Shown here: in pieces, positions 1-64,000 of the stretch | Numbering within the stretch: position 1 is the stretch's first letter | Layout: every line of letters starts with the position of its first letter | From: Saksenaea vasiformis B4078 | Lineage: Eukaryota > Mucoromycota > Mucoromycetes > Mucorales > Saksenaeaceae | Assembly (NCBI GenBank): GCA_000697055.1 | Contig: JNDT01002275.1 | Coordinates: 62,001 to 126,000, forward strand | Direction of reading: 5' to 3' | Length of the DNA: 64,000 nucleotides | The notes under the pieces: model-generated | Seen by the model: only the letters and a program-made list of their open reading frames with translations | Databases searched by the model: none | Told to the model about the DNA's origin: nothing | Made by a program: the position numbers and the translations under genes

Positions 1-1299
1 CGATGATGTCGTATAGGTCACATATGAGGACATAGATCCACATCTAAAGATCGGCATTATATCCAAAGTCAAGACCATCTCAGGAACACAGATCTACTGA
101 CCAGGGTCAAGATTACAATCTCCGAATGAATAGAACAATAGTAAGGACAGACGCGTAAATATATACAATCATCTTTACTTTACATCCCAATAAAGAAAGA
201 GTCTCAAAGGTTTTCCTGTCTGTCAAACTATCACTAAACAAACTGAAATCCAAGATGAGAACTACGCCGGTAAGTGTCCCGTTTTCATATTGAAACGTGA
301 CATCGCGGTTTTGTAACCGTCCCAGATCTGATCGGGGACTCCATACCGTTGTAATGCATAACAAGAGTAAAGTTTTCGCCTGCAGTTGGTCTAGCAGGAG
401 CTTGTCCGTTTCATCCCAAGAATTGAGATAATTGATCAGTAACTTAATGTCCCAAGTTTCAATATCAGCTTTCGTATTTACGTCGTATCTGTTCCTACAT
501 CTTTAGCAATAATATTGTAGTTCAATGTGTCCACATACTTTGAACTTCAGTCGCCCCATGTAGTCCCTATTCTCATTTTCTCGTTGCTAAAATAGGCTGT
601 GTTTTTAACAAGGTTCGCTGCTGGAGAATAAATCTTATACCACGCTGACCTATCACCTACCATTACTTGTTTGGTATTGCGATCGCCCGTTTTTAAGCCT
701 GCGACTTCACTTTTTAAACACCAATGGATTTCAATACCTTCCTATTTGTACAATTATATGGATTTGAAATTCAAGAGGATGAAGTAGACTGATATGATAG
801 GCTAGTCAGAAGTATATAGGACGGTCTATAAAACAAGGCGTTTTGTTTATATGAAAATTTTATATCGGTACTGAGTAGAAATTAAAAGGCACACTTTGTC
901 CTGTCGGTTTCGTCGCATTTTTAAAAAAAATATGTCAAGTCCTACGATTTCCAAGGAAGTACAAAAGCCCTGGAAAAGGATGCGTTGGATCTTTCAACAA
1001 GACATCAATGGATGTGCTCATAGAATGGCTTACTACTGCTTATTAATGTAAGGATATAGAGATTCAACACCTGAGAATATAGTTTCTGACTAGATTGGCC
1101 TTTGGTTCACTAACAATTCAGCTACCGCTTCTTATAAGTCTATACAGGTACTGAACTGCAATTAAATGATCTTCTAGCTTAATCATTAGTTATCTGATAT
1201 TCTTTCCACTAGCTCGCATCACTCTGTCCAATTTTTTCAAGATCTTTCCGAAGCTATCAGAAGTCATCCAAGCCTTCTTACTCCAATACTACTGGAAAC

Positions 1300-2066
1300 C
1301 GTACTGTTCACCTACGTATAACCATTAGCATGCTGAAATTGTTCCTCCGTCACAATGATACGTACCACTTTTATTCTTGAAGTTTCGAAGTCGTTGGGCT
1401 TTCCCGATAAAAAATGGCGGAGTACGGTGTGAACCGTCAGCGTTGGTGACAAATACCAGTGCAAGTCTCCTCTTGTCCTTTTTTGTGCCAGATACAGGCG
1501 TACCGACAATAGTCGCGTCTGGCGTCAGTGCGTAGAAAAGGCCTGTCTCATCCCAAGTTGTACACATGGGAGAGAGGTTACTTACTTGTCTTCTCTCCGA
1601 TTTCTTGCAACTTCTCTTGCATCGTGCCATTGTTGGTGTCAACAGATTCTGCTTCCCCATGTATCTGCTACGTCGGTAGACCATTTCTCTTCATAAAGTT
1701 TGCACTCCATCCATTTGAAAATGCAATTTTTTTGTCAAAATTCATCTTCGTGAAACTCTTTGCCTGTTCCCTAATCATATGTCGATTGATAGTGGTGTTA
1801 TTTCCGCCACAGATTTCACCCACATAGCAAGAGCAGCTTCCAATTGTGGAAGTACGCCAGTGCGCTGACGTTTTGAAGAAAGTTCCACATCACACATGTT
1901 CTCAATTTTGCGGTTATTGCTAAGAATCTTCTGGATTGTGGATTGCACTGGAGCCTTGTTAAGCCTGAAAGCTACCTTCGCCCACTCAGCAAGCTCAGAC
2001 TGAGTATGATGGATTTTCTTCATGATGACGGATAAGCACTGATTTCTGGTTGTAAGTGAGTGCAAG
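1300..2066 (-). pseudogene. pogo/CENP-B-type DDE transposase, broken
   Basis: Remnant of a Tc1/pogo-superfamily transposase. The N-terminal part (from about 2065) is a CENP-B-like helix-turn-helix region containing SELAEWAKVAF. A second frame near 1680-1780 reads FSNGWSANFMKRNG, which fits the end of a CENP-B DNA-binding domain. Around 1400-1560 is the start of the catalytic core, with WDETGLFY (first Asp of the DDE triad) followed by KKDKRRLALVFVTNADGS. These pieces lie in different frames, with a frameshift near 1775 and stops between, and the rest of the catalytic domain is missing. It is therefore a dead copy. The family assignment rests on motif recognition, not a search. Confidence 0.8.
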
Positions 2067-2193
2067 ACGTGAAACTTGCGAAACTGAAGAGTTAGAGTTC
2101 ATATTCAATACTACAGATACTGCAAAAGAATATATGGTGGAGATTTGGTAATTTGTTATGCTTCATGGCATTTGGAGCTTTATACTATTTATT

Positions 2194-2374
2194 GAATGAG
2201 TTTTTACGCTACTCTATGTAAATTCTGCGTCCATCAAGAGCCAGGTTTGCGCTGAGGAGGGAACGAAATATGCGGTTATCAGTTTATAAATTGGCGATAA
2301 AATAATATTCAACTTACATCAATTTGGTCCCCAGATGGACGCAAAATTTACGTGAGCAGCATAAAAATTCATTC
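2194..2374. mobile_element. MITE-like element, copy 1 (~52-bp inverted arms)
   Basis: Non-coding element of ~181 bp. The left arm (2194-2246) and the reverse complement of the right arm (2322-2374) align over about 52 bp, sharing GAATGA, TTTTTA and TGCGTCCATC. Related copies occur at 22709-22866 and 26114-26293. No clear target-site duplication was found. It could be a non-autonomous derivative of a DNA transposon; the nearby pogo relic does not visibly share its ends. Confidence 0.75.
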
Positions 2375-2399
2375 GCGGTTAGTAAATGGAAGATACTTT

Positions 2400-2600
2400 G
2401 GTCCCAATTCACTTACCCCCGAAGGGTATTCCCAGCTAATGCTGAGGACCGGCGCCGCACCTTGGACCGGTGGGCCCGGTGAAAGAAGTGATTGGCCATG
2501 CGGCCGAGATTGGTAGCCCTACAGAGGACTTGGGCGATGCAGCACCTGGCGAGGACTTGAAGGATGTAAGGATGAGTGACAACTGTGCATACCAATGGTT
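2400..2600. other. GC-rich patch with no assigned gene
   Basis: A stretch of visibly higher GC than its AT-rich surroundings. The minus strand is open for about 60 codons but matches nothing I recognise. It may be the end of a decayed transposable element. Confidence 0.3.
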
Positions 2601-2814
2601 ATCATTTCATTTACCGAATGTGACAAGAGGGAGCTCACTCAGCCAAGGTGGTTCAGAACAGAGGTCTTGTAGGCTAAAATACAAACATGGAGAATGAATG
2701 ATCATGTATACGTTTTGAAGTATTGACATCCTTACCGGGATGTTTTTTGTAAAGAACAGAGCCAAAGAAAAAAAAAGGGAAATTCATGCGTCCCTTTAAA
2801 TACGGATCATTTTG

Positions 2815-3004
2815 GGTGGAACCTGTCCCTATCGTGAGACATCTTTACTGCTTCCGATGGCATCCTCGGAATCCATCACTGGAGCACCCACAATGCAAAA
2901 ACGATCTCTTGTTTCAATGGAACATTTTCCTTATCTCGAGACATTTTTACTCTTTCCGATAGGATACTGGGAACTTGTCATTGAAGCATCTCAATGCAAA
3001 AGTC
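2815..3004. repeat. Diverged tandem repeat, two units of ~101 bp
   Basis: Two adjacent units starting near 2817 and 2918 share TGGAAC, ATCG/TCGAGACAT, TTTACT, TTCCGAT and a closing CAATGCAAAA with substitutions between. The plus-strand open frame across it is just the repeat read through and is not called a gene. Confidence 0.65.
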
Positions 3005-3263
3005 AGGTCATCCAGGTGCAAAGTATTCCTTGAATTAACGTAAAATGAACTACTCCCCTGCGCAAATGGTCGTCACTTCCCAACGCAAAATTATTACACA
3101 TGAACGTCTGAGGATGCCTAACTGATGCAAATGCTTGTTCAAAATCCAGTAAATAGACGCTGAGATAGTAACAAAAGGTTACACCAACGCACAGCTTATA
3201 AACTCAGATCTATGGTCCTTGCTGCATAGGTCATCATACAACGAGGTTGATGCATTTTATTTT

Positions 3264-5143
<1,880 letters not shown>

Positions 5144-5380
5144 CGTTTTTTTTTTTTAAAAAAAAAAGAAGATTAAAAAATAAAGAACAAGGTATGTTTT
5201 TTTTAAGAGCGTAATGATGATTTTCTTTTTTTTTAGTTAAAACAAGGGTCTGACGCATGAATATAAAGGTTGTGGGCGGCAGAACTTTTTGACTCTGATC
5301 ACCATCGAGAGACGGCAACATAAGGTGTTCGTTGTCCGTGATCGGGGAATAAGGTAGACCAGAAGGTGTATATTTCAAAA

Positions 5381-6926
<1,546 letters not shown>

Positions 6927-6929
6927 TTT

Positions 6930-8691
6930 GTTGAAAGACGATTCCCAAGGTAAAGGAAAAAAAGGAAAAAGGGAAAAAGTACTGGCTGAGCCACAAGAAA
7001 GGGGTGAGGGAATGAGGGCAATGCTTACCCAAAAAGAGAGCACAACAATACTTTGCACGATCCAGCCAATCATGTCAGACAACATAAGAAACTTACCCAG
7101 ATCGTTTCTCGAGCATAGCACATCAAAATTGATTGGCCTGCAAGTGTGTCGCACACATGGAGCTGGATAACAAACCAGCGGAGTAAGAGACACTGTTGCT
7201 CCGATAACCGATAACTAACTACCCAGCCACACTCCTTCTGAAACAAACCAGAAATAAGCTCCGACACATCGAAACGGAAAGGTACAAACGTTGTTGAAAA
7301 AAAAAGAAAAAAAAAGGGGGGAAAGGTTCCAAATAACTGAATCTAGACGTTTCGCTGCAAAAGAAAACAAAGCGTGTAAATAGTTGGGTGGCGATGTACT
7401 AATGAAACCTCTGCATACGTATCTAAGGACAGTGTAACTTTAACAGTCGGCTTTTTTTGTATATCAAAAGAAATAAGGTCCTTCGTCGTTCCTATCTATT
7501 GACATCTAAACATTGGTAAAAATAAAACGACAGAAGAAACTTATGCAACCTTATCACAATCATGTTTGATGGCTATATTACGGATTTGCTTGATTAGGTA
7601 AGTTCTTTACCATGTTTCTCTGAGCCCCTCACTTTACTACATATGTTTGTTTTTGATCTTGTCACGGAACACATAGCTAACCTCTCTCTCTTTCTCTCTT
7701 TTTGTACTACTTTTCAGCATAACAATCACAACGATAGTGAAAGGCGTCTCTTTCTCTTTTGTTGATAGGATGAAACAACACAAAATTTGACTTTTTTTTT
7801 TCCATTTGAGAAGCACCTAAATTTTGTTCTTAGTCTCATTGAGTAAACCAGAAGTTTTCACTTCAATATTTAAATAGGATGGGAGAGATGCACGGACTGT
7901 ACAACATCCTTTTGTTGCACCTTAGAACGGGAATGCCCTTTTACACCCGGTTCATCCGGCATTTGAAAATATGTTTGCTAGACAGAAATATGATGAAGCA
8001 TTCATAAACAACCTATCTCTTTTGCTGTTTACATTACCAAGAATGATCAAAGTAAAGAATGACTTTTTTCTTTTTTTACTTCATCAACGTTACACGTACA
8101 TCATTAGGAAGTCGATGCAGAACTTTTAACTCTCTCTCTCTCTCTAAAGATGAGACGAAAGTTTCATGCAGAAACGATTATCCGAGGCCACGCTTTTCAC
8201 CGACGTCATAGAGGATGAGTAAATGGTATCATCTATTAGTCCCTCTTTTTTTCTATTACTATAGATGATTAACATGTACCCAGGGAGACAGGGCCCTTAA
8301 TCGAAACTCCCTATTCCTTTTTCTCATTCGAAAACGATGTGTGTGACGACAATGAAACTCCGTAGGAAGTAGGGTTGGGGAGATGAAAATTTCTTCTTCT
8401 TTCTCCTCTTCTTTCTCTCTTTCTCTTTGCCTTCTTTCCCCACTCCAGCATTTTCTCTCTTTCCAAAAGACTGAACTAGGTTCTGAGTTTTGTCTGGCAA
8501 ACAAAAGGTTGGATAATCCGATTTTGGGACTTTCAATTCATCTATTTTAGCCCTCCTCTCAACCAATAGCCAACGTTTTGACGCTTGTTTCAACAACAAC
8601 AGCGCTAAAGAAGAAAAAAAAAAGAAGGACCTAAGTCCAAGGTTATCTTTCAACCCAACCTAAACTTTGTTCATCATCTTGGCTACGCGCC
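6930..8691. promoter_or_regulatory. Divergent intergenic region between kinase and HMG-CoA reductase
   Basis: About 1.7 kb of AT-rich sequence between two divergent starts (6926 minus, 8692 plus). It has CT-rich tracts at about 7683-7712, 8129-8146 and 8386-8460, typical of fungal promoter/leader DNA. No gene is seen, and no specific operator can be named. Confidence 0.4.
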
Positions 8692-11600
8692 ATGTCTCTC
8701 CTTCCCAATCATTCTGGCACAACCGCATTCCGGTCAATCTCTTCCATGGTTGGCAAGGGAATTCACCGTGCTGCCAAGTTGTCGTCCCGTAATCCAATCG
8801 AGATGATCGTCGCCATTCTCATCTTATCCTCGTTCAGCTACTTCTATCTTTTCAACCTTGCTCGAACCTCTGACATCTTTTCTGGCACCGTTACGCGTTT
8901 ATACCCGACCTCCGTTTATGCCTATGGTGACGTAAATGAATTTACACAGATCAACCGCACATTGGGAAACACGCTGCCAAATAATGCGATCAAAGTTCAA
9001 TTAAAGCAAGTAACCGTCACTGCCCCTCGTGCTAACCTTCTCACACGCGAGACCCTGGCGTCTGTGCTACGATTTCAGCACACGGTCGAGAACGAAATTT
9101 ATGTACCCGACGGAACCGCTGTCAATCGATTTGCTTTTCATCATGGCTTGTGTCACAAGACGTCCTCCTCCTCGACCTGCTTCATGCAATCCCCTCTAGA
9201 TTTCTGGCAGAACGATGAACACATCCTACGTGCAGACAATGACATTACAGCTACCATCGCTAGCCACCTTGACACAGCCAACGTCCTCTTTGGTGACCTG
9301 AAGCTAAACGAGACTTCCGCAACATCGCTCACCATGTCATACGCCTTCAACTCTACGAATGCATATCGCGAACATTTAGCTTCTCTTTGGGAACATAAAG
9401 TTGCTACGCTACCCCCAGGTGAATTGGTGTCGCTCTCCAATGCCGGTCAACAAGAAAACGTTTTCTCTTGGCTTTTCATCGTTGGACGCAATGTGATCTT
9501 CCGTATTAAGGAGCTCATCGATGCACGTATCGCCCCCACCTTATATAACGCTGCTAGCTCACATTCATTTATCTTTTTTTTTCTCTTATTCCTTGATTTT
9601 TCTTTATGACTCTACAGATGGCAGATAACGTCGATATTGTGGTTATCTTGGCTGGCTACATCATGATGATTGCCACCTTTGTCTCGCTCTACGTCAACAT
9701 GCGCGCCATGGGTTCCCGTTACACACTAGGTAACCTATCCTTTCTGTTTTCGATTGTGACATGCACTAACCGATACTTGTAGCTACCGCTGTCGTGTTCA
9801 ATGGATTCTTTTCTTTTATGCTCGCGTTGTTGACGGTCCATGCTCTCGGAGTGGATGTCTATCCCGTTGTACTAGCGTAAGGAGAAAAAGAGGTAGCAAA
9901 AAAAAGAAAATCAAGCTGAACCATTCCATGTAGTGAAGCGATTCCTTTTCTCGCCGTTACCATCGGTTTTGAACGTCCTTTCAAACTGACAAAGCGCGTC
10001 TTCCAGTACAGCAAAGAAATGCCACTGACAAAACAAGAGATCCGCAAAACAATCGTCCGTGCCGTTGATTCGGTTGCATTGCCCATTGCAAGAGATTGTT
10101 TCATGGAAATTACTGTGCTTGTGCTCGGTGCAAAATCGGGTATTGCAGGCCTGCGCGAGTTCTGTTTACTTAGCGCCATCTTGCTGGCCTATGATTTCAT
10201 TATCATGTTTACTTGGTACACCGCTGTACTAGCATTGAAATTGGAGGTAAGCCCACATTCTTTTCCTATTTCTGAATTGACACGTTTTTCTTTTTTTGCG
10301 TAGCTTTTGCGTATTCGCGAAATCAACAGCGCGTCGGCAACGGCTATGACGAAAGGTGGAAACAAGACTGCAGCTACGGGTTACATTCGAAGCACCGTGA
10401 TCAAGGCATTTAGCGACGATAGCACAGCAGGTGACAGCGTAGATCAAAAGTTGGATAACTCTATTATTGGTCGCGTGAAGTTACTCATGGTAAGGATAAT
10501 AATTACTGTGTGCCGAAACGATCTCTTACGTCTTTTTTTTTACAGGTTGTTGGCTTGGCATTCAAGACCTTTTCCACATTTCAATCAACCGGTCCAGAGG
10601 TCAATATTGCTGAACCGAGTGTGGCTGGTGTGCTTGGCCAACTACTTTCGCATCACAAGGCTTCTGCTCAGGCAGCTCTTCCATTGATCGTTGAAGTCTT
10701 TCCACCTTTACCGTTCCAAATTGCATCGGCAGACCGAAGTTTCGTTCCTGACGCCATTAGCCGTCCGCTGGAGGCTCTCCTGGATGTGTATACCGTATAT
10801 ATCCAACATCCCGTGATCAGCAAATGGTTGACGCTTGCTTTGTTTGTCTCTCTCTTCTTGAACACGTATTTGTTCAAGGTGGCCAAGCAGCCAAAACAAG
10901 TGGTTGAAACCGTCGAAAAGAAGATTGCCGTTGAGCCTACGCCAGCTCCCGCCGCGGAGGCTGCGAAGCTCAAGGTTGTTGCGCACGCAAGTCCCGCGAA
11001 GGCGGAGGTGCATGCGCCAGTGCATCTCGATAAGCTTCGTCCAATCGATGAATGTCTTGCTTTGACACGAACGCCTGAAGCGCTGCACAATGAAGAAGTG
11101 ATTTCCCTTGTTGAAGCCGGAAAGATGGCCCCCTACGCCCTGGAGAAAGTACTTGGTGATTTGCAACGTGCAGTGGCTATTCGACGTGCATTGATATCAC
11201 GTGCCTCATTGACGAAGACCTTGGAGAGCAGTGCATTGCCGCTGGAGAACTATCACTACGACAAAGTGATGGGTGCATGCTGTGAGAACGTTATCGGCTA
11301 CATGCCTATTCCAGTGGGTGTTGCTGGACCAATGAACATTGATGGTGACAGTATCCACATTCCAATGGCTACGACAGAGGGTTGTCTGGTTGCTTCTACT
11401 GCGCGCGGCTGCAAAGCTATCAATGCAGGCGGAGGCGCTACGACCATTGTTACTGCAGATGGTATGACACGTGGACCATGCGTCGAATTCCCTTCCATTG
11501 TGGAGGCTGCTGGATGCAAGCGCTGGATTGAACAAGAAGGCGCAGATGTCGTCATTGGTGCTTTCAACTCGACCTCCCGTTTTGCTCGTGTCCGTAAGCT

Positions 11601-12366
11601 GAAGGTCGCCTTGGCAGGTAAACTTGTGTACATTCGATTCTCCACAACGACGGGTGATGCGATGGGTATGAACATGATTTCCAAGGGCTGTGAAAAGGCG
11701 CTCAGCGTGATTGCCGATCATTTCCCAAGCATGCAAATCATCTCGTTGTCTGGTAACTACTGTACGGACAAGAAGCCTGCGGCCATCAACTGGATCGAAG
11801 GTCGTGGCAAATCGGTTGTTTCTGAAGCTGTGATTCCTGGCGCGGTTGTAGAGAAGGTGCTAAAGACCAGCGTGGCTGCTCTGGTGGAGCTCAATATCAG
11901 CAAAAATCTGATCGGATCGGCCATGGCGGGTTCTGTGGGTGGATTCAACGCGCACGCTGCAAACATATTGACTGCTGTGTACATTGCTACTGGACAAGAC
12001 CCTGCCCAAAATGTGGAGAGCTCTAACTGTATTACACTCATGAAGGCTATCAATGATGGTCAAGATCTTCATATTTCATGCACAATGCCTAGCATCGAAG
12101 TCGGTACCATCGGTGGCGGCACGATCTTGCCACCACAACAAGCCATGTTGGATATGCTCGGTGTCCGTGGACCTCATCCAACAGAACCAGGCAAAAATGC
12201 TCAACGCTTGGCAAGAATCATCTGTGCGGCTGTCATGGCCGGAGAACTGTCCTTGTGCGCGGCCTTGGCTGCAGGTCATCTGGTAAAGGCGCACATGGCA
12301 CATAACCGCGCTACTCAGGTTCCCGCTGCTGCAGCAAAGGAGCCAGGTACTTGTATCAAATCTTAA
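8692..12366 (+). CDS. HMGR: 3-hydroxy-3-methylglutaryl-CoA reductase
   Basis: Reduces HMG-CoA to mevalonate with NADPH, the committed step to sterols and isoprenoids; ER membrane protein. Six exons: 8692-9526, 9625-9729, 9783-9876, 9934-10246, 10304-10489, 10546-12366. They sum to 3354 nt (1117 residues) and close in frame. The N-terminal half has several hydrophobic spans, including the sterol-sensing-type region [21 protein letters not shown]. The catalytic domain from about residue 700 shows [28 protein letters not shown] (catalytic Glu), [19 protein letters not shown] and a C-terminal catalytic His in [11 protein letters not shown]. An Ala/Pro-rich linker near 10930-11030 joins membrane and catalytic parts. 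Length and domain order are normal for fungal HMGR. Confidence 0.97.
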
Positions 12367-12572
12367 GCCATTTCTTGTGTTTTTCTTTCTTTTTTTTTGT
12401 TTTAGTTTCAGATAGAGTTCCTCTGTTAACAGCAAGAAAAGAAAAAAAAAGTTTCTCTCATTCACATTATTTATATATCGCACACTGTGTTCTTTCTTTT
12501 TTTTTTTTTTGCTAATTTGAAGTTCGTATATTAAAAAAAAAAATGAAATGTTTCTTTTAAAAAAAAAGTGTT

Positions 12573-13539
12573 TTACACATCGACCCAGCCGTCGTTACTA
12601 TGGGTTTCTTGTTGACTTTGGGTCTTGGCCTTCAGCGCCGATAGGAAGGATTGCCATTGTCCGGCGTTTGTATAGCCGGCTGTCATGTTACCTAGTTCAT
12701 GGATCTCGGTGCCCACTTCTCGGAACTGGTCTGCCAAATGATCGATAAATGATTTCCATTCGGCGTTAACGGCTACGATATTGGGGTTGTTGGCCAATGA
12801 GGCTTCAAGTTGGCTGATGATAGTGGGGAAGGCATCGAGAGGGTGGGAAACGTTGTCCGAGCCTGCGGGAAGGGTGGCGTCGGTGGCGTCAGGTGGCGGC
12901 AGTTCATCCAATACGCTGTCGATAGCGGTGTTGCTATGGACTCGGTTGTTCTTGGCATAGTTACCAGGGACTACGCGGAGACAGCCGTACCCAGACCGTC
13001 CTGTAGGGCAGTCGTTCTGTTGTAACACGTCACTGTGAGCAAAACAAAATGCAAAAGAGTGCCACACATGACGGACTTACCACTTTTTTGCAGCATCGGA
13101 TACAGAAACGTTCAATGTCAGGTTCAATCAAACTGACAAAGTAAGGGTAGTTTTTGCACATCGCACCGACTGGCTTGTGTTTTGCGTGTGAGTCGTATTG
13201 TCCTCCTCCATCTTTAGGACTTAATTTGTACTTGGAACGGTCGAAATAGCCCGTCACCTGGACGTAGCTTGGCGTTTTGTCATAGTGGACCACTTTAAGG
13301 AAACCCTTGGGGAATGGTTTGGCGTGTGGTACGAGACTCTTCTTCGTACAGAACGGGATACCATTATCTTCGTTGACGGCGACCTCTAAGCCAGGACGAG
13401 GTGGCAGAAACAAACAAAAATCATGGGGACCATTAACGGCAACCTGAGGTCCATGTGATGAAGACAATGGACGCTCAGCAGCGAAGGTACCGGCAATTAA
13501 ACAGGCCAACGAGACCAGTCGTAGTAGTGTTAGGGTCAT
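12573..13539 (-). CDS. Secreted protein of unknown function
   Basis: Signal peptide MTLTLLRLVSLACLIAGTFAAE, then a conserved-looking core with FCLFLPPRPG, NEDNGIPFC, YVQVTGYFDRSKY, DGGGQYDSHA and FVSLIEPDIERFCIRCC. After an intron (about 13030-13080) the reading continues as NDCPTGRSGYGCLRVVPG. The C-terminal third is low in Cys and helical-looking, ending WVDV. Paired Cys suggest disulfides outside the cell. I recall the core as a widespread uncharacterised fungal secreted family but cannot name it. Start is the ATG at 13539 because it begins the signal peptide; an upstream in-frame ATG would add a long hydrophobic leader. Confidence 0.8.
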
Positions 13540-13619
13540 TTGATAAGGAAGTAAAAAGAAGGAGAAGGAGAAAACGTATTTTTTTAACCATAAAAGCATT
13601 ATTTTATGTCGCCTGAGCG

Positions 13620-16600
13620 GGGGGACGGCGTAAATCCGAAGGAGTTGTTTTTAGCAACAGAAAGAAAAAAAAAAGCTCGATCTACTTTGTAGTATCTCCC
13701 ATCTGGGAAATTTGTTTTTTTTCGGTGTCTTGGCGACACTTTTTTTTCGGGAGCTGGGTACAAACTTTGTTCTTGCTTTTAAAAGAAACACAGTTGCAAT
13801 TGGATGGTTCATCAAAGTAACCACGATGCAAACCCCCCTCCCTCTTCACAACATGCATTGAGGCAGAAGCCGATGACGACAGGGCCTTAATGTAAACCGG
13901 CTAACCATATCAAGAGAAAGCATTGATCACTAAGGGGTAGCCGATGCGGTCATTAAAAAGTTGATTCTTTCATTGTTCCTTTTTGATCCGAGGAGAACTT
14001 CTTGTTGTTCTGCAATCCTCAGTCAAACGTATCCAAAGTGCTTTATTTGCACAATGGAAAGATCGTATTATCCTTGGCGCTTGTCGGAGAAGACATGTAT
14101 GCAATACATACATTGATACAAGCAGTGCATTGAACGTGAGCTTTTTTCTCTTTGCCAAAGAGAGGTAACGATACATTGAGCGGACCAACCTAGAATCGTT
14201 CTACATAGGACATGCACAAGAGTAAGCAATAATAATGCAAGCTTAAAAGGATTGTATGTGCTCAACACTCCATTGAGAGCGTCCACGTTTTCAATTGCTA
14301 CGACGTAACTCCCAACTCTATGCGTGCAAAGGTTGCATACGTTTAACAGGAACTTTAACAGAGAACCATATTAATGTCCAACGTCTCTCAATTTACACAT
14401 TAAGTATGCGCTGAAGCAGAAATTCAACTTTACCAGGCGCCGAAGCAGTGTCACAACAAGAACTGTAACGTCTATCGTCAGAGCTACCAGAAAATCCTTA
14501 AAAGCCATGTGGATACAAGCTTACACAAACAAGAAAATAGCACGAGTATGCTACAAATAAATTAGAAAAAAAGAAAAAGCAGTAGAGTAAGGAACAGTTA
14601 TACATTGGGGTGCGAGACAATAAGCTTTCCACGGGCAGGTTTTCAGGTCCTTGGAATTTTTCCTAAGAAGGAAGTTTAGTACATTGGCAGCTCTTCGTTT
14701 TTAGAACTGAGTACAAACCTTTTCAGTTGGAAACACCGTTACAGTTTGAGTACCGCGAACGAATTTTTTTTTCCCTTTTTTTGGGATTCAGGGCGAATCA
14801 ATTTTAAACAGACGCATAGCACGTCGAGGAAAATCGTGAATCCAAAGAGTATATCGCCTTTTAATCTGGAACCATACAATATGGTAGATGTACTACTAGC
14901 TAAATGAAAAGAGAGAGTGCAAAAGATCGAAGCCTATCCGGATAAAGAAGCTTCTGAATACCACATAAGCTCTTAGAGCTGTTCCAAAGGTTTACAACCT
15001 AATTTTATCCGTGACGCTAACTTTTACGGGCAGCACAAAAAGGACTCGTGCCGCTTTGTCAACTTGCAGAAAGCTGACCGAATAATCTTACAAGACTTTT
15101 CCAATGCAGCATTCAAATGCCAGACCTAATGACTGAATTCGCATGCAAGAAATAGATTGGTCCCAACAACAGAAACTAATTTAAGTCAACAGTTGCTGCT
15201 ATGGATTACCTAAACAACAAGCTCGCATCCGTAGCATCTCCGACCTGCACGGCAAGAGAAAAAAGTGGAACACAACGTTTGCTGTTCCTGCCGGTACAGT
15301 CTGCTTGTTCAACCTTTGCAATAACTGAATAACACCTAAAGCTGGCTATCTACCGTTGTAACACTTTAGTTCGGCAACGAAAAAATAGTGTCTTTTCTTT
15401 GAACGCACTGTCGGGTGTGATGACTTGGATTTGTATTGTGACACCAGAGGTGTGCAATAGTTAAAAGAATTTCACGAGGAAAACTCGTTCAAACTACATT
15501 GCACCTTATGTCCGCATGGAAACATGATTTTTCTATTAACGCCGACAATCTAGATCCTTTGACCCTAATTTTTTTCTTCCTTTTATCTATCGCATGGGCT
15601 GATGACTATCTATAGTGTGGCACAGACCTAACATTGTTTGTACCATAGTGCACAAGATGCTTTTGTTTGTTTCCGTCGTATTAAGCTTTCGCTGAGTAGC
15701 GGAAACTGTCACCGTGATTGTATTCACGCAAATGAAACGCCGGCCGCCACGCAAGAGAGACCCGTCGTGCACTTACCGAAAGTCGGAAAATCAATCGACA
15801 GCTAGGGAAGCAGTACCGCTGATACCATCACTTCAGTTCGGCGGATTGGTCGTTGCGTAGGATATAGGTTTACAAGGCTGAAGAGGGCAGCACAAGCGTA
15901 CCCAAGCTAAAAAAGGAAACATTTTACCCTTTGCAATTTCTTATCATTCTGGAGACTAGCAGCCTTACATAGGAGCTAGTTATACAACAGCCCTATTGAG
16001 ACTTTGCAGAGAGCACAAAGTCTGTTCTCATTATGCTTCCCAAGCGATCTTCTCACCATAATGGAAGAATCCTTTTCATTCCTAGAAAGCCTCACCATAA
16101 TGAGACTCCATCTTCTACTGGACATGGTTGCTGGACGTGTCTGTTGTTTGGAGGGGAAAAGCCGACATTTCATACAAGTACGTCTCCCGAGGTTCCCTGC
16201 CAACTCTTCTCATTGTATGGTCCTTAATTCGAAAACCGAGCTAAAATTGCATGTGCTGCATAAAGAATAGCGATTTCATTTCACAACCCGTCGATCATCC
16301 AGTTTTCATATGCAAACATATTATGATGGCAAGATCGACGATGTTACGTAAATCCTCTGCCTTTCTTCCTGGCGGCTGTAATACACGTGTACGATCTGTA
16401 GAAAACGTCTCCTACAAACATTCATTGGTACTCCCGAAGGACAGATGGTGACTTCATGTCAGCCGCCATTTCATACATCCCAGATAAATTAAAAGTATGG
16501 TGCCAGTTAATATCCTTAGCAACTAAAAATAGAAATAAATAGGCTTTTCCTTCTTGGGTCGCCTTCTAGCCAGCCACGTTAGCTATAAGAAGGTCCGTCA

Positions 16601-17040
16601 GGGAACGAGGTAGTTTTTGTGAAACCCTTTCTCCACGCTTTTCCGCCAAGCCAACGACTCTAAACGAAGGGTCTGTAACATATGAACTTTTCTGGTGGCT
16701 AAATGTTCATCTACCCTTCTTATCAAGTCGAAGTCTTGTCTTGAAGGAAATACTCTTTCTCACGAATAAAACTGCCACTGTACGAGGAGTTATGCGTAGT
16801 TATAGGGCTCGTTGTCTAACACAGTACTAGAAGTACGCCAAATGTGATATTTCGTTGCTATGGGACGCAACACTACGATTATACTTAAGTTTTTGGGACT
16901 GGAGCTTCCTAATGATTTCGTTTGTTTTCCTATGCCATAGAATAGTAAAAATAGCCGCATGTTGTTCTTACCAAAAGTGTACAATGAAACTCTGCTGGCT
17001 CACTTCGGACCTTAGTAGACGGATCGACGGATGATGCATG
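13620..17040. other. 3.4 kb without a recognisable gene
   Basis: Only short scattered open frames on either strand, none with a recognised motif or consistent splicing. AT-rich with small A/T runs. No tRNA T-arm, TIR or tandem array was noticed. It separates the conserved genes to the left from the Sel1 duplication. Confidence 0.5.
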
Positions 17041-17217
17041 CGTTTCCAGAGGCAATCGTGACACCGGCGTAAAAGAGAATGAGAAGCGAAACTTGGAGTC
17101 ATCGGGGACGAGTTAAGTAAGGTATGGAGACAAGTGAAGAGGTCAAATAATTCAACAGAGTCACATCACAGAAAGCGATCGATTCTGTGCGTAAAAGCCT
17201 TCTTAGAAACAATTGTT

Positions 17218-17304
17218 TTATTTAATATTCTTTCCTTGCTTTTGTAACAATCTATGTCTGCTTTTTGCAATCCAAATTCCTTTGTCGGCAGCCCTTTGGT
17301 ATCA
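17218..17304 (-). other. Conserved tail beyond a premature TGA in paralogue A
   Basis: After TGA (17304-17302) the same frame stays open for 27 more codons to TAA at 17218-17220, reading YQRAADKGIWIAKSR and ending with GKNIK. Paralogue B has the matching tail with a Trp codon: EWYQRAAHDGYRIAESR to GQNIN. A one-base TGG to TGA change therefore removed the tail. Confidence 0.85.
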
Positions 17305-20300
17305 TTCCATTGCTTTGTCGATGTCTTCCTTTTCATATCCGCAGATGTCTCTAAGTCTGTTTTGCGCATCTTCATTTCCTTGATCTGCCAATTCCTCGTA
17401 TATTTCAATTGCCTTGTCAATGTCTCCTTTTTCATCTCTGTAAATATCTCCAAGCCTGATTAGCGCATCTTCATTTCCTTGACCTGCCGATTCCTCGTAT
17501 ATTTCAATTGCTTTGTCGATGTCTTCCTTCTCCGTCATGTAAATATCTCCAAGACTGATATTAGCCTCTTCATTTCCTTGATCAGCCCATTTCTTGTATA
17601 TTTCAATTGCTTTATCGATGTCTTTCTTTTGATATCTGTAGATGTCTCCAAGTCTGATTTGCGCATCTTCATTTCCTTGATCAGCCCATTTCTGGTATAT
17701 CTCAATTGCTTTGTCGATGTCTTCCTTCTCCTTTATGTAAATATCTCCAAGACTGGTTTGCGCCTTTTCATTTCCTTGATCAGCCCATTTCTTGTATATT
17801 TCAATTGCTTTGTCGATGTCTTTCTTGTCGTATCTGTAAACCTCTCCAAGTTTGATTTGCGCATCTTCATTTCCTTGATCAGTCCATTTTTCGTATATTT
17901 CAATTGCTTTGTCGATGTCTTTCTTGTCGTATCTGTAAACCTCTCCAAGTCTGATTTGCGCCTTTTCATTTCCTTGATCTGCCAATTCCTCGTATATTTC
18001 AATTGCTTTATCGATGTCTTTCTTTTGATATCTGTAGATGTCTCCAAGTCTGATTTGCGCATCTTCATTTCCTTGATCAGCCCATTTCTGGTATATCTCA
18101 ATTGCTTTGTCGATGTCTTCCTTCTCCTTTATGTAAATATCTCCAAGACTGATTTGCGCCTCTTCATTTCCTTGGTCAGCCCATTTCTTGTATATTTCAA
18201 TTGCTTTGTCGATGTCTTTCTTGTCGTATCTGTAAATATCACCCAGTTGGATTTGCGCCTCTTCATTTCCTTGGTCAGCCCATTCCTCGTATATTTCAAT
18301 TACTTTGTCGACGTCTTTCCTTTCATATCTGTAAATGTCTCGAAGTTTGATTTGCGCCTCTTCACTTCCTTGATCAGCCCATTTCTCGTATATTTCAATT
18401 GCTTTGTCGATGTCCCCCTTTTCATATCTGTAAATATCACCCAATCGGATTTGCGCCTCTTTATTCCCTTGGTCAGCCAATTTCTCGTATATCTCAATTG
18501 CTTTGTCGACGTCTTTTCTTTCATCTCTGTAAATATCTCCAAGTGTGATTTGCGCCCATTCATATCCTTGATCAGCGAGTTTTTCGTATATTCCAATTGC
18601 TTTGTCGATGTCACCCTTGTCATTTCTGTAAATATCACCCAGTTTGACTTGCGCATTTTCATTTCCTTGATCAGCCCATTTCTCGTATATTTCAGTTACT
18701 TTGTCGACGTGTTTCTTGTCATATCTGTAAATGTCTCCAAGACTGATTTCCGCCTTTATATTTCCTTGATCAGCCCATTTCTCGTATATTCCAATTGCTT
18801 TGTCGATGTCCCCCTTTTCATATCTATAAACATCACCCAGTAGCTTTTGCGCCTCTTTATTTCCTTGGTCAGCCCATTTCTCGTATTTTTCAATTAATTT
18901 GTCGATGTCTTTCTTGCCATATCTGTAAATATCTCTAAGTCTGATTAGCGCATCTTCATTTCCTCGTTCAGCACATCTCTCGTATGTTTCAATTGCCTTG
19001 TCAATATCCTCTTTTTCGTCTCTGTAAATATCTCCAAGACTGATTTGCGCCTCTTCATTTCCTTGATCAGCCCATTTCTCGTATATCTCAATTGCTTTGT
19101 CGATGTCTCCCTTGTCATATCTGTAAATACCACCCAGTTCGACTTGCGCATTTTCATATCCTTGATCAGCCCATTTCTCGTATATTTCAATTGCTTTGTC
19201 GATGTGTTTCTTGTCATATCTGTAAATGCTTTGAAGTCTGATTTGCGCCCCTTCATTTCCTTGATCAGCCCATTTCTGGTATATCTCAATTGCTTTGTCG
19301 ATGTCTTCCTTCTCCTTTATGTAAATATCTCCAAGACTGGTTTGCGCCTTTTCATTTCCTTGATCAGCCCATTTCTTGTATATTTCAATTGCTTTGTCGA
19401 TGTCTTTCTTGTCGTATCTGTAAACCTCTCCAAGTTTGATTTGCGCATCTTCATTTCCTTGATCAGTCCATTTTTCGTATATTTCAATTGCTTTGTCGAT
19501 GTCTTTCTTGTCGTATCTGTAAACCTCTCCAAGTCTGATTTGCGCCTTTTCATTTCCTTGATCTGCCAATTCCTCGTATATTTCAATTGCTTTATCGATG
19601 TCTTTCTTTTGATATCTGTAGATGTCTCCAAGTCTGATTTGCGCATCTTCATTTCCTTGATCAGCCCATTTCTGGTATATCTCAATTGCTTTGTCGATGT
19701 CTTCCTTCTCCTTTATGTAAATATCTCCAAGACTGGTTTGCGCCTTTTCATTTCCTTGATCAGCCCATTTCTTGTATATTTCAATTGCTTTGTCGATGTC
19801 TTTCTTGTCGTATCTGTAAACCTCTCCAAGTTTGATTTGCGCATCTTCATTTCCTTGATCAGTCCATTTTTCGTATATTTCAATTGCTTTGTCGATGTCT
19901 TTCTTGTCGTATCTGTAAACCTCTCCAAGTCTGATTTGCGCCTTTTCATTTCCTTGATCTGCCAATTCCTCGTATATTTCAATTGCTTTATCGATGTCTT
20001 TCTTTTGATATCTGTAGATGTCTCCAAGTCTGATTTGCGCATCTTCATTTCCTTGATCAGCCCATTTCTCGTATATTTCAATTGCTTTGTCGATGTCTTT
20101 CTTTTGATATCTGTAGATATCTCCAAGTCTGATTTGCGCATCTTCATTTCCTTGATCAGCCCATTTCTGGTATATCTCAATTGCTTTGTCGATGTCATTC
20201 TTTTCATTTCTGTAAGTTTGTCCAAGCTCCACTTGTGCCCGTTCATTTCCTTGATCAGCCCATTTCTCGTATATTTCAATTGCTTTATCGATGTCTTTTT

Positions 20301-22384
20301 TTTGATATCTGTAGATGTCTCCAAGTCTGATTTGCGCCGTTTCATTTCTCTGATTAGCCCATTTCTCGTATATGTCTATTGCTTTGTCGATGTCTCTCTT
20401 TTCATATCTGTAAAGGTCTCCAAGCCTGATTTGCGCGTCTTGCTCTCCTTGATCCGCTGCTTTTTGATACCATTCAATCGCTTTGTCGATGCCATTCTTT
20501 CTTGTTGTGTGTAACAATCCATGACGATAGATGTCTCCAAGACGAGTTTGTGCCAGCCAGCTACCTTTATGCGCTGCTTCCTTGTACGATTTGACCGCTT
20601 TGGCAATGTTCCTCATCGCTGTACTTCTCCCAGCGTAAATGTCCCCAATTCTAATATGTGCCATCCAGCTTCCTTGATCTGCTGCTTTCTCGTACCATTC
20701 AATTGCTTTTTTTTTGTCTTTTTTCACTCCGTCTGCGTCGCGGTACATATCTCCAAGTCTGATTTGTGCATGTGAACTTCCTTGACCTGCTGCTTTTTCG
20801 TACCATTCGATCGCTTTCATGATATCTTGATTGACCCCGTATCCACATATGTACATATCTCCAAGTCTCATCTGCGCCAACCGACTTCCTTTATCCGCTT
20901 CCCTTTGGAACTGTTCAACTACTGCGACATGGTCCCCCCCTACATATACTATCTGGCGGTATTTCTCGCGGACGGCGAGTAAAACCCGTTCGTTGAGGAC
21001 AATGTCGTTGTTGTAATCCTTGTTTGAGCTATGCTTATCTTTGTGTACGCCCCCGTGTATGTCTTCATGTATATCTTCAAGTCTGTCCCGTGAACGTTCG
21101 CTTCTATTATCGACAGATTCTCCTTCGGTGCTGATATTGCTGAGATCGTCATGATCACTAGCATCTCCGTCACTGAAAAGGGAACTATCAGGTTCGTTTT
21201 GCGCATTTCCTGGTCCAGGATCAGTCACTCTGTCGTTGCATTGATCCAAACTTCGCAATCCGCGATTCATATGGTCTTTATCACCTGCGTATCCGGTATC
21301 TTTCTTGTATTCTTTGCGAACTTCAGCCCGTTGACCAAAGTTGACATTAGGGAACGCCTTACTGTAAACCTCCTCCACTCGTAAACGTTCATCGGCGTCA
21401 AGAACGTTATACATTGGGTTCACCTCTTTAAACTGGATAATGGCTGGTTCAGACTTGGTACTTTCTTTCCAATCTTTTATTCCCTCCACGAAAAACAATC
21501 CGGAATCGCCGCCTATTATAAACTTGTCAGACAATTATAAGATAAGCTCTGAATAGTACCTATGATTTTCCAGTATTTGTGACTTTTGATTGCATTTGTA
21601 ACGTTTTCCGCTATAGCATTGCTGGAGCAAACCCCTTTATGTTCAGTTTGCGTTTCACTCTCATCATGAATCCATGTGCCTTCTGTCTTACAAGCAAGCA
21701 GACCGCCTAATTGAGGAAATTGTTATCTCTTGATACATCTGTACGCATCTAGTGTACCAAGTTGGATTTTTGACGGGTAGTAATACCCAAACCGTCCAAA
21801 CACTGTTTGTAGTGCTTCATATTTCTTCTGGTTGGTGTCTTCCTTCAAAGCACCTTGTATAGCTTGCTTGAAGATAGAAGTCGCTTTGAGAAGCTGGGGA
21901 GGTATCTGTACCTAGCACAAACCTTATTAACTGTACTACCACTAAACCACCATTGCATCCATACTTCCCCCCACGAAAAATAAGAAACTGAGTATTCGAT
22001 TGCATTATTTGCAAAGGGCATTTGATTCTCTTTACGTTCGCAGCAACTACGTTCAGCAGCAATGTCGTACACAGATCTCTGACGGAAGCTATCATCACGC
22101 AACAATTTGTCCATGAAGTAATCCGTTTCGATGGTTTTCGTGCATGCATATTCCACGAACGATTCGTCACGAGGATACTCATGAAGAAGTCTTAGCATAT
22201 TATACTTCCCCGGTTTGATTTCCATCGCAGGGTATTCAGCAGTGTATCCGTCAAAATGAAGACCTCGTGTGCATCGGTTGAAAACATCATATGCCAAAAA
22301 CGTACTGAACTTTGGAAAGTGTTAGAGAAGTATAAAGACGAAATGGGGTCGTATCTTTACATTAGGTGGTAGTTTCTTTTCCAT
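17302..22384 (-). CDS. Giant Sel1-like repeat protein (paralogue A)
   Basis: Five exons: 22384-22361, 22309-21965, 21911-21758, 21706-21560, 21512-17302. They sum to 4881 nt (1626 residues) and match the exon phases and lengths of paralogue B exactly for exons 1-4. The first ~200 residues (MEKKLPPN, RCTRGLHFDGYTAEYP, FGYYYPSKI, KSHKYWKIIGGGDSGLFFVEG) form a region I do not recognise. Then comes an acidic Ser/Asp-rich linker, then roughly 36 Sel1-like units. The early units are ~36 residues (Sel1 norm, with GYGV, DGVKKD); the rest are 33-residue units on the pattern DIDKAIEIYEKWADQGNEDA. Sel1 arrays are helical-solenoid scaffolds that bind other proteins; partners are unknown. It ends at a TGA that replaces a conserved Trp codon, so the last ~28 residues are lost unless read through. 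Confidence 0.85.
17320..20450. repeat. 99-bp tandem coding repeat array with higher-order copies
   Basis: About 31 tandem 99-bp units (33 codons) within exon 5 of paralogue A. A segment at about 17595-18088 appears identical line by line to 19575-20068 (offset 1980 bp). A four-unit block repeats again at an offset of 396 bp (around 19335 and 19731). Such identity among otherwise diverged units points to recent unequal crossing-over or gene conversion. Confidence 0.9.
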
Positions 22385-22708
22385 GCGAAGACGTCGTTGA
22401 AAGTAAGGAGAGATATGTTGTATAACTTATCATGCTCTTATAGTCATAAACTGTGGGAACTGCGCCGTTTGTATTCCGCTAAGGCTTATGCTAAGCCAAT
22501 GCCAAAGACAAACAGGAAAGTGAAACGAAATTAGAAATTTTCAGTTTGAAAGCATCTCTTCGTTGGGCGTAAACAAAGAAAATGGCCAATCCTAGACGCC
22601 ATAGACTACATGATCCACCCATCCTGTGGAAATGGCGCGAATACGCCGTAGAGTAACCCTTTATGGCGGATACGGCGATGTCCCAGTTTTGTTATATTTA
22701 CCGGCCAT

Positions 22709-22866
22709 GAATGAACTCATTGCTGTCTATATAAATTTTGCGTCCATCGAGGGACCAAGTCCAGTATGAATTTGTTACCAGCACACGTAGTAGTGACTCG
22801 CATAATCAAGTTTCTCCCTCAGCCCAAACTTGGCTATAGATCAACGTAAAAAAAGAAATATTCAAT
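22709..22866. mobile_element. MITE-like element, copy 2
   Basis: The left arm at 22709-22762 matches copy 1 well (GAATGAA ... AAATTTTGCGTCCATC ... GGACCAAGT). The right arm near 22830-22866 is strongly decayed. It sits about 325 bp upstream of the paralogue A start. Confidence 0.65.
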
Positions 22867-23325
22867 AAATAGTAACTGCCAAAGCCTAGACAACTAGAAT
22901 GTATTCCATAGTGACAGGGCATGACATTACTATGAGACACAGCTCTATACTTATACTTTAGCAGTTGCTTAATTTTGCAGGAACCAAGGTAGCATTAATA
23001 GTTTCATCTATTTTTATATGACATACTACAGGAACAAAGTAGCAACCTGTTGTGCGCAGTCCAATTTTAGCACACGAATTGGCTGATGCAGTGTGCAGTT
23101 CGAGAGATACTGTGATATGAAAGGAGATACTTGCGAGTACATCTGGTGGCAAGAGTGACACTTGGCTAAAGGAGACTGAGGCGTCAAACTTGGAATCATT
23201 GCGACGAGAAAAGTAGGGTATCAGGACAAAGGGAATAGGTCAAATTACTCCAAGAGGGAAAACAAGCATCACAAAATCTGGTTGACTCGTGTGACTAAAA
23301 GCCTATATGCTCGGAAACAACCGTC

Positions 23326-25794
23326 TCAGTTAATATTCTGTCCTTGTTCCTGTAGTTCTTTAAGTCTGCTTTCTGCAATACGATATCCGTCGTGAGCAGC
23401 TCTTTGATACCATTCAATTGCCTTGTCGATGTCTTTCTTCACTCCGATTCCATCTCTGTAAATATCTCCAAATCTGAGTTGCGCCCTTTCACTTCCTTGA
23501 TCAGCCCATTTCTCGTATATTTCAATTTCTTTGTCGATGTCCTTTTTTTCCTCCCTGTAAACGTCTCCAAGTCTGAGTTGCACATCTTCATTTCCACGAT
23601 CAGCCCGTTTCTCGTATATCTCAATTGCTTTATCAATGTCTTTCTTTTCCTTGCTGTAAATATCCAAGCCTGAGTTGTGCCCTTTCATTTCCTCGATCAG
23701 CCCATTTCTCGTATATCTCAATTGCTTTGTCGATGTCTTTTCTTTCGTAAACGTCTCCAAGTTCGATTTGCGCCTTTTCATTTCCTTGATCAGCCCATTT
23801 CGCGTAGATTTCAATTGCTTTGTCGATGTCTTTCTTTTCATGTCTGTAAATATCGCCAAGACTGATTTGCGCCTCTTGCTCTCCTTGATCTGCTGCTTTT
23901 TCGTACCATTCGGTTGCTTTGTCTGTCTTCGTTTACTCCATATATCCGTCCATATCTGTAGATCTCTCCCAAGACGGGTTTGTGCAACCCAACTACCTTC
24001 ATGCGCAGCTTTTTCGTACAATTTGATTGCTTTGTCAAGGTCTCTCATCTTTCCAATTTCCCACTTGTAGATATCCCCAAGATTGATTTGCGCCATCCAA
24101 CTTCCTTGATCTGCTGCTTTTTCGCACCATTTAATTGCTTTTTTGACGTCTTTTTTTACTCCGTCTGCATTACGGTACATATCTCCAAGTCTGAGTTGTG
24201 CATCCGAACTTTCTTGATGTGCTGCTTTTTCGTACCATTCGATCGCTTTCATGATATCTTGACTGACCCCGTATCCACATATGTACATATCTCCAGGTCT
24301 CATCTGTGCCAAGCGACTTCCTTTATCCGCTTCTTTCTGGTACCATTCAACTGCTGTGATATTGTCCCCCATTACCGTTATTATCTGGCGGTATTTCTCC
24401 CGAACAGCGAGTAAAGCCCGTTCGCTGACGGTGATATAATTATTGTGATTTTTTTTTGAGCTATCCTTGTCTTCGTGTGTGCCTGCAAGTCCGCTCTGTT
24501 CGCGTTCTCTTCTATGATACATATATTTTCCTTCGGTTTTGGTACTGTTGACATCATCATAATCACTAGCATCTTCATCACTGAATAGCGGACTATCAGG
24601 TTCATTTTGCATATTTTCGGGTCCATGATCAATCGCTCTGTCGCCGTATTCATCCAAACCTTGCAACCCACAATTCGCATCGCCTTTGTTGTGTATGTAC
24701 CCAGTATCTTTTTTATATTCTTTGCGAACTTCAACCCGTTGACCAAAGTTGACATTAGGGAACGCCTTATTGTAAACTTCCTCCACTTGTAAACGTTCAT
24801 CAGCGTCAAGGATGCTATACATTGGCTTCACGTCTTTGAACCGGATAATGGCTGGTTCAGACATGGTAGATTCTTTCCAGTTTTCTGTTCCCTCCACAAA
24901 AAACAACCCGGGGTCGCCACCTTACAAATTAGTCAAACGACCGTAACAGATCGATCATATATATGGTACCTATGACTTTCCAATATTTGTGATTTTTGAT
25001 TGCATTTGCAACGTTTTTCGCTATGTCATGGCTGGAGAAAGTTCCTCTGTGCCCAGTTTCCGTTGCACTCTCGTCGTGAATCCCTGTATCCTCCATCTTA
25101 CAAGCAAGCAGACCACCTTAATTAGGAGATTGTTACTTTATGTTACATCTGTATGTATTTAGAATACCGAGTAGGATTTTTGATGGGTAGTAATATCCAA
25201 ACCGCCCAAACACGGTTTGTAGTGCTTCGTACTTCTTCTGGTTGGTATGTTCATTCAAAGCATCTTGTATAGCTTGCTTGAAGATAGAGGTTGCTTTGAC
25301 AATTTCGGGAGCAAGCTGCACCTAGTGCAAACCTTATTAACTGTACTACCCACAAGCTACCATTGCGTCCTTACTTCTCCCCATGAAAAATACGAAGCTG
25401 AGTATTCAATTGCATTATTTGCGGAGGGTTGCTGGCTCTCTTTACGTGTGCAGCGATTACGCTCAGCAGCAATGTCGTATACAGATCTCTGGCGGGAACT
25501 GTCATCACGCAACGATTTGTCCATGAAGTAATCCGGCTCGATAATTTTCGAATATGTATATTCCACGAACGGTTTATCACGAGGATACTCATGAAGAAGT
25601 CTTAGTATATTATCATTCCCCGGTTCAATTTCCATTGCCGGGTATTCAGCAGTGTACCCATCAAAATGGAGGCCTCGTGTGCATCGATTGAAAATATCAT
25701 ATGCCAAAAACGTACTGAACTTTGGAAAGTGTTAGAGAAGTATAAAGACGAAACGGTAGCATAACTTTACATTAGGCGCTAATTTCTTTTTCAT
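23326..25794 (-). CDS. Sel1-like repeat protein (paralogue B)
   Basis: Five exons: 25794-25771, 25719-25375, 25321-25168, 25116-24970, 24920-23326, with a summed length of 2265 nt (754 residues). Exons 1-4 are the same length as in paralogue A (24, 345, 154, 147 nt). It has the same unrecognised N-terminal region and acidic linker, then about a dozen Sel1 units, ending EWYQRAAHDGYRIAESR with a normal stop. Within the repeats, three indels (extra G at 23968-23970, 2-nt loss near 23924, 2-nt loss near 23664) put about 100 codons into other frames before the frame is restored. The frame stays open but part of the solenoid is scrambled. It may be a functional divergent copy or a decaying one. Confidence 0.78.
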
Positions 25795-26113
25795 GTTAAG
25801 AGGTTGTTGAAGGTAGGAAAGAGACGTCGGATAGTCTATCGTGTTCTTATAGCCATAGACAATGGGAACTGAGCCATTTTTATTCCGCTAAGGTTGATGC
25901 TAAGCCAATGCCAAAGGCAAACAGGAAAGTGAAACAAGGTTCAGTTTGAAAGTATCTCTTCGTTAGACATAAAAGAAATGACTGTTCCTCGACACCATAG
26001 ACTATATTATCCACCATCCCACCCAAATGGCGCAGATATGGCATGGGATTAGCCTTTGGTGTTGATCAACGTTCCAATGACAACATCTAAGTCTTGTTAC
26101 ATCTACTAGGCAT

Positions 26114-26293
26114 GAATGAATCCTTGTTTCGTCTACAAACTTCGTTTCCATCGAGGGGCCAAGTCTATATAAGTGGCATACGGTTTTCTTGCTGATTTTT
26201 GTAGGATGACCACATACCCAATCCCCTTCCCTAACGGGAACCTGGCTCTTCATGGACGAAAAATTGCTATAGATTAGCATAAAAATTTGTTCA
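26114..26293. mobile_element. MITE-like element, copy 3
   Basis: Both arms are present: the left arm at 26114-26165 (GAATGAA ... TTTCCATCGAGGGGCCAAGT), and a right arm at about 26240-26293 matching copy 1's right arm (ATGGACG-AAAATT ... AGCATAAAAAT). It lies about 320 bp upstream of the paralogue B start, the same relative place as copy 2. Confidence 0.7.
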
Positions 26294-26299
26294 ATTGGG

Positions 26300-27500
26300 G
26301 GAGGCGGCATTAGTATCAAAGGTTTTATCCGTTTATTATCGTTAAACTCATGCAGCTGCCACAGATTTAGAATAGAAAGGACAGAGAATCGTCACCTACT
26401 TCGGGAGGTTGTGGTGGCGGCTGAAAAAGAAACGTAATATACAAGATCCTGTATATCCGTAGCGCATGACGTTCTCGGTCGGTGCACGCTATCTTGAAGT
26501 TGGCGGCTACAGTGCCGGATATTCTGTTAGAAGTCTGAAGATACAGAGAGTGCAACTCGAGGATGCATATGATGACAGACTATGATATTGTGAAGAGAGA
26601 TTGCGTGAGCAGAGTAGAGCAGTACAGAATGTAGCAGATCAAGGAAACATGAGAGCAATGATCACTTGAAGGACTTCAGAGCGAAAAATGGGCAGTCAAT
26701 CGAAACATAACTATTATCTTCCTTTTTCTGCAATTGCTGGTGTTTTAACACATCTCCTGAAAACAGAACAGCATCACTAGTAACGTTGAGTGTCTGTTTC
26801 CCGCTTTGCATAAAGAAAAATACCTTCTTATCCAGACAACAGCAAATAGCTTATGCTGATAGCTGAAAGGCAGGGCATGCTTTTCCGACTGGAAACCTCT
26901 CTTAACAATATGATCAAAGCAATGAGGATGACCATATCATACGAAGGAAAGGATTCATCTAGTAGTCCAGAGGACAAGGTCTCGTCAGTAGGTGCCGTAC
27001 CGAAGGAGTAGATACCTGGTCAAGAGACCCGTAACCATACAGGTCACACTGTGTAGCCTATGTGAAACCTAACGTGCTCCAAATTGTTTACCCAACGCGC
27101 AAAGCTGGTTGTACTACACAAAAGGATAGACACTGCTTTCATTCCGGTGAAAACACCTGTGCTTCTGCCGATGTGTTTTTCAAGTGTCTCATGCAACGGA
27201 TGAGGAACAACGAGTGATTCCTCTTGTTAGTCATCATCTATCCCGTGTAACACAGAAACCAGTTTCGGTGTACTCGCTCTTGTTAAGGTTCTGTACAGAA
27301 ATAAAATTCGTTTATTATCGTGCCAAAAGGAAAGGAGAGGAGAGGGAAAGAGAGATAGACGGTAACTCTTTAGTGTTTCAAAAAAAAAAAGATAAGGGGG
27401 ACAGGAAGATGTGTTTGCGTGTGTAAAATGAGAATTAACAAGAGATGATGAGATGAGCAGTAACGTACATGAAAGTTTGGAAAAAAAAAAGATATCGTGT
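26300..27500. other. Intergenic region, nothing recognised
   Basis: About 1.2 kb with only short open frames and no recognisable motif or repeat. A purine-rich tract lies near 27330-27420, downstream of the bZIP gene's stop. Confidence 0.4.
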
Positions 27501-27509
27501 CATTCAATG

Positions 27510-28652
27510 TCATGACAACTTCTTTTCCATATAAGCTATCACCTCTTTTAGTTCTTCTTCATCCACGACGGGTCCTGTCTGAGAGCATTTAGCATGCTTT
27601 TTCAGTTGATAGCATAAATCCTCCAAATCAAACTCCTCAAATCTTGGATGTTTTGTAAGCCTTTCCCAAATCTCAACACATGAGATGAGATGAGGGCCGG
27701 TGATGATTGTGTCGTTTAGTTGTTGACTAGCCATTTGCTCTGCAAATTTATCGAACATGGCTGTCATGCTATCGATTGATTTGTCGTCTTTTTCGTCCTC
27801 CAAAGGAACGGTTACGATGGGCACCGGATGTTTGGTAACTTCGTTGTTAAGGAAGCCGGACGCATCGAAGAGCGGCTCAGACAGTAATTGATTGTAAGCT
27901 GACGAGCATACTTCTTCCTTCAGTCGTTCACAAAAGGACACGCCATCCTTGTCGCGAATGCATGCAACGGCTGAGGAGGGTACACGTACGGGCTTTGGTG
28001 AGGGAGACGGTTCACGTGAGGGTATGGGTGTCTTTGGTTTCATTGTCATCATGGTAGAGTCCAAAGGACCTTTCGGTGATGGTGTTTCCATTCGTTGAAT
28101 GATCTCTTTGAGGCGCCGGTTTTCATTCTGCAGACGAGCGATTTGTTCTGCATGGGCAGCCTCCATTAATTTGATTTTCGTTTCCAGTTCCTTGACATAC
28201 CGCTCCTTGCGTTCGCGAAATGCGCGTTGTGCTGCCCGATTCTGCTCCTTACGTCGTTGCCGTTGATCCGTTGTCAAAGGCTGAAGTTGTTCGTGTTATT
28301 GAGAGGAAATTGTACGACAACTTATTCGACTTGCCTGGCTAAGATTCTCACCAGATAAGGAATGATCTGATGGTAACCATGAGACCCATGGAGCTCGTCA
28401 TTAGTTCATTTACCTGTAGTATACATACCATTAGGGTCTGTGTCTATAAAAAAAAAGCCGGGAAAAGGTGAGCAGAGAAGAGCAGTTAACTTGCTTAACC
28501 TTACGTAGTAACTTGTTTGGTTGATGAGAGCCGTCTAATTCTTCAAGCTTTCGTTTTTCCGTGTCCGAAACAGGTGAAATGACGGCGCAAGGGGCAATAG
28601 GTCGAAATGAAGAAGGCCATTGGGATGTTCTTCCTCGTGTAGATTGTGTCAT
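27510..28652 (-). CDS. AP-1-like bZIP transcription factor (Yap1/Pap1 type)
   Basis: Basic-leucine-zipper regulator of the fungal AP-1 family, which controls oxidative-stress and detoxification genes. The basic region KEQNRAAQRAFRERKERYV carries the Yap/Pap-type Gln and Phe-Arg contacts and is followed by a zipper (LETKIKLMEAAHAEQIARL). The C-terminal half has two Cys-containing segments: VACIRDKDGVSFCERLKEEVC in the middle, and a C-terminal Cys-rich domain with SCVEIWERL and KHAKCS. In Pap1/Yap1 these two regions form redox disulfides that mask a nuclear export signal. Exon 1 starts at the ATG at 28652. One or two small introns lie between about 28525 and 28280, and their exact junctions are uncertain. 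The main exon, 27510-28277, is secure. Confidence 0.9.
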
Positions 28653-28999
28653 GGTAAGAAAAAGAAGGTGACAAAAAATTTATGTTTTTTTTCTGCAAAG
28701 GTAACAAAATAACCCTGGTCACTTCGGAAAAACCAATCATCTTCAAGGGGAAAACATGAATGAACTATTTCTCATTTCTATTTGTTTCAGTTATAGATTT
28801 GGCATGGATTAGAAACATAGAAGGGCTTACTTCTTTATATATGAACCACCGTCACAAGCATAAGGTGGAGGGGATAAAGAAGAGCATATAAGTGGCATCT
28901 TATTTTATTTTTTGGAAAAAGTGTAACCTAACAAACAGTAAAAGGATCATGGCTATTTTTAGTTGTGGAAAAAAAAAAGAAAAAAAGTGTGGGGATTTG

Positions 29000-29890
29000 T
29001 TACTGGAGACAGCAACTGGACTTTGGACGTCGTAATTGGTATTTTCGTCCTTCTTCCCAGGCCTGCTGAGACTCTAGTCCTATCCGCATATGGTAAACAG
29101 CGTAAGCGTGTGCCTATCAAAAAGATAAGTAAAACTCTTTTTTTGTTGTTAGGACCTTGTGTTCGATTACCTTTAACCAAGCGACGCCGACATCGGGAAC
29201 ATACTCTGCCCCGAGCCGTACTTTTAATGCAGACACAAATGCGGCCCCTACCAAGTCGAGATGTTGTGGCCTGACATTATAAAAATAATGCCGTGCGCCC
29301 AGCTCTCTCATCTGGTGTACAAGGCGTTCGGGATCGCCCTCCTCGTCCTCATCATCAAGATCGGGTAAGTCGGAGTTATTGCCGGGGTTGTTATTATTCA
29401 ATGCTTGTTCGCGTGCTCGTTTTCTTGCATTAATTTCCCGGATGGTGTAGACCTGTAATTTTTTGCGGGAACAGGGACAACACGGGGGTGGTTTTGTCAC
29501 GCCTGTCACAGTGGGTGCACGCGCCATGTAGGAGATCATACCCGTCAATGCCCGGGCTTGTTGGAACACATTGGCAAATAATGCGCGTGATTCCGGTTCC
29601 AGTTCGAACAGCGCATCGTAAAAGGCTAGACCAAAGGCATGCGAAGGAGAGACGTTGATGTCGTCGTTAGGGTGGCGAATTTCGGATACGCGTTCCCAGC
29701 TGGTACGCACCAAATCGATTTGAGCTTGTGTTGGCGCATCACTGACAGTGGAGCTCGAAAAGCTCCGCATCGAAGCACCACTACTACGAAGACTCGCTTG
29801 ATCCTCTTTGGAAATGCGACCAAAAAATCTACGAATGTTCTGATACGTTCTACGATCGTTACTAGCGTCCGATGCCATCGTCCACCCCAC
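29000..29890 (-). CDS. Globin-domain protein with C-terminal CaaX-like motif
   Basis: Two exons, 29890-29171 and 29113-29000, joined by a 57-nt intron; 277 residues in frame. A globin fold begins at about residue 55 (IDLVRTSWERVSEI; FYDALFELEPESRALF), with a proximal-His region ELGARHYFYNVRPQHLDLV and helix H AWLK-AHAYAVYHMR across the junction. Between helices E and F lies an insertion of about 60 residues with PPPCCPCSRKK, a basic run, an Asn run and an acidic run. The protein ends KSSCCLQ, which fits a CaaX prenylation signal (Cys, two aliphatic-position residues, Gln). Fungal single-domain globins generally handle O2 or NO; the role here is unknown. The start could be the second Met (29878). 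Confidence 0.85.
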
Positions 29891-30181
29891 ACACGGTTTA
29901 CTTTAAAGAGAAGGAAAGAAGGGGGGGAGGGGAAAGGAAAAGGAAAAAAGAAAAGTGAAAGAAAGAGAAAAAAACAAGAAAAGAAAAGAAAAGTAAAGTA
30001 AAGGAGAGGCTGTTAATTGGTTAGGAGATGAGATTGAGAGGAGAAAAAAAGAGTTTATGTAAAAAGGATGGGGGTCTAAGCCCTTTTGCCTCGGATTGTA
30101 TATAAAGTTTTTATTACTACATTATTTAACTCTCAGAGAAGGTGTTACGTTTCGCAATCGTCTATCGGGGGGGGGGCTATC

Positions 30182-31966
30182 TTATTGTGGTTGTTGTAGA
30201 ATGGGACATTTTTCCCAGTCGATCATGACTTGGCCTTTGGGCTTACAACCCCATGCAGCATGGATGTTACTGAATGCCTTGCGATTCTTTAATTCGTCCG
30301 CTAATGCCTTCCAATTTTCTTCGTATTCTGCCACGGAGATTCCTGTCATATGCACATACATCGGCATCATCGATTCTGCGAATGCTTCCATATTCTGTTC
30401 CCATAAACCCCCTATTTCTAACCCCCAGGGTCCGAGAGGAAGTGAAACTAATCGGCCACAGACATTTTCTAATCCCGAAGCCTTTAACATATCTTCCAAA
30501 TGTAATGCTATGCGGGGTTCCGTTCCACGTTTTGACCGCATCATTTCAAGCCCTAATGTAGAGAAGAAGATGTATAAGAAAGTAAACTAAGAAAGTATTT
30601 CCATTTACCTTGTTTACACCATTGTGTGCCTCTTGGTCCCATACGATGGGATAAATAATCCACTTCAACAAGTTGTATATAGCCCCCTGGCTTAAGTACG
30701 CGAACCATTTCAGTAATAAGACGTTTCCAGTCGGAAAGACTGTAAACGGAAGTCACCATACGTTGTAATATAAAATCAAACGAATTATCCGGGAAAGGAA
30801 GTTCTTGGTCTTTGACATTGAGCACGTGTAAATCGAGATTGGGAAGTACTTTTTTGATGGGTGGAGCTGTTGTGGCGGCTGCATGTTGTGGCAAACGTTT
30901 TATCGGAGGCTGAAAGGTAGGGCAGGATTGAATGTCCGGAAAGTAACTGTCGCATGAAGAATAACTTTGACAAGATTGCGTAGTAGGTACCATAGTTGAA
31001 AGGTTTGTTTCGTGCAATGTGTTTGTAAGGGATGGATGAACGGGTGTAAAATCAAACGTATTGTTGCCGGAAGTTGGACAAATGTTGTTCTTGTTCTCGG
31101 AAGGAACGACAGGGGGAAACTTCTCCAAAGGTGGTGTCTTTTCCGGTGGTGTAAGGTCACAAATATCCACGGTCATAAAATGAGATGACTTGTAATCTAG
31201 TGCCATATCCACGATAGGATGTCCTATCTGCATTGTTATATTAGAAAGAGATGATACAACAGATCAACTTAGTTGACTTACCCACATACCAGGTCCACAG
31301 CTAACGTCATCATAGTAAGTAATAGAAAAGAAAAGAAAAGGAAGAAAAATTAAGCTTTTTTTTTAAACAACCCCACATGTTCATTTTTTTTTTACCCAAT
31401 GTTTAATACGTTGATCCCCTTCTGCAACTCGTGTTCCACAGGCGCTAAAACGTTGCTGATGACAATGGATAAAATGAATTTCCGATAGTTACACCAGACC
31501 CTTTTTTCGCTCTTTTTTTTTCGTTTACCCTTCAAATGCCCAGCGCATCAAGTAAAACAAAACACGCATACGATCCAACTCTGCTTGATCATTCGGTAAT
31601 GGATAGAGTACACCCTAGATATAAAAAAAAAAGAAAGTCAATCATCATGCTTTTCTAAATGATCCGTCACCAGATACCAACCTTTTTGCTATGATTGTGA
31701 TACCGTCTTCCTTTGTACCATCGAAAAGCGCCATGACGACCAGCACCAGACATTGGATCATTATTATCATCAAGTGTTTGGTTAAAGTTATCTGTTTCTT
31801 CTTCTAACCGCTGTAGAATGCGTTTTAATCGCTCTGACTCGTTTTCCGCGGGCGGATGTTCATCTTGATGTTTTTTTCGGTCTTTGCGGGGAGCTTTCAG
31901 AGGACGAAGATGTTTAGGTACTTGGCGAAAAGACCAGGTTTCTCTTGAAGGAATGACGTTCCCCAT
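30182..31966 (-). CDS. SAM-dependent methyltransferase (class I)
   Basis: Several exons. The N-terminus MGNVIPSRETWSFRQVPKHL is followed by a basic/acidic linker and NDPMSGAGRHGAFRWYKGRR. Small exons then lead to the SAM-binding motif I, DVSCGPGMW (about 31300). Later come HVLNVKDQELPFPDNSFDF, then EMVRVLKPGGYIQLVEVDY, typical motif II/III blocks of class I methyltransferases. A Ser/Pro/Thr-rich insertion lies between motif I and the post-I region. The C-terminal exon (GLENVCGRLVSLPLGPWG) ends at 30182. The substrate cannot be inferred. Start is the ATG at 31966, since an in-frame upstream extension reads like intron or leader. Confidence 0.82.
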
Positions 31967-32230
31967 CAAAGAAAAAAGCTGAACGTGTTTTCGAGGGATA
32001 TATGATATGTTCCAAATAGGATGATTGGTGTCACATGCACCACCTTTGGGTGACAAAAAGCAAAAAGTAAAAGGAAGAAAGAAAAGAGAGCTAAAAAAAT
32101 TTCGGATGCTAAAAAAACCGCTACAATTTTTGTGCATGGCGTGGTTGCCTTTATTCGGCCTCAGTGATCGGGCAGCACATCTCTTTCGCCGTCGTGTGCC
32201 ACCATTAGCATATTTCACTCCCTCTCCGCT

Positions 32231-33307
32231 CTAAGTACTTGTTGTCGCTACAGATCCCTCTTCCCGCCGTTCCTCCTCCACCGGCTCTACATGTTGTTCC
32301 TCCGCTTCTACCCCGTCTTCTTCTTCTTCCTCGTCTTCCTGATGGATTTCAACCTCATTCTCTCGTGCATTAGGAATCAACCATTGTCTAGAAGCATCAT
32401 TAATTCTCTAAAAATAATAATAATAATAATAATGAAACAGGGTACATACATGATCCGTGGTGTAGCCAACCATCGTTTTCCGCCGCTAGCTGGGTCACGC
32501 GGCCAGACATCTTCAAAGAAATAATAAATATGGCCTACTGCAATTCCCAGCAAGTCGCCGATCGGCAATTGACCGCTCAGTAGCCAGGAAAAACAGAGTA
32601 GAACCCATGGAAGGTGCGGAGCGCTGAATACCACGAGTCCAAGAAAATTAAGTCGCATGTACGGATTTCTTCTTGCCCAGATGTACACCATCGTAAACGA
32701 CAAGGGCGATCCCAAAAATGGCATGTACGCGACAGGAAAAAGAAGCTACCATTTCATAGGGTTATCATTTCCCCCATGTCTTTCTTTTTTTCTCGTTTTC
32801 TTTACCGAAAGGATAATTAGCGACATGGCTGCAAATAACATGAGCCATGTATAATCCGCAGGCCGATTCCGAAAAAACCCTTCTTCCATCATCCGACTGT
32901 ACCGAGCTCTAATAACAAATACGGAACAATGAAAAGAAATGTCCACCCCATCTTCTTATGTTACCGTACAAGAAAAAGATATGGAAAAGAAAATCAATTG
33001 AAATCGGCCCAAAGTAGAGGAAATTAGTAATAAGTCGCCACCACTAAACAAATTACATTCAGTCGTACCTTGTCCATTTTTCCTGTTGTTTTCCGTACCT
33101 GATAGTCATAGAGGATACGATCATAGTTCAACCACAGTTGCAGTGGATGAACAAACCCCAATTGCTACGCTGATCGTTACCATAACCGTCAACGATGGTC
33201 TGCATCCAAGTACTTACAACAGCGAGACTGGTGAGACAAGTGGCGGTGATGTAGATGCGTGTGATGGGAGGAATTTCCGTGTACCATGTCTCGATGGGTG
33301 TTGGCAT
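32231..33307 (-). CDS. DER1: Derlin (Der1-like ER protein)
   Basis: Rhomboid-like pseudoprotease family member; an ER membrane protein that helps retrotranslocate misfolded proteins for ERAD. Exons begin [19 protein letters not shown] at 33307, then [35 protein letters not shown], and the core [23 protein letters not shown] with the Derlin GxxxGHxYYFxxDVxP signature. The C-terminal tail is strongly acidic ([16 protein letters not shown]) and ends at 32231. About six membrane spans are expected. Whether it is the Der1/Derlin-1 or Derlin-2/3 type is undecided. Confidence 0.93.
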
Positions 33308-34000
33308 ACTAAGCGGTGAAACAAAGGAAAAATAATAACGGCAAGTTGGTTTTAACGTGTCAAACGAAGGTGAGGGTTTGAAATTTTTATCACAACGTAG
33401 CGTCTCTTCCTTGTTTCTCGATAGAAGCGAATCGTCGCTTGCCCCTTTGCTAGTGCCTGATTGTTTCTCGCTCCGCCCAGCTCATTTTTGCCTAAAATGT
33501 CCGTGACGTGCGATCTGGTAGGAAATCCCGATGCGAAGGGAAACAGTGATCATGCGATGCCGTCTCGTCGCTTTAGCATCTTCCAAGCAAACCAGCAGGC
33601 TGTGTCAAAACAATCGGTAGCATTCAATCTAAAAGGCAATTCCTTTTTTTTCATTCCTTTCTTCTTCTTCCTCTTCTTCTTCTCCATCGCTAGTAAGCAA
33701 TAAGACCCTTATGCAAGGGATGAGGCAGTAGGTCTACGTTGTACCTGATCCTACTTCCTATTTTTTTTCATCTGTGATAGCAAAAAAGAAAAAAGGAAAA
33801 GCTGGTCGATCTGCGTACGCTCTGACCACGATGATGCACCTCGTTTGTTGCTGCTGCAGATCGATAAAGAAGCCATCCTTTTAAGCAAGATCACTAATCG
33901 GCGTTTTAAACAAACGCATCATGCAAAAAGAGCAAGGAAATGCACATGAATGCGTCTGACCCACGCTTTTTTCGGGTTGTGCAACCTCATTTCTATTTAT

Positions 34001-34042
34001 CTCTCTCTCTCTCTCTCTGTCTCTCTTTCTCCTCTCTCTTTT
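34001..34042. repeat. CT-rich microsatellite before the NTF2-like gene
   Basis: A (CT)n run broken by a few other bases, likely in the 5' leader or promoter of the gene starting at 34085. Confidence 0.7.
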
Positions 34043-34084
34043 TCCTTTTATTTCTGTATTGTACCATGTCAGATATCGGCACAG

Positions 34085-35041
34085 ATGCGCAGCTTGAAAC
34101 ATCGTCCTCCGCCCTCATCAAAAGTACGCCCGTTTCAAAATACGCAAGAGACTCACCTCTCTTTAGACATTATTGAAGATCTCTTTTCATATAGTACGAT
34201 CAGACGAAGACGAATACTGGAATACTACTTTTTTGAAGATGCTGTACTCACGTCGCCTGTCATGAGCACTGAAGGCGTCTTGAACATTCAACAGTAAGTC
34301 GTCATGGTGACATGCCATGAACCAACAGCAATAATAATAAAAACCACCTTAGTGTCTATACCGTATGGCAAGCACTCAATCGCCAAGAACCCACTATCGA
34401 TAATATCGTGTTTGACGGGTAAAAAAAAGAAAAACAAAAAACAAAAAACAAAAATTTAAGGGGGAGGAGGCGCACCTACAGAAAGGCTAATCTTTAGCCT
34501 AGGCGTACAGCGGTTGTTCATCTCACACAAAACCTTTCACCCACGATTTTCCCATCCTTCATCAAACTCCAAGTCCCTTCCATCACAACACTACATTTTC
34601 GAGAAACAGATCAAGACAGCGGCCTTTTAAAGATTTATCGACAAGAAGACAGTTGGACTTTAGAAGGTAAGAATGACAAAACCTGTCTTACTTTTTTTCT
34701 TAAAACAGTTGTATTCCATGTTAGGTCTCCTTCAGTCCATGCCCTTGATTTCATTTTGGTATAACCATGTTCTCCGTGTTGTTATGGGAAAGCTGGTGAC
34801 AACGACGGGTGATTTACTAGACGCAGCACTGCAGCATGCACAAAAAATGTCCATGCGTGGACGAGAAATTCAGCGCATGGGTCGAGATCTCGCATTGGAA
34901 AATATGGAAAAATTGGACGAATACCGGGCTAATTTACACGAAAATTACCTTGAAGGTGTGCGGGGTTGGCGAGAATCTTATGTAGATGAAGCAGAGCTGG
35001 TAAAAGAAAGTCATTGGTTGGAAGGAACGCCAGAACAATAA
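34085..35041 (+). CDS. NTF2/SnoaL-like (SigF-like) domain protein
   Basis: Four exons: 34085-about 34296, about 34354-34417, about 34507-34667, and from about 34726 to 35041. The frame closes across GTAAGT, GTAAAA and GTAAGA donors. The first part reads SLDIIEDLFSYSTIRRRRIL and EYYFFEDAVLTSPV, then FDGRTAVVHLTQNLSPTIFP and the SWTLEG edge strand, as in NTF2-like cone folds. The C-terminal part has a hydrophobic segment (LLQSMPLISFWYNHVLRVV) and a helical tail rich in Met, Arg and Glu. I place it with fungal SigF-like NTF2 proteins from the pattern only; no catalytic role is assigned. A (CT)n tract precedes it at about 34000-34040. Confidence 0.65.
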
Positions 35042-35049
35042 AGAGATTT

Positions 35050-35994
35050 GATCTGACGCCGTCGTACAAACATGTGACAGTATACGCTTAAAAATGTGTA
35101 TCATATGAAATTTCACGGATGCAGAAAGTATCCAGCCATATGCATATGGCTAGTTTCAAAGATTTGAAATGCGCCTGGCGCTCTAGGTCTTCTCCGGATG
35201 CTTAGGATCGCTAACGACAGCGAATTGTATTGACTTGTTCACTTCTTGCTGTAATACGGCGCAACATCTGTATGTTGCTCGTAAACTGCAGTCTCAACAT
35301 TGGATTCGTCTCCACTTTATTGAATATTCCTCCGCAAATCGTGCACGTTGTACTCACTCACTCTTTCCTATTAAAATTAGCTTTTCGACAAGAATTAGTG
35401 TATGAAGCTATACCTGCAATAGGCGAAGCGGAATATTTTTTTTTCTTCGCAGACTGATTTTGGATTACATATGACCTATTCAGATGAGATAATCCTCGGG
35501 CAGCCTCATCCTTCGTTTGCTTATTAGCGAAAACGTCTTTGTTGGGAGCGTTCACATGGTTTCTTTGTGGTGGCTGTCCATTGAGGCAGAGTGGGTTGGT
35601 ACTATTGTTCTCTGGATGTCAGTACTAGTCGTATCACTGGATTACATCCTCCACTCTCTCTCCGCCTACAATCAAGAGTAAGCATTTCTACGCCGAAGTG
35701 GACTTAATACACTTTGGTATTGTCCGACTTTCCTGTTTGTCTTTAGTGTCGGATGATACGATGATGCTTTCTTTGAGCAAAGTACTGAACTTGATCTTTG
35801 TTAAATATGGAGATGCAGGTCTGATAACAAAACCGGACGAAAAGCTAGAAACCAAAGACACCGCTTCGTAGACAGTAGAACGCGATCATGAATAAATTGA
35901 AGCAGTGTAGATGATGCCCACCAGGTGCGGTTTAGGTTGAGGACAAGCCTCATCGATCCTTATTGACGGTAGAATTAGGTACTAGCAGGACAAA
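35050..35994. other. Intergenic flank left of the polymerase element
   Basis: No recognisable gene. Short open frames only. Sequence directly next to the TIR (ending GGACAAA) does not match the sequence beyond the right TIR (starting AGCAATTT), so no target-site duplication is visible. Confidence 0.5.
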
Positions 35995-36021
35995 GGGGCA
36001 TAATGAGAATCCCTAGTAAAA
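35995..36021. repeat. Left terminal inverted repeat, 27 bp
   Basis: Exact reverse complement of 40311-40337. It starts with four G residues at the outer edge, as linear protein-primed replicons often start with simple base runs. Confidence 0.95.
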
Positions 36022-36201
36022 GACTTGCGTTGGAAGTGCGAGCGCGTTCGGTCAAGAGTCGTGTTTTTTTACGATTTCGACGATCACATATCCGACACAG
36101 CGGTCATTCATCAAGATTTTCACTCCGGATTTATTGATTCAGATTCAATCAGGAAAATTGAATCTCACATCAATTGGTTACATGAAAATAAGACTCTCAC
36201 G

Positions 36202-36330
36202 ATGATCGATGAAAAGAGAGTTTGCAAGAATCCAAATTGTCCAATCGAGGAACCTGAGTTCTACGGGAGACATCGTTTATGCAAGAAATGCCACAACAAA
36301 CGTTGTTATGAGCTAAGGAAAAAGAGATAG
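36202..36330 (+). CDS. Small zinc-ribbon protein of the polymerase element
   Basis: First ATG of an open frame that starts right after the left TIR (36007 onward, no earlier ATG). Contains VCKNPNC, EFYGRHRLCKKCHNKRC, a four-Cys zinc-ribbon like those at the N-terminus of HNH-type and viral zinc proteins. After a TAG at 36328-36330 the same frame continues from 36331 through ATG 36337 to TAA at about 36427, reading MLEDAINVRDEMRNELKELR, a coiled-coil helix. The full protein may therefore be zinc-ribbon plus coiled coil, with the amber codon read through or arisen by mutation. It shares the CxnC-FY-CKxC pattern with the protein at 39762-40127. Confidence 0.6.
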   Translation: MIDEKRVCKNPNCPIEEPEFYGRHRLCKKCHNKRCYELRKKR

Positions 36331-36429
36331 TCGCAGATGTTGGAAGACGCTATCAATGTTCGTGATGAAATGAGGAATGAGTTGAAAGAGTTAAGAGGGA
36401 TGTTGGAGGAGATGAATTCGCAACTATAA
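36331..36429 (+). other. In-frame coiled-coil extension after an amber codon
   Basis: Same frame as the zinc-ribbon gene, separated only by one TAG. It encodes about 32 residues of heptad-like Leu/Met/Glu helix ending in TAA. It could be its own tiny gene from ATG 36337. Confidence 0.45.
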
Positions 36430-36559
36430 GGCGATGACTATTTAACGAGTATTCTTTTAAAATCGGTTCAGTCCCTTACATGCTAGACTCGTAACAAAAA
36501 TGAATAAACTGATTGTGAGTCACTGATCAGATTAGTCAGAACCTAAAGGAGAAGATATC

Positions 36560-39500
36560 ATGTACGCCGATCTTGATTCCATCGTGAAGCTTTTCATCGA
36601 CTTCGACGAGCCGACATTTAACGACTGTCCGAACGAAGTTCAAGACTTCCTCATTGCTGATGCCTGGGAGAAATTTAACAAGATTCGTCGATTCATTCCT
36701 GTATCTCCGGATGCGTACGAGCGATAGCCTGACACGGTGAAGGTTTACTTGGTCAGAAAAGCTATCGAGTTGTCGAACACTCACCAGCTTCGTACCGAGG
36801 ACAACGTACCCGAGACGAGCAATGATGCTCAAAGAAGGACGAGAATCGAGGAAATAACGGACGAAGATGATGTTATCATCGATGTTACCCCGGATCAGGT
36901 CGAGGAAGTGTATCACTTCGATCATGAACAGGTCGATGTGTCATTCGATCGTTGGCGCGATACAACGAAACAAAAAGTGAGAAGATTCAAAGGAGATGAT
37001 GGCAGAATATACAGCTTCAACAATGTCACCGTTTCATCTGAAAGAACCGTTGATGGGGATGAAGTCGTGTTATGTCCGTCGACTATAAGATCGATCGTGG
37101 CGAAGCTCGATGAGATGGCGCAAACCAGTTGTACAAGTCTTGATCGTGCGTATATGTATACGATAGCGATGGATGGTAATCGTTTTATCAACGCGACGCC
37201 TTCCCAGATGATATTTGAGTTGGCATCGATTATGGAGGAATATGAAGAGTTCAGCGTATTCGTATCGGCTTTGTCCGTCCATATCACTCGAAAAGACTCA
37301 CATCATTCGGTCTCAGGTCACGTTCGTCCGTCAGCTGGTGAAGGCGTGTCATTGGAATTAGGTGATGGGTACTGGGCGTTTGATTATCTACCTACGAAGA
37401 GTAGATGCGTCGTAAATGTGTACTCAGCATGGTTATATTACAAGCAAGGAAGGCTTAATGACTGGATGGAGATGGCGTTCGCAGAAAGATATAGCCAACA
37501 ACAGAAGATACTCTTCGCAGTGAAAACGAAACCACCCAATTCACCCATCGACATGACACGCTTTACTCCCCACGAGTATTTAATCGTTTGCGACCGTACC
37601 GATCTTGACGAACTGGACCCTGATGTCACCGTTCATAATTGCATCTACTTCGTAACGGCGGACCATGCACGACTAGTAATACACGAGAACCACGTATCGG
37701 ACCAGGCAATGAAAACGATAATCAAAACGTCCACCAAGCCGCACATGAATAGAATATCTCCAACCAAACCGAAAGAGCCGGTCACAAAGCTAATCGTTGC
37801 GGATTTCGAATCGTTCCGGGAGGTGGACCCGAACGACGCTTCAACGCATAAACACATCCCTATCATGATAGGTGAGTTGTGCGAAGAACATTTCTTCCAA
37901 GCCAAAGGCGAAAATTGCTCCGAACAGTTCATCGAACATATTAGAGACTTCCATACGAACGATGTGATTTGGTTCCACAACGGGTCTAATTACGACCACC
38001 ACATTTTATTCGAAGCAGCCTTGAAGCGTTGCGATCATACTAGGGGTAACCCGATTGAGTTGTTAGATTTGAATGGACGGTGGTTGAGTGTAAAAGTCTG
38101 GTTCGATTCGGAGAATTACGTCATATTTCGGGATAGCTGCTCGTTAATACCCGGTAGCTTGGATAGGATCGCCCGAGATATGGGGTTCGGCGGCAAGTTG
38201 CCGAATATTGACGTAATGAACGTGTCAAAGGAGGCGTGGATGAATGACGAGGTGATGGCGGAATACAACCGGCAAGATTGCGAAATCTTGTTTAAGGTGT
38301 TAGAGGAGTACCGAAGCACGGCGTTCGAACAGTTTGCGACCGATCCGTTGGCGCATGTGTCAGCTTCATCGTATTCTAAACAAGTGTTTCTATCGAAGTA
38401 CTACAAGCCTGAAAGATGGCCGATATACGTATTAACTGAGACATGCCACAAATTTATTGAGAAGGGATACATGGGAGGACGGAATGAAGCATTCTTCCGC
38501 GGCCTGGTGAAGAAACGTATGAACATCTATGACTTCACCTCGGAATACCCGTGGGCGGGTACTATGTCAATCCCTTTCGGTAAGTTCGAGTTCCTTAACG
38601 ATTTGGAACGGGTCGCGGACCCTGGAAAATGGCTGGAAACTCACCACGGGTTTTACGATATCCTCGTTGAATCGACGCCCGACGATATTATCCCGTATTT
38701 GGGAATACAACATGAGTCCCGCTACATTTTCCCCAAGATGACGAACGTCGAGAATTGTGCAGTGTACTCGTTGAGTATAATTCGAATGATCGACTTGGGA
38801 TACAAGGTGAAACTATTACGTGGATATCGATGCGAGGTCGATTATGTGACGGCGGAGATATTCAAGGACCTCTTTAATGTAAAGAAGGAAGCAAAGGAGA
38901 AAGGTGAGAAAGGGAAGGAGTACGCGGGTAAAATCACCGTAAACGCCTTTTACGGAACCCCCACGTTCCGTAAATATGATCGACAAGTGATATCGTGCTA
39001 TGGGAAGAAGTGCGAGCCAAGATTGATCGCGGGTGAACTCCTCGGTCATTGCACGTACACGCGCACAGGTAATACGTTCCTGGCGTACGAAACTAAAATG
39101 TACTGCTAAATAACGTCAACGTAGCCATCGCATCGGCAATCACGTCGTATGCCCGTGACCTGATGTATGACATGTTGCAGGCTATTCGTTCGTTGGGCTA
39201 TAACGTGTATTTTTGTGATACGGATAGTGTGGTGACAGATTGCAGGATCGAGGATCACCCGGAGCTTGCCGACCATTTCATGGGGCCTGGACGTGGGAGA
39301 AACCTAGGCGAGTTGAAGCACGAGAATGAAATTGATGAAGCGGTGTTCGTTGGGTGTAAGACGTATGGGTACCGGACGATAGGAGGCAAATACGTCGCTA
39401 AATCGAAAGGAACGAGACTAAAGGATGTCAATCACGACGTAGTAAGAGCGGATGGAGAGAGCGATGCCGAGTATGAAGAACGTATTAAAGACCGGCGAAA

Positions 39501-39711
39501 CGAAATTATGTACCAGAAGCTGGTACGATTGATTGACGATCCACAAGTGTTTAGTTCGTCTCAAATAAACACCAGCCGACAACGCAAGATGGAAGGGGAT
39601 TTGGATGTAACCGACAAAGTGATGGAAAAGACGTTGACCGGAGTGTACACAAAAGGTAAAGTAAGAGAGAGCGGAGAAATTACCCCGTGGCACCTAGTGT
39701 GCCGTAAATGA
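36560..39711 (+). CDS. Family B (protein-primed type) DNA polymerase
   Basis: Replicative DNA polymerase of the element. From ATG 36560 there are 55 codons (MYADLDSIVKLF...), one in-frame TAG at 36725-36727, then an open frame to 39106; a second piece runs to 39711. A 56-nt GT-AG intron (39069-39124) would join them in frame; otherwise there is a -1 frameshift. The 3'-5' exonuclease motifs are intact: ADFESF, HNGSNYDHHI, YNRQDCEIL. The polymerase motifs are also intact: A = YDFTSEYPWAGTM, B = KITVNAFYGT, C = FCDTDSVVTD. The distance from A to B and the NVAIASAIT-like block suit the protein-primed subgroup. About 1030 residues in total. The N-terminal ~340 residues before the exonuclease are unassigned and could hold a terminal-protein function, as in fungal linear plasmids. 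Confidence 0.88.
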
Positions 39712-39761
39712 TACCAAGAAATGAAACGATACCGACGATTGGTTTTTTAAAAAGCTTAGGT

Positions 39762-40127
39762 CTAACGACGACTGGAACCGAATAACATGCTTAAGTAACC
39801 AGCACCGATTAGCGGGAAGTTCGCGGTAAGAACGCCAATGGCCATCATTCCCAATCCCGCAAACGCCGTGGGCAAGTGCTGACGTAATTCGTGCCTACCT
39901 CGTTCGTCCGAGCTCGGTTCGACGGAAACGGTCGTCAAGTCCTCATCCGTCAATTGTCTTCTCGATGTACTTTGAGAATGCGTCTGTGTTGACATTGAAA
40001 CGGAAGCCGAAGGTGAAGGTGAAGGTGACCTCCGCCTCTCGAGATAGCAATTCTTGCACATCTTCCTGTTAGCGTAGAAATCATGTAATTCCTTCTCAAT
40101 CTTGCATACTCGACATATTTTAGTCAT
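39762..40127 (-). CDS. Zinc-ribbon plus membrane-segment protein of the polymerase element
   Basis: 121 residues with a clean ATG at 40127. Residues 1-32 form a four-Cys zinc-ribbon CRVCKIEKELHDFYANRKMC-KNC, the same design as the protein at the other end of the element. A Ser/Pro repeat (SPSPSPSASVS) and a polar, acidic linker follow. Near the C-terminus is a Gly/Ala-rich hydrophobic segment (FAGLGMMAIGVLTANFPLIG) long enough to span a membrane, and then SSRR. Transcribed toward the polymerase gene, with about 50 bp between their stops. Function unknown; zinc-binding together with membrane attachment is seen, a replication or membrane-docking role is a guess. Confidence 0.72.
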   Translation of the reverse strand: MTKICRVCKIEKELHDFYANRKMCKNCYLERRRSPSPSPSASVSMSTQTHSQSTSRRQLTDEDLTTVSVEPSSDERGRHELRQHLPTAFAGLGMMAIGVLTANFPLIGAGYLSMLFGSSRR

Positions 40128-40310
40128 TATTTCTTTTGAGTCTCAGTGAATTATTCGGTCGGTTCAGATTGAAATTCATTTTCTAACGCAGGTTCATCCA
40201 TAGAAATCGTTAAAATTAACGCAAGAAGGCCTCTGTGTCGGATCAATTTTGGCGAACCCCGAAAAAAACGCGATGAATAAAGGGAAGTTGACTCGTAGTT
40301 AGTTAATTGT

Positions 40311-40337
40311 TTTTACTAGGGATTCTCATTATGCCCC
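40311..40337. repeat. Right terminal inverted repeat, 27 bp
   Basis: Exact reverse complement of the left TIR at 35995-36021, ending in four C residues. Confidence 0.95.
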
Positions 40338-40762
40338 AGCAATTTTCGTAAGCTATCGTTAGAGTATTCGTCGAAGCTTAAGATAAGGATAACATTGCAC
40401 CGCAAATGGGTCAGAAGGGTTGAATAAGATGATTACATAACTCGCCAATCGCTGCTAATGATACCATGATATATTATGGCTTCAGTAGCTGCCACCGTCC
40501 CTTTGTCGATTCGGCAAATTCTGTAATTTCTTACAGGTTTGAATCAAGTGCTAAAAAGTCGTTCAATCGAAAGTCTGAAGGCAGAATTTCCCTGAGAGTC
40601 AAACCCTGCTCATCCTCTTTGTTTGAGAAGAGCTGATCATGTCTACTGTTACCAAGCTTAAGAGCCTATGGTTAGCAGAGCATTTTACCGCACAATTGAA
40701 TTTATTAAGCAGCGATTAGCTTTGGGTGTGCATAAAAAGAGATGCTTTAAAAAAAGAAAGGT

Positions 40763-42418
40763 CTACATAGGGTCACATACGTATTGTCTCTTATTGGCAT
40801 CATGAGGGACCCAACCCTGCTCCCATGCTAAGAGATAATCCCAATGTGGATTGATGTGATTCTCGGTCTTGTAGGTCCAGAAGAACCAGCCTAGACTTGC
40901 TTCAAATGAATCCATTTGACGTTCAGCAAACTGGCGTAGGAAATCCTTGTAATCCTCTTTCCATCCTTTCCAATCTTCAAACTCTGTGCAGCTGCATCCA
41001 GGACATACAGCAGGGCCAGTATGGCCATTTTCCGTCAGGGTGCCTTCGTAACGCGTGCCGAGGCCAACGCCATTGAGATATTTACCACAGTCGTTGGTTG
41101 CCAATGAAAATTCTCCGACCATCGTAGGACCCACACCAAGCATGGCATTCCGCAAATCATGTCGCCAACTACCACAAGGAAACATGGCTTGCCTCTCGCG
41201 TGGCATAGAAACTAATCCTTGATCAAAAATAAGATAGGTATGGGTCTCTAAACAGAACGCGCGCGCACTTTTAGTATGCTTCATCCCTCACTTCTTCTTT
41301 TTTTTTCTCTCTCTCTTTTTACCAAGAACGACACGATCTGCGTCTTTAAAAAAGCCGGTCCAGGCTGGCATGCCTAAAAATCCTTCGTGATAGGTCAAAT
41401 ACGGGCCTGTACCATTGCCTGTAATTTGCCGAAGGGCGTGATAACTTTCGTGATACCACGTTTGGACGCGTTCGCGGTTTAGACGATAGATGGCGGGTTC
41501 GTTCAAAACACCAATGATAGGCACCACATGGGTCCATTCAGGTTTAGAAAAGTATTTGGTAATATCCTTGATGATCTCCAACGTTCGATTGGCGTTGCTC
41601 TCTCCCATGGTGCCATTCAGCCATCCCACCTGCCCACTTTTACCTGAATGATTCCAACCGTTCTGCGAGCCGGGCGCCGAATGCAGCTCGAGCATGACGC
41701 GTAAACCATATTTGCGTGCCCATTGAATTCCTTTCAAGAGATAATCCCAGGACAATTTTGGAACAAAAGGTTCATCTTTTGTCACCTGAACAGCCCAGTA
41801 ACCAATAGGGATCCGAACATGGTTGAGTCCCATCTCGGCCATCTTGCGGAAATCCTCTTCGGTGATAAAATTTGCATAATGACGCTGCAACTGACGACGG
41901 GCCTCATCTGGTCCCAGTTTGGCACACAGTCCCCATTCATCTATCACATGGTCATCTAGTGAAAACTGATCAAATAGACTGGGTGTGATAAAGGGTTCGA
42001 TGACAAGCCATCCACCGAGATTGACACCTCGGATGGCATTTTTACCGTAGCCAAAATCTTGCAAAAGAGCCGGGACGTGTGGATTGGCCTGCGCTGAATC
42101 ATTAAACATAGACTGACCATTTGCCTCGGGAGTAGGACTTGCTAGCGGTGATCGTTCATCATCGCTGGCAGGCAAACGAGTCGCGCCGACATCAATCAGA
42201 AGTATAGGAATGAGGATGGCCGCACAGATGACAATAACTACTGCAGCAACAATTAAGCTTGTTTGCACTGGATGATCACGAATCCAATCGCGCGTTGTCC
42301 GACGAAAATGGACACCACTGTCCTTTTCTGCTGCTGCTGGTGGTGGTGGTGGCGGTAGGGATGGTGCTACGACACGGGCCCGTGCGCGCCACCAAGGAAA
42401 TTGATTAGACGCTTTCAA
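40763..42418 (-). CDS. Exo-beta-1,3-glucanase, GH5, membrane-anchored
   Basis: Glucan 1,3-beta-glucosidase acting on cell-wall beta-glucan. Two exons, 42418 to about 41320 and about 41250 to 40763, with the intron in the CT-rich stretch between. The N-terminus has a cytosolic Pro-rich part then one membrane span (SLIVAAVVIVICAAILIPILLI), a type II anchor. The catalytic domain shows IRGVNLGGWLVIEPF, MGLNHVRIPIGYWA, LELHSAPGSQNGW, GVLNEPA (acid/base Glu) and, in exon 2, VGEFSLA (nucleophile Glu), then GWFFWTYKTE. It ends WEQGWVPHDANKRQYVCDP. Normal length for the EXG family. Confidence 0.93.
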
Positions 42419-42652
42419 GTTGGTTATTTGTTACTGTCGGAAAGAAGTTATACGTCATGGTAATCTATTTTACCTTGTTCATTATTCGTCTCCATGTCAC
42501 GTTGAAGAAGAAGAAATAATGATAACAATAAAAACCTTAAAGAATAATAATTCGAAGCACTTCTGTGTTTATAGCCAAAAGGTTGATTTATTCACCTATG
42601 TTCACTTTCTTAAACAGCAATCGCTCGGGGAAATGTTTTTGTTTCTTTTATT

Positions 42653-45451
42653 TCAACAATCAAAACCAGCTGCTACCACTGCAGCCGCCGAGCTCATATC
42701 AGCCGGCGGTCGCAAAAAGGAATCGAAATAATGATCCAATTTAGAAAGTTCTTCCTCGCGTAGATGTACACGCGCACCAATGTAACCATCTGGTCGAACA
42801 ACGACGACTGTCGGTGACTTGATTTCGTAGGCTGTGTGGGATTGTTGATCATGATCCAGATAGACCTTATTCAGACCAAAGGGAAACATGCCATGCACTA
42901 TAGAAGGAGGTGTATTCGCTAACAAAGTAGATACTTCCGGTTTCGTTGAGCTGGTAATATACATAAAGGAAAATAAGGGATGCTGTTCCTCCTCCTCTTC
43001 CTCCCCCTCTGGTTCTTCTTCGACTTCTTCTTTTCGTTTATTTTCTTCATCAAGAGAGGTGCGCCATGGCATTGGGTAGCTGGACAACGTGGAAAATCGA
43101 ATGGATTTGCTGGAATAAGACGAGGCGGATGTGGTGGAAGAACGATGGGAGGCGGAGGTGGTAGAAGCGGATGAGAAAGAAAGTGAGCGTATCGAGATGC
43201 CATCGGAGATCATGGAAGAGCGCTGGGGAGGATACGTTTTGGTTGGGCTTAATGGTTCGGGGAGCTGTGGTGATGATTCGTATCGGTTTAGGAAGGATTG
43301 TGGTGAATCCAAATGTCTCTTTAGTAGACGCAATTTTTGGAAATGGTCCTCTGTGAGTGCGCCGCAAAAGACGAGAAGAGTAAAAGTAACGGGTGACCCA
43401 TCCGCATTGATGCGATCTAGGAGCTGATGATGATTGGGTTTGATTCCACGCCAGCCATCAAAGACGGAGGAGGATTCTTGAGAGGAAGTAGAGGATTGAC
43501 GTTGATGACGTGCCGAGTTCCGCCGTAAGATGGGTGCTACAAGAGCAAGTGACCAGCCCGCGGAGAGACTGGAGGCCGAGAGCGAACGTGGTCGCCAAGA
43601 GCGTCTTGATCGCGATGTATTATTATTATTTTTTGGGTCGGAGGATTTGGGCTGTGTCTGTAACATGAGCAGTTGAAAGACAGTGTATGGTTTAAGTTTT
43701 GCGTTCTGGGCTAAGGAGCCGACTGTGCCACGCCAGGTGTACTGTTTGTGCAACAAAGTGGTTGCATCAACAACCGTGTCCACCGAGGAGGAGAAAGAAA
43801 CAATGCTTGCATTCAGGTTGATCAGGTTCGTGCGATAGGGTGTCTCGCCCACGAAACAACGTTTGTGTCGTTTGAGTTGGTATTGCAGTTCGCGCGTATA
43901 GGTTGAATTCAGCCCAACAGCTTGGGTTGGATGAGGAGAGAAAGTTTGAACAAAGATGTGGGAGGCAGCGGCCAGCGCTTCAACTTTTGACTTGGCTTCA
44001 TCTTCATAGGTATCAAGTAATAAAGGGGATGCACGGTGTTTCAGATGAAGGAACAGTTTCCAACATAAATTTTGAACTTGCTCCAATCCCAAACCAGCTG
44101 TTAGTAAGCCAGGAGGCGTAGCATACTGAGCAGCACTTCCCACAAGGAAATAGCGACGTGCAACGCTGTACTCCTCGCAAACACGTTCATCCGCTAAATA
44201 ATAATAATAATAATAATAATAGAAGGTTGATATGATCGAAAGACAAAAGACCATTCCTTTTTTTTTTTTTTTTACCTGACCAACGATAATACGCATGGAC
44301 TTGGCCGAATTCAATTTGATAAGGTTCAAGCACGGATTTGATATGACGTTGTGCCATTACTAACGGTACATCGTCATCAATTGTCAGACGACTCCAACTA
44401 GGTTTGTGTTCAAACAAGATATAGAATTTGTCCCGATGGCCTATGAGATTATCTCGTGAATTTCCTTCCTTTTATTTTTTTCTTCTCGGTTTTCTGAAAT
44501 ACTTACCAACAATAAAAATGGCATCATTTCCTTTACTAACGGTAGATAATGTCTTTGTTCCAGGAAAATTGGTTGTCACTGAGACAATCAGGGTATAATA
44601 ACGCGTGGAGGATTTCTGAGTCACTTGCACCAAACCTACAGAAAATAAAAAAGATGGGTGTGAAAATCAAGCGCAAAAACAGGCCGTATTTGGAAAAAAA
44701 TCCTTGGAGAAAAAATAGGAGAAGGATCCACTTACCTAACTTTTGTCGTACAAAACTGTTTGTACCATCCGCGCCAATCACGATTCGCGATTTCCAATAG
44801 GTCATCTGGCCTGTATCCAAGTTATGAATCGTTGTACGTGTGTACTTGGGGGAATGATCGGGATAAGCTGTGCGAGGATCCACATCGACGTCTTCCAAAT
44901 CGATGACTTGATGATTGTAATACACTTTGATCTCCTGTTTTTCCAGTGCTTCCAAAAGCCCTTTACAGACGTGGTCACATTCGCATGACAGACTCCAGTT
45001 GAATTCAGTGGCATCGTTTTCCCACACACGAAACTTCTGACGGTCGCTGTTCGTCGCGCTATTGCCGTGGCCACGATTTGTAAATGTTTCAAATCGCCAG
45101 TGACGAACGCCTTGTTGACATAAGCCGTTGGCAAGGTCGAATGTTTGTAGAAGTTGAAGTGCTCGCGGTGACCATAGCAACGCAGGATTGTTTTTACCAG
45201 ACGATGAAGCTTTGTCTATAAAAGAGATCAGAGCTACTTCTCCTATACCCAGTTGTTCTTCTTCTTTATTTCTTTTTCTTACCAACAATATGTACGGATA
45301 TACCCATTCGTGCTAACGCCAAGGCAGCATAAAGGCCAGTGGGTCCTTTTGAAGAAAGTCTGATTTATTTGTTTTCGTTTTTCATATTTCTTGCATATAA
45401 ATTTTTACCTGCACCAACAATAAGCACATCAGATTCGTTTTTATTATTCAT
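42653..45451 (-). CDS. FAD-dependent aromatic monooxygenase (PHBH/phenol hydroxylase family)
   Basis: Group A flavoprotein monooxygenase-like protein. Exon 1 (ATG 45451) gives SDVLIVGAG, joined to GPTGLYAALALARMG to form the FAD GxGxxG motif. Then SPRALQLLQTF, and the DG motif RIVIGADGTNSFVRQ. In the long last exon the usual GD motif region reads YFLVGSAAQYATPPGLLTAG, so the flavin-contacting Asp is Ser and the following His is Gln. After it are NLCWKLFLH, a long Ser/Thr/Glu-rich insertion (about 43000-43250), and a thioredoxin-like C-terminal domain with VVVVRPDGYIGARVH. Short introns near 45400, 45280, 44730, 44500 and 44260. Substrate unknown; the altered motif may mean reduced or changed activity. 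Confidence 0.85.
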
Positions 45452-45556
45452 TGAATAGAAAAAGCAAAAGGAAACAAAAGAAGAAGAAAAAAGAGAATAA
45501 AAACTTTGTGGGGTGCCGTCGCAAAAAGTTTAAAAACTTGAAGTTGTACGAAAAGT

Positions 45557-46657
45557 TTACGTTGCCTTCTTTCTTGTGCGGAGTAAATAATGATGGCGGC
45601 GTTTTGTTTTTATGCGATCGCGAGTCGTTGCCACTTTTTCATTGTCGTAGGATGTCAGCACCATATAAACCAATGTGACATTAATGCTTGCAGATAGAAG
45701 AACGCTATTGTTTGATTGCGGGCATGCAAACAATTGATGTATAGTTAATATGATCCCTGATCCAAATTGAGCAAGCTGCAGACCGGAGACAAGCGGCTGC
45801 AGCAGAAAAAGAGAAAAAAATCAGTTTCAGCCACATGTTCTAACATTTCTTCATTCTCTCTTTTTTTCTTTCTTTACTTTGAACCATGTACTCCAGCCAA
45901 GTGAAGCACACAAGTAGTAAAAGTAACGAAAACTGAGTACAAAATTAATGATCGCCGTAGCCGTACTAAATGGCAGATGAGATGGTGTGAATTTCATTTC
46001 ATTTTATCTATTACCTTCCTAATATGCTCTGATTTTCTAACCACGACCAGATAATCAAGATAACTGTCATGTGTTGGTACCAATGAAGAAAAGGAATCGA
46101 TTTCTATTGACTGTTCATGAACCCACTTTCCAAAAAAAGCATACCTTTGTCAGAACGAGGATGACTGTATCCAAAAATGCACAGTACCTCAGTAAATAAC
46201 TGAGATACATTGAATAAAACATTCTTCCATGTTCACTACTTCTGTCCATGTGACAATACACAGTCAGAAGTGACCAACCATGTGCCTAAATAGAAGCATT
46301 AAGAAGAAGGAAGGAACTGTCAATTTATTTGTTTACCTTGACTGTGTTCCACAATGGCCGTGTACCAATCATACATACAACGACATTGAGGATGCACATG
46401 GCTCCATTATATAAAACAAGCCAAGTATTGATATGTAGAAAACGCCGTCGTTGAGCCATAAACCAACGTAAAGAAATAATGCACATAAAATAAAACATCC
46501 AGCTGATATAAATCACCTTAAAAACAAAACATCAGCATTACCCTCTATCCCATTTTCTGTCCTTTACCCATAAATTAGACATGGGTGTTTTCCCATAAAT
46601 CCATTGGAAATCATTGGCACGCCAAGGACTTAATTGTAGCCACTCCCATCGTTTCAT
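45557..46657 (-). CDS. ELO-family fatty acid elongase-like protein, divergent
   Basis: Membrane enzyme family for 3-ketoacyl-CoA synthesis in the ER. Exons in order: MKRWEWLQLSPWRANDFQW...NLW; IYISWMFYFMC, LVLYNGAMCILNVVV (the family's LxxYN block); AHGWSLL...YLLRYCAFLDTVILVLTK; KSIPFLHWYQHMTVILIIW; INFVLSFRYFYYLCASLGW; and PLVSGLQLAQFGSGI, ending in a basic tail (RTRKKAT). The order and spacing match ELO proteins, but key residues differ. The His box HxxHH reads HWYQH, the Glu of the KxxExxDT block is Ala, and the His of the NxxVHxxMY block is absent. It is either a non-canonical ELO relative or a non-catalytic one. It ends at the TAA at 45557, about 100 bp from the monooxygenase start. Confidence 0.72.
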
Positions 46658-46982
46658 GTTGATACCCAAGCGGAGAAGAAAGAAGAAAAAGAAGATGACC
46701 AGATGAAATTGTCTGGACAACCAAACGAAAAAAGTCACTCACACATATAAACACAGAAAAAGAGAGAGACACACAGCGAAACAAAGTCTTTCACGCACAC
46801 ACCACAAGAGAAAGGAGAGAAAAGGAGAGTGAGGGGATACGTGCCGTCGGACTTGTTCGGCATAATCGGTTGGCATTTATCGATAGCCAAAAAAGAACAC
46901 ACACACAAAAAAAAAAAGGAACAGTGAAGGGGGGAAAGAAAGGTAAAGAGGCAAGGTAATCGAAAAAAGGGGGAGGTTGGAG

Positions 46983-47840
46983 TTAGCAACAGCCACCCGA
47001 TTGTTTAACGGGTACAGCCGCACCTTGACCAACACTCACAGTTGATTTAGGTTGTTGTTGGATAGTGGAACCCATTCTATCCTTAATTTGTTTTGCCATC
47101 GTTAAGAATGCCTGTTCCACATTGGTGGAATTTTTGGCAGATGTTTCCAGGAAGGGTATGCCCAATGATTTGGCGAAATCCTAATCAACATGGTTTATCA
47201 CTTTCTGCTTACTCAGGCCTGCGTTGCATTTTACCTTGGCTTGTTCTGTCTCTACGACTTTCTTGTCTGTAAGGTCACTCTTGTTTCCAACCAACAACTT
47301 GTTTACTCCTTCCGCAGCATAACGATCGATTTCTTGCAACCATTGCTTGACATTATTGAACGAGTCCTGATCCGTCACGTCATATACCACGATGATCCCG
47401 TGCGCGCCTCTGTAATAGGACGATGTGATTGTACGGAAACGTTCTTGACCTGCCGTATCCCACTAGACAAAAAAAAAAAAAGAAGATAGGCTATAAATCC
47501 CATATCCCCTTTTCTTATTGATAACCTACAATTTGTAACTTGACCGTTTTGCCCTCAAGCTCAATTGTTCGGATTTTCTAGAAATAAGAGAAATACGTGC
47601 TCTTTAGCATCACCTAGAGTACCATCAGGACTTCTTACAAAATCAACACCAATGGTCGAGATGTAACTTTCAGTGTAAGTATCGTCGGCAAAACGCAACA
47701 ACAAACAGGATTTTCCAACACCAGAATCACCAATTAAGAGCAGTTTGAAAAGATAATCGCTAATGATATGGTTTTTGTCAACATGTCTTTTGTCTTTTTT
47801 TCTTCATGCTAATCATCAGTACATACTATTCAGGGTTCAT
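46983..47840 (-). CDS. YPT1: Rab GTPase Ypt1/Rab1
   Basis: Small GTPase governing ER-to-Golgi traffic and autophagy. Exon 1 is 14 nt (MNPE plus two bases, 47840-47827), followed by a GTATGT donor, and joins to [19 protein letters not shown] (P-loop). STIGVDFV is the switch I/effector region, [12 protein letters not shown] switch II, GNKSDL the base-specific motif and ETSAK the G5 loop. The C-terminus SGGCC is a double geranylgeranylation signal. Several short introns (for example about 47166-47235 and 47466-47528). The sequence tracks yeast/animal Ypt1/Rab1 closely across the effector loop, so the assignment is firm. Confidence 0.95.
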
Positions 47841-48703
47841 CTTGAAAGATAACGATGAAAAAAGAAGAAGAAGGGAAAAAAAAAGAGAGAGAGAGAGTGA
47901 GTGTGTGTGTGTGGTGCCTTTGTCGGTCAGACGCGCGGAGGCAAAAATGTTTAACCGCTCAACGTATCGGGCTACCATGTGGCTTACCGGGATAACATCC
48001 TTATTGCCCTTATCCGCACGAGACCAACACCACGAACAGACAGACAACTAGATGATCCACAGAGAGTACATGGTTCCTTTATTTCTTTTCTTTTCTTTTT
48101 TACCACTTTTTTTTGATGGAAGTTATCCGATGACGTCTTATCACAGAGAAATAATTCACGTGGTTAAGAAGAAAGCAACAGAAGGTCTTTATGAAACCCT
48201 ATTTATATTGGCGGAAGATGAATATACAAGAAAAGCGGACCGTGTCCCTTCAATTTTAGTACGTAAAAGAAAGAAGGCAGAAAGGTTTTAGGTAGGACGT
48301 GTTATAAAGCATATCGAATACTGAGAAGAAAAGGAAACGCGCTGGGCTTAATGTATTTTTTGTTTTCTCTCTCCACAAAGGTTCGAGGTGGCACAAACAT
48401 CCGAGTCTTCTTTGTAGAAAATGAATTCTGACAATTCGTTTAAAGGTATGAACGCCAAATTGTTACCAGGTAAAAAAATAAGATTTCCGTTTGACAAATA
48501 AAGTACTTTTTGATTTATTATGATAGAAGCACAAGATTACCTGTGATTCATTTTCACAAACGTTGCGATGATATTGCTTTGTCCTACCCGCTGCTGTATT
48601 ATTTAAACGTGTCGTTCATTTTCTCTTTTCTTTTCTTCTTTCGTTTTCTCTCGACAACCCCTCTCCCATTCCTTTCATTTGTTGATAGATAAACTGTTGC
48701 GTT

Positions 48704-50240
48704 ATGCGCATCCAAACCCTTTCGTTATCGGCCATTGGCCTACTGTTCCTTTCCACCTCGCAATTCGTTGTCAAGGCAGTTCCCCTTGACAACAACGATC
48801 TGGCTAACAGCGATGACACCTACAGCACCTCTTTCATTGCTAACGAAGAAGAGTTGATCAATGACCATACAGTGATCTTGTTTCGCCGAGGCACCGCTTG
48901 CTCCAAGCACTACACTGGTTAGTTTTTTTTTTAAAAAAAAATAGGTTCGATCCATGTCAGTAACACGTCCATCAAGCTCATAGTGGTGATACCTGCAGCA
49001 GAATTGCAAAGGAGTTCAACATCAACGTGAATGATTTTTACAAATGGAATCCTCAAGTGAACAGTCGATGCACTAATCTTTACGCTGGAAACAACTATTG
49101 CGTTGCTTATTCCGGCTCTTCTTCCTCTTCCTCTTCTTCTTCTTCCTCGTCGTCGTCGTCCACGTGCAAGAAAAAGCACAAAGGTATATATAAAAATTTC
49201 TTGAAATATTTTCTCTCATTCTTATTTTTAGTGACAAGTTCTGACACCTGTACCAAGGTGGCCAAGAAGTATGGTATCTCGCGTGAGCAATTCTATTCTA
49301 TGAATCCTCAAGTGGATCGCAAAACGTGCAACAACTTGATCACCGGCAAATGGTACTGCATCGAGGCTGGCGACGTGGCCAATGACGACGACGACAGCGA
49401 TGATGATGATATCGATTTGGACCAAGTAGTGACCAAGTTTGCGTCCAAGACCAAGAAGAAGAAGAGCAGCAGCAGCAAGAAAAAGAGCAGCGACAGCAGC
49501 AGCAAAAAGAAGAGCAGCAGTGGCTCTAAGAAAGGTTCCTCCGGTGGCGGTTCTTCCGGTGGCTCTCCTTCCGGCAAACGTATTCAATCTGGCACCAAGT
49601 TGACATATTACTGGATTGCTCACCCTGGAGACAAAAACTATGGTGGCAAAAAAGTAACCATTAAGACTTGTTCTGGAAAGACTATCGGTACCGTTCCTCA
49701 AGAATATGGTGATGCCTTGGTCATGGAAGGCACTGGTCTTGTTGGCAACAAAATCATCAACCTCGGTAGCTGTTCTTGCAAAAATTACCAATGCTTTATG
49801 GAGCTTGACAAGAAGAAAGATCCCTACGGCTTGTCATGTAAGCAAGAAAGAAAGAAGAAAAAAATAGAATGCTAAGCCTGTCTTTATTTTTACAGCAAAC
49901 GGCACCCCTCTTCGTCCTTATATCACCATTGCGGCTAACGATCTCAAGAAAAACAGCAAGATCTATGTGCCTGCTCTTGACGGCATGAGCATTCCTGGTT
50001 CAAGCAAGAAGCACAATGGCTGTTTCCTTGTTGATGGTTGGTAGCCTAATCCGTGTTCCGGGGTTTTGAATAGTTTTATACTAAAAAAACCTTGTATTTT
50101 TAGACAAGAGCTGGAGTTTCGTCTCGAGACAAATTGATCTGTATGTGTACAGACGCAAGAATTACGAAAGCCTCAAGTCCGGCCCAAAGAAGGTTGACAT
50201 CTACGACGGAGGCAGCTGCAAAATCCAGAATTACATGTAA
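48704..50240 (+). CDS. Secreted protein with two LysM domains and a barrel-like C-terminal domain
   Basis: Signal peptide MRIQTLSLSAIGLLFLSTSQFVVKA starts at the ATG at 48704. Two LysM motifs follow: HSGDTCSRIAKEFNI...NPQVNSRCTNLYAGNNYC and SSDTCTKVAKKYGIS...NPQVDRKTCNNLITGKWYC. They are separated by a run of about 16 Ser. Then an Asp run and a Lys/Ser-rich linker, and a C-terminal domain with LTYYWIAHPGD, VTIKTCSGK, MEGTGLV, LGSCSC and PYITIAANDL, which looks like a double-psi-barrel/3D-type fold. Introns lie at about 48918-48970, 49185-49231, 49840-49896 and 50036-50103. LysM binds chitin or peptidoglycan, so a cell-wall or bacterial-interaction role is likely; any enzymatic role is unproven. 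Confidence 0.85.
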
Positions 50241-50427
50241 CACTAGCGTAAAACAATAAAATTTCTGGTGTATATGATCGCATAGGATCTAAATTTCTGA
50301 CGAGGATGGAACCACGGGAAATAATTGCCCCAGGTGGTGGGTTCATTTTCCGTTCTTTCCGTTACAGGTCCGTGTCACCATGCAGAAGCAACACAAAAAA
50401 GTAGAAAAGTTTATTTCTGGCATCAAT

Positions 50428-51368
50428 TCAAGGTAATGTATCCAATTCATCATCAATACCAAACGATAAATTGAATGCTCGGCGATCCATACCGAACTGA
50501 TTCACGCAGTATGACTGCAACGTCCAGATGTTCTCTGTCCATCGATTTGCAGCTTCTTTGGCTTTCACCGCCGCTTTTTCTAATGGACTACCAGTTAATT
50601 GGGCCACGTGGGCAATCCTTGTCTCTCTCTCTCTTTTTCTCTGTACCTTTCGCCGCAAACACCTCAGGGTCGTTGTCCTTGTACTCTTGTAAAGCCATAG
50701 CAAGAGCCCGCTGGGTACCTTGGGCCTGGTTCAATTTTTCAAGCACCTCTTGACGTTCATCCTAGACACCGCAAAGACACATGAGCGCTTGCTTTTACCA
50801 TGCGAGTTACTTACCGAGATTTCGCGTCCTAACTGAGCGGTAGCAATATCGTTCTTTAAGCGCTCCTGCCTTTCTTTTTCCTTGTCCACTTGTTTTTTGA
50901 GATCGTCCAATTTGAGCCGTTTCTATCTCATGTTTTATTTTTCTAACGTAGATCTTTCTGAGTGCGGGACCCACGTTATGCATTGCTGCGGAAGGATAGG
51001 CCCAGAAGTAGGTCGAGTTGCCAATTTTGTCCATCGTCACCAAACCATCATCCACTAAGCTCATCACCACCTCCTTCACTGACTGGGCAACTAACCAAGT
51101 ATCATCATCACAAGATTGTCTTTTTTCTTTTTCTTTTTTTGCTCCGTACCAATGCCCTTTTTCGGTCCGATCTTTTCCAATTCCTTCAGCTGAAAGAAAT
51201 CCTTCTACAAGTAGCATTAATGTGGAAAACATAAGGAGGATAAGGAGCTTACTGTTTCATGAAAGTGGTTTTCCAACCGTTTACGTTTCTCTTCTACTGA
51301 GACACCTTTTCGAGACTACATACAAGTCCATCAGTCACTAATGCATTCACGGTTGGACCATTCACCAT
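50428..51368 (-). CDS. MND1: Meiotic nuclear division protein 1
   Basis: Partner of Hop2 that helps Dmc1/Rad51 strand invasion in meiosis. Signatures in order: SRKGVSVEEKRKRLENHFHET, VAQSVKEVVMSLVDDGLV and DKIGNSTYFWAYPS (winged-helix region), then a coiled-coil linker (EKERQERLKNDIA-type), and the C-terminal helix ANRWTENIWTLQSYC. Introns interrupt after HFHET and near 50940 and 50760. The start is inferred as a 3-nt exon, ATG at 51366-51368 directly followed by a GTGAAT donor, so that Met joins SRKG. This is the least sure part of the model. Confidence 0.9.
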
Positions 51369-51412
51369 GAAGAAAGAAAACCGTCCAGAACAGAAGGTCA
51401 CACGCCTGCAAG
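51369..51412. promoter_or_regulatory. 44-bp divergent gap between MND1 and ZNF511-like starts
   Basis: The inferred MND1 ATG (minus) and the ZNF511-like ATG (plus) lie 44 bp apart, so their 5' leaders and promoter elements must overlap each other or the neighbouring coding DNA. Confidence 0.5.
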
Positions 51413-52206
51413 ATGTTTTCTTTCTATACACCAAGCAAAAAAATTTATGCACCTAACGACGTCTTTTTTGAAGAAGGCAACATTGCATTACGTGCAATTT
51501 GGCATGCAAAACATGTAGAAAGCAAGGAACAAGCGACGATGATTCAACAAGAGGCCGACCAACTCATCCAGTAAAAAAGAATAGAGAGAGAGAGATATAT
51601 CACTATCATGTCTTCTGAACGGATGTTAGGGATTACACACGTCCCATTTACTGCGAACTTGAGTCTTGTGTAAGCGAAGGCATGCCTTTGGAATTCCCTA
51701 CAACGGCTGCCTATGAATTACACTATGAGACACACCATCGCAACGTGTGCACTGTTTGCCTCAAAATATTCCCGGGAGAACTGTGGTTACAACGTCATTT
51801 GGATGAATACCATAACATTTTAAAACAAATGGAAAAAGAACGCGGCCATCCTATTGTACGGTCAGACCAGAATGACTCCATACTGACTTTTGGATAGTAC
51901 GGCTGTTTTGTTCAAGACTGCGAAGAAATATTTGCAGACACACAGGAGCGACAGCAGCATTTAGTGGATCATCATCGCTATCCTATCTACTTTCCATTTG
52001 ACATTGTCATGACAGGCAACTTGTCATTTGAAGAACGGCGGCGGCGAAAGCAACAACAACAGCAGGAAGAAGAAGAAGAGGACATGACAGGACTAGAAGA
52101 AGACGACGGTGATGCATTCATGGCCGAAATGACTTCAGCACTGTCTCGGTTGAGTATTCCACCATCTATTTCCTTTGGACGAACAGAGCCAAGCGCTTGG
52201 CGATAA
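51413..52206 (+). CDS. C2H2 zinc-finger protein, ZNF511-like
   Basis: Three exons with short introns (51572-about 51629, about 51861-51897). They join as ADQLIQ-DYTRPIYCELESC and ERGHPI-YGCFVQDCEEIF. Three C2H2-type fingers: CELESC...YELHYETHH, CTVCLKIFPGELWLQRHLDEYH, and CFVQDCEEIFADTQERQQHLVDHH, then YPIYFPFDIV, the arrangement seen in ZNF511. The C-terminal part is Gln/Glu-rich and ends PSISFGRTEPSAW. ZNF511 is a conserved but poorly understood eukaryotic nuclear protein. The stop is only 15 bp from the converging TMEM70-like stop. Confidence 0.85.
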
Positions 52207-52221
52207 TAAACTAATTCTATT

Positions 52222-53084
52222 TTATACAAGACGTTGTCGACGATCATGTTCTTGAATGGCACGAAGGATTCCTTCCATCACTTTTGGATCTGCTTGACCC
52301 TTCTGGTCCAACCAGAATTTTGTTTGTCGAATGGAGGGCTTGATCCCTTTCAAACGCTCCATTTCATACTGCCTTTCGATCAGTTTGGGATTGACTTTCC
52401 AAGTAGAGAAAAATCCTGTTGCAGGTCGGAGGTCACGTAAAGCGAGTGTTGTTTGTCGCTTCTGAGCAAGAAGGTTGAGGGTTTCGATTGTGATCATTGT
52501 ATTGGGTGTTGTGATGGGTTGGTCCTCGAATGTAGCTGCTGCTTTTTTCGACGAGTTATGGAGATAAATGGCATTGATGTATGGTGACAACAAATAATGT
52601 AAAGCCCCTGTCGAACAACTACTGGCCACCAGGGCTGCAACAAGATAATTCAGTAGGATGTATCGTATCGTCGATTCTTTGAATCGGTATAAATTTCTCT
52701 CATAGAAAGAAAAGAAAGTAACCCACCTCCAAGAAACATATAGCCATTCAACCCCGTTGCTTGAACTATGTACATATCATTTGGTTGACGAATTTACTAG
52801 GATTTATGTATTTTTTTTTTTTTTTTACCTGCGGGTGATTCCCAAAAGTACATCACGGCAGGGGTAGATACCGAAGAAATCTATATACGTTTTTTGGTTG
52901 GTCAGTCAATGATGAAGAACCAAGCTGATTGTACCCCGAGTGTTGACAAGGAGAACATCTTGATGAACTTGACAAGAATGGCATTGGGTGATCGGTAAAC
53001 AAGTGTTTTAGACACATTCTCTGTTGAATAGAGACGAACATGCGCAGGACGCCAACATGTTCGTGCAAGCCCTGTCAGTGACAT
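52222..53084 (-). CDS. TMEM70-like mitochondrial inner-membrane protein
   Basis: Exon 1 (53084 to about 52905) gives a basic, Ser-rich presequence (LARTCWRPAHVRLYSTENV), then VYRSPNAILVKFIKMFSLST and a first hydrophobic segment. A second membrane segment (ALVASSCSTGALHYLLSPYI) follows small exons. Then the matrix-facing part, TMITIETLNLLAQKRQTTLALRDLRPATGFFSTW, matching the TMEM70 pattern of two spans then a beta-rich tail. TMEM70 proteins help assemble the ATP synthase c-ring and complex I in animals; the fungal role is inferred. Introns carry long T runs (52807-52826). Confidence 0.72.
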
Positions 53085-53310
53085 GGTACACCCGAGAAGA
53101 ACAACAAATTTTTCACTTTAGCTCCGCATGGAAATGATCACCGTTCTTCTCGTGAATACTGTAACAAGAGAGAATAAGATGTGAGCCAAAAAAAAAAAAA
53201 AAAAGAGAGACGTTTATTATTATGCTTAAATGAAAAAAAAAGGAAGAAGATTGACGTTTGTACAGAAGCGGGAAGGAAGCAATGGACAAGGAGAAGAGGT
53301 TTGGAATTTT

Positions 53311-53562
53311 TTACTCGTCGAAAATAGCATTGACAGTTGGGCTGAAGGGGGCGGCTTCATCTTCAGTAAAACCTTGAGGAGAATAGATAGTGTCTTCTGT
53401 CTGTGGCATCACTTGATGATGATGATGATGTTGGTAAGTTTCGATGGGTTCTTGTGCTTTGGGAACAGCGGCTGTGGTGATGCTTGTGTAGGACCTCAAG
53501 GCCGAGACAACAGGTTTTGAGCGTGGCATGGTATGGAAACGGAGAGCAGAGAATTTCATCAT
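53311..53562 (-). CDS. Small putative mitochondrial protein, unknown
   Basis: 83-residue single-exon open frame with an Arg/Ser-rich start (MMKFSALRFHTMPRSKPVV), a His run (HHHHH), and a conserved-looking end SPQGFTEDEAAPFSPTVNAI. The N-terminus resembles a matrix presequence. No family recognised. It sits between the TMEM70-like and Swc2 genes with its own leader. Confidence 0.45.
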   Translation of the reverse strand: MMKFSALRFHTMPRSKPVVSALRSYTSITTAAVPKAQEPIETYQHHHHHQVMPQTEDTIYSPQGFTEDEAAPFSPTVNAIFDE

Positions 53563-53894
53563 GGTGTCGGTTTTTTTTAAGATAAAGAAAAAGAAAATGT
53601 GGAGGTCTGTTCTTTTTTTATAGCAGATCCAGCCCTCTTGGAGTCATCCTTAGCACCATGTCGGGATTTATGATAAAGGAGGGACAGCGACCAATCATCT
53701 GTCCTGACACATCTTTCACTGCCCTTCGATTCGCTATGATCGCTTCTCTTGCCTAAAATATCCCTCTACCCGAGGAAGCCGGGATAGCAAACCTTTTGTA
53801 ACCACTAACCCCCCACTGCCCCAACGGTTTTAAAACATACCACATGTTACAGCTCAAACAATCTCGTTCGTAGACCAGATCTGCAGCGTGTACC

Positions 53895-53912
53895 ACACAC
53901 ACACACACACAC
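53895..53912. repeat. CA dinucleotide microsatellite
   Basis: A run of about nine CA units between the small mitochondrial-type gene and the SWC2 stop. Similar trinucleotide runs (TAA)n occur at about 32410-32432 and 44205-44221 inside introns. Confidence 0.7.
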
Positions 53913-53961
53913 TATACAGAACATGAAACACAAGTGTCAACTATTTACAATTATACAAAGA

Positions 53962-55544
53962 TTAGGTATGAACTTTCTCTGACGAGGGAGGGGGGGATTT
54001 TTGGGCGGACCGATGCCGCGTTCGCCGCGTCGTTGTCGTTGTCGTCGTTGATGGTGAGAGTGAGGCAGTTGTTTTTGTTGTTGCGGGGGTCGGTACAGAT
54101 GCTTTTTTCTGGGAAAGCCATTTCGGATACTGGATCGTCCCATCTTCCAGCGCCCAATCCTGCTCTCCTTTGATTTTTCCTGGCAACATTCGATCCCAGC
54201 CTTCAGGCACACCAGCTGCACCGCGACAATTTCCAAGATGGACACCCAGCGTTGAGGACCAATTCATTTTGTGGTGCAAGCATGCCTGAATCACCTCATA
54301 GGCCTTCTTGTTTGCATAAGGTACCAGGGTCCGAGGGTCTCGGTAACGCGCAACAAGGCCGGTAATGGGACACAAGAATGGCTTTGCGGGTCTAGGCTCT
54401 CTTTGAAGCCAGGGTTCCAGTGCTGGTACAAGATCTAACCGATCTAACTCACGATCATTGACCCCAGTGGTCTTCACCTCATCTGGCGGTTCTTGTCTGT
54501 AATCCAAAAAGGACACAAGATTTCGTCCCTCCATATCGCCCTGATCCAAGTCGTACTTGGCTTGCCATTCGACCGCGGCTTTATCCGTGATCTCCGATGA
54601 TACGTTCTTGTCGTTTTCACAACTGATCATGATTAATTTTCGGCGCTTCGGTCGCTCCTCAGGTGTGCCGTCTGTAAATGAGTGATACCGAACAAATGGT
54701 CCCACAATGCGTTTATGGTCTTTTTTCTTGGCTTTTGCTTTTTTCTCAGCTTCCATTTGCTGCCATTGCTCCAATGATTTCCTGTTCTCCTCTTCCGTAA
54801 TCGCTGCTTCCTCCAATAATTCCTCTTGCGTCAAACGTTTCGTAATAGGTCGATCCCGTTTCGGCAAAAGAGACTATACTTTTTTAGAATGTAGAACGAA
54901 AACATTCACGCACTTACCCTTCGAATTTCGTTTTCTCTCAGTTGTTCTTCCACTTGCAAACGGTTGAGTATGGTGTTTGTACGCGAAGACTGACGTGTGG
55001 CAGAAGATAATGGTAAATCCAGAGAGACCGATTTCTCTCGAGGCTTTTTCCTCGCTGTCGGCTCTTTCTTTCGCACAGCAGGGGCACGACTTTTTATTTG
55101 TACTGCTGGCTGACGTTGTCGGACCGTGGCTTTACGCGCCTTTGATAAAAAAAACATATATATTATGAGAACACATCCCCAACCATTCCTAATATCTCTA
55201 CCTGTCGTTCTTGCAGCGCAATCTGTTTATCCTCTAATTGCCCTAGATCTTCCTGCTCTTGTTCTCCTTCGGATGAATTGAGATCAAAATCGGAATCCAA
55301 AACATCTTCAACTTCTTCTTCGGCTAAATATAAAATTAGTATCGCGTTTAATCGAATGGCAGATCATTACGTTTGGTAAAGAATTCCTCGTCCTCGCTTT
55401 CATTGTCTTCAAACAGTTCTTCCATGTCGGCTTCCTTGTCCAGCAATGCACGCATGCTATAGACAGTTAGTGGCATCAAGTAGTAGCGTTCATTTACCGA
55501 TTGCCAGCATTGGATCGACGCTCTCGCTGTTGTGCAAACGACAT
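53962..55544 (-). CDS. SWC2: SWR1-complex subunit Swc2 / YL1 (Vps72)
   Basis: H2A.Z-binding subunit of the SWR1 chromatin remodeller. Exon 1 begins MSFAQQRERRSNAGN at 55544 and joins RMRALLDKEADMEELFEDN, the acidic YL1 N-terminal region that binds H2A.Z-H2B. Then acidic blocks (DVLDSDFDLNSSEGEQEQ), a basic stretch, PITKRLTQEELLEEAAITEE, and the C-terminal YL1 domain FLCPITGLVARYRDPRT...YANKKAYEVIQ. The Ser/Thr/Pro-rich tail includes a Thr run and ends at 53962. Three introns with clear GT-AG ends (near 55490, 55180 and 54890). Confidence 0.93.
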
Positions 55545-55559
55545 GGTTGACCATGAACA

Positions 55560-57700
55560 GAAAACAGAGAAAAGAAACGTTTTAAGCGTTGTGACGCACA
55601 AATTTGGGCGGTCTTTGCGAATTGACCACGCGCACCCAAGGACACACACATGGCGAATCTCAGTCCTTGCTGCGAAAATCGATTTGAACAGATTAGCTGT
55701 CGACCGTTTAGCACAAGCACTTACCTTTTCTACGCTTTAAATGCTCTTCTGCATCGTCCTGTTCTTGAAGAACATGCAGTGCGGTACGTTTCCCCCATTG
55801 GCCATTTTATCCTATGCATGATACAAATGAATATTATGCGACAAGGTGGCTGTATCGTTTCCATGGAGGTAGCATGAAACACCCAAATCATCCGAGTGCA
55901 TGCGAAATCCAAGGCCATTATCAACAAAGATTAGTTCATTCCAATTGAGCGTTTTACGTTTTTTATTGCAAGTTTTAATGTCATCTACTGGTTCTCGCGC
56001 AAAAACCGATCTTAGCATATAGAAGGAGCGCAGAAGAGCGCGATCTGCGATAAGAGTCTAAAAACACGAAATCGGGCTCGTTACTGACGCTGAAACTTAT
56101 GAGCAATATCCAAACGTCACACACTAATTATATTGCAACGAAGACATGGAAAAGAAATGTAGATCGCTACGTCTCATCGGCTTACACTACACAAGATGTG
56201 AACATCTGAACATTCATGCGAAGTATATGTGATGACTGTGCAGTTAATAGGAAAGCCTATGGCAAGCTAGTATCGTTGTTACTCTCAGCCGCCTTAAAAG
56301 GGTACCAAATTTCGATGGATAAATGCAACTTCAGATATTTCAACCATTTGTTGCCCTGAGGATCGAGTCTAGCGAGGGTCATTGTATGTCTCCAGTGAGT
56401 CCACGGTGGTCTATCTTAATCCGTCTAACGTACAGGTGCTATTGTGGGATGATGATGGGCGAGAAAAGGAAACAAAGAAAGGGCAGATCCTAATCATCAG
56501 CAGAGCACGTACAATGACATGCGAGCGTCAGAATATCAATCGCCATACCCGTTACGCGTTATTCTTCGTAACGTCTTCAGGAACCTTGAATCTACTTATA
56601 TACCTACGGTTAAATCGCTTTCATCTGCGAAATTCCACAAGTGATTGCATACTGACTGTCCGGGCACCATCATGTAGGAAGTGAGTTTGAAAGTGAGATA
56701 CCAACCTTGAACGTGGTTGTGCTTTGACTTGTTCATTGGTCAACCATCGTACAACAGCTCAACACCTCACGCATCCGCGCGGTATCCGCCAATTCCTGCC
56801 ATATTGAACGATAACTCGCACCATCTGATACTAGCTGCTTTCATTCTGTGATCGGCGCTGCATATCTGCTATCTATGTGATAATTATAACTTCTGAAAGT
56901 GACCACACAGCGAAGAATAGTTGCCTGTATTCCCAATGTGGAACACGTGTTGAACCAACTGCGGTAGTAGTACTGTGTTCTTCTAACAACAATGAGTCTA
57001 AACATTTTGGCGAGTGATGGTGAGGTTTCTGTCAGTAGAATCGTTATCAAGCATTCCAAGTTTATTCAACGCGCACGAAAGAGTAAGTTCATTCCTCTAA
57101 AGGGTGCAACTAGTAATTAACATGTCTCGGATGATGAACAAGCAAACACTGTTTCAGCTTTTGAAATCACAAGCAGCACCTTGAGAAGAGTGCGTTGTAT
57201 TCTTTTCTTGTCAATCTGACCATGTACATTAGGTGCTAGCATACATTGGTGCGCATCTTTTTGCCGTACTGCAGTTTGAATTTTGCGCGGTAAGTAGATT
57301 GCTGTGCACCAACTCAAAGTGCATTATGTCATTGTCATTATCTCAGTGTCCAACTGCAACATCTGTTGTAGATGACGAGGTATGATGAGTATTCAGAGAT
57401 CGCATAAATCTTCCTTTTTCCCCGGCTTGTTTTCGTTTAACATCCTCGGTACGTCCTTTTGGTGAAATGCGCGTTCAAGATTACTCATGTCTGATGGATT
57501 ACTGTTGCGAACAGCGTGGGCTCTGATGACGCTTTTCGCCCGTCATTTCAACAAGCAGGTGTGGTGATACATTCAGCCTCAGTGTCCGAACAACTGTCCT
57601 CTACGGGTAGCTTCCAAGAGTTAGGTATTACCATCCCGTGGCAGGGATATCTTTTTATTTATGCATAGATTTGTAAATAGCCGTTAAAATTTAGAATAAT
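55560..57700. other. Region with unassigned open frames
   Basis: The minus strand at 55812-56018 is open from an ATG (MLRSVFAREPVDDIKTCNKK, then WNELIFVDNGLGFRM). A nearby frame at about 55725-55795 reads GKRTALHVLQEQDDAEEHLK, followed by a good GTAAGT donor. I could not join them into one consistent gene. The remainder, about 56020-57700, has only short frames and nothing I recognise. A small real gene upstream of SWC2 is possible. Confidence 0.3.
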
Positions 57701-57708
57701 AAATAGGA

Positions 57709-60189
57709 TTATGCTGCGGATATAGGGTTATTATTGTCTGATTGAGATAGTCTGTTATAAGTCATCTTTTGGAATCTTGATAGTCCCTGAATAAATTTAA
57801 CACCAGTCTTCCGTGCGTGGATGAGAAACCGTTTTCACTTCCAATTGTCCTCCTTACCGGATTATTTTCTAAGCGCTTAAATAGATCAACAGTGTACCTC
57901 CGAACAGTAGCCGACGAATGGAAGAGTCCCATGGCTAAAGGCGTCAGTCCGCCCTGATGTTGTGGCAAGAACGATAGAAACTACAATCATAAAGTTAGTA
58001 TAGTGCAATGGCTTTATTTATCAACGTCTACCTCTATGATCTGCCTGTCTGTCACGATGTCTCTCAGTAAAGCTTCGTACATAACTGTAACCTCAGCCTC
58101 TGGAAGATTTCGAAGTCGCTTCAACTTAGCCATTTGTGTGTATACGTCCAAGCCTCCTAGAGAAGTGTTTTGCGACCAGACGCTAAAGTCCTATAAAAAG
58201 GCATGCATTTAAGCCTGGTCTAGGTAGAGATCTCTTGCCTTACTTTCTGGAAATACTTGTATGAGATCGTACGCCGCCATCCCTCAATACGATTCGCGTT
58301 GCTCGCAAGCTCTCTTTGCTTAAAGCTCTCGTCTGGAAAGACTAGCCCACGCCCAAGCAAGCCTGTACTATCTTTTTCTGGGTCGTGTGGCCAGCCAATT
58401 TTTGTATGGTGGTAAACCTCCTCTTCATACAATGCAGCTAGCCGCACGATACGGGCAACATATTCCTGGAATTTTGCTCGAATCGATGTTTCTCCGTAAT
58501 GTGCTTGGATAGCGGAAAGAACCTAACTGTCGGTGTTAGGCTACGTTTCCGGGTCCATTCCAAGGAAAATACTTGCGTCATTCATAAACTCGGTATCTGT
58601 GTCACGCTCTTTCGCGTTCTTATCATCTGTCTTGGTTAATGAATTAATCGAGTTGGTGCGGCCTAGCGGCCCGTCGTCTGTGCCGGTGGACGTGATGGAT
58701 TGCTTTCGTTTATTGGGCATTTCGATATCTTTGCTCACCGTAATTTTACCCGTGCTTATGTTGCACAGTACGTCCCACCAGGCTGTATGTTCCTCATATG
58801 TCGGATTGGTGACACCAGCAATAAAGCCAGGGCTGTCACATACTTAGTACCAAGATTCATGTAACACAATCTTCAGACAGACGATTACCATTTCAACAGA
58901 TCATCCACGCTAGTAAGGTTCGTGTATGGAAAGGCGCGTTCGGTAAATCCTCTCAGAACCGTACCGCAGCCACTGCCTAGCGCACACGCTGCCAGCACAT
59001 AGTTTGCTACCTCTCCCGATGGATGACCATAACCGAGGAAAATAATACGTTTCTGAGTCAAAAGAGCGTTTAACAGAAGGATGATGGGATGTGTGTATGG
59101 ACCACTGCTATCTAGATGTGGATGGTGTGGATTGGGTGAGCCAGGATAAGGCGGTGGTGGTGAGAAAGTGGTGATCAGTTTGATCAGAGAAAACTAAAGA
59201 ATAATAGTGAGTTCCCTCGTCTTTTATCAAGCATGTCGACACTTACGTCGCCTACTTCTTCGGCATTGACTGTCAGCGGTATCCGAATGGGTAACTTTAT
59301 TCCTTCATATTCGATTTTTGTTTCGAAAAAGTGGCGATCCTTTCCCAATGCAGGTAAAATCTCCCTCATCTGGCCGGACGCTAGATCAATGTAGGTTCCT
59401 CGTCTTAATTTGTGATCCTCGTCGTCTACTGTCTGTTCTGCTTCAGCTGATGCTGATGTTGCCGATAATGGTGTCTTTTCCTCATCAACAAACATCTCCT
59501 CAAACATGGTCTTGTTATCGGATGCTCTTAAGATCTGACGTTCATGCCAAGTCAGCTTCGGCATACGCGAAAGATCCATCGAATTCACTGCTTTGTACAA
59601 CGACTCGAGAATCTCCTTGGATGGATTTTCAAAATACTTTTCCATAGCGAGCAGGAGTACGGGCTGTGTAATCGAAACCTGAGCCACTGGTCTCTCTCGC
59701 ACACTTGACTTTTATCTCTCTCTCTCTCCACATACCTTGTAGATATGAAGGAATTGGTGACGGGTACATATCGCCATCGCTTTGACACGAGCACCTCTAT
59801 CCATTGGTTAAAGACAATCGAACCATTTTCCAATATCACCTTCGTGCTGTTGCATCATGTTTTGTCCGTACGAGGTTTAGCACGTAAAGCAACGGCTTCT
59901 CGGCGTCGTCTCGCACCATGTCCTGTTCTTTCTCTGGATCTGGGATCATCTGATTTAAACAAAAGATCGTCCAATCCTCTGCACGTAAATGTGCTCCATC
60001 AGGCAGCATAAGTTCAGATAACACACTATAGATCGAGGTATTTAGTGTCCATGTCCACCGCTAGAGTATTATCGCTCAACTGTTCGTCGGTTCCGGTTTC
60101 CGAGGGATACTGGTATTCTAACGATGCACCCTTATCAATGTCAAATTCTGCCAGCAGAATGTAATGAACGTGTTTGTCGCTAGGTGACA
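57709..60189 (-). CDS. Afi1-like DENN-family protein
   Basis: Homologue of yeast Afi1 (Arf3-interacting) in the DENN superfamily, linked to polarity and Arf/Rab signalling. Start [21 protein letters not shown] at 60189, then [31 protein letters not shown], a long exon with [14 protein letters not shown], the Ser-rich segment near 58560-58740, and [12 protein letters not shown]. Last exons: [31 protein letters not shown], then a GTAAGG donor and a final exon [20 protein letters not shown] ending at TAA 57709. Reading straight through without that last intron would give an unrelated tail, so the spliced end is preferred. At least seven exons. Confidence 0.82.
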
Positions 60190-60239
60190 TGATGCGAAGG
60201 TTGTCGTCTTGGGTAAAGGATTGTGCGAATATGTGCTAA

Positions 60240-60880
60240 ACAAATTGCCAAGTAGGGGTTTTTGCGTCACCATCATCATTTGCCTCCCGCTCTCTGGATT
60301 ACTTGGCTACCTTTCCTCAAGCGCTGTAAGAGATGGTATAGACGATGCTTCTGTACGCAAGCATACGCGAAGGCGTTGGATCCATCAAGGGTCCATGATA
60401 AATGATGAAGCTTATCAGATATTTCGTCTTGTCGCGCATTCATGTCTTCGCACAGGACGTGGAGAAGCAGCCAGATCTACGGTAAAAGCTCGTATAGGCA
60501 ATATACTCTGCATGAATGCTTGATGTATCTTGAAACCTGGTCAAATGACATTGCATATTGGCTGTCGGGTCGACTGTTAGCACTTTCTCCGTTGAACCAA
60601 AATTCAATTTCTTCTTTGGCCTGTGGCGAGATCTCGAGCGAGCAAAAGCATGAACATCTCTAAAGCTGATATTTGTTGACTATATATGAACCCGCTCAAG
60701 CTTCTCTATAGCATGGCTTTTCTGCAGGCCATCACGTAATGAGCTCGTGTAGACACACTGTCCACGGAAGTTATCTCAGCAAAGCGAAGTTAGACCTTCA
60801 TCATTGTAATCTACGTACAAGGATAGATGGTTTATCTCACGAATCATAAACATAGGAGGACCAAAAGAGCCTCTATTGTG
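60240..60880 (-). pseudogene. Coding-like fragments, degenerate, unassigned
   Basis: On the minus strand, 60540-60640 reads ISPQAKEEIEFWFNGESANS. Nearer 60245-60470 an open stretch reads LLLHVLCEDMNARQDEISDK and LHHLSWTLDGSNAFAYACV. Further upstream fragments are broken by stops. The first block resembles the linker before RNase H in DIRS-type retroelements, but this is weak. It could be a decayed retroelement or a broken gene. Confidence 0.3.
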
Positions 60881-60889
60881 GCTGCGCAC

Positions 60890-62520
60890 GGAATACTAGA
60901 TTGATGATACTAGTCATTGTTACTGTAACCTCATCCCAATATTGTACAATCTATATGAATGGTTTTGCAGGATCACGCATATTCGTCATGCAGCTCAGAT
61001 GATTTTGATGAATATGGAATCCTTAAACTCTTAGTTTCTTGCTGAGAGTGTACAAATTACCGTGAGTAACGGGCACTTACTTGACACTTACTTCTGCTGT
61101 TAAGAACTCGCTCCGTAGGTCTTTCGCTTAGTATATTAATGGAAATTAAGTAAGGCGAAAGTAATTAAGTGAGAGAATTTACATTTATAAAGATACTTTG
61201 ACTACAGATGAAATTGAGTTTAACTTCGCCGTTTATCAAAAAAAGAAAAAGCTTGAGCGTGAAAAGCAGCAAACTACAAGAAGCACACTGCCTGAGAATT
61301 TTACTCTCAGTTTCATGATGCGGCCAAAAGTAAATTCACCCTGAAACCCCTTCCATCACGGAGCAAGGATAGATGTATCCCCTGGCAGATTTAGCATGAA
61401 ACAGATATTGCGATGCGCATTTGGTAGCCAGTAAACGAACACATAGAACAGCTCGAGCCCATGTGCACTGATTCTAGTGAGGCAGTGGTCCAAGGCAAAA
61501 GCAAAGCGTAAACGGTAATACAGCACAATGTCATAGCCCCTTGAAGTCCCTGCTTCCGCAACTTTTCGTTTGTTTCCGTGTTTTTGCTTTCTTAGTTCTA
61601 TAGCATACTTTTCTCCCAATAATTGAGCAGTGATTATGTAAAACCATTCGCTGAGATATTATATGCTTTCGCCCAGATGACCCTATGTGAACAAATCTAA
61701 ACTAGGTTGCAAACAAATTTTATAGTCTATGTGGATGTGTTTTGCATTTCAAGGTGTACTATGTAGTTATGAAATTTGGTCTCTGGATCACTATCAATAC
61801 GATAGATCTTGCCAGTCCTTCCCTTTTCAGGGAATTCATGCGGCAAAGCTTTGAAAGACCATAGCCCAAATAGGAACCTCGTTGAACAATGGGCGCACCT
61901 TTTACTCAGTTTTTCCTATGATTTTGCTGTCTATTTGAAATTATTCAGATGAACTCTGTGCTTTGAAGTAAGTACCTTGACGTTCATCCAACGCTATAAT
62001 TTGCGACAACAAGGATCGGCCGTTAACATGATATCTGTTTCGTTTACTATCATGTAATATATGATCTTTCTTTTATAATTCGTATATTAACTGTGTACAC
62101 TCTTTTCTTCTTAGCAAAAGATCTTTTTTTTCTGGATGCAAAGATCATTTAGAGCAGCGTTAGACGAGTTTCAATAAGCAGCACTGTGCACTTATTAGTA
62201 GTACCAGTAGAGCTTAAACTAGGCACAGCTGTCAGCCGACGAACAGAATAAAAAGATATTCTTGTATGTCACTGTTGTGACCTTTCTGTATCTTTACGTA
62301 TGCTTACTATCACATAGAATGCGTTACACCTCCTGCTGGAAAGCTTACCACGCTAAAGCCTTTGCAACTGCGTCGGCTTTGCGTTGCGTTGCGTGCACAC
62401 AAGGTGCACGTAAATCGTCCATCACGTCACACAGAGGATGACGTGCTAATAGACACAGTGAGCTGCAGCCTTTTCTTTCTTGTAATTCACTTTTCTGCTC
62501 ATCCACTTCCGCCTAAGCAA
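60890..62520. other. Mostly empty intergenic region
   Basis: One minus-strand frame at 61356-61619 (ending LELFYVFVYWLPNAHRNICF then LPGDTSILAP) looks protein-like but stands alone, so I treat it as a possible gene fragment. The rest is AT-rich with no recognised feature up to the Skp1 start. Confidence 0.35.
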
Positions 62521-62526
62521 ACCATA

Positions 62527-63230
62527 ATGAGCGTCCATCTTTTGAGTTCTGATAATGAGGAGTTTGTTGTTGAAAAAGAGGTTGCAGAGCGTTCCGTGCT
62601 CATCAAGAATATGTTGGAAGGTGTGTTTGGAACATTGAGACGGCTGAGTGGTAACCAATAGTGGTTCTTTGTATGCAGATATCGGAGAAAGCGATGCACC
62701 CATCCCACTTCCTAATGTCACTGCCAAAGTGTTGAGAAAGGTATCCTGTTGCGTGTATACAGACATGTGGCTGACCACAGCGGTTAGGTCATCGAGTGGT
62801 GCGAACATCACCGGGAAGACCCCATCACGCAAGACGAGCAAGAACGACGTAATCTAGACATTGATGAATGGGATCAGAAGTATATGGAAGTTGATCAAGA
62901 AACCCTGTTCGATATCATCTTGGTAAGCACTGCTGCGCAGTTATATTTTTGTAACGTAAGCTAACCAACCGTCAAAAAAAAAAAATTTCATATGACAGGC
63001 GGCAAACTATTTGGACATTAAGCCATTGCTCGACGTTGGCTGTAAGACCGTTGCAAACATGATCAAGGGCAAGAGTGCAGAAGAAATTAGACGCACTTTC
63101 AACATTACAAACGATTTCACAGCTGAAGAAGAGGCACAGATTAAGAAGGAGAATGTGAGTATCAAAAAAAAAAAAGTGGATATCAAATTGTTTACTTACG
63201 TTGCATTAGGAATGGGCTGAGGATCGATAA
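62527..63230 (+). CDS. SKP1: SCF ubiquitin-ligase adaptor Skp1
   Basis: Links F-box proteins to cullin-1 and is also in kinetochore and V-ATPase regulatory complexes. Five exons: start [20 protein letters not shown] at 62527; [19 protein letters not shown]; then [13 protein letters not shown] and [60 protein letters not shown]; and a last tiny exon EWAEDR ending at 63230. The BTB-like and Skp1 C-terminal domains are complete. The C-terminal end usually reads WCEEK/R; here it is WAEDR. Introns are short, two with GTGTGT/GTGAGT donors. Confidence 0.95.
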
Positions 63231-64000
63231 ATGTCTTGAGAGAAATCGTGTGCTGGTCATGTGGGATATTCAAAATAAGAATTTTAGCCTATCGGCATCA
63301 CTATCCTGTTTGTTTGGCTTTTGTTCGTGTTTGCACTGATATATGTCAAGAGATGATTCTTCTGGCTGCATAGATTTCGAAACGAAAGGGAAAAGAGGTT
63401 TGGCTAGATGGCAGGTGAGAAACAGACATTAATATGGTCGTGCCTGGACCATCAGCGATCAACGCATCAACAACACAGTAATATGTCTGAGATTTTCATA
63501 TTGAGATATTTAATGTTTTTTTTTCATGATATTTGAGTAACCGCCGTAGCTAGTCAATATCAAGCATGTATAGCAAAAGAAATCAATTCCTAATAGATGT
63601 GGCTAAGTGTCGCAACCGCACTCACTCTTCCGAATTCCGGTTGCTCATTTTTGTTGTGAATTATGTGTAAGGTACTTTCATACGTCGCTTATGCCTATCA
63701 TAATGGCACAGTGCATGAACCGCTCTAACGTCAACACAGAGCCTGGCTTTTGTCGCCCGGTCTCTTATATCTTCTCTTTCCTTTATATTCTTCAAACTTC
63801 CTGTACTGCAAGAACACCGTATATGTGATGCCTTCACAGGTATCATCTCTGTGCGAATAACAGATTGAAAGCTCGTCTGTTGATAATGATATGTTGCATT
63901 CACAGACCGTATCGTAAATATGTTTATCGCTTTTTGGATATTTTTGTGGGGGAAAAGGATTTCCAGCGATCGTACTCGCGATCTTCTTAATAAACGTTTC
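63231..64000. other. Right edge of the window, no gene seen
   Basis: AT-rich sequence with only short frames on both strands; nothing recognised. Confidence 0.4.

Follow-up and report, generated by a model that had tools for sequence, protein, structure and literature searches.

A compact, multi-copy family of polymerase-bearing elements with terminal inverted repeats in the genome of Saksenaea vasiformis

We analyzed a 64,000-nucleotide stretch of the Saksenaea vasiformis B4078 genome (hereafter the window), which contains a decayed copy of a compact element featuring a family B DNA polymerase gene and two zinc-ribbon genes between exact terminal inverted repeats (TIRs). The element belongs to a real, multi-copy and formerly active family, perhaps still active in the source genome. 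With a probability of roughly two in three, we regard this family as a minimal protein-primed linear replicon whose chromosomal copies arrived by end joining. The original prediction, made from the sequence of the window, offered two readings, namely a new compact element or an integrated linear plasmid; these are not far apart, and we favor a linear replicon captured by chromosomes.

If this reading is correct, the element would be close to the smallest eukaryotic protein-primed replicon known to us, stripped of all the genes by which its larger relatives are defined. It would reveal how few genes suffice for such elements, provide a eukaryotic nuclear counterpart of phi29-type replication and offer a testable case of integrase-free integration. 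How Polintons, adenoviruses and linear plasmids originated hinges on which of these gene sets arose first.

Terminal repeats, copies and decay

The exact end repeats claimed by the original prediction were recovered, with 27 of 27 positions complementary between the two arms and 4,289 nt separating them (Table 1), which is beyond shuffle expectation. Within the window, the 27-bp TIR had only these two matches at up to three mismatches, where 100 shuffles gave an expectation of 0. Among inverted repeats whose arms are separated by 1 kb or more in a 16-kb region around the element, the longest was likewise 27 bp, and 30 mononucleotide shuffles produced none longer than 17 bp.

Table 1. Features of the element copy in the window (positions are those of the window).
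Feature	Position	Strand	Remarks
Left TIR (gene A side)	35995..36021	+	27 nt; 5'-GGGGCATAATGAGAATCCCTAGTAAAA
Gene A, zinc ribbon and helical tail	36205..36426	+	Span of homology to the C600 copy; TAG at 36328-36330
Family B DNA polymerase	36560..39711	+	PF03175; disrupted by a TAG stop (36725-36727, in frame) and a change of frame (~39080-39110)
Gene C	39762..40127	-	121-aa open reading frame, convergent with the polymerase gene
Right TIR (gene C side)	40311..40337	-	27 nt; exact reverse complement of the left TIR

The genome searched comprises 38.7 Mb on 666 contigs, the window belonging to contig C558. Polymerase matches were found at no fewer than 23 places on at least 16 contigs, that of the window included. 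At up to three mismatches, the 27-bp TIR was matched five times genome-wide (0 for the reversed control): by the window pair, by a pair on contig C525 and by a single end on contig C152. The C525 pair, with two to three mismatches at both ends, bounds a 4,806-bp copy whose polymerase is broken, while C152 carries the right half of a copy, with the identical 27 bp at its one end. Contig C600 harbors a 4,323-bp copy with identical 139-bp TIRs, in which A (85 aa), the polymerase (1,052 aa) and C (119-131 aa) are all open. The original prediction had counted the absence of any other copy among the findings that would speak against it and had proposed a search for full-length ones; C525 and C600 both provide such copies, with matching ends. 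The order A, polymerase and convergent C is shared by all three complete copies (window, C525 and C600). On C161, a diverged lineage also has A ahead of the polymerase, C623 has the polymerase ahead of C, and the remaining polymerase loci are fragments.

The TIRs vary from copy to copy, yet agree within each copy. They span 27 bp in the window copy, 26 bp in C525, where the last base is mismatched, and a perfect 139 bp in C600, whose ends have only the first 12 bp (GGGGCATAATGA) in common with those of the other two but are identical to each other over 139 bp. Similarly, positions 24-25 read AA at both window ends versus TC at both C525 ends, and the bases just inside each TIR are side-specific and conserved between these two copies. 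End-to-end copying, as expected of strand-displacement synthesis from protein-primed ends, explains the matched TIRs within copies; gene conversion is an alternative that could produce them as well. The element ends start with GGGG(C), and those of PRD1, where initiation occurs at the fourth base, with GGGGATACGT. Repeated terminal bases are described as accompanying sliding-back initiation in protein-primed systems (PMC3480470).

Genome-wide, the 12-bp end GGGGCATAATGA had 13 exact matches, six of them at known element ends. The seven others were rejected as element ends, six having one common flank that marks an unrelated repeat and one standing alone. With one mismatch, there were 85 matches versus 53 in the reversed control.

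The polymerase of the window copy matches PF03175 with an E-value of 1.6e-32. It was predicted to contain all exonuclease and A, B and C motifs, and all are indeed present, but not in one intact gene: an open frame at 36737-39109 contains Exo I, II and III and motifs A and B, a second one at 39163-39711 contains motif C (CDTDS), and motif B departs from the open C600 copy (YGTPTF versus YGTWGF). These two open pieces are 82% and 86% identical to the C600 polymerase. With A and the polymerase broken and only C open, the window copy is dead. With only one gene of the three left intact, the suggestion of a self-replicating element is not supported for this copy, which appears fairly young. Two other explanations of the interruptions were considered and rejected. 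An intron, with GT...TAG signals nearby, could have accounted for the frame change near 39100, but the open C600 gene reads through this stretch without one. Both in-frame interruptions of the window copy are TAG codons; recoding of TAG is at odds with the open C600 genes, which have no internal stops, and with other copies, which have TGA and TAA.

Comparison of the window and C600 polymerases gave a pS of 0.69 and a pN of 0.11, with dN/dS ratios of 0.06 (785 codons) and 0.04 (182 codons). Between window and C152, dS was 0.30 and dN 0.03 (181 codons), and in comparisons with C525 dS was saturated (pS 0.80-0.90) at a pN of 0.12-0.21. Gene C is under weaker constraint (0.24-0.34). The low dN/dS values show that the polymerases diverged under strong purifying selection; they were thus functional as they diverged, and decay of the individual chromosomal copies came later.

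Gene content and polymerase relatives

The two zinc-ribbon genes of the original prediction were both located, A being interrupted and C open. Over residues 3-79 of the 85-aa C600 protein, gene A of the window is 66% identical, with one TAG inside. The gene C product, 56% identical to its C600 counterpart, consists of a zinc ribbon, a Ser/Pro/Arg-rich middle and a hydrophobic C-terminal stretch. For A and C, no Pfam or NCBIfam family was above the cut-off, and a query made of an A-C chimera retrieved no relative outside the source genome at E ≤ 1. C weakly matched phage endonuclease VII and HNH families in their zinc part (best match 1.6e-5, residues 1-41 of 121).

Open reading frame, profile and structure searches bore out the predicted picture of a compact element with a polymerase of the protein-primed type and exact TIRs, and without integrase, capsid, protease or packaging ATPase. 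No RVE integrase was found, the C600 copy being filled by A, the polymerase and C; its other open reading frames of at least 70 aa all lie on the opposite strand and overlap these genes. Capsid, protease or packaging ATPase genes would not fit into any of the three complete copies, and the best genome-wide match to the packaging ATPase profile PF04665 (E 0.07) fails the cut-off. No transposase match was obtained with Pfam, PHROG or NCBIfam for the window and C600 proteins, some of these searches covering the window proteins only. A plasmid RNA polymerase is absent from all three complete copies; PF00940 (RNA_pol) occurs at one locus of the genome, on C535, which is unlinked to the element and probably encodes the host mitochondrial enzyme. 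Eight of the ten window open reading frames tested had a Pfam match, and no capsid, integrase or ATPase was found among the ten. The flanking genes tested are those of the host, with a GH5 glycosidase nearby and LysM, YL1, PAP1-type bZIP, HMG-CoA reductase, Sel1-repeat and phenol hydroxylase genes farther away. The element is notable for lacking any recognizable gene for its own insertion.

In the 1,052-aa C600 polymerase, an N-terminal part of about 400 residues precedes the exonuclease and polymerase regions. Its predicted structure, modeled with eight phage-like or prokaryotic polymerases (P0005-P0012) in the underlying alignment, resembles phi29 polymerase; a first model from six sequences, without these eight, had a pLDDT of 46.8. 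The structure matches to the phi29 chain speak for the fold and not for the priming. A PDB sequence search with the polymerase P0001 alone gave 0 matches, and a PDB profile search retrieved archaeal family B polymerases at 1e-8. The best viral structure matches of the model include bidnavirus-like, adintovirus and adenovirus polymerases, aligned over most of the length at a TM of ~0.5 or less and with high rmsd.

These viral matches would suit a Polinton or Polinton-like virus reduced by the loss of its capsid, integrase, ATPase and protease, and the element does resemble Polintons/Mavericks and Polinton-like viruses in having a protein-primed type polymerase between TIRs in nuclear DNA. Unlike Polintons, however, which usually measure 15-20 kb, it is about one quarter of that size, lacks the RVE integrase and shows no target duplication (see below). 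As the missing genes have no room in any complete copy and PF04665 stays below the cut-off across the genome, we consider such an origin very unlikely.

Outside the source genome, the C600 polymerase had 11 relatives at E ≤ 0.001, the best three being 41%, 33% and 26% identical, and a profile search added one more. Scans of viral contigs yielded three distant loci (25%, 22% and 27% identity) in one of five and none in the other four, and two scans of genome contigs yielded no polymerase relatives. Phage matches (8 records) and plasmid matches (4 records) were all below 35% identity, and the 21-sequence polymerase tree contains no fungal plasmid polymerase. The best outside relative lies on contigs of at most 4,380 bp, which is suggestive of a whole element.

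Insertion, expression and proposed replication

No target-site duplication of 4 bp or more was detected at the three complete copies, with 3 bases of slack allowed. Empty sites, which the original prediction had proposed to look for, were sought with the joined flanks (400 + 400 bp) of the same copies and did not turn up for any of them: the window and C600 flanks matched only themselves, and the C525 flanks matched 40 places, 38 of which covered only the outermost 150 bp, off the junction. We infer insertion by end joining from the lack of target duplication, its sole support.

Alternatively, the family could be a chromosomal transposon with an unrecognized route of its own, in which A or C would be an end-binding recombinase and which would never have been a free plasmid. 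Copies on many contigs with exact ends kept, as well as the weak endonuclease VII/HNH matches of C, are in line with this scenario. Nevertheless, C retains only the zinc ribbon of those nucleases, together with a hydrophobic end, neither A nor C reaches the cut-off of any Pfam or NCBIfam family, and a target duplication is missing at every complete copy, which makes such a transposon quite unlikely.

The C600 polymerase gene contains 15 TGG codons and no internal TGA, which serves only as stop, and thus uses the standard code. The GC content of the C600 element is 45.6%, versus 43.0% in its flanks. The standard code and host-like GC fit cytoplasmic translation of nuclear transcripts, and not a mitochondrial or an A+T-rich cytoplasmic plasmid.

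For active members of a minimal linear replicon, the reading that we prefer, we infer a protein-capped linear form, self-priming, end-related roles of A and C and an end-joining route. They would exist as linear DNA capped by a protein at both 5' ends. The polymerase would start opposite the repeated terminal bases (5'-GGGG), the N-terminal 400 residues of the enzyme perhaps serving as its terminal protein, and copying by strand displacement would allow one end to be rewritten from the other. The zinc-ribbon products of A and C, genes that each adjoin a TIR, may attach to the ends, possibly at a membrane in the case of C, and the element genes would be transcribed by the host machinery. Linear copies would then join chromosomes at breaks by end joining, without integrase, and subsequently decay.

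Comparison with known protein-primed elements

With a polymerase of the protein-primed branch of family B and TIRs, the element falls within the broad kind of protein-primed family B polymerase elements. It lacks at least one defining feature each of Polintons, invertrons and yeast plasmids, and is therefore filed under this broad kind rather than in a named family.

The element shares with fungal mitochondrial invertrons the TIRs, a polymerase of the protein-primed type whose N-terminal part is long and the lack of both capsid and integrase. An ordinary mitochondrial linear plasmid of this type, or a derived lineage, copied into the nucleus is a further candidate. Such plasmids, with TIRs and a protein-primed polymerase, are reported in fungal nuclear genomes including Mucoromycota (PMC10583447), and the title of a cited work places the terminal protein of one of them in the N-terminus of the polymerase gene. 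Unlike invertrons, however, the present element has no RNA polymerase (PF00940 occurring only at the unlinked C535 locus), uses the standard and not the mold mitochondrial code, has a host-like GC content and carries two zinc-ribbon genes. Its copies of 4.3-4.8 kb, 4.3 kb in the window, are also below the 5-15 kb given for all known invertron plasmids (PMC9925561). Taken together, these differences make an ordinary invertron unlikely.

PMC10583447 describes 95 complete TIR elements in plants and fungi, Mucoromycota among the hosts, most with a polymerase and an RNA polymerase. The present element may belong to that set as a member without RNA polymerase, or stand as a sister to it. Literature searches listed no three-gene nuclear element like it, although the supplementary element list of that source may contain one. 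We raise only tentatively, as a possible but doubtful extension, that the family forms a distinct nuclear class of "mini-invertrons". This would be a host-transcribed, protein-capped, three-gene linear replicon having a polymerase with a built-in primer protein and two end-binding zinc-ribbon proteins but no RNA polymerase, capsid or integrase, which would replicate in the nucleus and seed chromosomes by end joining.

Yeast cytoplasmic linear plasmids (VLEs) are described as linear, with TIRs and a polymerase with its own terminal protein, and leave chromosomal remnants termed NUPAVs; they are 73-76% A+T and rely on an RNA polymerase, a helicase and a capping enzyme of their own (PMC8472843). 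The present element likewise has TIRs, a polymerase and remnants in chromosomes, its linear form being proposed here, but is about 45% G+C and has three genes, none of them for an RNA polymerase, helicase or capping enzyme. Further context is provided by PMC12721341, PMC10328495 and PMC2746187. As compared with phi29 and PRD1, the element has a eukaryotic host and no packaging or virion genes, and its polymerase is ~16-18% identical to that of phi29.

Genes A and C apart from the polymerase

On C495, the zinc-ribbon genes A and C of the element stand head to head (L038 4359-5038), separated by about 20 bp and with the polymerase missing; the pair adjoins part of a polymerase from another lineage, 43% identical to that of the C600 copy. 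Retrotransposon-like frames also adjoin this pair. Open A-like and C-like frames were detected on two further contigs; neither the 5-kb stretch read around the former (C152) nor the 3-kb stretch read around the latter (C300) contains a polymerase match, and these frames are perhaps solitary or co-opted by the host.

Features of the element family and of the window
Feature	Location	Strand	Remark
A-like zinc-ribbon frame	L064 454-897 (C152)		open, 148 aa
C-like zinc-ribbon frame	L066 689-1261 (C300)		open, 191 aa
Diverged element copy	L063 706-2075 and 3358-3555 (C161)		degraded A, then polymerase start
437-aa frame	L030 2762-4072 (C170)	minus	adjoins 31%-identity polymerase
Long open frame	window 17305-21534	minus	start similar to Sel1-repeat frame
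Long open frame	window 23329-24921	minus	Sel1-repeat protein

Repeats in and around copies

The diverged copy on C161 is broken up by repeats of about 200 bp in alternating orientation (93-96% identity). In the left flank of the C525 copy (L006, C525:227666-228065), the outer 150 bp are repetitive and recur in at least 38 further places at 92-96% identity. GGGGCATAATGA, the 12-bp end common to the window, C525 and C600 copies, is also found inside a repeat of this genome unrelated to the element, with identical flanks in six of the seven places read (L052-L055, L057 and L058).

Neighbouring frames

The frame beside the 31%-identity polymerase on C170 is, by its resemblance, a candidate DDE-type transposase. 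Within the window, the longer minus-strand frame has a base composition that is strongly asymmetric between strands.
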